DNA of 64,000 bases from Fistulifera solaris (taxonomy: Eukaryota; Bacillariophyta; Bacillariophyceae; Naviculales; Stauroneidaceae), in assembly GCA_030295235.1 (NCBI GenBank), contig AP026164.1, forward strand, positions 1,426,001-1,490,000. The letters are read 5' to 3'. The notes below the pieces were generated by a model, which was not told the origin of the DNA, ran no database searches, and saw only the letters and a list, made by a program, of their open reading frames with translations. Shown one piece after another: positions 1-64,000 of this stretch. Position 1 is the stretch's first letter. Each line of letters starts with the position of its first letter. Made by a program: the position numbers and the translations under genes.

Positions 1-611
1 AACATAATGGTTTTTCTGAGAATGTAGTACTTATGATGTCAAAACTAAATGTATCCCTGGCTTAGACCCCTATTCACTCATTTTCGGTCGAAATCAGGCT
101 TTGCATGATCATGCATCATGCATGAATACGATTAGGGCAAACATGACTGTGTGCCGCAACCTGCTTGTTTTTCTGGTGTTTCGTGTGACGGAGAACCGTG
201 ACCGTGACGACTCGTGACTAGGTGATGTCCGTTGGCCGTTGGCACATGTTTCTGTTCTACGAAATACCTGTACTGGTACCGTAATAGAAAAATGTGCTAA
301 AGTAGGTGTCGGTTTCTTTTTGTGCTTGCAAGGCAATGCCTGCTGGTACGCAATACCGAGATACATAACCTTTGGTCACAGAACGTTAAAAACAGTTAAC
401 TTCGCATTCTAAAAAATTTGGCATTGATGCATCACATTCGGCATTCGGCCTAGGGGAAATTTGACTTTGAATTTTGGATACGAAATACGAAATACAAGGT
501 ATTGGTCAACAACAGGAAGCGAATCATCATCATCGACATCTTGCATCTATTTTCAATGCAAACCTAAGTATTCGTGCTATTAACTAGAGAACTAATCTTG
601 TGTTTTGAATT
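1..611. other. Intergenic, no gene seen
   Basis: AT-rich sequence with only short chance open frames on both strands and no recognisable protein or RNA. The last 100 bases presumably hold the promoter and 5' leader of the hydroxylase-like gene that starts at 612. No TATA-like element convincing enough to call was seen. Confidence 0.6.
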
Positions 612-1546
612 ATGAGGAGGCGTAAAACGACAAGTACACCATCGTATCATGGCGATGAAAAGGACGAGTTAAAGTCGAAGGGCTCGGGTCGAGAGAGCCG
701 CTTGGTTGTGTATGGCATGGCGTTTTGCGTGCTGTATGTGCTTGCCCCCCTCGGTCCACATATCATGCGAGCTTTGCCCTTGCTTTTGAGTGGCAGAAAG
801 CATGAATTTTCCACCATCTTTCGTTATGACATACCATGGGCATGGGCAAAAGATGCGCACCGAGAAGTGTTTCCGGAAATGACCCCTACTTCCTTAGGTT
901 CGAATTTCGACATAATTATTCAAGAGTATGATGCATACAGAAAGCTATATGGAGAAGCGACGAGTTTCGCTGATATTGACAAGAAGTATCAAGGTTTCAA
1001 GGACAAAGAACCTTGGGGATCTCAGTTTCTGCGAGTTTATGGCGTAGACACGTGCTACGCAGACTACTTTCCCAAAACAATGGAACTTTTCAATCATTGG
1101 GAGTATGAAGCTACTTCGATTATGATTTCCAGGCTTGCACCGGGTCAGACACTACCGGCTCACCTTGGACCTACCAAACTGGTCCTTCGCCATTTGATGG
1201 TCTTGAAAGCAGACTTTGAACCCGAGCCTTCGGCTATCCATATTGGATCATGTTATGCAAAGCCACAAAGCTGTGAACTAAAGAAGTATCCTTGGGAAAA
1301 GAAGGCCAAGAGCGTGTATTTGATGACTCTTTCTGGCACATGGCAGATAATCCCACTCATAAGGAACGAATTGCACTGTTCACCGACGTGAAGCGTGAAA
1401 TGAAAGGGTGGCGAGAGCAGCTGATTTACGATTTGATTATGTACGTCATCAGAGTCAGTGCGTTTGAACCAAAGCATTCTATTGTGGAAAACACGAATCG
1501 TTTTTGCGAGGCTGCAAAACGCAAACAATCGGGCCAATCAAGTTAG
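612..1546 (+). CDS. Aspartyl/asparaginyl beta-hydroxylase family protein (frame break near 1298)
   Basis: Predicted Fe(II)/2-oxoglutarate-dependent hydroxylase of the Asp/Asn beta-hydroxylase family, which hydroxylates Asp/Asn in proteins or acts on related substrates. A basic N-terminus is followed by one hydrophobic segment (about residues 31-59), so a type II membrane anchor with a lumenal catalytic domain is likely. The first iron histidine lies in PAHLGPTKLVLRH (about 1156-1194), the family's H-x-G...R-x-H signature. The second lies in FDDSFWH (1319-1339), followed by an N-x-x-x-E-R-I stretch typical of the family. The two signatures are in different frames. Adding one A to the run at 1297-1300 joins them smoothly, with no splice sites, so I treat this as a one-base indel. 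Downstream it ends at the stop at 1544-1546. The family assignment is firm; substrate unknown. Confidence 0.8.
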
Positions 1547-1728
1547 GTTGAAGCGTATGTTTGAGTGGGTTCAATAATTGTAAAGTGACAGTCATTACCA
1601 AAACTCTCTACTCAATTTTTGACTTTGGGTGTAGGTATGACTTCTACAGGGATTAAGTGTCAAACTAGCGAATGTCAAGAGAGCGGGTTCGAGCAAAGAA
1701 TGCTCGCGTTTGCTCATGCATTATGGAG

Positions 1729-2122
1729 TCATGGCGTGCCAACTTTTGTGCTATCCTTGATCGAAATGACGACGTCGTCACTCATTCCCTTTAAAAGCAT
1801 CTGACCTTGATAATCGATGACCCCTCGTTTCTTTGCTGATTTTAGTGTCCCTACAAGAGCTTCGTAATAATTTGCGACTTGGTCATCGTCAAACAATTCT
1901 CCGAACTTGACCTGCGGCGAACCAGGTTCACCTATGCGTTGAATGTCCTGTACGAGTTGTCTGATTTCCTCATTTATGCGTTCCTTGTTGATTCAAAGAG
2001 GGACCATGTCGAAGGTAAAGGGAATTCCGATACTTTAGGCCAAGAAAAGGAGTACGGCAACAACACGCGGTTCTTCATACCTCCTGTTCCTTAATGACTT
2101 CATTCGATGTTACGATAGGCAT
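1729..2122 (-). CDS. ABRACL: Costars family protein (ABRACL-like)
   Basis: Small cytosolic actin-dynamics protein of the Costars/ABRACL family (winged-helix-like fold, related to the C-terminus of STARS). Two exons: 2081-2122 (14 codons, beginning MPIVTSNEV) and 1729-1983, separated by a 97-nt GT-AG intron (1984-2080, phase 0). The joined protein is 98 residues, close to the family's usual 80-100. The diagnostic core is plain: VKFGELFDDDQVANYYEALVG, then LKSAKKRGVIDYQG, then MLLKGMSDDVVI, matching the family pattern of KFG-LF-D and EALVGTLK-A-K. It lies tail to tail with the hydroxylase-like gene. The start was chosen because it is the only ATG giving a short exon that splices in frame; the first exon has little similarity to support it. 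Confidence 0.85.
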
Positions 2123-2622
2123 TGTGACTAGTTTAATTCGCTTTGATTGTAAGTCTTTTTATCTAAAAATCCCGTTGTTGTTCGTTTCTCCCCTCTGTGG
2201 CGTTGGATTCGATGATAATTATGTCCCTCGCTATTTTTTGTTGTTCCTCTTGTCCTCTTGTTGTGTCTTTTTTTCTTTTCGTTGTAGGTAAATGTTACGC
2301 TTTTTGAGCGGACAGCGGACAGGACTTGCTAGAGGGGTTTCTTCAGAGTAGTCATTGAGTCCTCTGGATTTAGCTAGTATCAATGCACTCAAATAAAGCC
2401 AACTAATAGCTAGCATGCGACTGCCTTTACTTTTTTCGATCACTGTGGGGCAAGCTCACAAATACACCATACACGATGCAATAGACATTCGAGTTTGAGT
2501 GGATGGTCTTATGGAAGTCGAAGCAAATTGTAAACAAGGGTGCTGCAAAAGGACTATAAAATGAATATCCCATTCCCTTGTCTATCAAGATTAAATGAGC
2601 TGATTTGGCTCTGGTAGGGCTA
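2123..2622. other. Intergenic, no gene seen
   Basis: Presumed upstream region of the minus-strand Costars gene and the 3' flank of the Psb31-like gene. It contains a T-rich tract around 2255-2290. Open frames here lack family similarity and look like chance. Confidence 0.5.
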
Positions 2623-3212
2623 TCAAGACGAAGCTTGCTCGTCGTAAGCCACTATAGAAAACTCACTGATATCAATAAACCGTTCCAATGAAGCAACGAA
2701 TAAGTCGTAACTTTCCTTGAGTTCACTGGTGCTTAACTTTCTTCCCCTCATTCCGACACTAGCGAGTGAGTCCAACTTCTCCAAACTGGTGATCATGGTC
2801 TTGTAATTTGTTAAGATATTGTCCGCATTTGGCCCATCCTCCGTCGCTTTAATAATAGTGGAACACGATTTGCGTAGATCCGAGATGGACTCCAACCGAA
2901 GCGCTGCTTTTATCCCTGCATAGTCATTCAATAGAACGGTGTCTTCCAGGTTGAAATTTTCTTTCGAGCACGCTTGATTGCCCTCAAGGCTGCCGGTGCA
3001 GCAAGTTGGCTCGTGACGTCGGCGCTGGCTAATGTTGGTGCAAGTAACATAGAAGCGGTTGCTACTGAGTGTCCAAAGTTTTCAAAAAAGATTCGGCGTG
3101 TTGCAGGTTTTTCCGGCATTGAGAAACCGTTGGCAACGAAGACGGAACAAGCCGCCAGGAGCAAAATGGAAGAACGCGACAACATCCTTTTCTGTCGTTT
3201 GGGGTATCTCAT
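2623..3212 (-). CDS. PSB31: Thylakoid lumen protein, Psb31-like (frame break near 2957)
   Basis: Likely extrinsic photosystem II subunit of the Psb31 type, a small four-helix lumenal protein found in diatoms. The N-terminus is a full tripartite presequence. First comes an ER signal peptide (SSILLLAACSVFVANG), then a plastid site with F at +1 (G/FSMPE). A twin-arginine thylakoid signal follows (RRIFFENFGHS...LLAPTLASA/DV). The mature part is about 125 residues, all helical, with a conserved Cys (RKSCSTI) and a GRKLS motif. Presequence and C-terminal half are in different frames; one extra A in the run at 2957-2960 gives a continuous RARKKNFNLEDTV, so I treat it as a one-base indel. A second ATG ten codons in (about 3185) would give a cleaner signal peptide and may be the true start. 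Lumenal location is well supported; the Psb31 name is recalled from the family and should be aligned. Confidence 0.65.
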
Positions 3213-4099
3213 GCAGCAATCCGACCAACTTCCTTTCTTCGTAGTGTGAGCCTGGAAATTGGCAGGAACAACTTATATCATTGTCTCTGTGAGAAACAAC
3301 AGCAAACAGAGCAAGAAGCAAAAAAGTTACGAGTAGTGCGAGTGGCGAGCGTTGCGCGCGGACAATGAGTCATTGGACTGTCCTTGGTCCGGCTTTTTGG
3401 AAAAGCGCTTCATTGTCATGACTGCATTTCAGTGACGAATACTTCTTTCGAGCCAAATTACGAGTACTACCCAATCTTCGTTCGTTCTGAAAACTTGTTG
3501 AGCTAGCTAGACCTTATGTTCTTTCATCACACGTATCGAATTATTTAAAGGAAAAAGCCGTGGAAGCATCATCGCTCTCTACGGGGGCCAACGTGAATGT
3601 ACACTTTTTCCCGCGCACCTTCACTACTGGTACTTTGGATAGACCCTAATAGGAGTCAGGTAAACTTTACCAAGACTGCATTTCAGTCACAAACCGGTAT
3701 TCTCACTGCTAACATTACTACCCAGTACCATTAATGTAAATAGACAGAAAATCTTTCTCGATATTCTGCACACGGACAGAATTCTGATTACAAAAATTTT
3801 GCATGAGGATCGCGAGGAAGATCTTTCGCTCAAGGATTAGAAAGCCTTCGCTTACCAATTCTGACTTATGACTCGCCGTCGTTGTCTTTCTCCATGCCAA
3901 TTCAAATATACAGAAATTCTGACAGTAGTATTATCTTATCGTGATCATCTTTGTGAGGATGATACTTGGTGTTTTCGCCGACTTTGTGCCTGTCGATGAA
4001 AGCAGACACAACGTCTGACTTATGTGACTATGCGTGATGATCTTTGCGAGCAAAATATTTCGCTAAGACGTGTTTTTCTGCAAAAGACCTATTTAATTC
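3213..4099. other. Intergenic with dispersed hairpin repeats
   Basis: No gene seen. It holds two copies of the 15-bp hairpin motif GACTG-CATTT-CAGTC (3420-3434 imperfect, 3674-3688) and two CAGAATTCTG/CAGAAATTCTG-type palindromes (about 3776 and 3913). Both families recur elsewhere in the window, always between genes. Confidence 0.6.
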
Positions 4100-5054
4100 C
4101 TTTCTGGTCGCCGTTGCTTTGATTTATTTGAGCCGAGAGTCCGAATTTCGAAAAGACTACTACTACGTGTCCCGCATCTTTTTTGGAAGACGAACCCCAT
4201 CCTCGAACGCCTATTATCCATCGGTCTGGGCAGCATAGATTTTCTCGCCATGCTTGGACGTCGGTGGAAAAGAATAACCGTAGTGGTGAAAAGCAATCTT
4301 TGCTCGATAATCAATAATGGCAATTTATGAGGATTTTGAGCTCTAGATGTAATTGGGCCAGCGTTGGATCGTCAAAGGCATCTTGACAGCCGCGATGTAC
4401 TCGTGGAACGTGATGCGATGTACAAGTTACGAAAGACCTCCTCCATTGACAAGGAAGGAGTCAAGATCAAGCACGATACTCTCTAGCTCTTTGCCACTTG
4501 CAAACAACCAAGGACTTTTGCCACCTTCAACATGCGACACGCAACCGAAGTGGTCAATCAGATCCTCATGAAGTCCATTTCAACCTCGTATTACTGCTAT
4601 AGCATCTTCTCTTTAAAAGAGAGTGTTAGCGTCGACACCGTGTCCCTTGCCATTTTCTATTGGCAGAGAAGACACTAATATCACATCAACAACCTTGTTA
4701 TGAAGCATAGATCAAAAACAAGATGGAAATGCTTGAACCTGTACAAGGTACTGGATGCCATGGAACAATCTGTTCATAATGCTGTCATTTTCAGTCGACA
4801 AGAAAATGAATCACAACCAGCTTTTCAAGTTTCTGGATACCCGGCTTTCTTTCCGTTGAACCGATGGCAATATATCTCTTCATCAAATCACCTCATATAA
4901 TATGCTTTGAGAGTGAAAATGGAAGAATCAAGCAACACAGCCATAGATTGCAGACCGATGTAAGTCGTAAAGTTCTAGCTCGAACGAGAAGGATCGCCGC
5001 CCCGTATAAACTGGCTTCCGAAAAAAGGAATGACCGCAACGAATCATCATCCCC

Positions 5055-5058
5055 AAAA
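5055..5058 (-). terminator. Pol III T4 terminator after the tRNA 5' half
   Basis: Four consecutive T on the minus strand, 8 nt after the last base of the 5' half of the permuted tRNA candidate. No T4 run occurs inside the candidate transcript. The sister copy has an equivalent T4 at 11407-11410. Confidence 0.5.
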
Positions 5059-5066
5059 GATTCAGA

Positions 5067-5148
5067 CCGTAGTCAGGCGCCTTGCCATTGGGCCAACGGG
5101 AAAGCACGACGATTTCCCGCCCGGGATTCGAACCCGGAATCTCCTGAT
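5067..5148 (-). tRNA. Candidate circularly permuted tRNA-Arg(ACG)
   Basis: Read on the minus strand, a tRNA 3' half (5148-5113) precedes the matching 5' half (5102-5067), separated by 10 nt. Joined in normal order they make a complete 72-nt cloverleaf. The acceptor pairs TTCCCGT (5102-5096) with GCGGGAA (5120-5114), with discriminator A at 5113. The T arm is CCGGG TTCGAAT CCCGG, and the anticodon stem is CCTGA with TCAGG. The loop reads CTACGG from the 5' half plus A from the 3' half, anticodon ACG (Arg). U8, A14, G18G19, A21, U33, G37 and TTC-A of the T loop are all present. B-box lies upstream of A-box. The break falls exactly between positions 37 and 38. Leader TCAG (5159-5156) can pair with trailer CTGA (5065-5062), and leader TAG with loop CTA, giving a bulge-helix-bulge-like fold around both cut sites. 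Permuted tRNAs are known from red algae, prasinophytes and a nucleomorph; I know of none reported in diatoms. Confidence 0.75.
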
Positions 5149-5165
5149 ACACTAGCTGACATTGT

Positions 5166-6616
5166 CATGAAGAGAGGTAATTCGTTGATATAAATATAGC
5201 AGTTAAGGCACTCGTTTTCAGCGTCTTTTTAAGTAATTCGGTGGGGCGGTAACTGGACGGTACATTTTCTCCCAGTCATCCAGTACCGCACAGGTGCGCG
5301 ATGCGACAGAACAATCCCCCATGGTCCTTCCGCCAACAGTCCTCTGCCCCAGTGAAGAATAAAAAAGCAAAAGTACGATCTCCCTGGATGTGAACCATCC
5401 GTCGAACAAGGGCGGAAAAACAACGCAACGCCATGATATGACGCCATGGCTATGCCAACAAAACCGCACAACGACCGACCTCCGCTCTTCGCTCCTCGCT
5501 CCTGCCTCCCCTTGCCCTCGCTCCTCGCTTTCTCCAACTCCAACACTCCTCGAACTCGAACTCGAACCTCGATCCTAAAACTTGTCCTTACGCCAACGGT
5601 GCTCTGTCCGTGTAAAATAATGAAAGAGCAAAAGTAAAATCTTCACTGGATGTGAACCGTCCGTGGAAAGAAGGTCGAGTAGATGCCTAAACGGGACAAG
5701 GACCGCAGCAAGCTTTCCTTCGAGCAGCGCGCGTGTATTGGAATCCGACAACCGATAAGAGACATGATGGCTTTCCTTTTGATCCGATCACGCAAAAGAA
5801 TGATTCATTCCCTGAAAGCTTACTCACATTCACATAGGCTTTTGCAGACGGGGTTACCGGGGCAGAGCAATCAAAGGAAGGCCCTGGCTATTTCGTCTCA
5901 ACGATGACTCTCGTACCTGGCGATTGATGGAAAGCTCTTTCTTCAAATTATTTGTTCCCTTTCTCACCATACCTTGTATTTTTTCGTCAACAGCATGTGA
6001 GACGAGTCGTCGTCGTCCGATTTTTTGTCTTTCGCGCGCACCAAAATGGTGTGGTTCATTGGAAATTTGATTTCCCGCTGGAAAGACGCTCAACGCAGAG
6101 GAGTGAGCCCATTGCTAGCCGTTAATCGTTATTTGCCGAGAAGAGAAGGGAACGCAAATGCGGATAAAATGATAAATAAAGCCTATGAATGTACGGAGTG
6201 AATCACTTTTGACGCCATGGTCGTAATGTAACATTCACGTCCGATGAGGGACTACAATGAGCCAAATGGCCAAAAAGGGAAAGAAACGTAAAAATGACCC
6301 GAACGAGTCACACTGAGTATCCATCAAGTTGTAGAGAAAGACATAGTGAATTTCACACGTCACTCGTTTTGAATAATAATCTTTTCGAATTCACATTCGA
6401 CGAGAGCGAGATCGACGAAAACGTAAAACAAAAATCTTTTCCGAAGCCCTCGCAACGAAGATACCAGGTACCGAGTACGAAAGACGACTGACGTTCCCAA
6501 TTACCAGGTATTTCAACTTTGCACACGTTGAGCTTCTTCTTCATTCTCGAATACAACCATTTGTTCGTTCTTCGACTTGTGTTTTTATTAATTTACAAGA
6601 GCCTTACTAGCATATC
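5166..6616. other. Intergenic region upstream of UGP/PGM
   Basis: No convincing gene. It holds a degenerate direct repeat (see 5325-5680), a CT-rich simple stretch around 5480-5560 with repeated GCTCCTCGC, and two TACCAGGTA-type motifs at about 6471 and 6502. The motifs lie just upstream of the UGP/PGM start. Open frames on both strands here have no family features. Confidence 0.5.
5325..5680 (+). repeat. Degenerate direct repeat, two copies 260 bp apart
   Basis: About 85 bp starting at CGCCAACAGT (5331) recurs from CGCCAACGGT (5591), with shared blocks AGCAAAAGTA and CTGGATGTGAACC followed by TCCGT. Identity is roughly 75% by eye. The repeat has no coding potential and no known family. Confidence 0.6.
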
Positions 6617-9600
6617 ATGGCTTCGTTTGCACCTACCAAGGTATGTCATTTCGAGACGAATTCTCATGAATCGCGAACAAGGACACTGCAGCGAATCTCA
6701 CAACATTCTTCGTCGTGGATCAGGCCAAAATGGAGGCTGAAGGGATCTCTCCTTCGGCTATTTCGGCTTTCGAATCGACTTTCAATTCGCTCGTATCAGG
6801 GAATACTGGTTTGATTCCCGAAGACACCATCTCACCAGCGCCGGACCTCGACAACGCCGAAGACTTTTCGAAAAGTATTACGGTCGATCCCGCTTTGCTC
6901 AAAGAAACCGTCGTTCTCAAGCTCAATGGAGGCCTCGGTACCGGCATGGGTCTTGACAAGGCGAAATCGTTGCTCAAAGTCAAAGGCGACGATACTTTCT
7001 TGGACTTGACGGCCAAACAGGTCATGCAAATGCGCGAAGAATACGGAATGAAGGTCAAGTTCATGCTCATGAACTCCTTTTCGACATCCCAAGATACTTT
7101 GGACTTTTTGAAAACCAAGTATCCGGGTTTGGCGTCCGAGGAAGGCCTCGAAATGATGCAAAACAAGGTCCCCAAATTGAATGCGGATACGCTAGAGGTA
7201 CGTCGTGGTTCAACAAAGTGAGTTTTCGTCGGACGTTGGACTCACAATTCTGGTCCCTTCGTTCTCTAGCCCGCCGTGTGCGAAACAGACCCCGACAACG
7301 AGTGGTGTCCTCCGGGTCACGGTGATTTGTATGCCGCCTTGGTCGGCTCCGGATGCTTGGACAGTTTGCTGGCCAGTGGCTTCAAGTACATGTTCGTGTC
7401 CAACTCGGACAACTTGGGGGCGGTCTTGGACTTGGCCATCTTGACCTACTTTGCCCTAAAGGGTTCTTCCTTCATGATGGAGTGCTGTGAACGGACCGAA
7501 AACGACAAGAAGGGTGGTCATTTGGCCGTTCGCAAGGCGGATGGTCAGTTGGTGTTGCGCGAGTCGGCCATGTGTGCCGACGAAGATGAAGACGCCTTTC
7601 AAGATATCACCAAGCATCGATTTTTCAATACCAACAATCTTTGGATCCGCTTGGATATTTTGAAGCAAATCATTGATAAGAACGGTGGCTTTATTCCGTT
7701 GCCGATGATTAAGAACAAGAAGACTGTCGACCCCAAAGATGATTCCTCGCAAGCGGTCTTTCAATTGGAAACGGCCATGGGAGCTGCTATTGAATGCTTC
7801 GATGGCGCCACGGCCATTGTGGTACCACGTACTCGTTTCGCTCCCGTGAAGAAATGCAGTGATTTGCTTCTTCTACGAAGTGATGCTTACACATTGGTGG
7901 ATCACAAGCCCGTTTTGAATCCGGCGTGTGGTGAAGCAGCACCAATTATCGACCTAGACAGCAAGGCGTACAAACTAGTCGGTGCGCTCGAGGAAGCAAC
8001 TGCGGGTGGTGTTCCGTCTTTGGTGAACTGCAAGCGTCTCAAAATCAAGGGAAAAGTTCGCGTGTCGTCGAAAACGAAATTCATTGGTGACGTTGTCATC
8101 ACCAACAGCAGCTCGGAGAGCAAATTCGTTCCCCCGGGTGAGGTCACCGGTAGTCACGACTTGACCGCCGCTGTCGGCATGGGTAAATTGTGTCCTATTA
8201 TTGTCTCGACGACGCCTATTGATGGACAAAAGCCGGGTACTTCCGGTCTTCGCAAGAAAGTCAAGGAATTCATGCAAGAGAATTATCTCGAAAATTTTGT
8301 CCAGTCGACGTTTGATGCCGTGAAAGCCAGCGGAACGGACGTTACCAAGGGTTCTTTGGTCATTGGTGGAGATGGTCGCTACTTCAACGATAAAGCTATC
8401 CAGACGATCATCAAAATGGGTGTTGCGAACGGTGTAAAGCGCTTCTGGATCGGACAAGATGGTCTCTTATCGACTCCTGCCGTTTCAGCCGTAATCCGAG
8501 AACGCGGACCGGGCTGGCAGTCGGCATTTGGTGCATTCATTTTGACGGCCAGTCACAACCCCGGTGGGCCAGACGAAGATTTCGGCATCAAGTACAACGG
8601 CGAGCACGGCCAGCCGGCACCGGAGAAGGTTACGGATGAAATTTATGCCAACACATGCTCTATTAAATCCTACAAGATTTGCAAGGACTTTCCTACAATC
8701 GATGTGTCCATTCCGGGTACCACCAACGTCAAGGCAGATGATGGAAGCAGCGAGGTCAATGTGGAAGTTATTAGCGCTACGGACAACCATGTTGAGTTGC
8801 TCAAATCAATCTTTGATTTTCCTGCGATCAAAGCGCTTCTCGACCGAAAGGACTTTACGATGGTGTACGATACAATGTACGGTGTGAATGGTCCGTACGC
8901 AAAGAAGGTTTTCGTTGAAGAGCTTGGCCAGCCTGAAGAGATTTGCATGAACGCTACTCCCATGGATGATTTTAATGGTGGTCACGCCGACCCTAACCTG
9001 ACCTACGCTAAAGAACTAGTGGCGAAAATGGGACTCGACCGCAACGGAATGAAAATCGACGTCCCTGCAGGAAGTAAAATTCCTGATTTTGGGGCTGCCG
9101 CTGATGGGGATGGCGACCGAAACATGATTCTGGGCAAGCAGTTTTTCGTCAGTCCTTCCGACTCGCTAGCTGTCATCGTCGCAAATGCTGATGCTATCCC
9201 ATTCTTCCGAACTCAGGGTGGACTAAAAGGTGTCGCCCGCTCTATGCCTACTTCCGGGGCTGTCGACCTTGTGGCCAAAGATTTGAACTATAGTCTTTTC
9301 GAGACACCGACAGGTTGGAAATACTTTGGCAATCTAATGGATTCCAAGGAATTATTTGGAGGCGAGGACTACACGCCGTTTATTTGCGGTGAAGAATCCT
9401 TTGGTACAGGATCGAATCACGTTCGTGAAAAGGACGGTATTTGGGCCGTTTTAGCATGGCTGCAAATTCTAGCGGTAGCCAATCCAGACGCCACTCAACC
9501 GCTAACTACGGTCGAGGATATCGTTACCGCGCATTGGCGAAAATACGGACGAAACTACTATTCCCGTTGGGATTTCGAGGGAGTTGATAAAGTCAAGGCG

Positions 9601-9951
9601 ACTGCTATGATAGACAAAATGCGTTCGGATGCTGAAGCAAACACTGGAAAGACTGTCGGAAAGTACAAAATTGCCAAGGCAGACGACTTTACGTATGTTG
9701 ATCCTGTTGATGGAAGTGTTTCGAAGAATCAAGGCATTCGATTTCTCATGGAAGATGGATCTCGCATTATCTTTCGCTTGTCCGGCACAGCCGGTTCTGG
9801 TGCCACTGTTCGTATGTACATCGAGCAGTACGAACCGGAAAAGATCGACATGGTTGCTTCCGAGGCGCTGGGTGATTTAATTCGTATTGCGTTGGACCTT
9901 TGCGACATAAACGGGTTCCTCGGTACCGAGGAACCTACTGTCATTACTTAA
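6617..9951 (+). CDS. UGP/PGM: UDP-glucose pyrophosphorylase / phosphoglucomutase fusion
   Basis: Bifunctional enzyme that interconverts glucose-6-P and glucose-1-P and makes UDP-glucose from glucose-1-P and UTP. It feeds chrysolaminarin, sugar-nucleotide and glycolipid synthesis; the fusion is a known diatom arrangement. Three exons: 6617-6640 (MASFAPTK), 6724-7197 and 7270-9951, with introns 6641-6723 and 7198-7269, both GT-AG; total 1,059 residues. The UGP part (about 1-480) has the nucleotide loop LNGGLGTGMGLDKAKSLL and WCPPGHGDLY. The PGM part (about 500-1059) has GTSGLRKKV, the phosphoserine loop TASHNPGG, the metal loop DGDGDRN, the sugar loop GEESFG and the phosphate-binding RLSGTAGSG. 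All catalytic motifs are intact and there is no frame break. No signal peptide, so cytosolic. It lies between the two arms of the inverted duplication. Confidence 0.95.
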
Positions 9952-10091
9952 GCTGCACGTGCAGCCATTTGACAACCAGTGATTGAACGAATTGATAAGC
10001 CTCAGTGGAATATAGCTATTTCTCTACATGTTATTTATGAACGTCTTTTATGTTAATTGTTTAAAGGCTTTTCTCATCAAGCCTTGCCCGC

Positions 10092-10763
10092 TTAGAATCT
10101 CGTTTGTCCTTTTTCTCTTTTCGAGTCGAATGTTTGTCTCGTTTTCGCGCTTCTTTCTTCTGCTCCTTTTTCGCCTTTTTTCTTTTTCTCTTTCCTTCTT
10201 TCCCTCGACAAATTATCGGAAGGAGGTGCGAATAAGTCCTGTCCCTTTTCTAATGTATATTGATTGGCTAGCTGTTGGCCTTCATACGCGTGACCTGGAG
10301 CGGCAAGTTGGTTCCCTTTTTCTTTTTCTTCCAAATGTTTGGGTAAGCGATAATTTTCGACATGATCGATGCGCAGCGGCCGGTCTAAGATCTGTAGCGC
10401 ATCCGAGTACATAGGATGGGATGAGCAGAAATATTTTGTCCACTGTACAAAAATGTTGCCACGTACCTTGACACCAATGAGATTGTCGACGGCCAAAATA
10501 CAAGACTTGGGATCTTCGTACTTGACAAAGCCAAAGCCTTTCGATTTACCGGTTTCCTCATCTCGAATCAAATGTGCGTCCTCTATTTCTCCATACTGAC
10601 TCAAAATGCACAGAATATCACCCTCGGTCAGCTGATGGTCCAAATTTCCGACGTATACCCAAGGGGCATGCGCAAACTGCGAGTGCCACGAACCGGCGGT
10701 TCCAGCCAGACCCCGTTCTAATTCCTGGGCATTAATCTTTTCGATTTCTCGGATGGTATTCAT
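10092..10763 (-). CDS. IST3: IST3/RBMX2-type splicing factor (RRM protein)
   Basis: U2 snRNP / RES-complex type RNA-binding protein that helps pre-mRNA retention and splicing. The N-terminus (MNTIREIEKINAQELERG) matches the family's start. One RRM follows with RNP2 WVYVGNLD, RNP1 KGFGFVKY and the terminal RPLRIDHVENYR that is typical of IST3. The tail is Lys/Glu-rich. As read straight through, the protein is 223 residues. However, 10392-10466 (75 nt, 25 codons) begins GTACGT and ends ACAG, and it interrupts the RRM exactly where the family runs GVK directly into ILDRPLRIDHV. It is almost certainly an intron that happens to be open and a multiple of three. The spliced product is 198 residues. 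Convergent with UGP/PGM, with about 140 bp between stops. Confidence 0.9.
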   Translation of the reverse strand: MNTIREIEKINAQELERGLAGTAGSWHSQFAHAPWVYVGNLDHQLTEGDILCILSQYGEIEDAHLIRDEETGKSKGFGFVKYEDPKSCILAVDNLIGVKVRGNIFVQWTKYFCSSHPMYSDALQILDRPLRIDHVENYRLPKHLEEKEKGNQLAAPGHAYEGQQLANQYTLEKGQDLFAPPSDNLSRERRKEKKKKGEKGAEERSAKTRQTFDSKREKGQTRF

Positions 10764-11289
10764 AATAGTTTACCGAGATCTTCGAGTAACGTCACTTGTT
10801 AATAAAAAGAGAGAGATTATTCTGCATGAAAACAAGACTTCATCGCCTCACTTTGATGAGATGCAATATAAAAAACCTTGCGTGTTCTCGGCCGCGGACG
10901 CCTCATGACTGAAAGCAGTCGCGGTTCTTCCAACCTACACTTGGGCTGATAGTTTCCACGGATTACAAAAGAAAAACCGCTCTGACAGCACTTTCGAATC
11001 CGCGTGCGAGAAGCCTTTCATTATTATTTTGTTCGTCCTTTTTTTTCTTCAGTTTCGATACCAGTAACACAACGATGCATCGAGCGTCGTCATCGTTCAA
11101 AGTCCGAATAACGAATACCTTCCATAGCACTACAAATTTTTTATAAAGAAACTCAACTACTGCCGTCGCCACGTTGCGGAGCGGGTGCCTTTTCGTTTTC
11201 TGGTGATTTTACGAGGTACATTGACTCGAATTTCTTTGCATACAACGTGGATGACGCTGAACCTGAACAGCTCACCAAATTGCTCCTCG
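10764..11289. other. Intergenic, no gene seen
   Basis: Upstream region of the minus-strand IST3 gene. It holds AT-rich tracts and no recognisable protein or RNA. Confidence 0.5.
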
Positions 11290-12333
11290 TCTTGACCACG
11301 TCGGCTAGTGCATCAGGAGATTTCAGGGTTCGAAACATCCCGGGCAGGAAATCGTCGAAGTTTCCCGTTGGCCCAATGGCAAGGCGCCTGACTACGGTCT
11401 GAATATTTTGTGGATGATGATTCGTTGCGGTCTTTCCTTTTGTTTGTCATCTTTCTCGTTCGAGCTAAGACTGGCATATGCCGGCAATCTATTGCTGCGT
11501 CGCTTGATTCTTCCAGTTTCATTCTCGACGAAAACTCTTTGAGGTGATTTGATGAAGAGATATTACTGTACCTGGTAAGTCGCTTCAGCGGAAAGAATGC
11601 CAGGTATCCAGAAATTTGAAAAGCCTTTCGTGATTTCATGTCTTATCGACTGAACATGACAGCACTACGGATTGGTCTTTTCAATGGCATACAGTACAGG
11701 TACAAGCATTCTCGATCTTGCTTTTGATCAATGCAAAATAATAAGGTTGCTGGACTGAGAGAATTGTGTGCTCTAGCAATAGAAAAATGGCAAAGGACGC
11801 GGTATTGACGCCAACATTTTCTTTGCGATGAGAAGGTGAGATTGCAGTATTACGAGGCTGAAGTCTGACTGCATGAGGATCTGATTGACGACCACTTCGG
11901 TTGCGTGTCGCATGTTGAAGGTGGCAAAGTCCTTGGTTGTTTGCAAAGCGGCGATGATCAAGAGTCTTGTGCCCGATTCTACTTCTCCCTTGTCAATGAA
12001 CAAGGGTTTTCGTAACTTGTACACTCCATAATGTCCCACTCGAACACTATCACTGGACAAGATGCCTTTTACGATCAGTAGCTGGCTCACTCACATTTAA
12101 GTTCAAAATACTCATTAATAGCTACTATTGATTATCGAGCAAAGATTGCTTTTCACCACTACGGTTATTCTTTTCCACCGACGTCCAAGCATGGCGAGAA
12201 AATCCATGCTGCCCAGTCCGATGGATAATAGGCGTTCGAGGATGGGGTTCTACTTCCAGAAAAGCTGCGGGATAGTAGTCTTTTCGAAATTCGGATTCTC
12301 GGCTCAAATAAATCAAAGCAACGGCGACCAGAA
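11290..12333 (-). repeat. Inverted segmental duplication, arm B
   Basis: Partner of 4100-5165 in opposite orientation. It contains the tRNA-like copy at 11313-11398, an unassigned stretch and the last part of the membrane protein gene at 12125-12940. Within it, 11773-12090 on the minus strand is open for about 105 codons but starts with GTG and matches no family I know. The arm A equivalent does not keep this frame open, so I do not call a gene. Confidence 0.8.
11313..11398 (+). pseudogene. Decayed permuted tRNA-Arg copy
   Basis: Sister of the tRNA candidate at 5067-5148, with the same order: 3' half (11313-11352), a 10-nt spacer, 5' half (11363-11398), then T4 at 11407-11410. The 5' half is base-for-base identical to the intact copy. 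The 3' half has substitutions and 2-3 extra bases in the T arm and an acceptor mismatch (GCAGGAA against TTCCCGT), so it probably no longer folds well. Because both arms share the permuted order, that order predates the duplication. Confidence 0.7.
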
Positions 12334-12940
12334 AATAAGATAATCCCAAGAGTGCTTCCAGCAATCCTTTCAAGCTCCAGCAAAGGGATGCCATGAAGAA
12401 GAGCAGAGCGGGCCTTCCGACCGGATGAAACACCACGCCAAAATAATCTTCCAGCATTTGCCTCGTTTCCATACCACGATACGTAGTCCACGCAGTTCCT
12501 TCTGTCACACCGGATGCAAATGAATGTTCATCGTCGCCATTATTTGTATTGACGCTGCTCCGTATCGGCGACGAAAGTAGTAACGCATCGGAAAGACCGA
12601 GCAAGAAAGCCAGAAACGCCAAGTAAACGGACAAAATCAACCGCGTCCATTGTAGCATAATTAAATGCCACAGCCACGTCCACAGCAACAAGAAAATGGT
12701 GGCCAAAGATAGAACAACAACGGTCGTCCGCAATTGTTTGATACTTTCGTGTACGGCGCCACAAAACGAGTATTCATACGAGTTTGTTAGACCAATATTG
12801 GGTCGGAGTCTGGCGTTTCCGTACCACCAACTCCTCGGTATATCATCATCGTGCCGTATAGTTGGAGCTTCTACGGACCGGCCTCCTGTTTGATAGGATC
12901 GTAGTAAAGGATCGTCTTGTGAAGGATGCGGATAGGACAT
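12125..12940 (-). CDS. Hypothetical multi-pass membrane protein
   Basis: Not recognised. About 271 residues from the first ATG (12940); upstream the frame is open to a TTG at 13018 but lacks an ATG. A polar N-terminus (about 75 residues, rich in Pro, Arg and Asp) is followed by hydrophobic segments around TTVVVLSLATIFLLLWTWLW, LILSVYLAFLAFLLGL and a longer pair from PALLFFMASLCW to VALIYLSRE, four helices in all. The tail is hydrophilic and basic. The last quarter is duplicated as a broken fragment at 4100-4320. Possible roles cannot be read from the sequence. Its promoter region is shared with nothing else, and the next gene upstream is the antiporter, about 1 kb away and divergent. Confidence 0.65.
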   Translation of the reverse strand: MSYPHPSQDDPLLRSYQTGGRSVEAPTIRHDDDIPRSWWYGNARLRPNIGLTNSYEYSFCGAVHESIKQLRTTVVVLSLATIFLLLWTWLWHLIMLQWTRLILSVYLAFLAFLLGLSDALLLSSPIRSSVNTNNGDDEHSFASGVTEGTAWTTYRGMETRQMLEDYFGVVFHPVGRPALLFFMASLCWSLKGLLEALLGLSYFLVAVALIYLSRESEFRKDYYPAAFLEVEPHPRTPIIHRTGQHGFSRHAWTSVEKNNRSGEKQSLLDNQ

Positions 12941-14003
12941 TTCTAAGTATTGAAAAATGAAATAGCCGCCGAACGAGACTGGGTCGTAGAATCGGAAGCA
13001 CAATTTGTGGAGCGTCAACTCAAAGCTTACAGATAAATCGCGGGTAGATTGTAAAGTTGTTGTGTTGTTTATTGTTGTTTGTTACCTGGTATGGTTCTTG
13101 TCGCGAAAGCTGAAAGGCGTGAGAAGCACGACGAAAAAAAAACGCCAAAGATCCAAAATAGGTTATCCTCGACAGGGTTAAGGGTCTTGGTTCACGGGGA
13201 CAGTAGCCATTTTGAAAAAGAATGAGTCGTCGTCTGCCTGACGCAACCATAACTCGATCTTCTAGTTTTTACTTGTGTATCCATGTTTTAGAAAAACAGA
13301 AAATCCCTACCAGGACGGTTCTGATGTGCATGTATACTTGACTATTAAAAACATCTCGTCAAGGCTCTTTACTCGTGACTGCAATACAGTCGTAGCGAAG
13401 TACCCTCTCAACAAATTTGTACCATAGGGGAATGTTCCAAATCCCTCTTTTTCTATATTTTCGGCTCCACACCCGTGATAAATGCAATGTATGAGAGGGG
13501 ATTTGGGGTCCCGTTTTTACAAAAAGGGGGGATTTGGAAATCATCCCGTACCATAGTGAAAGCTGCAGTAGATCATACACAAAGATTTCTCGACCATGAA
13601 AGAAAATGACCTGAATGTCGAGATCGAGATGAAGCATTCAGATTCTGAGAACTTTGAAGTAAGTGCTGTCCATAATGCTTCTTTCGGCCCGATTTACATC
13701 GCACTTTGATATCTTAACCTTTCCATTTTTGGGGGTCTCGGATCACGAATAAACGGGACAAAAGAATTTTTCGTTGACGTCTAGCTGACGTACCGTAAAC
13801 CAGTCATCCTTCTCTTTGCATTTACAGTCGCCGATGGATTTCTCTCCACCGTTACTGTCAAAGTTCCCTCTTTCGAGCGGCAAAACGCTTTCCATGTCAA
13901 AGAGAAAAAGTGTTTTTCATCCCATGAAAGTACAAACGTGACGAAAATCATCATCTTTCATAAGAACGCAAAACACTTATTGAAACTCTTTTTTTTATTG
14001 CAA
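12941..14003. other. Divergent intergenic region
   Basis: Separates the membrane protein and antiporter genes. It holds a TACCTGGTA motif (about 13086) and a GACTG-CAATA-CAGTC hairpin (13377-13391). There is also a short degenerate repeat around 13420-13560, in which TACCATAG occurs twice, with GGGGATTTGG-type blocks between the two. No gene seen; the region just upstream of 14004 is open back to a GTG at 13938 but the first ATG is preferred. Confidence 0.5.
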
Positions 14004-16603
14004 ATGACCAACTTCCTCCCAACTTACACCGCCTCCCGGTTGCTAGCCGGCGGTGATTCCGAGTTCGGTGTGCACATCGAATACACGGATCTCTATGGTG
14101 CGGTCGTCTTCTTCGTGTGCATCTACTGCGCCGGTCAGTTTGCGTCACGAGTGTTAACGATGCCGGCGTTAGTCGGCGAAATCTGTTGCGGTATTCTGCT
14201 CGGTCCGCAATTGGTGGATTATGTCCCGAATCCTGAAGCTTGGGTTCTGTTTGGAGAAATCGGGTAAGTCCTCTTTTCGCAGCAAGATTTTCATCTATCT
14301 GTTTCTGATGTCCTCCCTATTTACAGCTTGATCCTGCTTGTTCTGGAAGCCGGTATTGATATCGATGTGTCGACGCTCAAACTAATCGGAACCCGAGGTT
14401 TCATGATTGCTGTAGTAGGAAGTATCCTTCCGATAGGAATTGCTACCTCCTTGGCGTTAGCTCTGAACGGAACGGGCGATGTGAAAGCCGCTATTGCGGC
14501 CGGAGCGTCTTTGCTCCAACGAGTCTGGGGATCGCCCTCAACATTCTCCGTGCGGGTGGTATTCTCAATACTCCCGTCGGTCAATTAATTATTTCGGCCG
14601 CGGTCATTGATGACATGATCGCTTTGATCATTCTTTCGCAATTGGAGTCATTGTCGGGGACGATCGACGCAACTAGTATTCTTATTCCTATCGTATCGGC
14701 GTTTTGTTTTTTGATTATTGGGGGTATGTGTCTCTTTTCATTATTCCGCCTTTACTCAAGGCGTACGTCTTGCCACGATTCGACGATGCCGAACAAGGAC
14801 GGGTAGAGATGATCGTCATGTTTGCATTTTTGCTCGGCATGATGCCGGCAACCTATTACGCCAAGGCCAGTTATTTGATGGGAGCTTTCGTGACCGGTTT
14901 GGCTTTTGCACGTCCCATGAGTTGCATGTTACTTTTGTTCGACAGTTCAAGCGTATTCTCCAATGGTTGATGCGGATATTCTTTGCCGCGAGCATCGGCT
15001 TTCAGGTACCGATCAAGGACTTTGCGGACGGTGTTGTCATATATCAGGGATTGCTTTTCGTTTTGGCTCTCCTCGGAAAATTGACTGTAAGTCATACACT
15101 TGCTTCTATCAAAATTCCAAAGCGGGCTCTCATGCATAACGTTTTCTTCTCCCATTTAGGTCGGCTTCATGGTGCCCAATTTCACGCAGAGTCGCTCTTT
15201 TACGGAACTGCACCTCAGAGATTGTCTCATTACTGGCTTTAGTATGGCAGCGGAGGGCGAGTTTGCATTCGTGATTGCTGTTTTCTCTGTTGATAGTGGA
15301 TTGATTAGTGAAAAGCTGTATGCGTCCGTAGTTTTGGCTATCCTCATTTCGACCGTTATTCCCCCATTCGCTTTGCGATTCACTATTTCGTATTACAACA
15401 GAAGGGCAGAGAAAATGATTGAGAAGATTGCCAACGACGAGATGGAGCGTAATCATTTGCTCGAGGGAGAAGACACGCTGGCGCAACAAATTCAGCTCAA
15501 GCGCGCGGTCTTTCTGTGTATTCAAACGCAGTCTCTCGGTCGTTGGGGGCTAATGCATGAGCTCATGTCAACCATGGCAAAACTCGGGCTCGATATCATT
15601 GATCACAGAGCTTGGCGTAAGTAATTGTGTGCTGGTAACATGCCTGAAGGCCACTTAGCATCTCACTCGTTGTCTTTCTGTTAGATCCAAGAGGTATCGA
15701 TACAACGTTGGTAAATGAAGTCTATACGAAAGACTCGATTCTCTTGGATGGAACAGGAAAAGCAGAGGAGTCTCTGAAGGAACGCCTCGTTGATATTGAA
15801 TCGAAGATTCGACAAGTTGTTGGTGAAGAGGCTACGGTCAGAGTCCAGCGCTGGTATCCTGGCGTTGTTGAAGAGATCATAGAGCGAACTGAGGAGCGAT
15901 CGAAAAGTCAAAACCAAAAATATCCATTGAACAGAGGCTTTTATCCGAAGCCGCTGCGCAACTTGATCGTAAGCAGAACCTTCAGATTAACGCCACAAAA
16001 CAGAAATCCGTAGACGAAATTCTGAAAATGATGGATGGAGAAAAAGACCCCAAAAACATTGCTTTCTCGTCTTTAGAGCTCGAAACCAAAGATCAGGCGC
16101 CTCGACGAAGAAGGCGTCAGAAAATGAGGAGCACGCCCGTGATTGGGGGAGACCTATTTTCTGAGATGGTTGGAGGATCACAAGCCGATGAGGAGGAAAA
16201 GAGCGATGCAAAGGACCGGAAGAAATCAAAGAATCCCTTTGATTTTGGAGTTTCAACTGGTCACAGAGCAGAAATCATTGTGGACGGTGAATCTTACGAC
16301 GTTACCATCAGTAATGATACAATCAAGTCACTCCGCACTGGATTCAGTGGTGACATGCTTGACAGTCGTGGTGTTTCCATCCATGGAGTTTCCTTGAGTC
16401 CATCGTCTGGCGCTGTAGCTAGTCAGCTGAAGGGGTATGTCCGTAATATGGGAGCCCTGCAGATGATTGAGGAGGAGGGTGGTTCTGAAACATCGAGTAC
16501 GTCGGGGCTTACGTGTGCGACACATACTGAGGTCAAGAAAGCCAGAACAAACGATGGAATCCCCCCCTGTGTAGTGATTTGTAATACGGTGTGTAGTCTT
16601 TAA
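14004..16603 (+). CDS. CPA2-family cation/proton antiporter with long cytosolic tail (four frame breaks)
   Basis: Membrane monovalent cation/H+ antiporter (Na+/H+ or K+/H+ exchange). Many hydrophobic helices span the first 400 residues or so. The ion-binding site AAVIDDMIAL has the paired aspartates of electrogenic CPA2 members, and GFSMAAEGEFAFVIA is the conserved late helix. The C-terminal ~250 residues are hydrophilic and charged. Introns: 14264-14326, 15087-15159 and 15617-15684, each restoring frame. Four places need one added base to stay in frame: near 14511 (G), 14720-14724 (G5), 14933-14936 (T4) and 15903-15906 (A4). In each case conserved sequence resumes at once, so I take these as sequence indels. 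Start: first ATG in the open frame, giving MTNFLPTYTASRLLAGG, possibly a signal peptide or first helix. Specific ion is not deducible. Confidence 0.85.
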
Positions 16604-16645
16604 CCAAAAGTCAGTCGACATCAATCGAGTGCTTGCAATAACTTC

Positions 16646-18441
16646 CTATCTAATATCTGCATGTCTTTGCCGTGTTTGAAACTCGGCCAATTCTTTCTCC
16701 TGTTTCTGAACACGATCTATCAAATTTCTTTCGGCTTGTTGCTTCTCATTGTTCAGTGCCTCGGCGTCTAATTCGTTGACGAGGATTTCGGCCCCATCTG
16801 GTACACCATAATAAGCAAGGGTGCACTCGTCGCTTTCCATAGCAGTCGGAAACCCCTGATCGGGCGATGCTCGATAGTGAAGAGCTTGTAGGTCCAGATC
16901 CAGTCCAAAATATCGTGAGCAGAGTGCTTTGAGACGACCGACCGTCAGGTCTGCGGGAAAACGTCTTACCAAGGGTTCCATCGTGCAGGAGTTCGCAGCC
17001 ATCGACCGGATGGTCACACTCACTATTGAGTCAATCAAAGCCTTACTTGAACCATTCGAGCCCGAAATTGGCTGCGCACCTTCGACAAAGTCAGGGTGAT
17101 TTGTAGTCCAAAAGATGTACTGTGGGTTATCATCTAATTTCAGGGATGTATTCGCTGGATCTGTCTCTTGGTTTTCTTGCTGCATTCGTCGAATAGTTCG
17201 TACAAACCAGCGCGCTGCATCTTTTCGTTCGGAATTCGTAATGAGACTCCCGTTCAACATTTGCAGCTTGGGTAAGTGACCGATCGTAATCATGCGGGCT
17301 CCACCCGATCCCAAACCGTTTTGAAGAGGACAATTGCGTAGCCGCAACCGATTCAGCTTCGGTAGATGATGCAATGGAACGGTCAATTCCTTCCAATTTT
17401 TCCATCCCGTGCCAGCCAGTTGTAGATTCTCGAGTGACGAAAAGTGCTGTTCGGGGTCGAGACCATCCCAGTTCTCTAAAAGAGGATTGTCATCTAAACT
17501 CAGTGATTCGAGTTTCGGAAGAAAGGCCCAAGCCAGAACCTGGCTGTTTGTGTCGAATTCACAATGTGTACAGTCTAGGAAGGTAAGATTGGCAAAGACC
17601 GCGGCGAGAGGTTTGGCGTCGTCGCTTCGACATTGAATCGGACAGTCCGCCAGCGACAACTCTTGCAAATGCGGAAACACGTACCCTAGTGCCATGATTG
17701 ATTCCACTGACTTGATCTCGGTCTGTCGTACATTCAAATGAGTCAAAGAGAGACACTGTGGCATGTCATCTGGGAACTCGACGTCGCCCAATCGATTGCA
17801 GGCTAAACTGAGATTCCGCAAATTCGGGAGGACATGAAGGAGTGTGGCAACATCTTTCCAGTCGAATAAAGATTTCCGGCTAAATCAACTTCTGTGAAAT
17901 GATTTAGCGATGACCAGGATTCACTTTTCTGTACAGAAGAAATACCCCAGCGTCGTAGCGACACGGTCGTCAAATCTTCGAGCTGCTGTTGCGATCGAAT
18001 TTTCAATTCTCCCAGAAATTCTACAACTTTATCATTCCGTCCAGAAGCCGTTTGTACAGTATGTGGTAGTAAATTGTGGGGAGCAACAAGCTCGTCGGAG
18101 TTGAGTGTCACATATCGTTCTCGCAATAACAACGGCGACAATTCGACTCCACCATCCACTTTTCCGATCCGTAAGAAACTCCCCGATGTTGGATGCGGGG
18201 CGTGAAAATGACGCACTAAATTTCCTGTCGTACGATCGACGACGCTTCCATCGTGTTTCCCGCGCGAGAAATCATCCCAAACGACGCCACAGTATATTTC
18301 GGTTGGGTCTTTCGCCGACGCGACTGGCCCGATGTAGACGACGGTTGCCGTACATCCGGAAGCGTCCCTGATTCTTGTTTTTCCGATGTGCCAGGTACGA
18401 TTTGTGACTTCATCCCGTATTATATTGCTTGATTTGTCCAT
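16646..18441 (-). CDS. TBCE: Tubulin-folding cofactor E (frame break near 17873)
   Basis: Cytosolic chaperone that, with cofactors A-D, assembles and disassembles alpha/beta-tubulin dimers. Domain order is that of TBCE. An N-terminal CAP-Gly domain with GKHDGSV (about 18400-18190) is followed by leucine-rich repeats (LPNLRNLSLACNRL, LTHLNVRQTEI, LKNW-type units, about 17900-17250). A C-terminal ubiquitin-like domain begins near residue 500 (VGRLKALCSRYFGLDL). CAP-Gly and LRR parts lie in different frames; one extra A in the run at 17873-17875 gives a continuous DLAGKSLFDWKDVATLL, so this is treated as an indel. No introns. Tail to tail with the antiporter gene, 42 bp apart. Confidence 0.9.
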
Positions 18442-19418
18442 TTTACGCTCTCAATATTAGCCTCAAACGTATTATCGTTACTAGGTACTGGTAAGCTACT
18501 ACGTATGAACATGCTACCAGTCGTTCGAGAAAAAACGGCGAAAGTGGGAACGTCGTCTGGGCGTCGACACGCCGTTTCCCGCTAGGTGAGTGCTTCAGCA
18601 AGATCGACCACATCAGCTCATGGCAAAAATTATTATACCAAAAATGTCAACATTAATTTCACCAACAAACTAGATTTGTCGTAACAAACGATAAGCGTCA
18701 TCAGTGGGATTCAAAACAAAGAACAATGACGAATGATGCAACGCCTCGCAATTCTACTTACGTTTCACGTACAGTAGCTCTCGTGGGAAATTTTTCGACC
18801 AGACCCCGTACCAGGTACCGGTACCTGGTACTTGTATTTGGTCTGCTTGACACCAAATGTTATAATTGGTCTCGCCAGAGCAGAACATAGTGTTCTTTAT
18901 TTCTATCACCAAACGATAAACGACATCAAGGCAATTCAAAATGTGTAAAAGAGAATAATGCAACGCCTCGAATTTCTACGTACATTTCACGTGGCTCTCG
19001 TAGGAAATTTATCGATTTAGGGGGGTACCCGGGTACAAAGTATCAAAGAAATTCGGCCATCGGCCACCTCAATTTGAAAAGTCCTTTTCCCAAAAATGTC
19101 AAAGCTAACTTCACAAACGTACCTTATTTATTTGTAGCCACTCTAGCAATAAGCGTGATCATTAGGAATTCAAAACGTAGAAAAGACGAACAACGCTTCA
19201 AAAGTCTACATATATCTTACTTAGCCCTCGTAGCGAATGAACTGCAATGAAATGAAACTTCATTTTTGGAACTGCATTATCTCAGTCAAATGTCGCGAGA
19301 AAAAAAGAATTCGCTGGGCCTTATTAACGATCATTTTTAATGATGCTTAAGACTTGGAAATTCTATAACAATATTTTGGTGGCTCTGACTGTTACCTGAT
19401 ACGTCATGGTCTACTAGT
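18442..19418. other. Intergenic region with degenerate repeats
   Basis: No gene seen. Three degenerate copies of a 100-130 bp unit lie at about 18665-18795, 18905-19010 and 19135-19240. Recurring blocks are AACGATAA, ATTCAAAA, AATGCAACGCCTCG, TCTACNTA and CTCTCGT-GGAAA. Between copies one and two is a dense cluster of TACCAGGTA/TACCTGGTA palindromes (18808-18833). Confidence 0.6.
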
Positions 19419-20344
19419 TTAAAGACCGGGGGACTCCATTGCGTCCACATTTTCCTTGGTTTTGCGAATTCTCAATACTTCAATCTCCATGATAAGACTT
19501 TGATCGAAGCGCTGGGCCATGCGTCGCTGTTCCGCGTAAGAGGTAGGGAAAGGCTGCTTCGTGCTGTCGAAACACGCCTCGGCAGCGACCATGGTTGCGG
19601 TGGGTACTAACACATAGTCAGTTTTTAGCTCGCCTCCCTTCCCGGAACCTCCTGGGCCTCCATCACATTCCCTACCCGGTTTCCGCCAACCATCTTGTGG
19701 AAATACTGAAATTCGTCGAACGCCGCTCTCTCTCATTCCAATCAAAGCGTTGTTTAACGCACGAATGTTGTTGTATCCCCCGACGACCGTTACGAATGTT
19801 TTGACGCCTGGTTTACTTTCATCATCTTCCAACCCATACCCTCTCGAAAAACGACGGTCCCTTCCCCGGATATACCATCATAACTGCGCTTGCCCAGCTT
19901 TAGAACTTTGTAAAACAGTTCTACTTCATCTCCATCAGCAACAAGATCACCATTACCTTCTTTGATATCAATATATTTAATCCCAGACGAAGTAATTTTG
20001 TAGGAGACTTCACTCGCTGCCGCCAATTCGCGTTCGGCTTGTTCGCGCTTCTCGGCGGCAGCTTGGCACTCTTCGACGTTCGTACATTTGGGTTTGTCGG
20101 CGACAGATATTTTTGGAGGCGGAGCGTTCCCTTTTACGAGAGCATTTGCTGGATTTGCCACGAGCATGACACTGGTAGCGGCGAAAAGATCTCGTCGAGT
20201 CCAGTATCCAGTGTCAGTCGGTTCATCATTATTATTTGTAAAAAGACTGGATGGGTTCTTTGGTCTGGGGTGAAGCGAAAGGAAACAGGTCACTCCCCGA
20301 CAAGTCAAAGATAGAGCAGCAAGGCAAACAAAAAGGCTCCACAT
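19419..20344 (-). CDS. Thylakoid lumen FKBP-type peptidyl-prolyl isomerase (frame break near 19840)
   Basis: Predicted prolyl cis-trans isomerase of the FKBP class in the plastid, probably thylakoid lumen. The ATG at 20344 gives a signal peptide (MWSLFVCLAALSLTCRGVTC) ending before an aromatic plastid site (C/FLSLHPR). A twin-arginine signal follows (RRDLFAATSVMLVANPANA/LV). After a charged linker rich in Glu/Ala comes the FKBP core (ITSSGIKYIDIKEGNGDL, DGDEVELFYKV, then KTFVTVVGGYNNI in the next frame). An upstream in-frame extension to 20521 is possible but lacks a targeting signal. One extra G in the run near 19840 gives FREGYGLEDDESKPG and continuity, so I treat it as an indel. Several FKBP active-site residues are hard to place, so activity is uncertain. 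Confidence 0.75.
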
Positions 20345-21249
20345 GGCCTGGAAACTGTTTCTCTTTGGATGAGCGAATTTGAATGAGAATAGAGCGCGTT
20401 GATTTCTACGTTTTTGTTTATGATGTTTATTGGTTTTCGGTTCAACGTTTCGCAGCTGACACAGTCGCGAAAAGATCTGTTGTGCGATGACGACGACTGA
20501 CTCGTGAAGGAAAATGATCATCCAGTCGTAAAAATTTGGTACACATTATTTTTAATAAGAAGTCTGCGAAAACCTTTGAATTTCTGTTCATTGTTTTGCC
20601 TCGCCATTCCCATTCCCATTGCCATTACCATTTGCAGCTAGTCTTCAAAATAAAACCAAGCAGCCATCGCCACAGTTGCTGTTGACTTGTAGGTGTGGTG
20701 TCTTTACGCTAAAGACAACAAGTCCACAGCAAATCTGTGGATGTTGTATTTCATGTGCCCAGAAAATTTAGGCGTTTGGATTGTTCAAGCCCCCAGAAAA
20801 TCTGTGGGAGTGGATACGTTTCCAGAAATTCTGGAGAAGTGGATATTTTACTTACCGAAAATCTGGGAGCGTGGTACCTGGTAATTTCACGTATCCAGAA
20901 AATATGGGTGTATGGTGTTTTCACATATCCAGAAAATCTGGGAGCGTGGTACCTGGTAATTTCACGTATCCAGAAAATATGGGTGTATGGTGTTTTCACA
21001 TATCCAGAAAATCTGGGAGCGTGGTACCTGGTAATTTCACGTATCCAGAAAATATGGGTGTATGGTGTTTTCACATATCCAGAAAATCTGGGGGAAATTG
21101 TTTGGAAATCGGCACACGAAACTGTGTCAGATTATTGCGTCGAGTTTTTTGCGAGGTGATTTTTTTGTCATCGTGATGTGAGAAAGCAAACGCCAAGTGC
21201 CGACGTATATTCCAATCTGACCTCCGTCCTCATCAGATAATAGCATACC
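20345..21249. other. Divergent promoter region between two FKBP genes
   Basis: This 0.9-kb region lies between two head-to-head FKBP genes and contains the 75-bp minisatellite at 20855-21095. It also has looser CAGAAAATCTG-type units from about 20758. An open frame crosses the minisatellite only because 75 is a multiple of three. Confidence 0.6.
20855..21095 (+). repeat. 75-bp minisatellite, about three copies
   Basis: Exact 75-bp units start at 20881, 20956 and 21031 (GTAATTTCACGTATCCAG...), with partial units on both sides. Each unit contains two near-palindromes, CCAGAAAATATGG and CCAGAAAATCTGG, and the motif TACCTGGTA at the junction. Two degenerate half-units lie just upstream (from about 20758). 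The near-identity of the copies points to recent expansion. Confidence 0.9.
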
Positions 21250-22041
21250 ATGAAGTCGTGCTTCTGCCTTTTCCTTTCGCCACTCGCGCTGCCCTTTCTC
21301 TGCGATGCATGGGCGACAGGGCAGCCAAGGAAAGGGGCGGTAACGTCCAAACTGCTGGCGCGTCGCGACGACGGCAGTGAGGTTACTCGACGAGACACCT
21401 TGAAAGGACTTTCTGGCCTGGCTCTCTCGCCGATTGTCTTACCTGTCTCTGCAGAAGAGGGTGAGACTCTTTACGAGCCAAAGTTCATTCAACAATACGA
21501 AGATTTCAACAAGCTGCCGAGTGGTGTTTCATATCGAGACGTAAATTTAGGGAAGGGGCCAGAGGCAATCAAAGGCGACCGTGTTGTCTATGACTGGAGC
21601 GGATACACAATTGGATATTTTGGACGCCCGTTCCAAGCCAAAGGTGGTCCTCAGGTTCGTCAACTCGTATGTAGTCTTACCTATTTATTTGTCTATTAAT
21701 GTCCTCCTTTCTCACCCCACTATCAGGGAGGAGCCTTTGATAAGGATCTAGATTACGAACGCACAGTACTCGGTTCCCATCAAATCGTACCTGGCCTAGA
21801 AGAAGCATTCTATGGTATGCAAGCGGGGGGCGTCCGGCAAGTCGTTGTTCCTTATAAGGTATCGTATCCGGCAGATGATTTGAAGCACGAAAAAGTTGGT
21901 CCCAAACCTAGCACTTTTTCGGGCATGAGAGCCCTCAATTTTGTATTGGAAAACCCTCGACTCGACCGGACGTTATTATTTAATGTAAAAGTTGTGCGCA
22001 TCGACAAACCCAACGGTTCTGGAGGGTTCACGAGAGGCTAA
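21250..22041 (+). CDS. Thylakoid lumen FKBP-type peptidyl-prolyl isomerase
   Basis: Second lumenal FKBP, divergent from the one at 19419-20344. Two exons, 21250-21654 and 21727-22041, with a 72-nt intron (GTTCGT...ATCAG, phase 0), giving 239 residues. The N-terminus is a signal peptide (CFCLFLSPLALPFLCDAWA) and transit region. The twin-arginine segment TRRDTLKGLSGLAL...VSA/EEG then routes it to the thylakoid. The FKBP domain runs from LPSGVSYRDVNLGKG, through GDRVVYDWSGYTIGYFGRPFQ, to VPGLEEAFYGMQAGGVRQV and a final LLFNVKVVRID. That is the standard FKBP core with a lumen-type insertion. No frame break. The two genes could share control from the intervening region. Confidence 0.85.
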
Positions 22042-22189
22042 TAGAGCCCAATCATAACTTGTTACCTCAAAGAATTCTTCGATTAGGTTTCCTTATTACA
22101 AAATTGGTCTAAGACGTTTTAAAGCTCTCTCCAGAAAAGAACATAAATCCTTCGCATCTTCCTTGTTCTTACAAGCAATTGTTTCAACA

Positions 22190-25100
22190 TCACTTCCGTT
22201 GCTTCGTCGGGTACTCAGCAGTATCAGAACACTCCAGACAACTTCGTCTTCCCCCCTGCCTGGTATTTCTAACTTCCAAGCTCTCGATATGTTTCAGCCT
22301 GATCAGGAGCAGTTCTTGTCCTCTCGACCCGATAACTAATAAACGCTTCACTGATACTAGAAGCAGTCTGTCGCCCATGTCTAAATGATCGAAATATTCC
22401 TCACCAGCCAACCGAGTCCTCATTAATAGCGAAGATGCGGCTGCATCTGCCATGTTATATGATCGTAGTGATCGCTCGCGCCCGTATAATGCCCGACGGG
22501 GTCGAAGGGGCGTTAGTTGACTTTGAACTCCGGTTACTCCTTCGACAGAACCTTTCACTCCAAGCATCACGTCAGCGATTCCATCGGATATGCCGATAAT
22601 AGGTTTCACCAAAAGACCCAGCAAACCTTTCCCGATGCCTTTTGCGAATCCTTCAAGTCCTTTTTTCTCTGCGCCGCGTATCGGTGCCTTCACGACACCA
22701 GTTACCCCTTCAAGAAAACCAGTAATTAGCTTTTGAACACCGCTTCCTAAACCCAAAGCGACATTGATATCATCATGGTCACGTAAAATTTCGCCGCGAT
22801 CACGTTTTTGTGCGTACCGACGATCTAGAGTTAAAACTGCCATATTTTTCGAAAAGGTCTCGGTCAACATTGCTGCCGAGTCGGCGAATCCACCGACTGT
22901 GTGACGCGCTAGCGAAAGCGTGCCTCGAGCTACGCCATCAACCAAGTGGCTTGCATCCATCTCCTGTACACTGCGTTGGAAACCTTTAACTGGTTCAAGA
23001 ATCAGGTCTTTGACTCCATCTCCGAGACCACGAGCCAAACCGATTGGATTTCCCAATGCAGCCAATGATCCCAGTAAGGCAGGAACGTTTTGCCGCAAAG
23101 AATTGAGGTAGTGCGCTCCGAGCTGAGATGAGAGTTGGCTCCCAGTAGCGATATGGTTCCTCAAAGAGACCCCACCAAAATTAACCGTTGCCCCGTCAAG
23201 GCGTAATAGTGCGTCAACAACGATGCTCTTAAACACGCCACGAAGCACCGCAACAGCTGTTCTGTTTGTGCGACCTACTCGAACCCCTAAAACAGCTGTA
23301 CTGGACCTGTCGAGACGGACGTCTCCTTTTCGAATGGCTTGATGAATTTCCGAATTCTGCTTTCCCTCGAGAGCTGCCTGGGCTCCTGTCAACGCTCTCG
23401 CCGGGGCAACAGAGAGCTTGATGTTGTGAGGAAGAATAGTGAAGCCAGAAAAGAAAAATTTTCTCAACCCGATTCCAAGTTGTGCTCTGGCTTCTAGTCT
23501 TCTCACTTTATTGCTTATGTCCGGTATTGGCCATTTATTATCTAAAATTTCGCTTTGTCTTTGAAAGTAACTCTCTAACTCAAGCGCAAACTTTTGCAGC
23601 CTTATCAGAAATGCAAGATCAACTCGAACTCCCAGATCTCTAGGTGCAATAGTAACAGATCGTAGACACTGTGACGTCCGAAATTGAGCTAGGAAAATTG
23701 CGTGAATCCCACAAGGAAGAAAACTTACCACAGTTCCCGTTTTATGTTTCGGTGCAAACGACAAGCCAATCACAAGAACAGGAGGAGTCTGTTTATCACA
23801 GTCAGCAGATCGTGGTTCTGTTAAAAATGTTCCACCTTGACTAAAAGTCTTCTCGTATCGGACTGACGGCCACTGGGAAAGGAGCATTTGATATCATATT
23901 GTCCATTTGCAGATCTGTAATGGTTATTATCACAGCAGCATTTGTTGTGCGGTATTGATTCCATGAAGCAATCCCATTAAGGTTTTTCAGCGTCAGTACG
24001 GCTATCTCTGATGGAGCCGAGTCGACAAGACTAACAACAACACCTCTCAGGGACACTCTGACCGAAATTTGTAAATCTCCATTTTGTTCTGCATTTCTTT
24101 TCGGATTTGGTGTACTCGCATTGATCTTTCGATGTAGCTTTTTGTTTATCACCTCCATTTCGCTTGGAAGCTTCTCTTTACGACGGGTGATTACCGTTTC
24201 GCTGGCAGCGTGAGCAATAAGTTGAGAAATCGCTGACATATTATTATCTTTGGGCAGCGTGTCGAATAGACTGTTGTCAATAAAAGGATTGACCAGAAAA
24301 ATATCTGAATCTTTTTCTATCATGCTACAAAAGTTTGAGTGATCTCTGGTGCCCATTAGGAAAGTTGCATGCAAGTCCTTACCTTAAATTCAAGACCGTT
24401 GTTGGACCGTCTGTTGTCACAACCCCAAGAATTCTTACTCGTTCGAGGTCTGATCGAAGCGCGGCCTCAAGAAATAGTAGCTTTGTTGGATTTAACCTCA
24501 CCCGCGTACCTATTGACGAAAGACATAAAACCTTTGTTGTTTCGATCCCTGCACGCGTATTGAGAGGAGACAGACCGAGTCGAACACGCAAAAGCTCCGC
24601 AATAGTAGCGGCTTTTCTGCCTGTATACTTCCCTTGGCGAAAAGGAACATCCAGGGCGAAACAGGAGTTCGTAGACGGGCCGACCATAGTTCCCTCCAAG
24701 CTCGATAAGTCTCCAGTATCACCTGAGGGGTTGGCTAGAACTCCATCTTGAGCAATCCACACAGGAAAAGTTGAGCAGTTTTCGATTCGAAACAGGGCAC
24801 CATCTCCAGAGTTCTCTTCTTCTTCGAAGGATATGTTTATACCAGTACCGCCCGTTCCTCTTCTTATCTCAGAATCCATTTTGACAGAAGTAACCACTTT
24901 AAAGGGATTTGAGTCAGAAAGATAGAAGGCCTTCTTCTGTTGAATTCGGATTGGCAATGCACCTATTGTTAGGGGATCAAAACCGCCGCTCCATTCGTAT
25001 CGATGCCCGGAACCAATTAAATCCAAAGGTCTGACCCTGCAATGGTTCAACAAAACGCAAATCAGTCATTGAAAAAGGGAGAAGAACGATAACCTTGTTC

Positions 25101-28100
25101 TTACGATAGAAGTTCCGGACGTCGAGAGTCAGCCCAGTGAAATGGTAGAGCATCGCCAGGAGGTATTTCAACCGAAGAAGTGTCTGAAGAACCCATCTGT
25201 TTAACTTCGAAACTGAAACATTTTGATTGATTCACCAGAAGAAAGCGCGATGTGATAGTGAGTGATCTGGAAAGCTCGCCCCAGGGTCCTTCAAGCGGGT
25301 AAATGGCATAGCAAAGTTCAAAGACTGAAGTGGAGTTTGAAACAGGTTGCACTCTTGTTTCCTCTGGTGTCTGTTCGGGCCAGCGAGACCCCCGTGCACG
25401 GATAGCGCCAAATATCCTTCCAGAAATATTAGGGATATCAGAAGTAAGTGCCCATCGACCACCATTTACTTGAATGCCTATTTTCGCATGAGTAAAGCTT
25501 GATTTCCCTTCTTTTGTGATAGAATTGGGTACAATTCGTCTCGGTTGATAATACCCGTGGACTCCGGGTACATGCATTTCGGTATTACGAAATCCGCTAC
25601 GTTTTCGGAACCAACGTCGTCGACGAAATCGATGAGTAACATTAAAGGTTCTAGTGCCGACAAAGTCATTCAGATTTGCACACGACTCAAACCCATCATC
25701 TGACAGACTGCCTGCGTAGTCAATTTGCTGTACGCCTGCCGTCAGAAAACAATATAAGTTTCAAACAATAAATATATCAGTCAAACGTACCCAATCTTTA
25801 TCCTTCCAAAACCACTTAGCAGTATCGATGCATGGGTCTATTGCTCGCGGGTCAAGAACTTTGTTATTCGGGTTTTCCGTAGCCCACCACCTAGTCTCAC
25901 CTTCATTCATTAGGTCAACATACTCAAAAACTCCTCCACTATGAAGGGAACAGTCTGTCCTGCAAGACGGGTAATGTCAGCATATAGACTGCATGAATTT
26001 CTAATCCTTTTCGTTTCGACGCCGCCATCGAAGAGTGAAGAAATTTCCCTCAAAGCAGCCTCAGCTGCTGATAACTCATCCTCTACAAAGTCCTGTCGCG
26101 ATTCATTATCGGAACTCGAAGTAGCCTCCCATGGGTGACCAAATGCAATGTCCAGCGATGTACAGTTTGTCAGCCACAGCTCAGCAAAAAGCGCGATTTC
26201 TAAACCACATTCCTTTTCATTACTCGCACGGATAAGTAATGAGGCACTCCAAACGAATCTTTTAGGTGAACATAGCGAACTGACTGGCGTTCACTGTTGT
26301 CCGATGTAACTTCAATTGTTGGATGTTGTAAGGAGGCCAAGGTTTCGTTCTCGTCGAAAGAAATAGAGATATGATCGGACCAATGTGCAAACCCAGATGG
26401 GCGGAATCGAGCGGTAATTCCCTCAGTTGATCTAGCAAATATCTCAACCTTCTCACCGCTTTCCAGAGGAACCAATTCTTCACGACGTTCTAGAGCGCGT
26501 AAGATGGATCCATCGAAAGCGGCGCTTTCAGGATCACTTACTTCCCACTCTATACACACCGGTAAAAGGTTTCGCAACGATATGGAACTGTCGAGGGTAA
26601 GGGTGAGTATACCGTCTCGCTTGACAGTTGCCACAGAAACCCAACTAGACGGTGCCACGCTTCCTTTGTGCAAACATTCGATGGTCTTTTTTCGAATGAG
26701 GGCTGAAATCCAAACCTTCTTCTGCGGAAGAACGGACTAGAGTTGTAAAGCTGTATTCTTCAGATGTTCTGATACCGCAGACCCAGACCCCATTTGTCAT
26801 ATCTAGCCAGACGGGGAGATAGAAATACGACTTTGGGTACACCATACCCACTGCATTCATGTCGACTTCATCTGTATGAGGCCGATCAGCGATCGAAAAA
26901 GACAAAGCTACTTCAACAGGTTCGCGAAGAAGCGAAAATATCCGAATAGAACTTCCGAGTGTTATGATTGTTTTCTCTTCTACGAGCTCTACACACCAAG
27001 AGAGCATCTCGTTGCCTTCCGTGAGACATTGGCTCGAAGAAAAGTTCTGGTCACTTGCTTTGTGGAAGCGAATCGGAAGAAGCATTTCTACTGGTCCTTC
27101 GATCTCCTGGCCGGGCAGAGGCTCGACGACTATTCCCGCAACAGTCTGCAAGGAGACTAACTCAATTGGAACTTTGGCAACTGGAGAATAATCTTCGTCC
27201 TGTATGTCATTTGTTTCTATTCGAAATAATATGTCCTGACCATTTCCCACCACATGGATCACGGACGGATCGTAGCTTTCGAGTCCGCTGAACTCACCGA
27301 CAGACAGAAAAGGCGCTTCAGCGGGACTATGAGACTCGGTTTTGACATATTGCCTTTGCCGGACCAACGCGGCGGAGAGGCCGGTCCGATTCCGGAAGAT
27401 AAAAGGTCTGGTAGACCCATGTTTCTGCTTCCGGGCGTAGACGAGCGCAGCAGTGGCAGCGCTGCGAACGTTCCTCATCTGATCTCCTTCATTTTCAGTA
27501 TTAAGGGCTTCATCCTTATCTTCTTCAGATTCGAACGACTGGGTAAAATTCAATGCATAGGTGCTCCATGATAAAAACTTGCTGATAGCCTCAGCTGCAG
27601 CGCTGGTAATATTGATTGCTAGCCCATCATCACTGTCACTGAATTCAAGCGTTAACTGTCTTGTATTCTCTCTGTCATCCTGAAAGTCAGCAGAAAATAA
27701 CATCCTTCCTTGTTCAAAAAGCGGCTCCCAACACCAAATCCGAAAGTTATAGTAATCCACACCGATAGACGCCGAAACAGAAAGACGTACGCATTTTGCC
27801 TCGTTTTCATCTACCTTACAAGCTAAGCGCGAAGAAGAAACTTCAGCTTTTAGCAAAGGAAAGTCTCGCTCAACAAGCGAAAGGGCTGCGGATGAAAAAT
27901 TCACGTCGAATGTTAAACTGCGGTTAACAATGGTCTCAGGTACTGATACGACTTCTTCGACGACCGCTTTCCGCCTAACTAAGCTCAATGTGATGGGCCT
28001 CTCAAGAATCGAAATTTGATTGACGAAGCCAAGAAAGTCTCCGTCGTTGTAATAATCAGTGGGTTTTCCATTGATACCCTGGATAACATCTCCAACACGA

Positions 28101-31100
28101 ATACCCTTACATTCGGTAGCAGGTTTTACGCTATCGACAAAGACAAGGCCCCCTTCGTTCCGCAAACCAAGTCCCAATCTTTCTGTTTCGAAAACAACGT
28201 CAAATATATCGACAAGCTCCTCAGTCCTTTTCTCGATATTCGACGACCGCGACCATTTATGAACGACAGACCGGACCAGACTTAAGTCGTCGCTCCCAAT
28301 TACGATAGATAAGGGCTCCACGTTAACGCTAACTGCTCGTTTAACTCCATATCGAGGACTTTGAAATTGCTCGAACTCCATTCCAATTGTAAGGGGCAAT
28401 AGCAACGGAATATAAAAGCTTTCGGTCGTATAAACAGGCGACTCAATATCCGTATCGGTAGAACAGGTGTCTTCTATAATTCGAAGATGGTGTATTTTTG
28501 GTGTCAAAATGTCGCTCACATCGGCGTGGATGTAGCTTGAAATATTCTGGAGGTCGGCGTTTATCTTCGTAGTACGTCCGCTTGTTCCGCTTGCGTCGTC
28601 ACCATCGTGCACATTGGTACGGAACGCCCCATTAGCAATAGCAAGGCTGGGATTTTTCAAATTAAGAGAGAATAAGGAAATGTGGTTGGTCGTAACTACA
28701 CGGTGCAAACTTACCCCCTAAGTACCAAGGCTTTCGATCGTGGATCGCTTTCGTCCGCAACAAAGATGAATCGTGGATAATGGAGTACGAATCGAACTTG
28801 CATTAGCCCACTTGGTGATCGATTCTTATAGTCCTTAGATCTTGCATTCTGTTCGCGACGGTTCAACTTGCACCCATCGGGTAACGGCCATAGACACATC
28901 ACGAACCTGGCTGTATCTTGCATAAAACTTTGGAGCACGACCAGACTTAGGTCACTTAACACCAGTGCTACTTTCGTTTCGCCCGATAAGGTCTTGTCAA
29001 TTTTTAAAGAAAAGTGTGTGGAAGGATTGTCGACATCCTTACGCTTCTCTGGGGGTGAATAGTTTTCTATAAGGACGGATGCTTTTCGTGGTCTTCGGTC
29101 ACTCACTTCTATCCTCCTTTCACCAAGATCGAAAAGATAAATTTGATCAAGAGAAAGATTACACGACATCTCGCCGTCCGAGCTCTTACTTGCAGTTAAT
29201 TGCAGTCCTCGACCTTGAAGGAAAAAGAAATCTAAATGTGGCTGATGAGTAGCTGTGGCGCGCGACAGAGTGATTAGAAGCCTACCAAAAGAGAAATGAA
29301 AGTTCAACGATGTCGACTTGACTCTCTTAGGGCCACCGAATTGAACATGACGTGCACTGGACGCGTATGAGACAGGAGAAGGGAGGTCACTTTCTTCTTT
29401 TCCAGAATCGCTATTCTGGGCTTGCTCCTTTCCCATTGTGTCTCAAGATTATCCCAATCCTGGTTTTCAACGGACCGCATCAAGTTATAATTAAACACGT
29501 TCAATAAGACAATGTAGTCATGATAAGAAAGAAGAAGCCCCACATCTGAAATTTCAGCATTCAAAGATAGACTCAAAAACTCCTCTCTGCCACAATTGCT
29601 AAGTCCACCTTTTTAAGAATGGTACCACTAGCTACCATCGTCGTACATTCTAAGCCCTGGATTGAAGTCTTCAGCAGACGTTTTCCATCTTCTTGACCAT
29701 CGTCGCTGATCCAGCTTTCTAGTAAAACATCCCCTGAAGAACGGCGTTAGACTGTCGTCGAAGTAAGAATATGTCGCAACTGGATTTGAGAGGAGAACTC
29801 ACCCAGTTTCAACTCGATCCCTTCAGCTGTCAATTCGTTGCTTGGCAGCAAAAACGTGGGTGATTCCATGTCCAGATGAAAATAGCTTCTCTTCTCAATT
29901 CTCTTTTCACAAAGCCTTTTGCTGCTCTAGAGGTAGCCCCCATACCCTTTCCGGGCATACCGTTGCTGAGGTAGTCCACAAGCTCTTCTATGTGATTTCG
30001 AACAACTCTGACATCGAGTGATGACATCGATATGTCGATAAAATCATCGATTCTTCCCGCATTCGAAGCCAGGTGGGGTTGCAACCAGTCTGGAGCCGTG
30101 ATATTGTCTCCAACCGCGCTTCCCAATTTATAGGTCCTGTAAAACACATTTAAAAAGTTCCGATCATTATGGCAAGTGTTGATGAATTTCCTTTCTAGTG
30201 CACCTATCAAACACGCGTCTAAAACGAAGGACTGCAGATCCTTTACTTGACCCTGAATGAGAGAGCCTTCTTTATCGTTCATGACATCTAAATAGCATGA
30301 CGAGAGAGTTGATCGGACCAACCTCCTCTTCTGATGTTCCTTGTTGAGACAAACCGATAATCTGTGACATTCAAATGTACCTCGAGATGTTTTCGCTGCA
30401 TCGCCGCCCTGCTGTGTGATGACTGTAAGTCTTTCCTTGCCGACGTCAATATATCCCTTCTCGAAGATCTTTTCCTTGAAACGTTTCAGGAATCGACCCA
30501 GGAACCTTTGCACTGCAATTACCATTGACGGATTGTACTGAATATCTACACAACCCAAAATGATGCTATATACGTGGGCCGCGTTAGCCAGACTGAGAAC
30601 TTCCAAGGCAAAATCGTGACAGGGGAAAGAATTTTCGCTCAATTGAGTACGGTCCAGTTCCGGTGCTTGCTTCTCATGGCAGGTCGTTACAATGGGGAAA
30701 GGTCTAAGACCCAAAACACATCTGAAGGGAGACATACTCCCTTGAAGACAATCGAAGACATCTAGTTGCCGAAGTCGCAAATGAAGCGAGGTCTCAATAG
30801 AAGACAAAGGAGTGGAATCGTCCTGACTCACGCCGTTCTGCCCAGTCCGTTCTTCGATTCTAAAATCAATAACATCACTTGAAACTTCAATAAGTTCTTG
30901 CGAACCTGAAAAATGTCTCCCACTATCATCTACAATGACAACACTTGTACCTTCTAAAACCAGCAGAAATCTTTTTAAAGATGGTCGTCCACATAACGTT
31001 TCATTGTTTTCGTCTGAAGCATTCAAGCCTTCTGCACGTGTAGTGGTAGAATTCATGAAAGCACCCCAGTCTCTTTTAATACGAAGAGCAACGTCAATTC

Positions 31101-34100
31101 CAATCAGCATTTCAGAAAACGATATTCTTGTTGTGAGCTTGCCGATTGAAACCTTGTCAGAATGCATGGGACAGGAGCATTGGTTTTGACAATCGCATCT
31201 GTTGGAGGTGGCAGTGAGGGACCACGGCTCTATTAAGGAACTCATTTGGAAACTCCTATTTCGCGCCAACCCCATTTGAACTTTGTCGATCACATACTTC
31301 CTCCGTACTAAGCCGTCGTTCGAGGCGTGCGTATAATCGATGCGATGAATCAGAAGTTTTGCTGCAGCTTCGTCATCCCCTAACAAAACCTGTGATCCTT
31401 TCACCGTAAGTGCGAACGTATGCGTTGCCGACACTGTAACGTGGCTTGTGCATGAGAAGCACACTGATTCTGCTTGCATCGGAAGCCAACTCATGCTCCT
31501 ACTTTCCACGTGAATATCTTCCTGTTGTGGTGGCCCCCACCTATTTTATACCACCTATCGCCGATTTGAATTACTTCGTCAGGTGAAAGAACGGTCGGCT
31601 CTGGCAAAGACCTGAAGAAATTCGAAACTTGACGGAAAGCTGGTATGTCGGCGTGTATTAGAGGGTTCTCGACGATCAATGTACGACTTGTGTCCCCTGA
31701 CTTAGCAGCAATTGAAGTATAGAAAATTTTGGACCAGCAATTGTTGGTGCCACTTAATAACTTTCGAGGACCAGGACGTGTTTCGACGGCAACTTTCAGG
31801 GAACAGTGAAAAAGCTGTTTGCTGATGCGATCTGCACTCTTCGTAAAATTCCACTCAAATCCGGAAAAGATGAAAATTGAGCATTCTTCAGAAAAATCGT
31901 CAAGAGCGAAAAGCTTGACCTGGGGAACCGAAAGGGTTACGTCAAACGTGGCGGGAGACAAGTCCTTTTGGTCGTATCCGAACGTGACAAGAAGACTAGC
32001 AACGTAACTCTGTAACGCTGACGGCGATAATGATTGTAAAGCGACCCATTCATCCATGTTTCTGGATTCTTCTCCTAGATTAGAAGATACTATATGCCGA
32101 AAAACAGCGAAATCTCCTTTTCGTAGAGCGAGCGCAAGGCTGTCAAAAGAACATTTAACGCACCACCTCGGAAAATTCATACTTGCTGTTCTCCCTGCAG
32201 GCCAGCTGATTTGGACGTGTCCATCGGGTGCTTCATCCTCTCCGCAAATGATGCTTCCGTTCGCATTCGATAAGCGAATGTTCGTCGAAGAGACAGACAC
32301 ATTATTGTACCATTGCATGAGGGGTCCACGAGCGACACGATGAATTTCCGAAGAACGCATGGGCCCACATTCAAAGTGATTTCGAATCCAGAGCTTCTCG
32401 CTCTCAAAACGGATAAAGTCGGTTGAACAGTATGAAACAGGAATCAGGATAGTTGGGGCCGCGGCGTAAATTACGAATGCATTCACACCAAATTTCTCTA
32501 TCGCATCAATGGCTTCCTCTTCAAGCTGAGCCGGGTCGAAGGGCTGGGGTCTTGTCGCTCCCCAGACTTCGTATCCCACGATGCCTTCAAAAAAGTAGTC
32601 AATTATCTCCAACCACAGCTGCTGTAGGAACACAAATTTCATTGGACTCAAATTAGCTTCGATCTTCGAGTCATAACCGTACAGATTTCCATTGGGGATA
32701 TCTACCGATACACAGTCTTCAACAATTCCATCGTGTCTGTCTGATGTCGAAAGGTATTTCCGAATTCTCGGGTTTTTAGAAAAATTCAACTCAAACGAAG
32801 AGGTAGGCATTGATTTATTTGTGTCCGCCTTCAATCCAATTAGTTCTCTGTACAAAGTTTTATTGTCGAGACTTCCTGGGTCTGTAAGGGAAAAATTCTC
32901 AAATACAGCCTTGATATGGTAGCCACCCTTCGGCTTTCTTTGATAATTCACGCGACAGAACTCCATTTCGACTGCGAAAACACGACGGTGACGTACTTCC
33001 TTGTTGAAATTAATTCTCAACCTTTTCATCTCAAAGGTGACAAGGATAGGTTTTATATCCGGGAAATGTGACGCTTCTAAATTTCGAGAGATATCAACGT
33101 CTGATGGTAAAGCAACTTTCGCTGCGTTCTTACCCCATGGAGCTTGAAAAAGGCCGCGAGGACTTCCGAGAAACGGGAGCGATCTAAGTTGAGGCGTTCC
33201 TATGTCTTCGTTTTTCAATTCCATTGATGACGATACCACAGATTCACTAATCTCGGATAGCACGAACGTGTCGACGCTGCTATCTGAAACCTCAGACTCA
33301 GCGTCAAAGTAATCGTCTTCATCTGCGTCGAAATAAAACGACGAGTCAACTTCAGATCGTGCGGCATCCAAATATCCATGAGAACTCTGCATTGCCTTGT
33401 GTATTGTTCCTATACTTTCTGGATTCCATTCAATGAAGAGCTCGTGAAACTTTACGATGAGATAGTTGCTCATTTCTGAAGTGCCTTTGCCACTATTTGA
33501 TTCTGAGCCATACTGGACGGAAACCAGATTAGAAGATTGACCTAAGTGGGTCTGCTTAGACCAGTTTGCCTGAATAAGTGTTGGATCAACAGAGGCAATC
33601 ATCAAGGAGAAGTCGTTACCTGCTTGTTGGTATAAGTCTTTCATGGTGAGCCTATGCAATGACATGTTGGAACTAAGTAAGGTCCCGGTCGAAAGGGTTT
33701 CCGAAACGAACGAAACTCCCATCTCTGTTAAGTTCAAGTGAAAAGAGGGGTTGAAGATGCATTGGCTTTACCACCAAATTTTCCAGTATCCTTTTCCACG
33801 TAAATTTGAAACAGAGGAACAACAAACTCGAGAGTGACTTTCAAATAGGTGAAAGATGATTTAGAATCCAGACCACCTACTGGGTTCACAATATTTTTGC
33901 CCCGCGTCGGACCCATTTCTTGCCGCCGATCATGCCATTGCTGACACAGGCTGCGAAAAAGTCCAATCGTAGACGAAGTCAAATTGAACGCGAGTCGAGG
34001 AAGCTCGGCGAAAATCCTAATATGTGTTTGATCCAAGCTTCCTTGACGGGTCATGTTTTCGATTTTAAAACTTACTCCGAATGGCTCAATTATGGACTCC

Positions 34101-36622
34101 ATCGAGCGCCTCAAGCAATTTTCTCGGGTTGCCAATGCCAGGCCTGAAAGATCTCGATAATTATTCACTGAGCAACGCAGCACTTGTATTTGAGACAAGT
34201 CTAGTTTCCAATATTGTTCGACTCGCTCGCTATCAATTGGGTTCGATGCCTCTATTATAGTTGTAAATTTGAGCCGACCAAGATCAATAACGACCATTAG
34301 ACAGCCATCAGCGGAACTTTCTGGGAACAGGATGCTTGGTCCCGCCAAATCAAGATCCACCGAAAAAATTTGCTCCTTGTGGATCATCGCTAAATAAAGA
34401 CGTTTCTGCTTCTCGTTTTTCCATTTTCTCAATCGCACTAGTGTATGATGATAGTCATCTTTGAAATCAACGTTTGCTGTATGAAAGATTCTCGTTAGAG
34501 CTTCAAGAGGTTTCGTGACGTAAACAATCTCCAGGGGATGCACCCGCACCACAACCGAAGTTTTGGAGGTGAAAATCATTGATTGTTCTTTTGAAAAAGC
34601 TCTCTGTATTCGGACTGCAACAGTCTCCTTGAAAAATTTGCCTATTATTTCAAAGCCGCGCCCCTCCTCGACATCGTTAAAGTTTGTCCTTGAGCTCAGA
34701 AGATAAGGGAGGGGCTTTCTTTGGTCGGGAGAAGGGATGACCATGAAATCTTTAACTATAAGATCGCCCACGATGTTACTCATGCTCCATGATCCATCGC
34801 GAAAAACCTCTAGCTCTTGTAACAATGCGAAAGAAAGACGTACCACCGGCTGACGTTTCCTGCATCTATGCCTGTGGTCATCAATACGGAGACCAAACTC
34901 CGCGCATTTCATTGATGTCGTACAGACTGGCTTAAACTCCCCGCTGGCGCTTGACGGAATACGTTTTGATGAATCTTCACGGTCAAGGAATTCGGCCATT
35001 TCGATGAAGGCGCTTTTTCTGTGTTGAAATGAAAGCATGTCATCCGCCAGTGAAGAAGTCTTGAAATTCCGCTCAAACTTCGACATATCTCCTGATCTTT
35101 TGAACACTTTGTCGCTGGTCCCTCGTAGAGCCTCGTATGTATGGATGCGGAAAGCCACGATTTCGGCAACAGTGAGTTCATCTTCAAGTCTCGTGAGTTC
35201 AAAATGACAGCCCAGCTGGACTTCATCATTCTCTCCAAGAAACATATTCTGATAGAAAGTTCGGTACATTTTTCGTTTCCTTAGAATCTGAGCAACTCCA
35301 AGCCATCCACGTCGCCGTTTTCGCATGATAACAGATGTTCGATGGTCCTTGCCTTGCGATTCAAACGCGATTACAACCTGCAACGCGTAACGCCACCATT
35401 GCCGAGGGCTCATTAACGGCGACTGAGTTGGTCTCAGTTCAGTGAGTTTTGCCAAAGTCTTTTCAATTGATAAACTCTGGATGAAATTATTCCAAACTGC
35501 AAGAGACTTTCTCAAGTATCCAAGATCTTCTAAGAGGCTTTGTGAAAGTATGATTTGAAACGTTGGAAAGTAAACGTCAATGGTTGAGCAGCGTGGCAGA
35601 GCACCGTCTGCAGCCGATTCAGAAGTAGCTTTAGACATAGTTGTTTCTGAAGACAAAGCGATCTGAATCGAGGGTGAAAAAGGGTCGAGAAGGTACGTGT
35701 GTCGGGACTGAAAAGTGCTGTTTTCCGACTCAGACATGAATGACGCAGGTAGTGCTCCTTCCTCTAGTAGCCGGAATGCTTCACGATAAAATAAATCTGG
35801 ACTTGCCATAATGCCGCGAACAGTGCGGGTTTTCAAATCCGAAGCTAGTATGCAGCTGCTATCCCAGTATGCAGCCAAATCCTTGAATGCCACAACTTGA
35901 TCACGTGTCGAGCTTGGCGGGTCTTTGCTCGCGGAATGAACCATGAACTCACGCAGTAAAACACCGACTGAAAAAGAAGGACGATAACGAATCGGAGGGT
36001 TGTTCGAACCCAGATACCTTGCAAAACCGAGACAATCCCCCGGATCTTCGTATCGGACATGAACGTTTCGCACGGTAACGACTAAATTGGATATGATTTC
36101 CGCCACTCGTTCGTGGATCCATACAGCCAGAAAAGACCCTTTTGCTGCTGGTAATGATGCTGAAGCAGCCCGTTTCAGCAAATGCTTGTTGAGAGCAGCT
36201 TGCACCGCTTCCTCTAGTTTTCTTTGTTTCTCTTCTGGGGACGCATCCTCCACCACCTCGGATTCCCTTTCGTCCGAATCATCAGTCCTGGCTTCCCCTC
36301 TTGGCGTCACGAGGATTTGAATGTCGGAAAAAACCACCGTGCACGGAAGATCGTCGTTTAGAGACGATTCGCTCGTCCGCCATCGTAATCTGGACCGTAG
36401 AAATTTCCAGGGTATCCGAATCTCCATGTTCCCAATTCTTCCGTAGCATACATGAATTGGACAGTTAGTGACCCAATGATCTAAAGCATCTCGACGCAAG
36501 GCCAAGTCACTTAATACCAGCTCTCCATTCCATGCGGACAAACGTATTCTATCTTTGTCGAATCCATCAATCAAGTGGCCAAAATGTGTTGTTAAGACGT
36601 CCGTCAGGTACCGTTCAAACAT
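22190..36622 (-). CDS. VPS13: VPS13-family bridge-like lipid transfer protein with PDZ-like module (nine frame breaks)
   Basis: Very large (about 4,700 residues) bulk lipid-transfer protein of membrane contact sites. The N-terminus (MFERYLTDVLTTHFGHLIDGFDKDRIRLSAW) is a chorein domain. The repeating beta-groove follows, then an adaptor-binding-type segment. Near 23890-23930 is the DNMISNAPFPVAVSP stretch typical of VPS13, and the C-terminus has LARGLGDGVKDLILEPVKGF and a PH-like end (LLVSVKRLLVIG). Introns: 29734-29802, 28647-28714, 25728-25790, 25037-25104 and 24325-24382, all GT-AG and frame-restoring. A PDZ-like domain (ERLGLGLRNEGG...RVGDVIQGINGKP) lies at about 27980-28215. Single-base breaks near 33755, 31545, 29910, 29585, 29430, 26710, 26225 and 25935 (each needs one more base) and near 23840 (one base too many) lie in or beside short homopolymers, with the protein continuing at once. 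I take them as sequence indels. Confidence 0.9.
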
Positions 36623-37162
36623 TGCTCGTTCTTCGTATTATAAATGAACGTTTCAATTCCTGCGCAAGTTATGAATGTTCATATTTAAAATTATTTCATT
36701 ATCTGGTAAGTTATGGGGTACCCAATGACATCAACACTCCGAAATCGCATTCATCGCCGCGACCGCAGCAAAACCACACGGCGGAGAATTTGAAGGAGTG
36801 ATGTGCAACAGCGGTACCGGGTACTGTAAAGATGAGAACGGGTGTGACTATAGTGAAGTGTTATGTAAAATACGTCGTTCCACACGTTGACCTATGAAAT
36901 AAATCGCACTACTACATAAATTACTTACCTCAAATACTGGACTCTTGCGTCTCGACGTCGTCTCGACCACCACCCATCAAGGAGCCCATCAAGGAGCCCA
37001 TCAAGGAGCCCATCAAGGATACCACGTTTTTAACGCTTGCTCAGACGTCAATGACATGTCTCTGTTTCTCACCTTCTATTTAAAATACAACAGCCAGGCT
37101 TTGAACCAACCTAGAACAAAGCAACAAGAAAGGCGCTATTTATTGAAAAGCTCGGGCCAGAG
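36623..37162. other. Divergent VPS13/TRM5 intergenic region with 12-bp tandem repeat
   Basis: A tandem array of CATCAAGGAGCC, about four units, lies at 36966-37020. Scattered GGTAC motifs occur near 36716 and 36812. No gene seen. This is the shared upstream region of VPS13 and TRM5. Confidence 0.6.
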
Positions 37163-38752
37163 ATGCCAGCCCGCAAGATATTCGACTTACGAAATAAAGG
37201 GTGGATCTGCTTTGTTCTGTTGCTTTTCGAAATGCTCGGGCTTCAGTTCCGAATAGCTCGATGCACCCAGGCATCTGCCTTTCATATTCGCCCAAATCAT
37301 CCATCTATTACCCACGTAATGCCCTCTTATTCACTGCACTACCTTGCCACAAGGTTTGCCACACGCTCGTACACAATTTCTGCCCCAAATAAATCTCACG
37401 ACGAACAAACTTTGAAGGACGACGAGTTATTAGATTGGCGAAACCACCCTGCTTTGAATATTTCAATTCAATTTCCGACTTGGATAATACCGGTCGACGG
37501 AAAAGGAATACAGAAACTCTTAAGCGAACCACTACTACAACCTTACTTGGCAACTCGCCTCAATGTCTTGGAACACACGCATCAACGATTGAAAGTCGTT
37601 CAAGACTACTACACAGACGGCCAAAATCGAAATACGACTCATAAAGTTGTTCTTTTGCATCCAGATACCCCTTCTCGAGAGCACCTTCCTCTGGAAATGC
37701 AGCAAATGATGCGCGATTACAAAGTCGACTATCCCGGTCCCTTGGTTCCTGTTTCATTTAACTACAAACAGTTTACTGCGTCGTATGTCTTATCGAAGCT
37801 TCTACCACCGGAAGCGCACCCTCCACCAACATCCTTCGAAACCATCGGACATGTGGCACATTTGAATTTGCGGGAAAATCACCTCCCCTACAAACGTCTG
37901 ATTGGAGAAGTCTTGTTGGAAACGCTGCCTACGATTGAAACAGTCATACACAAAGTGGGAGAAGTCACGGGACCGTTTCGAACCTACGATTTTTCGGTAT
38001 TGGCGGGTCGCCCGGACACGGCCGTTAAAGTGACCGAAAGTGGGATTCAAATACATTTTGACGTGGCAGAAGTATATTGGTCGGCACGCTTATCAGAGGA
38101 ACGACAACGCATTTTGAAATATGAAGTTAAGCCAGGAGACTTTATAGCTGACGCGTTTTGTGGAGTGGGAGCTATTTGTCTTATGGCTGCTGCTCAGCTC
38201 AATTGCACAATCTCGGCCAATGACTGGAACCCGAAAGCAATGGAGTACCTGAAGGCGAACACTGTGTTGAACGGAGTGGAGGAAAACTTTAAGAAGCTGT
38301 CCTGCACTGATGCTTACGACTTTCTAATGGACCTGGGTCTCGCGGATGATAAGAAAGAGACCAGGCTTCCCGATCATGTTTTGCTCAACTTTCCATTGGA
38401 AGCTCCGCGATTTTTGGGAGCACTTCGTTGGTGGCCAGTCAAAAGTCCATCGAATTTCAAACGCAACGATAAGGTTGAAACGCACCGCAGTCCACGTGTG
38501 CACGTGTATACGTTTGCCCGTGCGGACCCCGAGACCAATCGGAGCGCCGAGGACGTAGCAGTAGATTTGATTGCTTCCAATCTGCTTCCCTTGGGAGATT
38601 CGACTCATCGCAAAGATGAACTTGACAATGATTATGGGTGTAAGGTCAATGTTCATGACGTAAGAGATGTAGCGCCTGGAAAGGTTGTCATGTGCGTCAG
38701 TTTCACCGCGACACCGAGACTGTTAAGGTGTATGCAAGGGGATTTTTCCTAG
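37163..38752 (+). CDS. TRM5: tRNA (guanine-N1)-methyltransferase TRM5
   Basis: Class I AdoMet methyltransferase making m1G37 next to the anticodon, which prevents frameshifting. Length is 529 residues with no intron. The D2-type recognition/linker part has VAHLNLRENHLPYKRLIGEVLL. The catalytic fold has DAFCGVGAICLMAA (AdoMet loop), ANDWNPKAMEYLKAN and the NFPLEAPRFL motif corresponding to the family's N-[LF]-P. The first Met opens a hydrophobic segment (WICFVLLLFEMLGL) followed by QASAFHIRP, which looks like a diatom plastid signal with F at the cleavage site. An internal Met at residue 53 (MPSYSLHYLATRFATRSY) would instead give a mitochondrial-type presequence. Targeting therefore depends on which ATG is used. 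Divergent from VPS13. Confidence 0.92.
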   Translation: MPARKIFDLRNKGWICFVLLLFEMLGLQFRIARCTQASAFHIRPNHPSITHVMPSYSLHYLATRFATRSYTISAPNKSHDEQTLKDDELLDWRNHPALNISIQFPTWIIPVDGKGIQKLLSEPLLQPYLATRLNVLEHTHQRLKVVQDYYTDGQNRNTTHKVVLLHPDTPSREHLPLEMQQMMRDYKVDYPGPLVPVSFNYKQFTASYVLSKLLPPEAHPPPTSFETIGHVAHLNLRENHLPYKRLIGEVLLETLPTIETVIHKVGEVTGPFRTYDFSVLAGRPDTAVKVTESGIQIHFDVAEVYWSARLSEERQRILKYEVKPGDFIADAFCGVGAICLMAAAQLNCTISANDWNPKAMEYLKANTVLNGVEENFKKLSCTDAYDFLMDLGLADDKKETRLPDHVLLNFPLEAPRFLGALRWWPVKSPSNFKRNDKVETHRSPRVHVYTFARADPETNRSAEDVAVDLIASNLLPLGDSTHRKDELDNDYGCKVNVHDVRDVAPGKVVMCVSFTATPRLLRCMQGDFS

Positions 38753-39378
38753 AGGAATACCAGCTATGAAAATCGTCGGCGATCGTTACATTCTTGGTAA
38801 AATTGGAAGATAAATAGGTCTATTTTTGCAAAGAAGCAGACAGGTAGACGGGAATCAAACCACCAACGGCATATTACCAACAAGCTCCGATATGATGAAT
38901 CTCGGTGGATTAATTTCCATAATAATGAATCAAAAAACAAACGAGTACCCATTGGCAGACAAATCATGAGATCCATCATTAAAGATTTTGTTCGGCGATC
39001 GACGGAACTGGACTCTGAAAGGCGTGAATATTTTCGTGGTCAAATAACTACCTGGTCGCTCTAAAAGTTTCTTGAGCATTATTTGTCGTCAATATTGACT
39101 AGCTTCCCACGGGGCCGACGCAATTTTTCACGTAGACCTTAAATTGTTGCAAAAGTACTGTGTTTCTGGTATTTGAAACAGCATTACACCCCGGAGTAAA
39201 CAGAATAGTGTTCGAGAATAAAACAAGTTGAACATAACTCTAGTTGGAATGACAGTCATTTTACAGAAATCCTGGAGCGTTGTTTGTTGTTTTTGATGAT
39301 ACAGAAATCCTTTCCAGAAATTGTGGATACGGTGTTTTGGTTTGTGGAGAAATTCTGCGTACGATCCCGAATTTCTAA

Positions 39379-39855
39379 GGCTACTACGCTACTACCAAAC
39401 TTCCATTTTGATTCTGCTCAATTAGCTGGCGCTTTTTTGTTTCATTCAGAAAGCAGTAGCGTTCAGCAGCATTTGCAATAGACGCGGCGACTCATGATGC
39501 CGAAAGTCCTTGCGGATCTCTGTTTTTCTGTATTTACTATATACCTCAAGTGTTGACTGTTTTTCGCCACGACTGCATTTCAGTCATGAGTCACTTTCCT
39601 TCCGAACAACGCTACTAGGCTACTACGCTCCTACCAAACTTTCATTTTGATTCTGCTCAATTAGCGGGCGCTTTTTTGTTTCATTCAGAAAGCAGTAGCG
39701 TTCAGCAGCATTGCAATAGACGCGGCGACTCATGATGCCGAAAGTCCTTGCGGATCTCTGTTTTTCTGTATTTACTATATACCTCAAGTGTTGACTGTTT
39801 TTCGCCACGACTGCATTTCAGTCATGAGTCACTTTCCTTCCGAACAACGCTACTA
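39379..39855 (+). repeat. 239-bp tandem duplication
   Basis: Unit 1 (39379-39617) and unit 2 (39618-39855) are nearly identical, with a handful of substitutions and a one-base length difference. Each ends ...CCGAACAACGCTACTAG and contains one GACTG-CATTT-CAGTC hairpin (39571-39585 and 39809-39823). Non-coding; the copies must be young. Confidence 0.9.
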
Positions 39856-40241
39856 GTGCCTCATAGCAGAGCGTATCCAAAACACAAACAAGTCTATCCA
39901 ACTGTATAATGTTATTGTAGAAACGGAGTACCGGTGCGGATACGATGGATACACCATTACTATTAAGTTATTCCGCAGGAGCGAGTAAAATAGCTCCGTT
40001 AAGGATAAAATTATCGTGACTTTTCATCGTGCTCTTTTGCATCTCGCATTCAAAAAATGGAGGTGAATTTTTACAACGACGAAAGCTGGTCTACACATGG
40101 CGACCACATTCAAATTACTACTCCGTACTAGAAATGCTGTATCCAGGTGGATACATTTTGTGTCGTACTGGTATGCTTGGATACACGTTTACTACTGTTG
40201 TATCCAATGTATTCCTGGGGATACGCTCTGCTGTGAGGCAC
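39856..40241. mobile_element. MITE, 386 bp, TA target site
   Basis: Begins GTGCCTCATAGCAG...GCGTATCC and ends with the reverse complement over 23 bp, with a single mismatch (TIRs 39856-39878 and 40219-40241). It is bounded on both sides by TA (39854-39855, 40242-40243), consistent with a Tc1/mariner-type target duplication. Internal sequence is AT-rich with several GGATAC/GTATCC motifs and no transposase. It sits exactly at the end of the 239-bp tandem duplication. A plain non-autonomous DNA transposon; the superfamily is inferred only from the TA. Confidence 0.8.
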
Positions 40242-40244
40242 TAG

Positions 40245-40645
40245 AATCGGTGCTTTTAATCATACAGAAATTCTGATTGATTTCCAGAACATCCGGATAA
40301 GGTGGTTTTGGTTGAGACAGAACTCCTGTGTTAGGTCCAGATATTTTGCAGACGATGTTTTTGGTCATACAGAAATCCTGCGTTGATTCCAGAAAATCTG
40401 GAAAAGGTGTTCATAAACATACAGAAATGCTGTATATGTATGAAAAATTCTGGAAACGCGATGTTTTGGTTTTGGATCATTCTCCAGACATTCTGGATAC
40501 GGTGGTTTTGATCATAAGGACAATAATATGTTGTGTAACCTTACGTCCCACAACTTCTGGAGACGGTGTAATTCATGACGCAGAAATTCTCTTTCATATA
40601 GAATTTCTGCGGACGTTCCAGAAATTCTGGATATGGTACGATAAT
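40245..40645. repeat. Array of degenerate CAGAAATTCTG palindromes
   Basis: At least ten variants of ACAGAAATTCTG / CCAGAAATTCTGGATA are spaced roughly 30-45 bp. They are joined by recurring ...ACGGTGGTTTTGGTCATA linkers. The same family is found at 39258-39360, at 20758-21095 and as single copies near 3776 and 3913. No coding content. Confidence 0.75.
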
Positions 40646-40984
40646 GCGAAAAAGATTCCATAGAAAAAGATCGACAAATAAGGATGAGTCGCCATCTTTC
40701 TCTTGGCTTTAATGTTGGTAAGACATTCGTTTACGGCGGTCACGTTTTCTATGTTTTCGCTAAGATGACCCCTTTCGTCTCTATTATTTAGTTATAGCCC
40801 TTACAACACATTGGTACGTAGACATTCGCGACATTGCATCTGTTGTCTTTGGTGTTCCAATTCAATTTCAGCTCTTACTTATGGTCTCTATGAAGGTATG
40901 CCCTTACTTATGGTCTCTATGAAGGTATGTGGAGAAAAGTTTCGATGAAATTTGTCCCTGTCGGACCAGAGAAATGATGAGGGT

Positions 40985-41095
40985 GAAGGTCGAACGTCGA
41001 ACGTCGAACGTAAAATTCGATGAAATCCGGGTGCTACCTACATCTATAAATTCCTACGAGGTACTGGTACCAGTACCAGTACCAGTACCAGGTAT
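40985..41095 (+). repeat. Short simple repeats upstream of the SNARE gene
   Basis: GTCGAAC occurs three to four times in tandem (about 40988-41010), then CCAGTA repeats in a row (about 41060-41092) ending in TACCAGGTA. They lie 150-250 bp upstream of the start at 41242 and may be part of its promoter region. Confidence 0.7.
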
Positions 41096-41241
41096 TTCGG
41101 AACGAGGTAAAAGACTTACACGGATTTCGTTGCACTCCAACAAAGATTACATTAAAGCAAACATCTTGACAATCGTTCTACGTTGTTTCCAAGAAGAACT
41201 ACGAAAACACTATCTTAGGGGAACAAAGATCGCTCACAAGC

Positions 41242-42606
41242 ATGGCACATGAGTCTGACTGCGACAGCGAATACTCGCTCTCCGCGGCACTGGAAAACAT
41301 GAACATTGACAGTGACTTTAACGTTTGGACGTCTTTTCGCGGATCGATGGGGCATGAAGTTTTACTATCCGGTGATATTCTTGAAGACAACAATTTAGAG
41401 GAAAATGCTGACATCGCAACTGCTCCTCCCGCCGACGAAGTAAATCCCAACCAGAAACTAGAACAGCAAGATAAGATCTGGTCAGCGAGATGGAGGCGCG
41501 ACGAAATCTACAGTCTTTTTTACATACCGTCAGACACCGAGAAAGACGAATTAAGAGATCTAGAAAAATCTTTTGAAAGTACGAAACGCTTCAATCTACT
41601 TGACACATTAGTATCCATGACCACGGCACAACCAGAAGACGCCCAAGTGTTGTCCCGACTTTTACACCCATCCGAACCTCCATACAGCATTCTACTAAAA
41701 CGAGGACCCTGCATGTGGGAGCGGCAAAAACAAGAAAGAGCAGCTGAAGCAGAAGTGATCTTACTCACACAGGGCTTATTTGTGGCTCTAGTGGCAACGG
41801 AAAAGAAATCTGTCTCGAAACAACTAGCCAAGGCAATCGAATGGTCAAAGGTCAAATTCATTCAACCATCACCTAACGACGCCGAAAAATTATGGCAGAT
41901 TTTGCTAGAAGACGATATATGGACATTCACGTGCTCCTCTGCAAAGCAGCAACAATACTGGCTGCGAGCCTTCGAACGGGTTCTGGTAGAGTATCGCATG
42001 CGAGCTCACGCTCCAGTCGAGCTTGGATGGCAATACAAATGCGTTCATAAGCCTGCATTTACTATGGCCGTGACGGATGAAATGGACATTGTTCGACCGA
42101 ACGAGAAACTACTTACAAAGCGCGATAGCTACAACGGCTACACACCTTTGCATTATGCTGTAAGGTGCAACAGACCCAATGCTGTTCGGGCGCTACTCAA
42201 GATTGGATCCGATCCTAACTATCCAGATTCAGATGGCGCTTCAAGTGTCGACCATGCAGTCAGAGATTCCGCTTCCGCAACCATAGTTGAATTGTTGCGA
42301 CAAAGCGGAGGGGTTTTTCACGACGTCAACCAGGGCGCGCTCTTCGGTCAAGTGGCATCGGTTACCGAGAAACGCGAAAAAGAAATCGCAGCTCAAAAGG
42401 AACGAGAAATTGAAGAGAAGCAGAAAGCAGACAAAGCGAAGGACAAAATGGCCGAAAATTTGCGTCTAGTACAAGAACGCGGGGAAAAAATAAACGAAAT
42501 AGGCGACAAGGCTTCTCACCTGAATGAAGAAGCCAGCAACTTTCGTTCCATGGCACAACAGCTTAAGGAAAAAACGAAACAACAGAGTAAATGGCTACCA
42601 TTCTAG
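41242..42606 (+). CDS. Ankyrin-repeat protein with C-terminal R-SNARE motif
   Basis: 454 residues, no intron. An acidic N-terminus is followed by a PH-like region (about 150-250: PPYSILLKRGPCMWERQ...WTFTCSSAKQQQYWLRAFERVL). Two ankyrin repeats follow (about 290-360: NGYTPLHYAVRCNRPNAVRALLKIGSDPN, then a second unit ending IVELLRQSGG). A charged coiled coil leads into a synaptobrevin-like helix at the very end (about 400-450). The zero-layer arginine is in VQERGEKINEIGDKA, and hydrophobic heptads continue to KWLPF. There is no membrane anchor, as in tomosyn-type SNAREs, so it may act as a soluble regulator of fusion or be tethered through the PH part. Convergent with Cpn20, with 53 bp between stops. 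Confidence 0.8.
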   Translation: MAHESDCDSEYSLSAALENMNIDSDFNVWTSFRGSMGHEVLLSGDILEDNNLEENADIATAPPADEVNPNQKLEQQDKIWSARWRRDEIYSLFYIPSDTEKDELRDLEKSFESTKRFNLLDTLVSMTTAQPEDAQVLSRLLHPSEPPYSILLKRGPCMWERQKQERAAEAEVILLTQGLFVALVATEKKSVSKQLAKAIEWSKVKFIQPSPNDAEKLWQILLEDDIWTFTCSSAKQQQYWLRAFERVLVEYRMRAHAPVELGWQYKCVHKPAFTMAVTDEMDIVRPNEKLLTKRDSYNGYTPLHYAVRCNRPNAVRALLKIGSDPNYPDSDGASSVDHAVRDSASATIVELLRQSGGVFHDVNQGALFGQVASVTEKREKEIAAQKEREIEEKQKADKAKDKMAENLRLVQERGEKINEIGDKASHLNEEASNFRSMAQQLKEKTKQQSKWLPF

Positions 42607-42659
42607 TATTCATAGACGTCACTAAAGTGGAACACTACAAGACTTGCCATTTCTACTTT

Positions 42660-43421
42660 CTAGTCTTTTTCTTTAAGGGTACAAAGAATATTGACCATCT
42701 TCACAACCGAATATGGCTTTCCCTCAATCATCACGTCATTTCCAGCGTAGTCCTTGAATTTGACGAAATCGCCAACTTTCACTGGACTGGGGGTGAATTC
42801 ACCTTTACTGGCCATCCTTCCTTCTCCTACTTTCACGACACGTCCCTCACACGGCACATCATCTTTCGTTACCTGTGAAGCAATCACAACACCCGACTTG
42901 GTTTGCATAGGATCACCGCCGAATTTTTCGTCAAGTTCAACCAATACATAATCTCGTACCGGAGTTACTGTTTCGAGTTTCATCGTTACACCCGAGTACG
43001 CGAGCAGAACATCATCATCGCGAATCATTTGACATTCTTCGCCCTTATACTGAACTGCTTTTCCGTCAAATTTTCCATACAATACCGACATTCCTGCTTC
43101 AATTGGATTGGTAATACGTACACCTGTGAAAGGGTGGAGCTTTCCTGGTCCAGCCTCTAGCACCAACCCTTCCGTGGGTTTCTCTTTCGATTGATCGGGA
43201 AGGAGAATACCCCCACTTGTGGCGGTCAAAGTGTCCTTTACTTTGACAAGGATGAAATTTCCCAGAGGAGTGATCGGTCCTCGAATATCTTTTCCATCCA
43301 AAGTGAATGTCGACGGAGGCGATGATTGCAAAATTGTTTGAGGCGATGAAGCAGGCGAAACCGAGATCCAAGCGTCAGCTACACCTAGTAGAAGTGTCAA
43401 AAAGAACACCGATAGCCTCAT
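42660..43421 (-). CDS. CPN20: Chloroplast co-chaperonin Cpn20 (double Cpn10)
   Basis: Plastid co-chaperonin that caps Cpn60 during folding of Rubisco and other stromal proteins. 253 residues, no intron. A signal peptide (LSVFFLTLLLGVADA) is followed by W in place of the usual F at the plastid cleavage site. Two GroES folds are in tandem. Unit 1 is about 50-150 (ITPLGNFILVKVKD, SGGILLPDQSKEKPTEGLVLEAG). Unit 2 is about 155-250 (VTPVRDYVLVELDE, SGVVIASQVTKDDVPCEGRVVKVG, VKVGDFVKFKDYAG). Both carry the mobile-loop region between the opening strand and the G-V/I-L/V-I-L/A motif. The start ATG sits directly before the signal peptide. Confidence 0.93.
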   Translation of the reverse strand: MRLSVFFLTLLLGVADAWISVSPASSPQTILQSSPPSTFTLDGKDIRGPITPLGNFILVKVKDTLTATSGGILLPDQSKEKPTEGLVLEAGPGKLHPFTGVRITNPIEAGMSVLYGKFDGKAVQYKGEECQMIRDDDVLLAYSGVTMKLETVTPVRDYVLVELDEKFGGDPMQTKSGVVIASQVTKDDVPCEGRVVKVGEGRMASKGEFTPSPVKVGDFVKFKDYAGNDVMIEGKPYSVVKMVNILCTLKEKD

Positions 43422-44071
43422 GGCGGATATGTAAACTGCGATTTGAATATTTAGCCTTTATGGACACAACGCTTGTCAAATTCGATGATGTCGATTGATC
43501 AAGAAGGTTTCGAATGATTGAAATGCCATCGATGGCGTTCGTCGCTTTTGTTGTTGTACTTGTACCAGGTAGTTTGCGTTTGATGTTTTTTTTGCGTTTT
43601 GATCTTGCGTCACACGCATTACCTGGTAGTAGCACGGACGGCTTTCGTCGCTCTGTCGCACCGACACGTGGAAGTAATAAGTACCGTACCGGACTAGAAG
43701 GACTGAACTGTGTACTCCTCTGTAAAGTCCCTATCTACAAAGTAGACATCTAGACGTCGCAACGTGAATTTTACGACCCAGAAAATGGCTGGTTTGAAAG
43801 TTGCGTCGGACTGGCCATACAACTCCGTAAATCTTCTACGGTTAGGCGCAAACTCAACCAACCACCAACGGACTGAAAACCAACCCAGAAAAAAAAGCAA
43901 CAGAAACGTAATACGGAGTAACAAACAACAGCAAAGAAAGCTTTGTTGATCAGGAGAGCACTCGCTGTTGCCTAGTATGCATTGATAACACTAAAAGCAA
44001 AACAGCATTTTTCCTTTACGGTTCGGAAGCAGTTATTGTGAGTAAACGTCACTAAAAAGTAATTCGCAAAA
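43422..44071. other. Divergent intergenic region
   Basis: Between Cpn20 (minus) and the CW protein (plus). It holds TACCAGGTAGT (about 43562) and, 57 bp on, its inverse TACCTGGTAGT (about 43620), forming an inverted pair. Open frames are short and without similarity. Confidence 0.5.
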
Positions 44072-47000
44072 ATGAGTTCCCTTCGTCTTGCGTTGAAAAA
44101 GTCCATAGAAGAAGCCAAAGGCGGCGGAAAAGGAATATCATCAAAAAATTACGCAACGGATCTCGGAGATGATTACGGCGAAAGTCGCGATGGGGGCGAA
44201 ACACCACGCAAACGAGGCCGGCCGCGGAAGAATCCCCCTCCCAGAGATGGAGGCAACGAAGAAAACTTTAGCAGCGAAAATGAGTTCTCTGTGGGTCATG
44301 CAGAAGAAGACGACGACGGATCAGAGACATCCGATCGCAGGCGAAGCTCGAATCATGAAGCAGCTAATCGGATACAAAAGCAGTGGAAGAAACAGCAGAA
44401 AATTAAGTCGAACGAACAAGGTCAGCAACCTGGTTTGGCCGACAAAAAATCGAGCGCACAAGAATACAATGAACACATGGCTTCGGATGAACCCAGAAAA
44501 GGTTCTTCTTCCCCCCTAACCCCTACGAAATCTCATTCGCGTCCTACTTCACCAGCGGCAACCGAAAAGACATCGATCTCATCTGCTGCAGCACAGAGAA
44601 AGAATGTTGTGCCGAAAACTGGAAAACCAAGAACAGTCCCGCCTCCGTCGCAGCATCTCGCTTCTTGGCAGACGAACCATATTGCGCCGAAACGAGCGAG
44701 AAAGAGTTTAGTTCCCGGCTTGAGAGTCAAAGTACGTTTCTCACTGCGAAAAGAGGGCGGCAAGAAAAAGAAAAAAGTGGTTCGGAGGCTCTATCGCGGC
44801 TGTCAGCAAGGAGGGCACCAAAGTGAAAATTATGTACGATGATGGAACTCATGAAATCACAAAGTTTCCTGACAAGGACATTGTCATCGATGACACGGAA
44901 AATGGAGAACACAAGGCGCCGTTAGCAGTCATTGAACTTTTTTTGCCACCTGAACAGGAGGAAGTGGAAGCTGGGGAGAAGGAGGAACGTGCAGAGATGG
45001 CGACAGTGGAGAGCACTAAGGGGCCAAATACAAACAATAACGAGTTTGGCGACAAGTCGAAGTTGACTGACACGCACACTTTTATCCAATCTGATGGTAT
45101 TGTAAAACAAGACAAGACTGAGTCTCAGGCGACCAATACCGACGCTAAAGAGATTGCGGAAATCCCGATAATGTACAGCGACCAGCACCCAGACGATTTA
45201 GCTTCGAGGAAATTTGACGCGGAGACAGATGCACCTGACAAGTTAGCAAGTGAACCGGTTTTGCATTCCATTCAGCGGTCTGCTAATTCTCAACACACGC
45301 CCAATGATTCGTCTCTTTCGAAAGATATGTACATGGACGAGCCAGTGCAGTCGACCAGTACCGATTCCCCAGCGGAACAACCACTTAAAAGGAAAAGAGG
45401 CCGCCCGCCAAAAATTCGCCCGTCTTCCGACACCGATACGGTTCGTTCAAACCATTATTCTGAAGCAGCTTCATCTGATTTTACAAAACCTGCGCCGTCT
45501 GATATGGGCCTGCAAGCGAGGGGACCGCTTAGCATTAAAATCCCCCTTGGTAAGCTCGAGCATCACCTTCCAGGAAAAACTCCGAAAGCCGGTGATTCCT
45601 CTGAGTTTCTTGAAAAGTACGATCGTAGTGGTCAAAGTCCAAAAGGCATCAAACGAAAGCAAAGCAATTCTTCTTTTGCTTGTTCCAGCAACACTTCTTT
45701 GAATCAGCTAGGGGATGAGATTTCAGAAAGCAACAACTTCCAATCTTCGCCATTTCTTAAAAAGAAGATCCGGAAGGTGCTTGAGGGATCACAGCCAGAT
45801 ATTGCTGCTCGTACTGCTGACGATTCCCTTGTACTCTCCAAGCCGGCACCTCTCGACGAAACTTTAGTTCCTATAGCATCAAATAGCGCACCACAAACTG
45901 ATTATAGCGTTGAAGAAAACACTCGTGAAGCGGGCGACTCGAGGAATACTCCCGTGCCGTCATCGTTGCGCGAAGAATCTGAAACAACCCCTACACCCCC
46001 CTCATGGGAAGCATGTGTCAACTGAAGGGGCCCCGCTCGTACGGTCCGGCAGACGAGCTGCTCATCAAGCGAACGAAAGGATAGTTGCGAAAGTGGAGTC
46101 ATCGGAACACTTGTTGAAGTTAAAGAAGAAGAATAATCAAGGCGATGAAGCGGACGACCTTTCTGTCAAGCAACCTGAATGGGTACAATGCGACAGATGC
46201 AGCAAATGGCGAGTAATTCCAAGCAATTTTATAGACTCGCTCCCCACGCAATGGTATTGTGAAGACAATATACACGACCCGAAACGAGCGAGCTGTGACG
46301 CACCCGAGCAAACACTCAAGGAAGTAAATAAAGAGAGGAGGAGAGAAAAGAAAAAAGAAGCAAAGGATGTTGGAAGCCGCCGCAGCGCTTTCGAGGGAGA
46401 GAAAACGCGAAAGAGTCCGAAGTCCCTATCCCGTTGAAAACACAGATGAATTGATGCAGGTGAACCGGTCTTCGCCTGACCTCGGTCCTTCTTTAGAGAA
46501 CGAGGAGGATCACACAAAATCTGATCGAAAAGAAGGACCATTCGGGGGGAGAAAGGGCCGGACTGCTTATGCGTCCAGCGATACATTAGACGCAGCTACT
46601 GATTCTGTTCCTGAAATCCGGCGTGGCCGTGGCCGTCCCCGTCGGACCACGGCCCAGAGTGATAAGGAATCAGGAAATCTGTCGAGTAAAGGGAACAATG
46701 ACGATGTTGACAATGTCGAATGGGTCCAATGCGAGAAATGTGATAAGTGGCGAAAGCTGCCCCCGCATATTTCCGCAAGCGAGTTACCGGACGTGTGGTA
46801 TTGCGATATGAATACGTGGAGTACGAGCCTGACTTGCGATGATCCAGAAGATAAAGCGGATGGCCTGTTGGATGTTGGGTTTTTGGGCACTTCTGGTTCT
46901 AGTGGGAAATTATCATACAGAAATCTCATCTTTGGCAATACAGGAAGGAAAGCGAATAGACCGATTTCGGAGCGAACGAGAGCTGCTGAGTCATTGTTTG

Positions 47001-47622
47001 GCACAATCGAAGAAGGTGAAGACGTTGCACCGGTTGTCAAGTACTCAAATTGTTGTGCTTTCATTTCGCGTTCTAAAGCCGTGGCTGGTAGCAAAGAAAA
47101 CACTGGCCCGTCGCTCTTTGATGTCATACAGAACTGCAGCTTTGTATCGGAACTCCGTTCAATTCAGGAAGCGAACTCTTTAACAGGCCGTTTTAACGAG
47201 ACAGATACCAGTGATTCTCTCATTTTCGGGCAAACATATGACACCTTACCTCTTGAAGTGAAAAGCCATGTAAAGAAGCTTGTACTTGAAGCGCTTAGCT
47301 CATTGGCATCATCTGGCGAGGAAATCACAGAAAAAGTCAACTCAAGAAGCTGCGAGCCGCTATCAGATGCTGATGCACGCGCTCTGTCATACTGCACCAT
47401 CAACGTGGTCGTCACTACTCTATGTGCTCTTGCAAAGAAGGTGTTTTAGAAGTCGTTCACCCCGGCGGTGCGATGTGGACGACATCCGACTGGAATCCAC
47501 GCTATCGCATTGTTCGCCCACCTTGCGCTCCGAAGCGTGAAAATTGCAAAAGCGAGTTTCAAAGGAAAGAGACTCGATTTATGAAAATTTCGAAACCGTG
47601 GAAGCACATGGCGATGCAATAA
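44072..47622 (+). CDS. Chromatin protein with two CW zinc fingers and three AT-hooks (four frame breaks)
   Basis: Likely nuclear histone-reader protein of about 1,180 residues. AT-hooks with GRP cores lie at about 44208-44235 (KRGRPRKN), 45383-45420 (KRGRPPKI) and 46617-46650 (RGRGRPRR). A Tudor/agenet-like strand region follows the first (LVPGLRVKVRFSL...WFGGSIAAVSKEGTKVKIMYDDG). Two CW domains lie at about 46177-46311 (EWVQCDRCSKWRVIP...WYC) and 46717-46845 (EWVQCEKCDKWRKLP...WYC). Each has the tryptophans and four cysteines of the family, which binds histone H3 methylated at K4. The rest is low-complexity and charged. Frame breaks at 44771-44776 (A6, one base short), 45996-46001 (C6, one extra), 46351-46356 (A6, one extra) and 47440 (G2, one short) all lie in base runs. 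The last part (VHPGGAMWTTSDWNPRYRIVRPP) ends at 47622. Confidence 0.8.
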
Positions 47623-47672
47623 AATAGTTTCTCGATAAAATCTATCAAAGACGTCTTCTAAGTATACACGTT

Positions 47673-49894
47673 TTAGAACCAAGTAGAGTGTCTATCAATC
47701 ATCCCGCTGATTTTTGGAAGAAATTGGTGTTTGCGGGAACCTGACGAGCTACCCTTTTCCTTGGCTAACATTGAATCGAGTCGCTCCAAGATGTTCCTGA
47801 ATTTAGGCCGATTGTGCATGTCAGCGTCCCAGCATTCTGTCATTAACGTAGTGAGCTCCTGAGGCCATTTTCGACTCAGAGCTGGTCGCTCCCTCCATGG
47901 ACTATTCGCTCGTAGAAGGACTCTCTGTTGAGCCCATCGAATGGTTTCTTACCAGAGTTTAATTCCCAGAAAATGATACCAAAGGAATAGACATCTGCGC
48001 TGGAGTTATATGGTAGCCCATCCGCAACTTCAGGTGCCATGTATCTCAGACTTCCAGTTTCGCCACTCATTTGGTACACAGTGTCGCAATCAACATTTGC
48101 ATTCTCAATGATTCGAGCCAATCCGAAATCGAGCAATTTGACACTACCGTCCAACGTAAATCCTATGTTGTCTTTCCGGAATTCAAATAAAAGCAAAATG
48201 AAGGGGTCGGGGAATGTGAGTTGACACGAATGAACGTCGGAGTGAAATGAATAGAAGCTTTCACCTACCAGGCTTTAAGTCTCGGTGCAGAACGACACAT
48301 CCTGGAACAGCTGATTCGTGGCAATACCTCATTCCCTCAGCAATGGATCGTGCGATTCGCAGTACGTCAACAAATGGAAACTGCTTTTTTCGCCAGAATC
48401 GCCGTCTTCGGTCCCGAATGCGTGTGTCATATCCAAGCATTTGCGCCAACGTGCCACCGTCCAGCCGCTCTAAAACAATAAATCGAACTCCTCTTGTAGT
48501 TGTTCCTGCACCAAGCAAGTCCACTATATTAGGATGCTGCAGTCTCGAGTGAATGTCTAACTCACCCTCCATCTCGTTGATGGCCACAACGACATCTTGA
48601 CACTCCGGCTTGAGCGTTTTGACGACTACAGGCTTATCCCTAAAAACAGCGGTGTGAATCCAGCTGTTACCGCCATCCGTAAGATACTCGACATTCTGCA
48701 ATTGACGCCACTGCAGATTCAGTTCAGCGCCGGTTACGGAAAATTTGTCCACTCTTTGATGACGAATCGATATACCCGCACCTGCGTTTGGAACGTGCTC
48801 CGATTTTGACTGTATATTCGACCCGGCCACTACGCCGCGATTTGTTCGTTCCTCACTACTAGGGAGCGCCCCAACTACATCGCGGCTTGTCAGCCCCTCT
48901 ATGTGTAACGAATTGACTGCTGCTACCCCTGCTGAGAGAGACATGTGAACGAGAAACTCGACGGATGTGGGCCGAACAACCATTCTGATTCGCAAGTAAA
49001 AAGAAGAGCAAAATGGTAATAGCGAAGTACAGCAGTGAGACACAAAAGATAGATCATTCTTCATTCGGAAGCGGGCACTTACTTTCGTATGCTAAAAAAG
49101 ATGACCGTAATATTCGTGTTGCTGGCATCATGACAAACAGGAACAGCTACGGCCGTCCTCACATTACTAATGGAAGCCCTCAAAGCTTGTGCCTCCCTAG
49201 GTGTTTGTGATGTCACCCATACTACGTCCCCGGCTTCCTTGGCGCGTTTGCACAAGGCAGGACTGAGTCGATGGGTGCGCTCCGAACTTTGTTGCCCATA
49301 ATACACGTCCACCAAATCGTTTCGTACCGAATCTTCCAGAGCGGTGGGACGAAGGTGTGAATTTGTTAATTGATGCGTTTTGGGTCCCGTTCGTAGCCAT
49401 ATTTCGGCAATGTCGAATCCACAAACCTCACAGCAAGCCGCTAGTACAGCCTCCACCGCTGCAGACGGTTGACACAGAATTCTATCCTGATACAACGATT
49501 GCTTTGCCGCTAGTGCGGTCAACGCTATAGATGGTTTCGGAACAAAAGCAGAATCTCCTTCTGTATTCTGTTGCTGTTGTTGCTGCTGCTCTTGCAAAAG
49601 AGCGAATTGCGTAGCCAAAGAACCGTCGGTAGATCCAAGTGTCCAAGGGGTATTCATTGGTTGTTGCTGCTGCGCTTGGTAGAGTGCTTGATGCTCTGGC
49701 CTGGATGCTAGTCCGTCCATGACACTATTGGTGGATGCTGTAGAGACGGAGGAACCCGTTATTGCCTCTCGCGCTTGTATAAGTTGTGTCGGCGGCGGTC
49801 TCATGATGTGCTGTGCAGAAGAAGTAGTAGCTTCTGCTGCTTCTCCGTTGGACGCCTGCATTTGTGAAAGAGCAGCAGTCATCGCTGGTTGCAT
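47673..49894 (-). CDS. GAF-domain tyrosine-kinase-like protein kinase (one frame break)
   Basis: Three exons: 48984(ish)-49083 upward to 49894, 48269-48984 and 48171 down to 47673, with introns 48985-49082 and 48172-48268, both GT-AG. The N-terminal part is low-complexity with two glutamine runs (49560-49590 and near 49670). A GAF-like domain follows (about 130-270: AVEAVLAACCEVCGFDIAEIWL...ISNVRTAVAVPV). The C-terminal kinase has VVVKTLK (lysine), HRDLKPDN, DFGLA, a GTLRYMAPE-like MAPEVADGLPY and WDADMHNRPKF, the TKL subdomain XI. The kinase end changes frame near 47891 (one G short in a run), after which GERPALSRKWPQEL continues. It ends 50 bp from the CW gene, tail to tail. Possibly a sensor kinase responding to a small ligand; ligand unknown. 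Confidence 0.8.
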
Positions 49895-50980
49895 TGCTCA
49901 AATTATCGAAAAACGTAAATTGGTTTCAATAGTGGTGTCAAAATCGAATCTCGAGGATTCGATGACTTAAGTATGGTGCGAATGCTGACAGCGCGTCTCG
50001 AGCGTTGCACCACCGGAATGCAAAACAGAAATGCCAATGCACTCTACAGGAAGCCTTGTCGAAGGAGTGGATTGCAGTATCACCCTTCGCGACTCTCAAG
50101 TAGGTGGTTGTCAAGTCAATAATGAGTCGTCGGCAGCAACAAGCGTCCTTCTGTTGATCTGCAAAATTGAAGCGAGTTGAAATTGGAGGTTATGGCGTTA
50201 TGGTGTGGTGGCAGGGTGGAAGGAGGAGGCTGATTTTTCGAGGAGTGTCTTGCGAATACCGGATGACAGGCACAAGTACTCTGCACGTAACAGTACGTTG
50301 GCGTTGACTCTCTTGGCTGTCGCGGGGCGTTGTGCTTCCGTTAAAACTCTCGAATGAAAAAGACGAAATAATACGAAATGCACGGAAACTTACCAAGGTA
50401 CATCTCTGCATGAATTGTTGATTGAAACCGAATACTAAAAAAAAACAATAACTTTACCTCCACTTCATTTGCGGTTCACGTCTCGTTTTTCAACGTCGAG
50501 AATCTTTGTGGATAGTTGCATCCCTGTTTACTCTAAACGAAAGTGTAAGCACCCTTTTATCACGACTGCATTTCAGTCACGAATATGTAATTTTCCGAGC
50601 CAGGCTGCCAATGAAGCCCGATTCGTTCTGCTAGCAGGTAGTCTAGTAAGCTCCATTTGCGATTCACATTAAGCAATTGGCGATACGCGCCTGGACTATC
50701 TTACGAGAGGGATGGAGTTGCGTGTTTCGCCTCCAAAGATTACACGCCGTTACCATTGGCGACGGATGGACGTACGGAACACAGAACACGATTGATGATG
50801 ATGATTCACTTTTTCACCGTCACCATCGCGCTGCAAACGAGTGAATGCTCTCCATCCAAAAAAAAACATTCTTCCGATGCAGCCACAACATTCGCGACGA
50901 ACATTGCATTTCCAAGGATCGCATTGCGTTTCCGCTTCTATCATTGTACATTTACGGCAACTATCATTTTCAACTACACA
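49895..50980. other. Divergent intergenic region
   Basis: No gene called. It holds one GACTG-CATTT-CAGTC hairpin (50564-50578). The frame of the next gene is open upstream of 50981 to 50657, but this part has no features and the ATG at 50981 gives a good signal peptide, so I treat it as leader. Confidence 0.5.
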
Positions 50981-53020
50981 ATGACGACGAAGTATCTTTC
51001 TTGCAGAAAACGACCGCTGGGTAGATTTTCTCGAGCCATTCTTCTTCTGTTTTGCTTTACTGCCGAAGCATTCCTATTTGGTCAGCGGCAATACTACAAT
51101 GGGATTCAGCTCCGCCCTTTGCCTTTTGTCAGCGTTCCAATTAGGTTCTATTCGAAGATGGAGGACAACCAAGAGGACGAAGAAGATTTCGTAGAAGCCG
51201 TTCTGCCCTCCAACGAGCTTCCACTTTCTCCGTCCGAAGTCGAAAGCCTGACCGTTTCTGCACTGAAACAACAACTTCGCCTTCGAGGATTGAAAGTTAC
51301 TGGCCGAAAATCTGATTTAGTCGAACGGCTTCTCCAGGCAACGGGTTCTCCTATTGGTGACGAGGTGCGAAACAAAGACAAGGAATTTGTGGATGTTTCA
51401 GCATTTCTGGACGAGGAAGATGTTGGTAAATACGTCAAAACAATATCCGGTGGACAGGATGTTGAAGAGGAGGACAATCCCGTATCGGCTTCTGAGCCAG
51501 AAGTATGGGGGACACAAGCACGAATTGTTGAAGACTACGAAGGTCGGCGGATTGTCGTTGACAGCCTAACCGAAAATGTGGTCGAATTCATTGGCTCCAA
51601 TCAATCCTACCAACTTGCATATGTGGTTGCGACCAGGGATGCATTGAAACCATTTTGGCGGGAGGAGCTAATAGTAATCAAACGAAACTATCGTCCGAAG
51701 AAAAGCTCCGGCAAATACAGACAGACCGCGAGAAAGCTGCGCGACGACCTGTCTCTTTTGACGACATGGCTGGCCTTGATGAGGGCGATGAAACAGGTAT
51801 TTTGAAAATATATTACAACGCGATTACAGTGACTGGGGCAAATACACTCCAACAGGAGCACAGATCTCCGCGTCTGAAGTAGCTGGTGTACTGCTACTGA
51901 GCGACGTTTACGGTGCCTTCACTGAAGATACGAAAACTCTAGCGGCAAAGATTGCTTTTGAATGTCAACCCATCGTGGTCATGGTACCTGATTTATTCAA
52001 TGGAAACCCATGGACTGGACCAATAGGCGGGACAAACAATAATGGACAATCTTACGAAGAATGGCGGGCTACACATTCTGATTTACAGGTTAGCATTAAT
52101 ATTCGTGCAGCAGCTGCTTGTCTGCGGGAGCGATATGGCGTTAGTTCTGTTGTACTATGGGGCACCTGCTATGGTGGCGGCCGCGCGCTCGAAGCAGCGG
52201 TTGGTTGGTTGCCCAACGGTATGATACACGACATCGACGGTAGGCTTGGTCCTCCCCCAGTAGAACCCATGGCAGTCGTTGCATGGTATCCAACTAGATA
52301 CGATGCTCGAGCCCTGTTTGGTGCTAAAGACCAAAGGAAGGGCGCAGATACATCGCTTCCTTTGGCAAAAAAAGCACCAAATGGCAGTAATGGGTGTTTT
52401 TGCAGATAATGACAATCTACCTGGGGCGTCCCCTGAAGATGCCGAACTACTCCGCAGCCTTCTTTCAGTTGATGAAAGAATTAAAGATCATATGGTCAAA
52501 GTCTTTCCAGGACAAGAACACGGCTTTGCTCATATTGGGATAAGTGAATCAGAGAGACTGGATGAGAGCGACCGCTTTGTAGAGGATGAATTTGGGGGGT
52601 CGCCTAAAATGTCTTTTTGGTGATCGAGGCGACGCTGAAGTTGCATGTCTGCTTTCAACAGCATTTATGGAGACGTACAGCCGTGTTTTCTTACCCACGG
52701 TTGGTCCTCCAATAAGTCTCGATGACCAGGAATCGAATTGGGGAAGAAAGATTGCATTCGATTCGGATCTCGTTCAGATAGCCAGAGAACGTGATATTCG
52801 GTCCGAACTACAATTTCAGGCGGAAAATTTTGTCGAGGAGCCCCTTGGGGGTATTCGTGTCGATCCCACAGACGATTCTCAAGAGGCTGAGCTGGCAAAA
52901 CTGTTGGCTGCGATGCAGAGTCCTGATATCAAGGACGGACCATTAAAAATTGAACCTGATGATGATCTGCCAACAATTTACGCCAAGCTGGCTAGTTCTG
53001 ACGATTTTGAAATCTTTTAA
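50981..53020 (+). CDS. SAP domain-dienelactone hydrolase family protein (four frame breaks)
   Basis: Predicted alpha/beta-hydrolase of the dienelactone hydrolase family with an N-terminal SAP domain. A signal peptide (AILLLFCFTAEA) and an aromatic plastid-type site (A/FLFGQ) suggest plastid or secretory targeting. The SAP motif lies at about 51250-51345 (LTVSALKQQLRLRGLKVTGRKSDLVERLL). The hydrolase runs from about 51850: LLLSDVYGAFTEDT, the nucleophile elbow LWGTCYGGGRA (Cys, as in dienelactone hydrolase), the acid FADND and the histidine GQEHGFAH. A polar tail of about 130 residues follows. Frame breaks near 51653 (T4, one short), 51821 (one short), 52367-52373 (A7, one extra) and 52614-52618 (T5, one extra) are in or beside base runs. 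No introns needed. Substrate unknown. Convergent with the next gene, 44 bp apart. Confidence 0.75.
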
Positions 53021-53064
53021 AGCTTGTTATTTTTTAAGCAAAAGGCATGATCGGACTAAAGATT

Positions 53065-55606
53065 CTAGGGACCAATATTTGCGGAGACCAGAACTGTAAG
53101 TTGATTTATACACACAGGGCTGAGATCGGGAACTTGAGATGGACTTGATGTAGCAGCCATCATGATCTGCTGCCTTATTGCATTATTAGTCAGCATCAGA
53201 GAAAAATAAGGATCCGCCGGAGATGTTATAGCACGTGCAAGCTTCAGACATTGGATAGCGCCGTTCCCACTCATTGATGGCAGAAGTTTCCGTAAGAAAC
53301 ATGCTTGCTGGCAAAAGTGAGTATTTTGAAGATCTTCGTGCAAACTCTTTGACTTTGCTGTCTGCATTGTCTCTCGACTGACAATAATGCTGGCGAGAGA
53401 CTCTGGAAGTGATGAAGTTGTAGAAGTCTTGAAAATTACTCTCGTCGGCGGTTGTCCACCATGTTGAAAGACTGCGTTCTGTAATCTACATATGCCCAGA
53501 GATACATTTGGAGTTGTTGCGATGTCATAGATAAGCAACACGTAGATGTAGACATAACGGTCCAAGGCGACGAGCTCGGCCAAAGCCACCACGATATCTC
53601 TGGCAGCAGTCTCGTCGTCCAGCACGGATGTGCAAATCAGTAGCAGCGCTCCTCTGTCCGCTAACTCCAAATCAACACCGCAACCGTCAAGCAGAGGCGA
53701 ATCAATGAAGCGAATATCTCTCAAGCATGAAAGCGATTGACCTGAATGACATTGATGCCATTTGTTAGCAGTAACAGCACAAACAAGATCACCCCATGTT
53801 TCGAGGAAACTCTCCGTGCACAAGACATGTATCGGATCTGGACTGGGAACACCATTGATGCTAACAAAGTTCTTCTGAGCGGCAGGATGGCTGGTAGCGA
53901 CATTCATTGGTTGCCAACCAAATATTTCGTTTTGGCTGTTAATGGTTGACCCTTCTTCTTTGCTTGTGGAACTGATACCATGCATCAGTGGTCGATGTAG
54001 TTCGCCGTGCTTTGCAACGCCAGATCTGAATGGCAATGCCGAGGACCTGGGCTTTGTTGCCGTGCGTTCAATGGGTTCTTCGCGCAAGAAAGCTTGTTGA
54101 CAACAAGACAGAGGAGCTTCTTTCCATTGCTCGACCGTGCTATTGCTGGGCCGCTCTTGTTCCCTCGATGAGACTCGTGTCTTTCCAGAAATGAGGACGT
54201 TAGAGGATTGTTTTGTATCGAATGGCAAACGAAGACTCTGTGGACGGCTGACGTGAGTGTCGGAGCATTTTTCTGGAATCATCTGCTGACAAGGCTTCTT
54301 TAAGCTTTCACCACGTTGAATTCCGGTTTCAGATTCAATAAACTCATCAATTCTCTGTCGCTTTCTATTAGACTCATAGAGTAAGATGTCACGCTCCCCG
54401 CTTTCTATGCACTCGATACTTAAGGTCTCTGCAGCCAAAGCCATTGTGCGCTCACGTGATATTTCACTAACAGTCCGCTCAAGGAGCCTCTTACTCTGCG
54501 CCTGTTCGGCGACTTCTCGTTCGACGCGCTTCTCCTGCTTTTCTCGTGCTTTCTCGAGTTTACGGTCACGGCGCTTTCGTTTTTCTTCCTTCCTTTTCCT
54601 CTTCTGAGCCTTAGTCTCAATGTCGTTATTGTACGCGTCGTGCCTGCAAGTAGGACCAGTAGCTCTGTCAGATATCTCGTGATAAAGTTCAGAGACTGAT
54701 TCAGTTTCGGCTGATCGAGAAGCTTGTATTTCTTCTCCGACATGCGCAAAGCTAACAAGGTTGCGTGCCGTCGCGAAGACGAGAGCATCACGTTCCTGCT
54801 GTTGCTTTAATGGGCGACGCACACCTTCTTGGTTCTGGTTGGAGCATGTTTCGTGATACGGTCTCTTTCGATTAAAAAGGTTACTATTATTCGCTGCTTT
54901 TGCGGCGAGATTGATGGCAAATAGCATCACTTCGGTGTCTGGGAGACCCAACTGAGGCGGGTCGATCGCATGTGCGCCCTGTCGTGGGATTTTTTCGTCT
55001 ACATGCTGGTACCTGTACGGTACAATTGCACGACAAGACACCTCCGATCGCGTATCTGGTTCTTGTTCACCATGTAATCCCTCTTCATCAACGTAGAATG
55101 GCTCCATTGTTTCTGTCGATGAATCCGGTTCCAGCTGTAAAGTGCTGGGATCGAATTGTGTCGGGAACGAAGTACGCTGTTCTAGATCACCCCAAGGGCA
55201 GCTCGCGATCCGCTTAGTTATAGCTACTGATGCAATTTTATCCATAAAGTTTTTGAACTGTAGCTCTGCCATCCCTTTCTTGGCCGTTTCTTGAATGCAT
55301 ACACGCTGAAGAGGGAGGCAGACTGATTGCTCAGAGAGACCATCCACTGTCTTCTCACAATGACAAAGTTGAGAATATATCAGCCAGCAGTAGTAGCTTT
55401 ATCAATAACAATAAATCACATACCTGACTACCCGGCTTCTTCGCTTTGGCTGCACCTACTGGGGTTGTCGATGTTGGCTCGAAGTTTTCATGACCGCTGA
55501 CCTGACTTGCTTGGCGAATGAAAAGGACGTCCCGAGTTTTGCGTGTACTCTCCACGTGCGCCGAGGCTTCCAGTTGATAATCAAAATTGAACGCACGGAA
55601 TTTCAT
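53065..55606 (-). CDS. Hypothetical nuclear coiled-coil protein
   Basis: Not recognised. Two exons, 55424-55606 (61 codons) and 53065-55350, with a 73-nt GT-AG intron (55351-55423), give about 822 residues. A central, strongly basic and charged block (KAQKRKRKEEKRKRRDRK) should be both a nuclear signal and the start of a coiled coil (about residues 315-375). The last 250 residues are more ordered, with hydrophobic strands (LADRGALLLICTSVLDDE, LDRYVYIYVLLIYD), and could be a nuclease-like or Rossmann-type fold. A distant meiotic XPF/SHOC1-like relation crossed my mind but I see no catalytic motif. The frame is intact. Confidence 0.7.
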
Positions 55607-56093
55607 GATGTAATCTTTTATTATTCGAACAAGAACTTTTTCTTGGATTGATGAGCCGGCAATGCTCGTTTTGTGTTCTGTCTAACTTCGCAAAACGAAA
55701 CAATAAAAAAATTGTTGCCATCGTCTGCTTGTCTACCGTAAACACCATTGATGACGTCAAAGAGATTAAAACTCTCAAACAAACCATCAACAGAAATAGC
55801 ATTAACTCTCAACTTCAAATCTCATTTATGTGATTGAGTTACATTGAACATACCTAGAGTTAATACAGTGCCAAGAGCAAAATGTTTCATGGAAAATGAC
55901 AAGTTTGTTGAACCGTTTCCGGGACTGAATATAAGTTGAGTCTCAACAAGTCACGTCCACAATTTACAGAGTACGTAGTATATGATAGTTTGTAGCATAT
56001 CGTAGCGGTTTTACTATCGAAACGCTTTAGGTTTTCTCACTGCGGAAGGCTACCGCAGGTAGATGATGATTCATTTGTTGGAATAATGACACG
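55607..56093. other. Divergent intergenic region
   Basis: AT-rich, with no gene seen. This is the presumed promoter region for the coiled-coil protein on the minus strand and the BciB-like gene on the plus strand. Confidence 0.5.
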
Positions 56094-57519
56094 ATGAACC
56101 TTCCATTTTTGATAGCATGTCTATTCATTATTGTTCGGCAAACACTATCGTTTCGCTCTTCTCAAGCTTCTGTCCGAACTCTATGTCGTAGAGGAGCAGC
56201 GGGTAGGCCGCTGGACTATGCGACAGGATGGCCGCAAAAGTTCCCCGCGAAAGATCATTGCTCGCGGTGTGGTTTGTGTGAAACAACTTTTGTTTCACGC
56301 GTCAAAGATGCCTGTGCGCTATTGCCTGAGACTGGTATGAGTCGAATGCACGATTTGGAAGTCAAAGTACACGGTCGTAGCCGGAATACGCACCATGCAA
56401 TGGACACAGCCGACGAAGGTCGATTTGGTGTTTTGCACGAGGAAATAAAACTGGTAAAGGGCGTCGAAATGAAAGACTCTCAGTGGACTGGAGTAGTAAC
56501 ATCGATAGCTCTTTCGATGTTGGAAGCAAGGAAAGTTGACGCTGTGGTCTGTATTGCTGGAGAACATGGCAGTTGGGCTACTCCCGAAGCGATTGTAGCA
56601 AAATCTGGGGAACAAATATTGCGTGGACGAGGTGTAAAACCTTGTTTGGCTCCCAGTTTGAAAATCCTCGACGAGATCAAACAAGATCGGTCTATTCGCA
56701 AGTTGCTTTTTTTGTGGAGTAGGATGCTCCGTTCAAGCTTTTCGAGCTATTCAAGATGATCTTGGTCTTGACGAAGTCTACGTGCTGGGAACAAACTGTG
56801 TCGACAACAGCCCGACTCCCAAAGCTGCTGAAAATTTTGTTCGGGTGGGACTTGGTTTGAAAGATATTGAAGAAGTGAAGGGTTATGAATTCATGCAGGA
56901 CTTTCGCGTTCACGCCAAGACTGGCGACGGATACTTGACGAAGCCGTACTTTTGCTTACCGGGAGTGCTTGCCCAGCCATCCATTGCAACATCCTGTTTA
57001 GCGTGTTTCGATTATACAAATGGGCTAGCCGATGCTGTGGTTGGTTACATGGGAGCACCACTGGACGCCGGAAGGCGTATGGACGAATCCTTTCAAACTT
57101 TAACGATAAGGAATCAGAGAGGAACAGAAATGATTGAGACAGCTAGAAAACGTGGCCGACTATCAATTGGATCGACAGCGACGGGTAAAGGGAGTTTTGA
57201 AGACTTTGCTATGTCCACGTTGAAGTCAGATGCTATTGTACAGTCGATGATAGGAGGTTCAATTATGGAAAAGGGATTGCCCGACTTGCTTGGTACAATG
57301 CTTGCGTCCATATTGCATAGAATTGGCCCAACGGGCTTAAACTTTGCGAGGTATAGTATCGACTACCATATCCTACGAAACTACCTGCATGTTGTTGACG
57401 AATGGGGAGAAACTTCCGCCAAGAATATAGTCCCTGTATATGCTCAGAAGATCGTCAAGAAGTATCTCGAGATAGATTCCATGATAACACTTTTGTCACA
57501 AATCCTTAAGAAAAAATGA
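56094..57519 (+). CDS. F420H2-dehydrogenase beta-type Fe-S flavoprotein, BciB/HCAR family (frame break at 56707)
   Basis: Ferredoxin-dependent pigment reductase family. Close relatives are cyanobacterial divinyl-chlorophyllide 8-vinyl reductase (BciB type) and plant 7-hydroxymethyl-chlorophyll a reductase. Diatoms lack chlorophyll b, so an 8-vinyl reductase role is more likely, but this is inference. The N-terminus is a signal peptide (LPFLIACLFIIVRQTLS/FRSS) with F at the cleavage site, fitting a plastid protein. Cluster cysteines are in KDHCSRCGLCETTF, in GTNCVDNSP and in TSCLACFDYTNGLADAVVGYMG. The frame changes in a run of seven T at 56707-56713; with six T the protein reads LLFCGVGCSVQAFRAIQDD without a gap. 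No intron. Length about 475, usual for the family. Confidence 0.8.
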
Positions 57520-57894
57520 ATATAGTAGCCGTATTTCTAGATCCCTGCTAAACTAGTTAAGCAGAGATCCTTCTGTGATTTCCTTAAATGTTCCAGTTGC
57601 ACCCCTCATGTCTTAATTCGTAGTATAGCAGTAACGCGTAGAATAAGTGCGGTCTGGATCCGGGTGGGTAAATTGAAACAGAAGAACGCCACGGCTACGA
57701 AGAAAGAAGACGACAGAGTGTACGTAGGGCTCAGATACCGGGAAGTTGATTTGAGCTGAAATAAGAGACAAGCCACGTCTGCAACTTTCGGTCGAACGGA
57801 GAACCAAGGTCTTGTTAAAGTTGCTTACCACTTTCGATCAAGATAACGTATTCAAAGTCATGATTTATTCGCTTTATAGATTATCTGTTCTTTT
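57520..57894. other. Convergent intergenic region
   Basis: 3' flanks of two convergent genes. No gene seen. Confidence 0.5.
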
Positions 57895-60444
57895 CTAGCT
57901 TTTCTGCCCCGCCAAGAGCTGACTAACGATATCTCTGGTATACTTTAGACGCTTCTCAATTTCGGACGACGTTCCAACAAGATCATCCGTTAAGCAATAC
58001 GTGGCTCGAACTCGATTTTTGTCCACATAAGTTACGAAACGAGTGTCGGGAGTCAACAGGACTTCGGTTTGATCATAGAAGACAACTTGAATTGTCTGGT
58101 CGCTGAGGCGAAACAAAATTGCGTGCTTCGTCTGAACCCATTTCTTGACGTAAACCAAATCGCCGTCGACGGTCTTGGCACTTCCGAAGAACAGAGGTAC
58201 TTTGTCGTGATGTTCTTCAGCAGCTTTCTTCTGCTGGTCGATCAAATAATTGCGGAAATGGGTCAACAGGGTAACCTTTTTCTTCAAAAACTCTGGGTAG
58301 GATACTAGAGTGTACGTGTCAATCGTTGTCTCAGGACGACGACTTGTGGAGGCGTTCTTTTCATCTCTTTTACGCTCGATGTATTGAAAGCAGTCTCCTT
58401 CGGATTCTAAAGCAGTTTTCGTTGAATCATTGAAATAAACGCCCGATCCACCGTCGTTGAGCAGGAACCCTAAGCCATATTTGCTCGTGTAATCAACGTA
58501 TCGAATAACCCATTTTCGCGGCCCGTTTTGAGAAGAGCCTGGTTGAGGCGAGTGTGCTCGATAGCTACCTTTGCGCGAGTTAGCGATCGCTAGAACAGTG
58601 TCAAGCTGGTCGACCATATTGCGAACAACATCAAAATCATTATCAGCCGACATAACACGATTTTCAGGGCTTTTGGGAGACACGCTGGGTGCTTTTGACA
58701 TTTGAATGGCCGGGGAGGCAATAGAGAGACTTGCGGTTCGAGTGACCAAGACATCATCAGAAGTTGCCTCTGCACAAGGCTTTGGAGATGCAACAATTTT
58801 TGGCTTTGGCTCGCTCGGCTCTGATTCATCGTATATCTGGAATTCGGAGGGGACGGCGGCTTTCTTGCTTGACATCCCTTTAGTGGGCACAAACATTGTG
58901 TTCAAATTGCGATTCGAATCTCCTTCGCGATCTCCCTTCGAGGGTTTGACGGAAGATGTCGTGCTTTTTGGCATATTCGGATGGCGAGCGCCGAAAGGAT
59001 GCCGGGAAGTGAAGCGAGGTAGAGACGATTTGCTGGATGTAGCAGATACAGCATCACCCTCACAGACCAAAAAACCGAATTCATTTTCTTGCCAAACGGG
59101 CACCCGATGAAGAAGATTGGACGGAAGGTACTGAGGAAGCGGACTATCATTGAGGAAAGGATGTGCCATGATGGTCTCCAAGGAAGGCCTATCTTTGGGG
59201 TCACTTTGCAGTATGCAACGAATCAGATCTTTAACCCTTTCAGAGAGCTCCAACGCACCCGGGAAGCTATATTCATTTGCCAAAATACGCTGATAGGTTG
59301 CTTTCACGTCCTTGGCTTCGTAAGGAGGTTTCCCAACCAGCATTGTGTACAAAATGACTCCAATTGACCAAACGTCGACCTCAAAAGAGTGGCCGCGTTT
59401 CGACTTATCGCCCTGAATGATTTCGGGTGCTATGTAGTTGGGAGTGCCACAAATAGTCTTTCGCTTTTCATCGCCGTCCTCTACTCGAGTCGCCAGACCG
59501 AAATCGCCAACCTTAAGTTCCATGTCTCGGTCAAGGAAAAGATTTCCCAGTTTGAGATCACGGTGGATCACAGAGTTATCATGCATGAACTTAACGGAAT
59601 CGAGAAGATGATTCAAAAAATATGCGGCTTCAGGTTCCGTTAATCGTTTCCGTCGCTTAATCATTTCGTTTAGACTTTGGTTGTGGCAAAGCTCCAGCAA
59701 AATGTAACAGTTACTGCGGTCCTCAAAGTAGTGCTTGTATTGGCAAATGTGTCGATGTTTGAGGGTGCGATGAATTTTGATCTCTGTTTGTAGCTGAATA
59801 AACGAAGTCACGTCAGCGTTGTCGGGAAATTAGATTGAATATTGCTCAAATCGGAAACATACCTTTTGGCGGGCTCGTGCTTTGACAAGATTTGATTTCG
59901 CCACAACTTTAACTGCGTATTGCTTTCCAGTATCCATTGCTGTGCACAAGTAAACTTTGGCAAATCCCCCTTTGCCGAGCATGCGACCACGAAGATATTG
60001 ATGTATGGTGTGACCGTCACCATCTGGGCATCTCCGTTTTTCTTCAATCATGATATCCTGACTACCGTCATCGGAGCTCGCTGTCCGAGAAGAAGCTGTC
60101 TTTTCCGATGCGCGAAGGAGGGAGGATGAAACCGTATTGCGAAATCCAGAGCCCGTATCGTTTCGTGCGTCGACAGTGCTTCGAGTACCACGTGACGACA
60201 CATCTCCTTGAGATATTACGAGCGGATAGGCTTGTGAAGATGACGAATACTCTTCTGCGTTAGAAGACGCTGATGTATATATTCCTGACATCACCATCCC
60301 GTGGTTTTGGGGGTTGCTTCGGTTCTGACTGGAAGCGTTTACCATCGATCGGCCACCGTAAACTGTCTGGGGAAATTTGTTCGAATCCGATCGAGAATCG
60401 CGAAAAGGCGGAATGGTATCGATTATCTCCAGTGCTGTCGACAT
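57895..60444 (-). CDS. PLK: Polo-like kinase
   Basis: Mitotic Ser/Thr kinase controlling centrosome/spindle, mitotic entry and cytokinesis. Two exons, 59863-60444 and 57895-59793, with a 69-nt GT-AG intron (59794-59862, phase 0), give 826 residues. A Ser-rich N-terminal tail (about 145 residues) precedes the kinase domain (about 150-410). The glycine loop is GKGGFAKVY, with YAVKVV, HRDLKLGNLFL, DFGLATR, CGTPNYIAPE and the activation threonine in KRKTICGT. A long Ser/Pro-rich linker follows. Two polo boxes close the protein, WVIRYVDYTSKYGLGFLLND (about 630) and VKKWVQTKHAILFRLSD (about 735), the first with the Trp that binds phosphopeptides. All motifs are intact, with no frame break. Confidence 0.95.
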
Positions 60445-61182
60445 GTTGGAGTGAACTGAGGCTTATCAATATGTTTGAAGCAAGAAATAACTTTGACGGC
60501 AAGATACGACAACAAACAAGAGCGAAAAATCACCAGTAGTGCCTGATGCGATGCGGTCAAATCGTATAACAAACTGCCCAAGTATGATGTTTGCTTTTCA
60601 ATGTCAAGACCGAAAAGAGATAGTAAGAAAGTGACTATAACGAATTCTAAACACCTCGCTTTGGTCGAAGATAGGCATAAAAAGGCATAACCATGTGAGA
60701 TTTGGAACCGGACAACGAACAAAAGTCAAGCTGGCGCGAAAATGGAAATTCAAACGAACCGGTACCAAATTACCGTATCTGCGCTTATCATTTTTATAAT
60801 ATGCCGCATACAAACATTCAGGTAGACAACCATGAGCAATAAGTAAGACGTTTACATCTGTGGTGAAAAACATCATTCAAAGCCCAACACAGTTCTTGAG
60901 AACAGCCTGCGCGCCGCGCGGTGCCGCGCCGCGCGGTGGGAAGATGGGTAGGACCGAAAGGCGGGGATGACTACTGAATCACTAATAACCAATCCGACGT
61001 CATCCGCGACGTCCGCGGCACGTTCATTATTGTGCTTGAAATTGAGCGACATTCTTTTGTCTTTATTAACTGTTGATTTGGTTGTAACTATACCATTAAT
61101 TTTTCTTATAACATCAGCTCCCTCTTCACATTGCCCCCCTCTTCACATTGCCTACTGAAGAGTGAAGAATACACTGCGCATT
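60445..61182. other. Divergent intergenic region with GC-rich direct repeat
   Basis: No gene seen. At 60908-60940 GCCGCGCGGTG occurs twice within 30 bp of almost pure G+C, an island in AT-rich sequence. A 17-bp direct repeat of CCCTCTTCACATTGCC lies at 61119-61151, just before the next gene. Confidence 0.55.
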
Positions 61183-61702
61183 ATGACATCAACCATCTCT
61201 CACCGGCAGCAATTAGATCAGCTTTTTGCGTTTGACAGTATCGCCTCTGTTGTTTTTGGTACATTGGCACTTTTATCTCCTCATCACGTGGTCGAACAGC
61301 TTGGTGGAGGATACAACCACTCAACACACGAAGCTTTACGGTACGTGACTCTTGGGTGTCAAATGTTGTACGGAGTTTTTTTCTCTCGATTGTCGTTCTT
61401 ATTTCAACTTTCGTAGTCTATACGGGTGCTTGCGTCTGGCTTGCGGCTGGATACTCTGGCATGTAAGGAGAGTCGATGACGGGATTTTTCGTCGTCATGT
61501 TTGTGAAGCACTGCTTACATGCTACACCCTACAGTCGTTGGCTGTAATGAGAGCTCAATTTACTGACAAACACGTAATAGTCAACTGGATAGCTATCCTG
61601 ATCTTGCTGGGTCTATCTGCCGCGTACGCTTCTTTCAGATTTGGAAGCGGAGGGCATATGATAAAAGTTTACGAACTTCCTACCTCTGGGAATTTACAAT
61701 AG
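61183..61702 (+). CDS. Small membrane protein of unknown function
   Basis: Two exons, 61183-61340 and 61417-61702, with a 76-nt GT-AG intron (61341-61416), give 147 residues. Four hydrophobic segments (SIASVVFGTLALLSP, LYGCLRLACGWILWHV, EALLTCYTLQSLAVM, WIAILILLGLSAAYASF) make it a likely four-helix membrane protein. Short conserved-looking bits, ALRLYG and RRVDDGIFRRHVCEA, recall a family of small four-helix membrane proteins in algae and fungi, but I cannot name it. The start is the first ATG; the frame is open to a GTG at 61162. Confidence 0.7.
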
Positions 61703-61964
61703 CAGAGATTTACGACATGCTTCGATAAACCGTCCGATTCGACACTCAAGAGCATGAGTACGTTTCGACGGGTTTCCGGCGCTCATTACTAAAAAGGTTT
61801 GATGATTTGTTTCCTACGCACAGAACAGCACAGATTGATCATCGCACCCCATGTCCGTCTATTTCCCTAACAAAACTGCATAGCAATGTTCCAATCAGAT
61901 TAGTTTGATAAGCTTTATGATTACAAAAAACTAGAGGTGTATCAGCAGATCATGGCGAAACCTC

Positions 61965-64000
61965 TTATAGACGCCAGGCCATGCCATCGGAAACGAGAAT
62001 TCGGCTTTCGTCGATCAGCTGTGCTAATGCATGCTGAAAGACCTCTTGCTCGACGCCCGCATTTTCTTCGAGATCCTCGACGCTGACAGTCTCTTGTTCT
62101 TCGATACGCTCCCAAATGTAGTCTTTGACGGAATGAATCGGGTCTTGCCTGTCGCTACTTTGTGCATCGTTCTCGTCGTCGCTCACTCGAGCTCGAAGGT
62201 TGTGCTCGTTCTCGGACGATTCGTTCCTTGTCTCATCGGAGAATGTTTCTCGCGTCCTCTTTCTGCTGACATTTTCGTGATATAGTGCAAAACTAAGAAT
62301 GTCCATAGCGGCAGAACAGTCCGGCTCGGATTCAACAGTCTCGCTTAATCGAGCTTTCGCATGTGCAGTTGCCAGTCGGATGACTGTTTCCAAGCTACGT
62401 GCAGTGATAGGTAGAGTTCGCTCGTCTTGACGAGCACGCATTTCCGCATACCGGTGCGCGATGAACTCTCTAGCGTCTTCGGTCAGTTTTGGCTGAATGC
62501 GATGCTTGGCAAAATATAAATACTTCCGAAGGAAATCATGTTGTAGGACATCGCCGTCGTGGGGGTCTTCGTCATGTGAGGATCCCTGTTCCTCAACATA
62601 GTGGCGATCGCGCTGCCATACGGAGTGGACGCGCTCTTCGCTTCGACCGAAGAAATCGTCTTCATCATCGTCATCGTCGTAATCACTGTCATGACCTGAT
62701 GTCCCCCGGCCGCTGCGGTATCGATGCCCCCTAATGACATGTGATGCAATCCTCCGGTCCGTCTCCGGATCCATCTGATCAAGAACGACAAAAAGCAAAT
62801 CGAAACGGCTCAGAAGTGAGTCGGGAAGACCGATGTTTTCCTGAATACGGCGGTGACGATCGTATTGTCCGTACACAGGGTTAGCAGCTGCAAGAACGGA
62901 ACAACGCGCGTTTAAGCTAGCATGAATTCCGGCCTTGGAAATAGTGACAGTCTGTTGTTCCATGGCCTCGTGGATTGCAACGCGATCACTTTCCCCCATC
63001 TTGTCGAATTCGTCGATACAAACGAGACCACGATCGGCCAGCACCATGGCACCTGCCTCTAAGCGGCGCTCTCGAGTTTCTGGATCGGAAGTGATGGCCG
63101 CAGTAAGACCAACACCAGATGAGCCTTTACCAGTTGTTGAAACAGCGAGAGGTGCGATCGTCATAGCGGACCGAAGAAGTTGACTTTTCGCAGTCGATGG
63201 ATCTCCAACCATGAGGATATTGATATCACCTCGAAGATGTGTACCATTCTCTAAGTTTTTCTCCACCCCAGATAGCAACTGCAAAGCAAGAGCTTTCTTG
63301 ATGACAGCATGTCCGTGAATGGACGGACATATACTTCGTCCAAGTACCGACAAGATATCCGGACGTTCCGCCAAACCACGAATGTTTCGAATGTCTTCAG
63401 TGCGAATGTCCATTTGATTAGCATCTCTCCCCAAAATTTGAACGCTATTCACAAGAACAACGGTACGGAATACGCCAGATGAACTTTGTTGCCCTTGACC
63501 CCCCAGCGCAAGAGCTCTGTAGACTCCAACAATCATAACCCTATCGCCAGGCTTTACTTTGTCAACGAGATCATGATCCATAACCAATTCAACCGAGCGA
63601 GGTAATTGTCCCATCGGAGCCTTTTCCGGCATCTCTTGTAGCGTAATTGTTTGATGATCTTTGTATTGACTCAGACCAAACTCCGTCTCCAAGGGATTTC
63701 CGTCTTTATCTTTCGTGGGATAAATACCTGTTGTGATTTTCACGATTCGATCGATTTCCTGGCCACTGCTATCAACGTCGCGAAGACCAAGTCGGGGGTC
63801 TGTGGCATCAACATGCTCACGTGAAGTAAGGGAACCATTGTCGGGTCTGTAGTGCACCGATTTCACAACTTTGGGCTTAATCGTTGAAACCTTTGTAGCC
63901 ACACCTTCGACGCACACTAGTTGCCGAAGTGTGCTGGAAGTAAGGTCACGGGGAGAAGAAGCAGCTGCATCGACAGGGCCTTTGATAGATACTTTGATTT
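61965..64000 (-). CDS. MCM3: MCM3 replication licensing helicase subunit, partial
   Basis: Subunit of the MCM2-7 replicative helicase. The 5' part lies beyond the right edge; the visible part is 678 codons, roughly residues 100 to the end of a family of about 800. The OB part has SIKGPVDAAASSPRDLTSSTLRQLVCVEG. The AAA+ core has Walker A GDPSTAKSQLLR (about 63180-63215), the presensor GKGSSGVGLTAA, Walker B CIDEFDKM (about 63000-63025), AANPVYGQYDRHRRIQENI and the arginine finger LSRFDLLF (about 62800). The insert after RIASHVIRGHRYRSG is acidic, with YDDDDDEDDFFG, and contains short Ser/Asp runs. A winged-helix-like C-terminus ends in VSDGMAWRL. Frame is intact throughout and no intron is needed. 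Confidence 0.95.
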   Translation of the reverse strand, partial: IKVSIKGPVDAAASSPRDLTSSTLRQLVCVEGVATKVSTIKPKVVKSVHYRPDNGSLTSREHVDATDPRLGLRDVDSSGQEIDRIVKITTGIYPTKDKDGNPLETEFGLSQYKDHQTITLQEMPEKAPMGQLPRSVELVMDHDLVDKVKPGDRVMIVGVYRALALGGQGQQSSSGVFRTVVLVNSVQILGRDANQMDIRTEDIRNIRGLAERPDILSVLGRSICPSIHGHAVIKKALALQLLSGVEKNLENGTHLRGDINILMVGDPSTAKSQLLRSAMTIAPLAVSTTGKGSSGVGLTAAITSDPETRERRLEAGAMVLADRGLVCIDEFDKMGESDRVAIHEAMEQQTVTISKAGIHASLNARCSVLAAANPVYGQYDRHRRIQENIGLPDSLLSRFDLLFVVLDQMDPETDRRIASHVIRGHRYRSGRGTSGHDSDYDDDDDEDDFFGRSEERVHSVWQRDRHYVEEQGSSHDEDPHDGDVLQHDFLRKYLYFAKHRIQPKLTEDAREFIAHRYAEMRARQDERTLPITARSLETVIRLATAHAKARLSETVESEPDCSAAMDILSFALYHENVSRKRTRETFSDETRNESSENEHNLRARVSDDENDAQSSDRQDPIHSVKDYIWERIEEQETVSVEDLEENAGVEQEVFQHALAQLIDESRILVSDGMAWRL

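Follow-up and report, generated by a model that had tools for sequence, protein, structure and literature searches.

A circularly permuted tRNAArg (ACG) gene and its damaged second copy in DNA of a probable photosynthetic stramenopile

The minus strand at 5067–5148 of the analysed window (the whole stretch of DNA under study, 64,000 nucleotides) raises the question of whether a tRNA gene is encoded there with its two halves in reverse order, and whether such a gene is working or is a relic. The sequence-only reading had described a tRNAArg (ACG) gene of this kind, and its two halves, 10-nucleotide spacer and coordinates were found again when the sequence was re-read. The leader stretch (5160–5149, minus strand) contained the motifs TCAG (5159–5156) and TAG (5154–5152), followed by the 3′ half (tRNA positions 38–73; 5148–5113), the spacer between positions 73 and 1 (5112–5103), the 5′ half (positions 1–37; 5102–5067), the trailer with CTGA (5065–5062), which can pair with TCAG, and a run of four T nucleotides (T4; 5058–5055), a possible RNA polymerase III terminator whose presence was as claimed. 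The 3′ half is present upstream of the 5′ half on one strand, with a short spacer between them, and the order of an ordinary linear or intron-bearing gene, in which the 5′ half comes first, was not found at 5067–5148. The assignment of 5148–5067 (minus strand) as a permuted tRNAArg (ACG) gene of the 37/38 type is well supported.

The two halves, when rejoined, gave a consensus tRNA of 72 nucleotides, which ARAGORN called as tRNAArg (acg) with a score of 120.9; this score equals or exceeds that of 79% of 624 linear tRNAs of the fetched loci. The earlier claim of a complete cloverleaf with perfect anti-codon, T, and acceptor stems holds for the anti-codon and T stems, which contained five pairs each, but not fully for the acceptor stem, where one of the seven pairs is G-U (7:66). 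The D-stem contained three pairs. By eye, the rejoined tRNA contained T8, A14, A15, G18, G19, A21, C32, T33, and G37 nucleotides, followed by T48, G53, T54, T55, C56, G57, A58, and C61. ARAGORN placed the insertion at 37–38, in agreement with the split proposed earlier, and this is the junction of a type II permuted gene. The anti-codon arm, which closes across the joint, contained 5/5 Watson-Crick pairs together with Y32, T33, and R37, and such an arm was obtained in 30 of 400000 random draws of window pieces. The identical 17-nucleotide arm occurred in 49 viral stretches, and ARAGORN called 42 of these as tRNAArg. The D-loop contained C20 instead of A20, which counts against a working tRNAArg; in many eukaryotes, A20 contributes to arginine identity. 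In ten long frames of the window, the codons CGT, CGC, and CGA made up 255 of the 435 arginine codons, so a tRNAArg (ACG) is in demand.

Ordinary scanning did not call the locus. In the whole unaltered window, no tRNA was called by ARAGORN, nor by Rfam at gathering scores, and no linear tRNA was called by ARAGORN at the default threshold with introns of up to 3000 nucleotides allowed. When the 82 nucleotides were taken alone, the only part that Rfam recognised as tRNA was the 3′ half, in truncated form, and its 18.0 bits fell short of the gathering score (29). The sequence-only reading had advised a search for permuted genes, which was run on doubled pieces of 200 nucleotides, in which a gene with its permutation in the anti-codon loop looks like one with an intron. 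With a reduced threshold, ARAGORN returned 358 calls across the window; only calls at the default threshold were used. The scan yielded four calls in the window, all at 5067–5148, which was the sole locus called; three were tRNAArg (acg) with the “intron” at 37–38 and one was a tRNAAsp, called in a piece where the 5′ half is cut short. The permuted score of the locus was 113.3, whereas the best dinucleotide shuffle reached 106.2, and 0 of 1000 shuffles attained the score of the locus. A call of any kind was obtained in 42 of 1000 dinucleotide shuffles and in 2 of 150 in a smaller set. The sensitivity of the scan was such that 38 of 42 planted permuted genes were recovered.

The background of the same scan was taken from doubled pieces of 55 fetched loci (518313 bases), which are a biased sample as they were chosen by tRNA patterns. 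It contained 216 joint-spanning calls in 36 loci, of which 30 were left after the pieces with a linear tRNA had been dropped; the best of these 30 scored 112.9, against 113.3 at the locus under study. After rejoining, viral calls scored up to 124.4, and two of them were also split at 37–38 (L009 and L054). An ARAGORN score is therefore not enough by itself to tell permuted tRNA genes and tRNA-like RNAs apart. Better discrimination is provided by the Arg (ACG) anti-codon arm with its 37/38 split, together with the conservation of the exons.

Bacterial Y RNA is described as superposing on tRNA in circularly permuted order (PMC11472068), and a T arm, acceptor, and D arm alone therefore do not prove a permuted tRNA. 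The locus could be such a Y-RNA-like mimic of the YrlA type, with T arm, acceptor, and D arm permuted and no tRNA made, as in the Rfam family RF02553, which shares this arrangement with 5067–5148. YrlA was the second-best Rfam family on the 82 nucleotides (17.6 bits) and the best match on 4850–5350 (20.1 bits, E 0.11), but the latter value is far under the YrlA gathering score of 69. YrlA and other bacterial Y RNAs are reported to contain a long stem where tRNA has the anti-codon arm (PMC8394870). At 5067–5148, a full Arg (ACG) arm with a stem of 5 bp and a loop of 7 nucleotides closes across the 37/38 split instead, and in the alignment to YrlA non-standard pairs are numerous along the basal stem, so that the long basal stem was not found. 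Permuted tRNA-like calls were also present in viral contigs, where one of the two tested (L033) matched YrlA with an E of 9.4e-6. The argument from the arm is weakened by two of the five viral calls drawn (L033 and L016), which also contained five paired arm positions, with splits at 34–35 and 30–31 and other anti-codons. We consider a YrlA-type mimic at this locus highly improbable, and the permuted tRNA gene is the preferred reading.

For some of the permuted tRNA-like stretches of the viral contigs, an identity as Y RNA or as another kind of tRNA mimic is possible. In viral tRNA clusters, a stretch of this kind without a linear tRNA call was found in L033 (9291–9405, minus strand), and joint-spanning calls were also found in L009, L010, L016, L022, and L052. 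At a relaxed threshold, L009 matched YrlA with an E of 0.15 and tRNA with an E of 0.069; the matches of L009 and L033 were all below gathering scores. No YrlA was present among the 150 of 184 matches listed for 11 viral loci at Rfam gathering scores. Inside another viral tRNA cluster, L025 contained a stretch of only 155 nucleotides (4747–4901, minus strand) that matched the permuted-tmRNA model of Rfam with 60.2 bits (cut-off 47).

A second copy in permuted order, which the earlier reading had overlooked, was found at 11312–11397 on the plus strand. Its 5′ half (11362–11397) was intact and identical to that of the first copy (36/36), and its spacer (11352–11361) differed at 3 of 10 positions, whereas its 3′ half (11312–11351) was damaged by two substitutions and by insertions of 1 and 3 nucleotides. 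Through these changes the T loop is larger than in the first copy, and mismatches are present in the stems of the T arm and the acceptor. The rejoined second copy scored 102.0 in ARAGORN; it was absent from the calls of the doubled-piece scan, and Rfam found nothing there at E values up to 10. The two copies lie within an inverted duplication of 1.1 kb, in which 4101–5188, holding copy 1, corresponds to 12334–11272, holding copy 2, with 79% identity over 1113 BLAST columns in a self-comparison of the window. They are about 6 kb apart, in opposite orientation and in the same permuted order. The presence of this order in both diverged copies indicates that the permutation is older than the duplication. 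An assembly error or a chance resemblance was also considered, as the locus is known from one window without reads. Two diverged copies of the same order in opposite orientation make an assembly error very unlikely, and none of the 1000 shuffles reached the score of the locus; we put the probability of this explanation close to negligible. Copy 2 adjoins the frame 12125–13081 (minus strand), whereas copy 1 adjoins a frameshifted fragment of the end of the same frame, near 4101–4329. The frame beside copy 2 and its fragment beside copy 1 suggest that the site of copy 2 was probably the donor of the duplication.

The pattern of substitution between the two copies was not uniform. The leader differed at 11 of 40 positions, the 3′ half at 2 of 36, the spacer at 3 of 10, and the 5′ half at 0 of 36. 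Below the 5′ half, the trailer with the terminator differed at 1 of 12 positions and the next block at 2 of 32. Elsewhere in the duplication, 36 of 213, 43 of 239, and 35 of 191 positions differed in further noncoding blocks, and 11 of 222 in the gene fragment. The exons, taken together, differed at 2 of 72 positions against 127 of 714 in the pooled noncoding flanks (binomial P about 1e-4, Fisher 3e-4), in a test that counts aligned positions and leaves out the two insertions of copy 2. The exons of the permuted tRNA thus look constrained between the two copies. The conservation continues below the gene, where 3 of 44 aligned positions differed from 5066 to 5021.

An upstream TATA-like stretch and a downstream T-stretch were both found at copy 1. 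The TATA-like stretch (5198–5188, minus strand) is located 40–50 nucleotides upstream of the 3′ half, and it sits at and beyond the edge of the duplication. TTTT was present at an equal offset in copy 2, whereas no TATA-like counterpart was found in the 60 nucleotides upstream of copy 2. A TATA-like stretch beside copy 1 only would fit a loss of expression and subsequent decay of copy 2, without being proof of it. Each of these signals is weak when taken alone, as TATAW occurs in 3.7% of random stretches of 40 nucleotides and TTTT in 8.4% of random stretches of 16 nucleotides.

A bulge-helix-bulge-like fold of TCAG with CTGA had also been claimed. The pairing exists: around the two cut sites, TAG of the leader can pair with CTA of the anti-codon loop and TCAG with CTGA of the trailer. 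However, the bulge-helix-bulge is of the relaxed form (central helix of 3 bp, bulges of 4 nucleotides) and only weakly better than chance; 466–954 of 20000 random flanks equalled the relaxed motif at the junction under a rule set after the sequence had been seen, and 356 of 2000 random flanks equalled the leader/trailer fold by energy. All seven leader/trailer pairs are possible in both copies, one of them being G-U in copy 2. The pairing stretch of the leader was not kept significantly better than the rest, with 1 of 9 against 10 of 31 positions differing (P 0.40). In unconstrained folding of four precursors, the permuted cloverleaf with the pairing was obtained only for 5163–5057, which is cut inside T4; the three precursors with the whole T4 folded otherwise.

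According to a further explanation, both copies are relics, that is, an unused permuted tRNA pseudogene that was copied again with its surroundings. Such a relic could have originated from a tandem duplication with loss of the outer halves, or from reverse transcription of a circular tRNA. The plain damage of copy 2, the weak bulge-helix-bulge and the conservation extending below the gene agree with this explanation, and linear tRNAArg (ACG) genes may exist outside the window. Against it, all stems of copy 1 are intact in spite of the divergence of the flanks, the exons are far better conserved than the spacer and the leader, and T4, the TATA-like stretch and the complete anti-codon arm are all in place. 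Remnants of the outer halves were not found either; within 300 nucleotides on each side, no alignment exceeded those of shuffles, in accordance with the earlier statement that a missing half is absent near the gene. We regard the relic explanation as unlikely, and copy 1 as probably expressed and functional.

The layout, the cloverleaf, the possible pairing, T4, the TATA-like stretch, and the exon conservation relative to the duplicate were observed directly, and from these we infer transcription, splicing, and charging of the permuted tRNA. We consider it likely that 5148–5067 (minus strand) is a nuclear tRNAArg (ACG) gene in circularly permuted form (37/38, type II), most probably a working one. 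As its A and B boxes are in reverse order, RNA polymerase III would start from the TATA-like element located upstream and would end at T4. The precursor would then fold with the anti-codon arm closed and the leader and trailer paired, and the tRNA splicing endonuclease would cut between the leader and position 38 and between position 37 and the trailer. A ligase would join 37 to 38 to give a circle, from which the spacer between 73 and 1 would be excised by RNase P and RNase Z, followed by the addition of CCA. The conversion of A34 to inosine would allow the reading of CGU, CGC, and CGA. It is possible, but rather doubtful, that the decoding of the arginine CGN codons in a photosynthetic stramenopile depends on a tRNA derived solely or chiefly from the permuted gene through a circular precursor, and that selection kept the gene through the local duplication; the TATA-like element may then explain why copy 1 is intact and copy 2 decayed.

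The neighbouring genes bear on the identity of the host. The frame 7270–9951 was found to encode a UGPase fused to a phosphoglucomutase (PGM), and 6715–7221 appears by eye to be the beginning of this frame, and 6715–9951 may form a single gene interrupted by an intron near 7221–7270. The UGPase/PGM fusion has been described in Phaeodactylum and Phytophthora (PMC2173943) and also in Thalassiosira (PMC8541152). A protein search found no related UGPase/PGM in the viral contigs, a collection that is not algal. Several frames, for example that of a Cpn10 protein (42660–43457), contained by eye a signal peptide followed by a plastid-type aromatic motif and are candidates for plastid presequences. 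The fusion and the candidate presequences indicate a photosynthetic stramenopile; this identity of the host is supported, and a diatom is plausible. Elsewhere, the window contained a tandem duplication of about 240 nucleotides with 98% identity (39378–39856) and more imperfect direct repeats at 20748–21092, 18685–19015, and 5324–5668.

Relatives of the arrangement were searched with strict patterns and none were found in the genome contigs or in the viral contigs; as these collections are not algal, the absence says little. A relaxed pattern gave six viral stretches, and none of them, by eye, had acceptor halves that complement each other as those of a permuted gene do. In these stretches, ARAGORN called tandem tRNAs (at least two) at L001, L002, L003, and L006, whereas L004 had a single tRNA call and L005 had none. 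Among the open-licence PMC papers listed by the searches, none described a permuted tRNA gene from a diatom or any other stramenopile, which agrees with the earlier statement that no diatom case was known. The extension to stramenopiles, which had also been claimed, is supported as regards the permuted gene and, through the UGPase/PGM fusion and the presequences, the photosynthetic stramenopile host, whereas function is the part that we infer.

Permuted tRNA genes have been listed for a red alga, green algae, a chlorarachniophyte nucleomorph, and one archaeon (PMC3978253), and those of type II for Cyanidioschyzon merolae, prasinophytes, and the Bigelowiella nucleomorph (Table 1 of the same paper); Auxenochlorella (PMC12633428) and the Amorphochlora nucleomorph (PMC4494063) were added later. 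The gene in our study is of the known 37/38 kind, in a probably new lineage. With the nucleus of a stramenopile as host, this list would gain a lineage, which would favour either repeated origin or a wide occurrence missed by linear scanners. The pair of an intact and a decayed copy is a natural comparison that provides evidence of exon constraint, and it makes testable whether an upstream TATA-like element replaces the reversed internal promoter. Auxenochlorella shares the reverse order of the halves, but it is a green alga in which the whole tRNA set was described, the genes having been found after a normal scan left the set incomplete, whereas here one window was studied. The likeness to the type II genes of PMC3978253 extends to the 3′ half in first place, the 37/38 junction, the spacer (10 nucleotides here, against a range of 1–74 in the table), the lack of an encoded CCA, as in the eukaryotic cases, the T-stretch and the TATA-like or AT-rich upstream region. 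The table contains Arg (CCT) of C. merolae and Arg (TCT) of O. tauri but not Arg (ACG), and the present gene further differs from those of the table in a host that looks like a stramenopile and in a diverged, damaged copy about 6 kb away.
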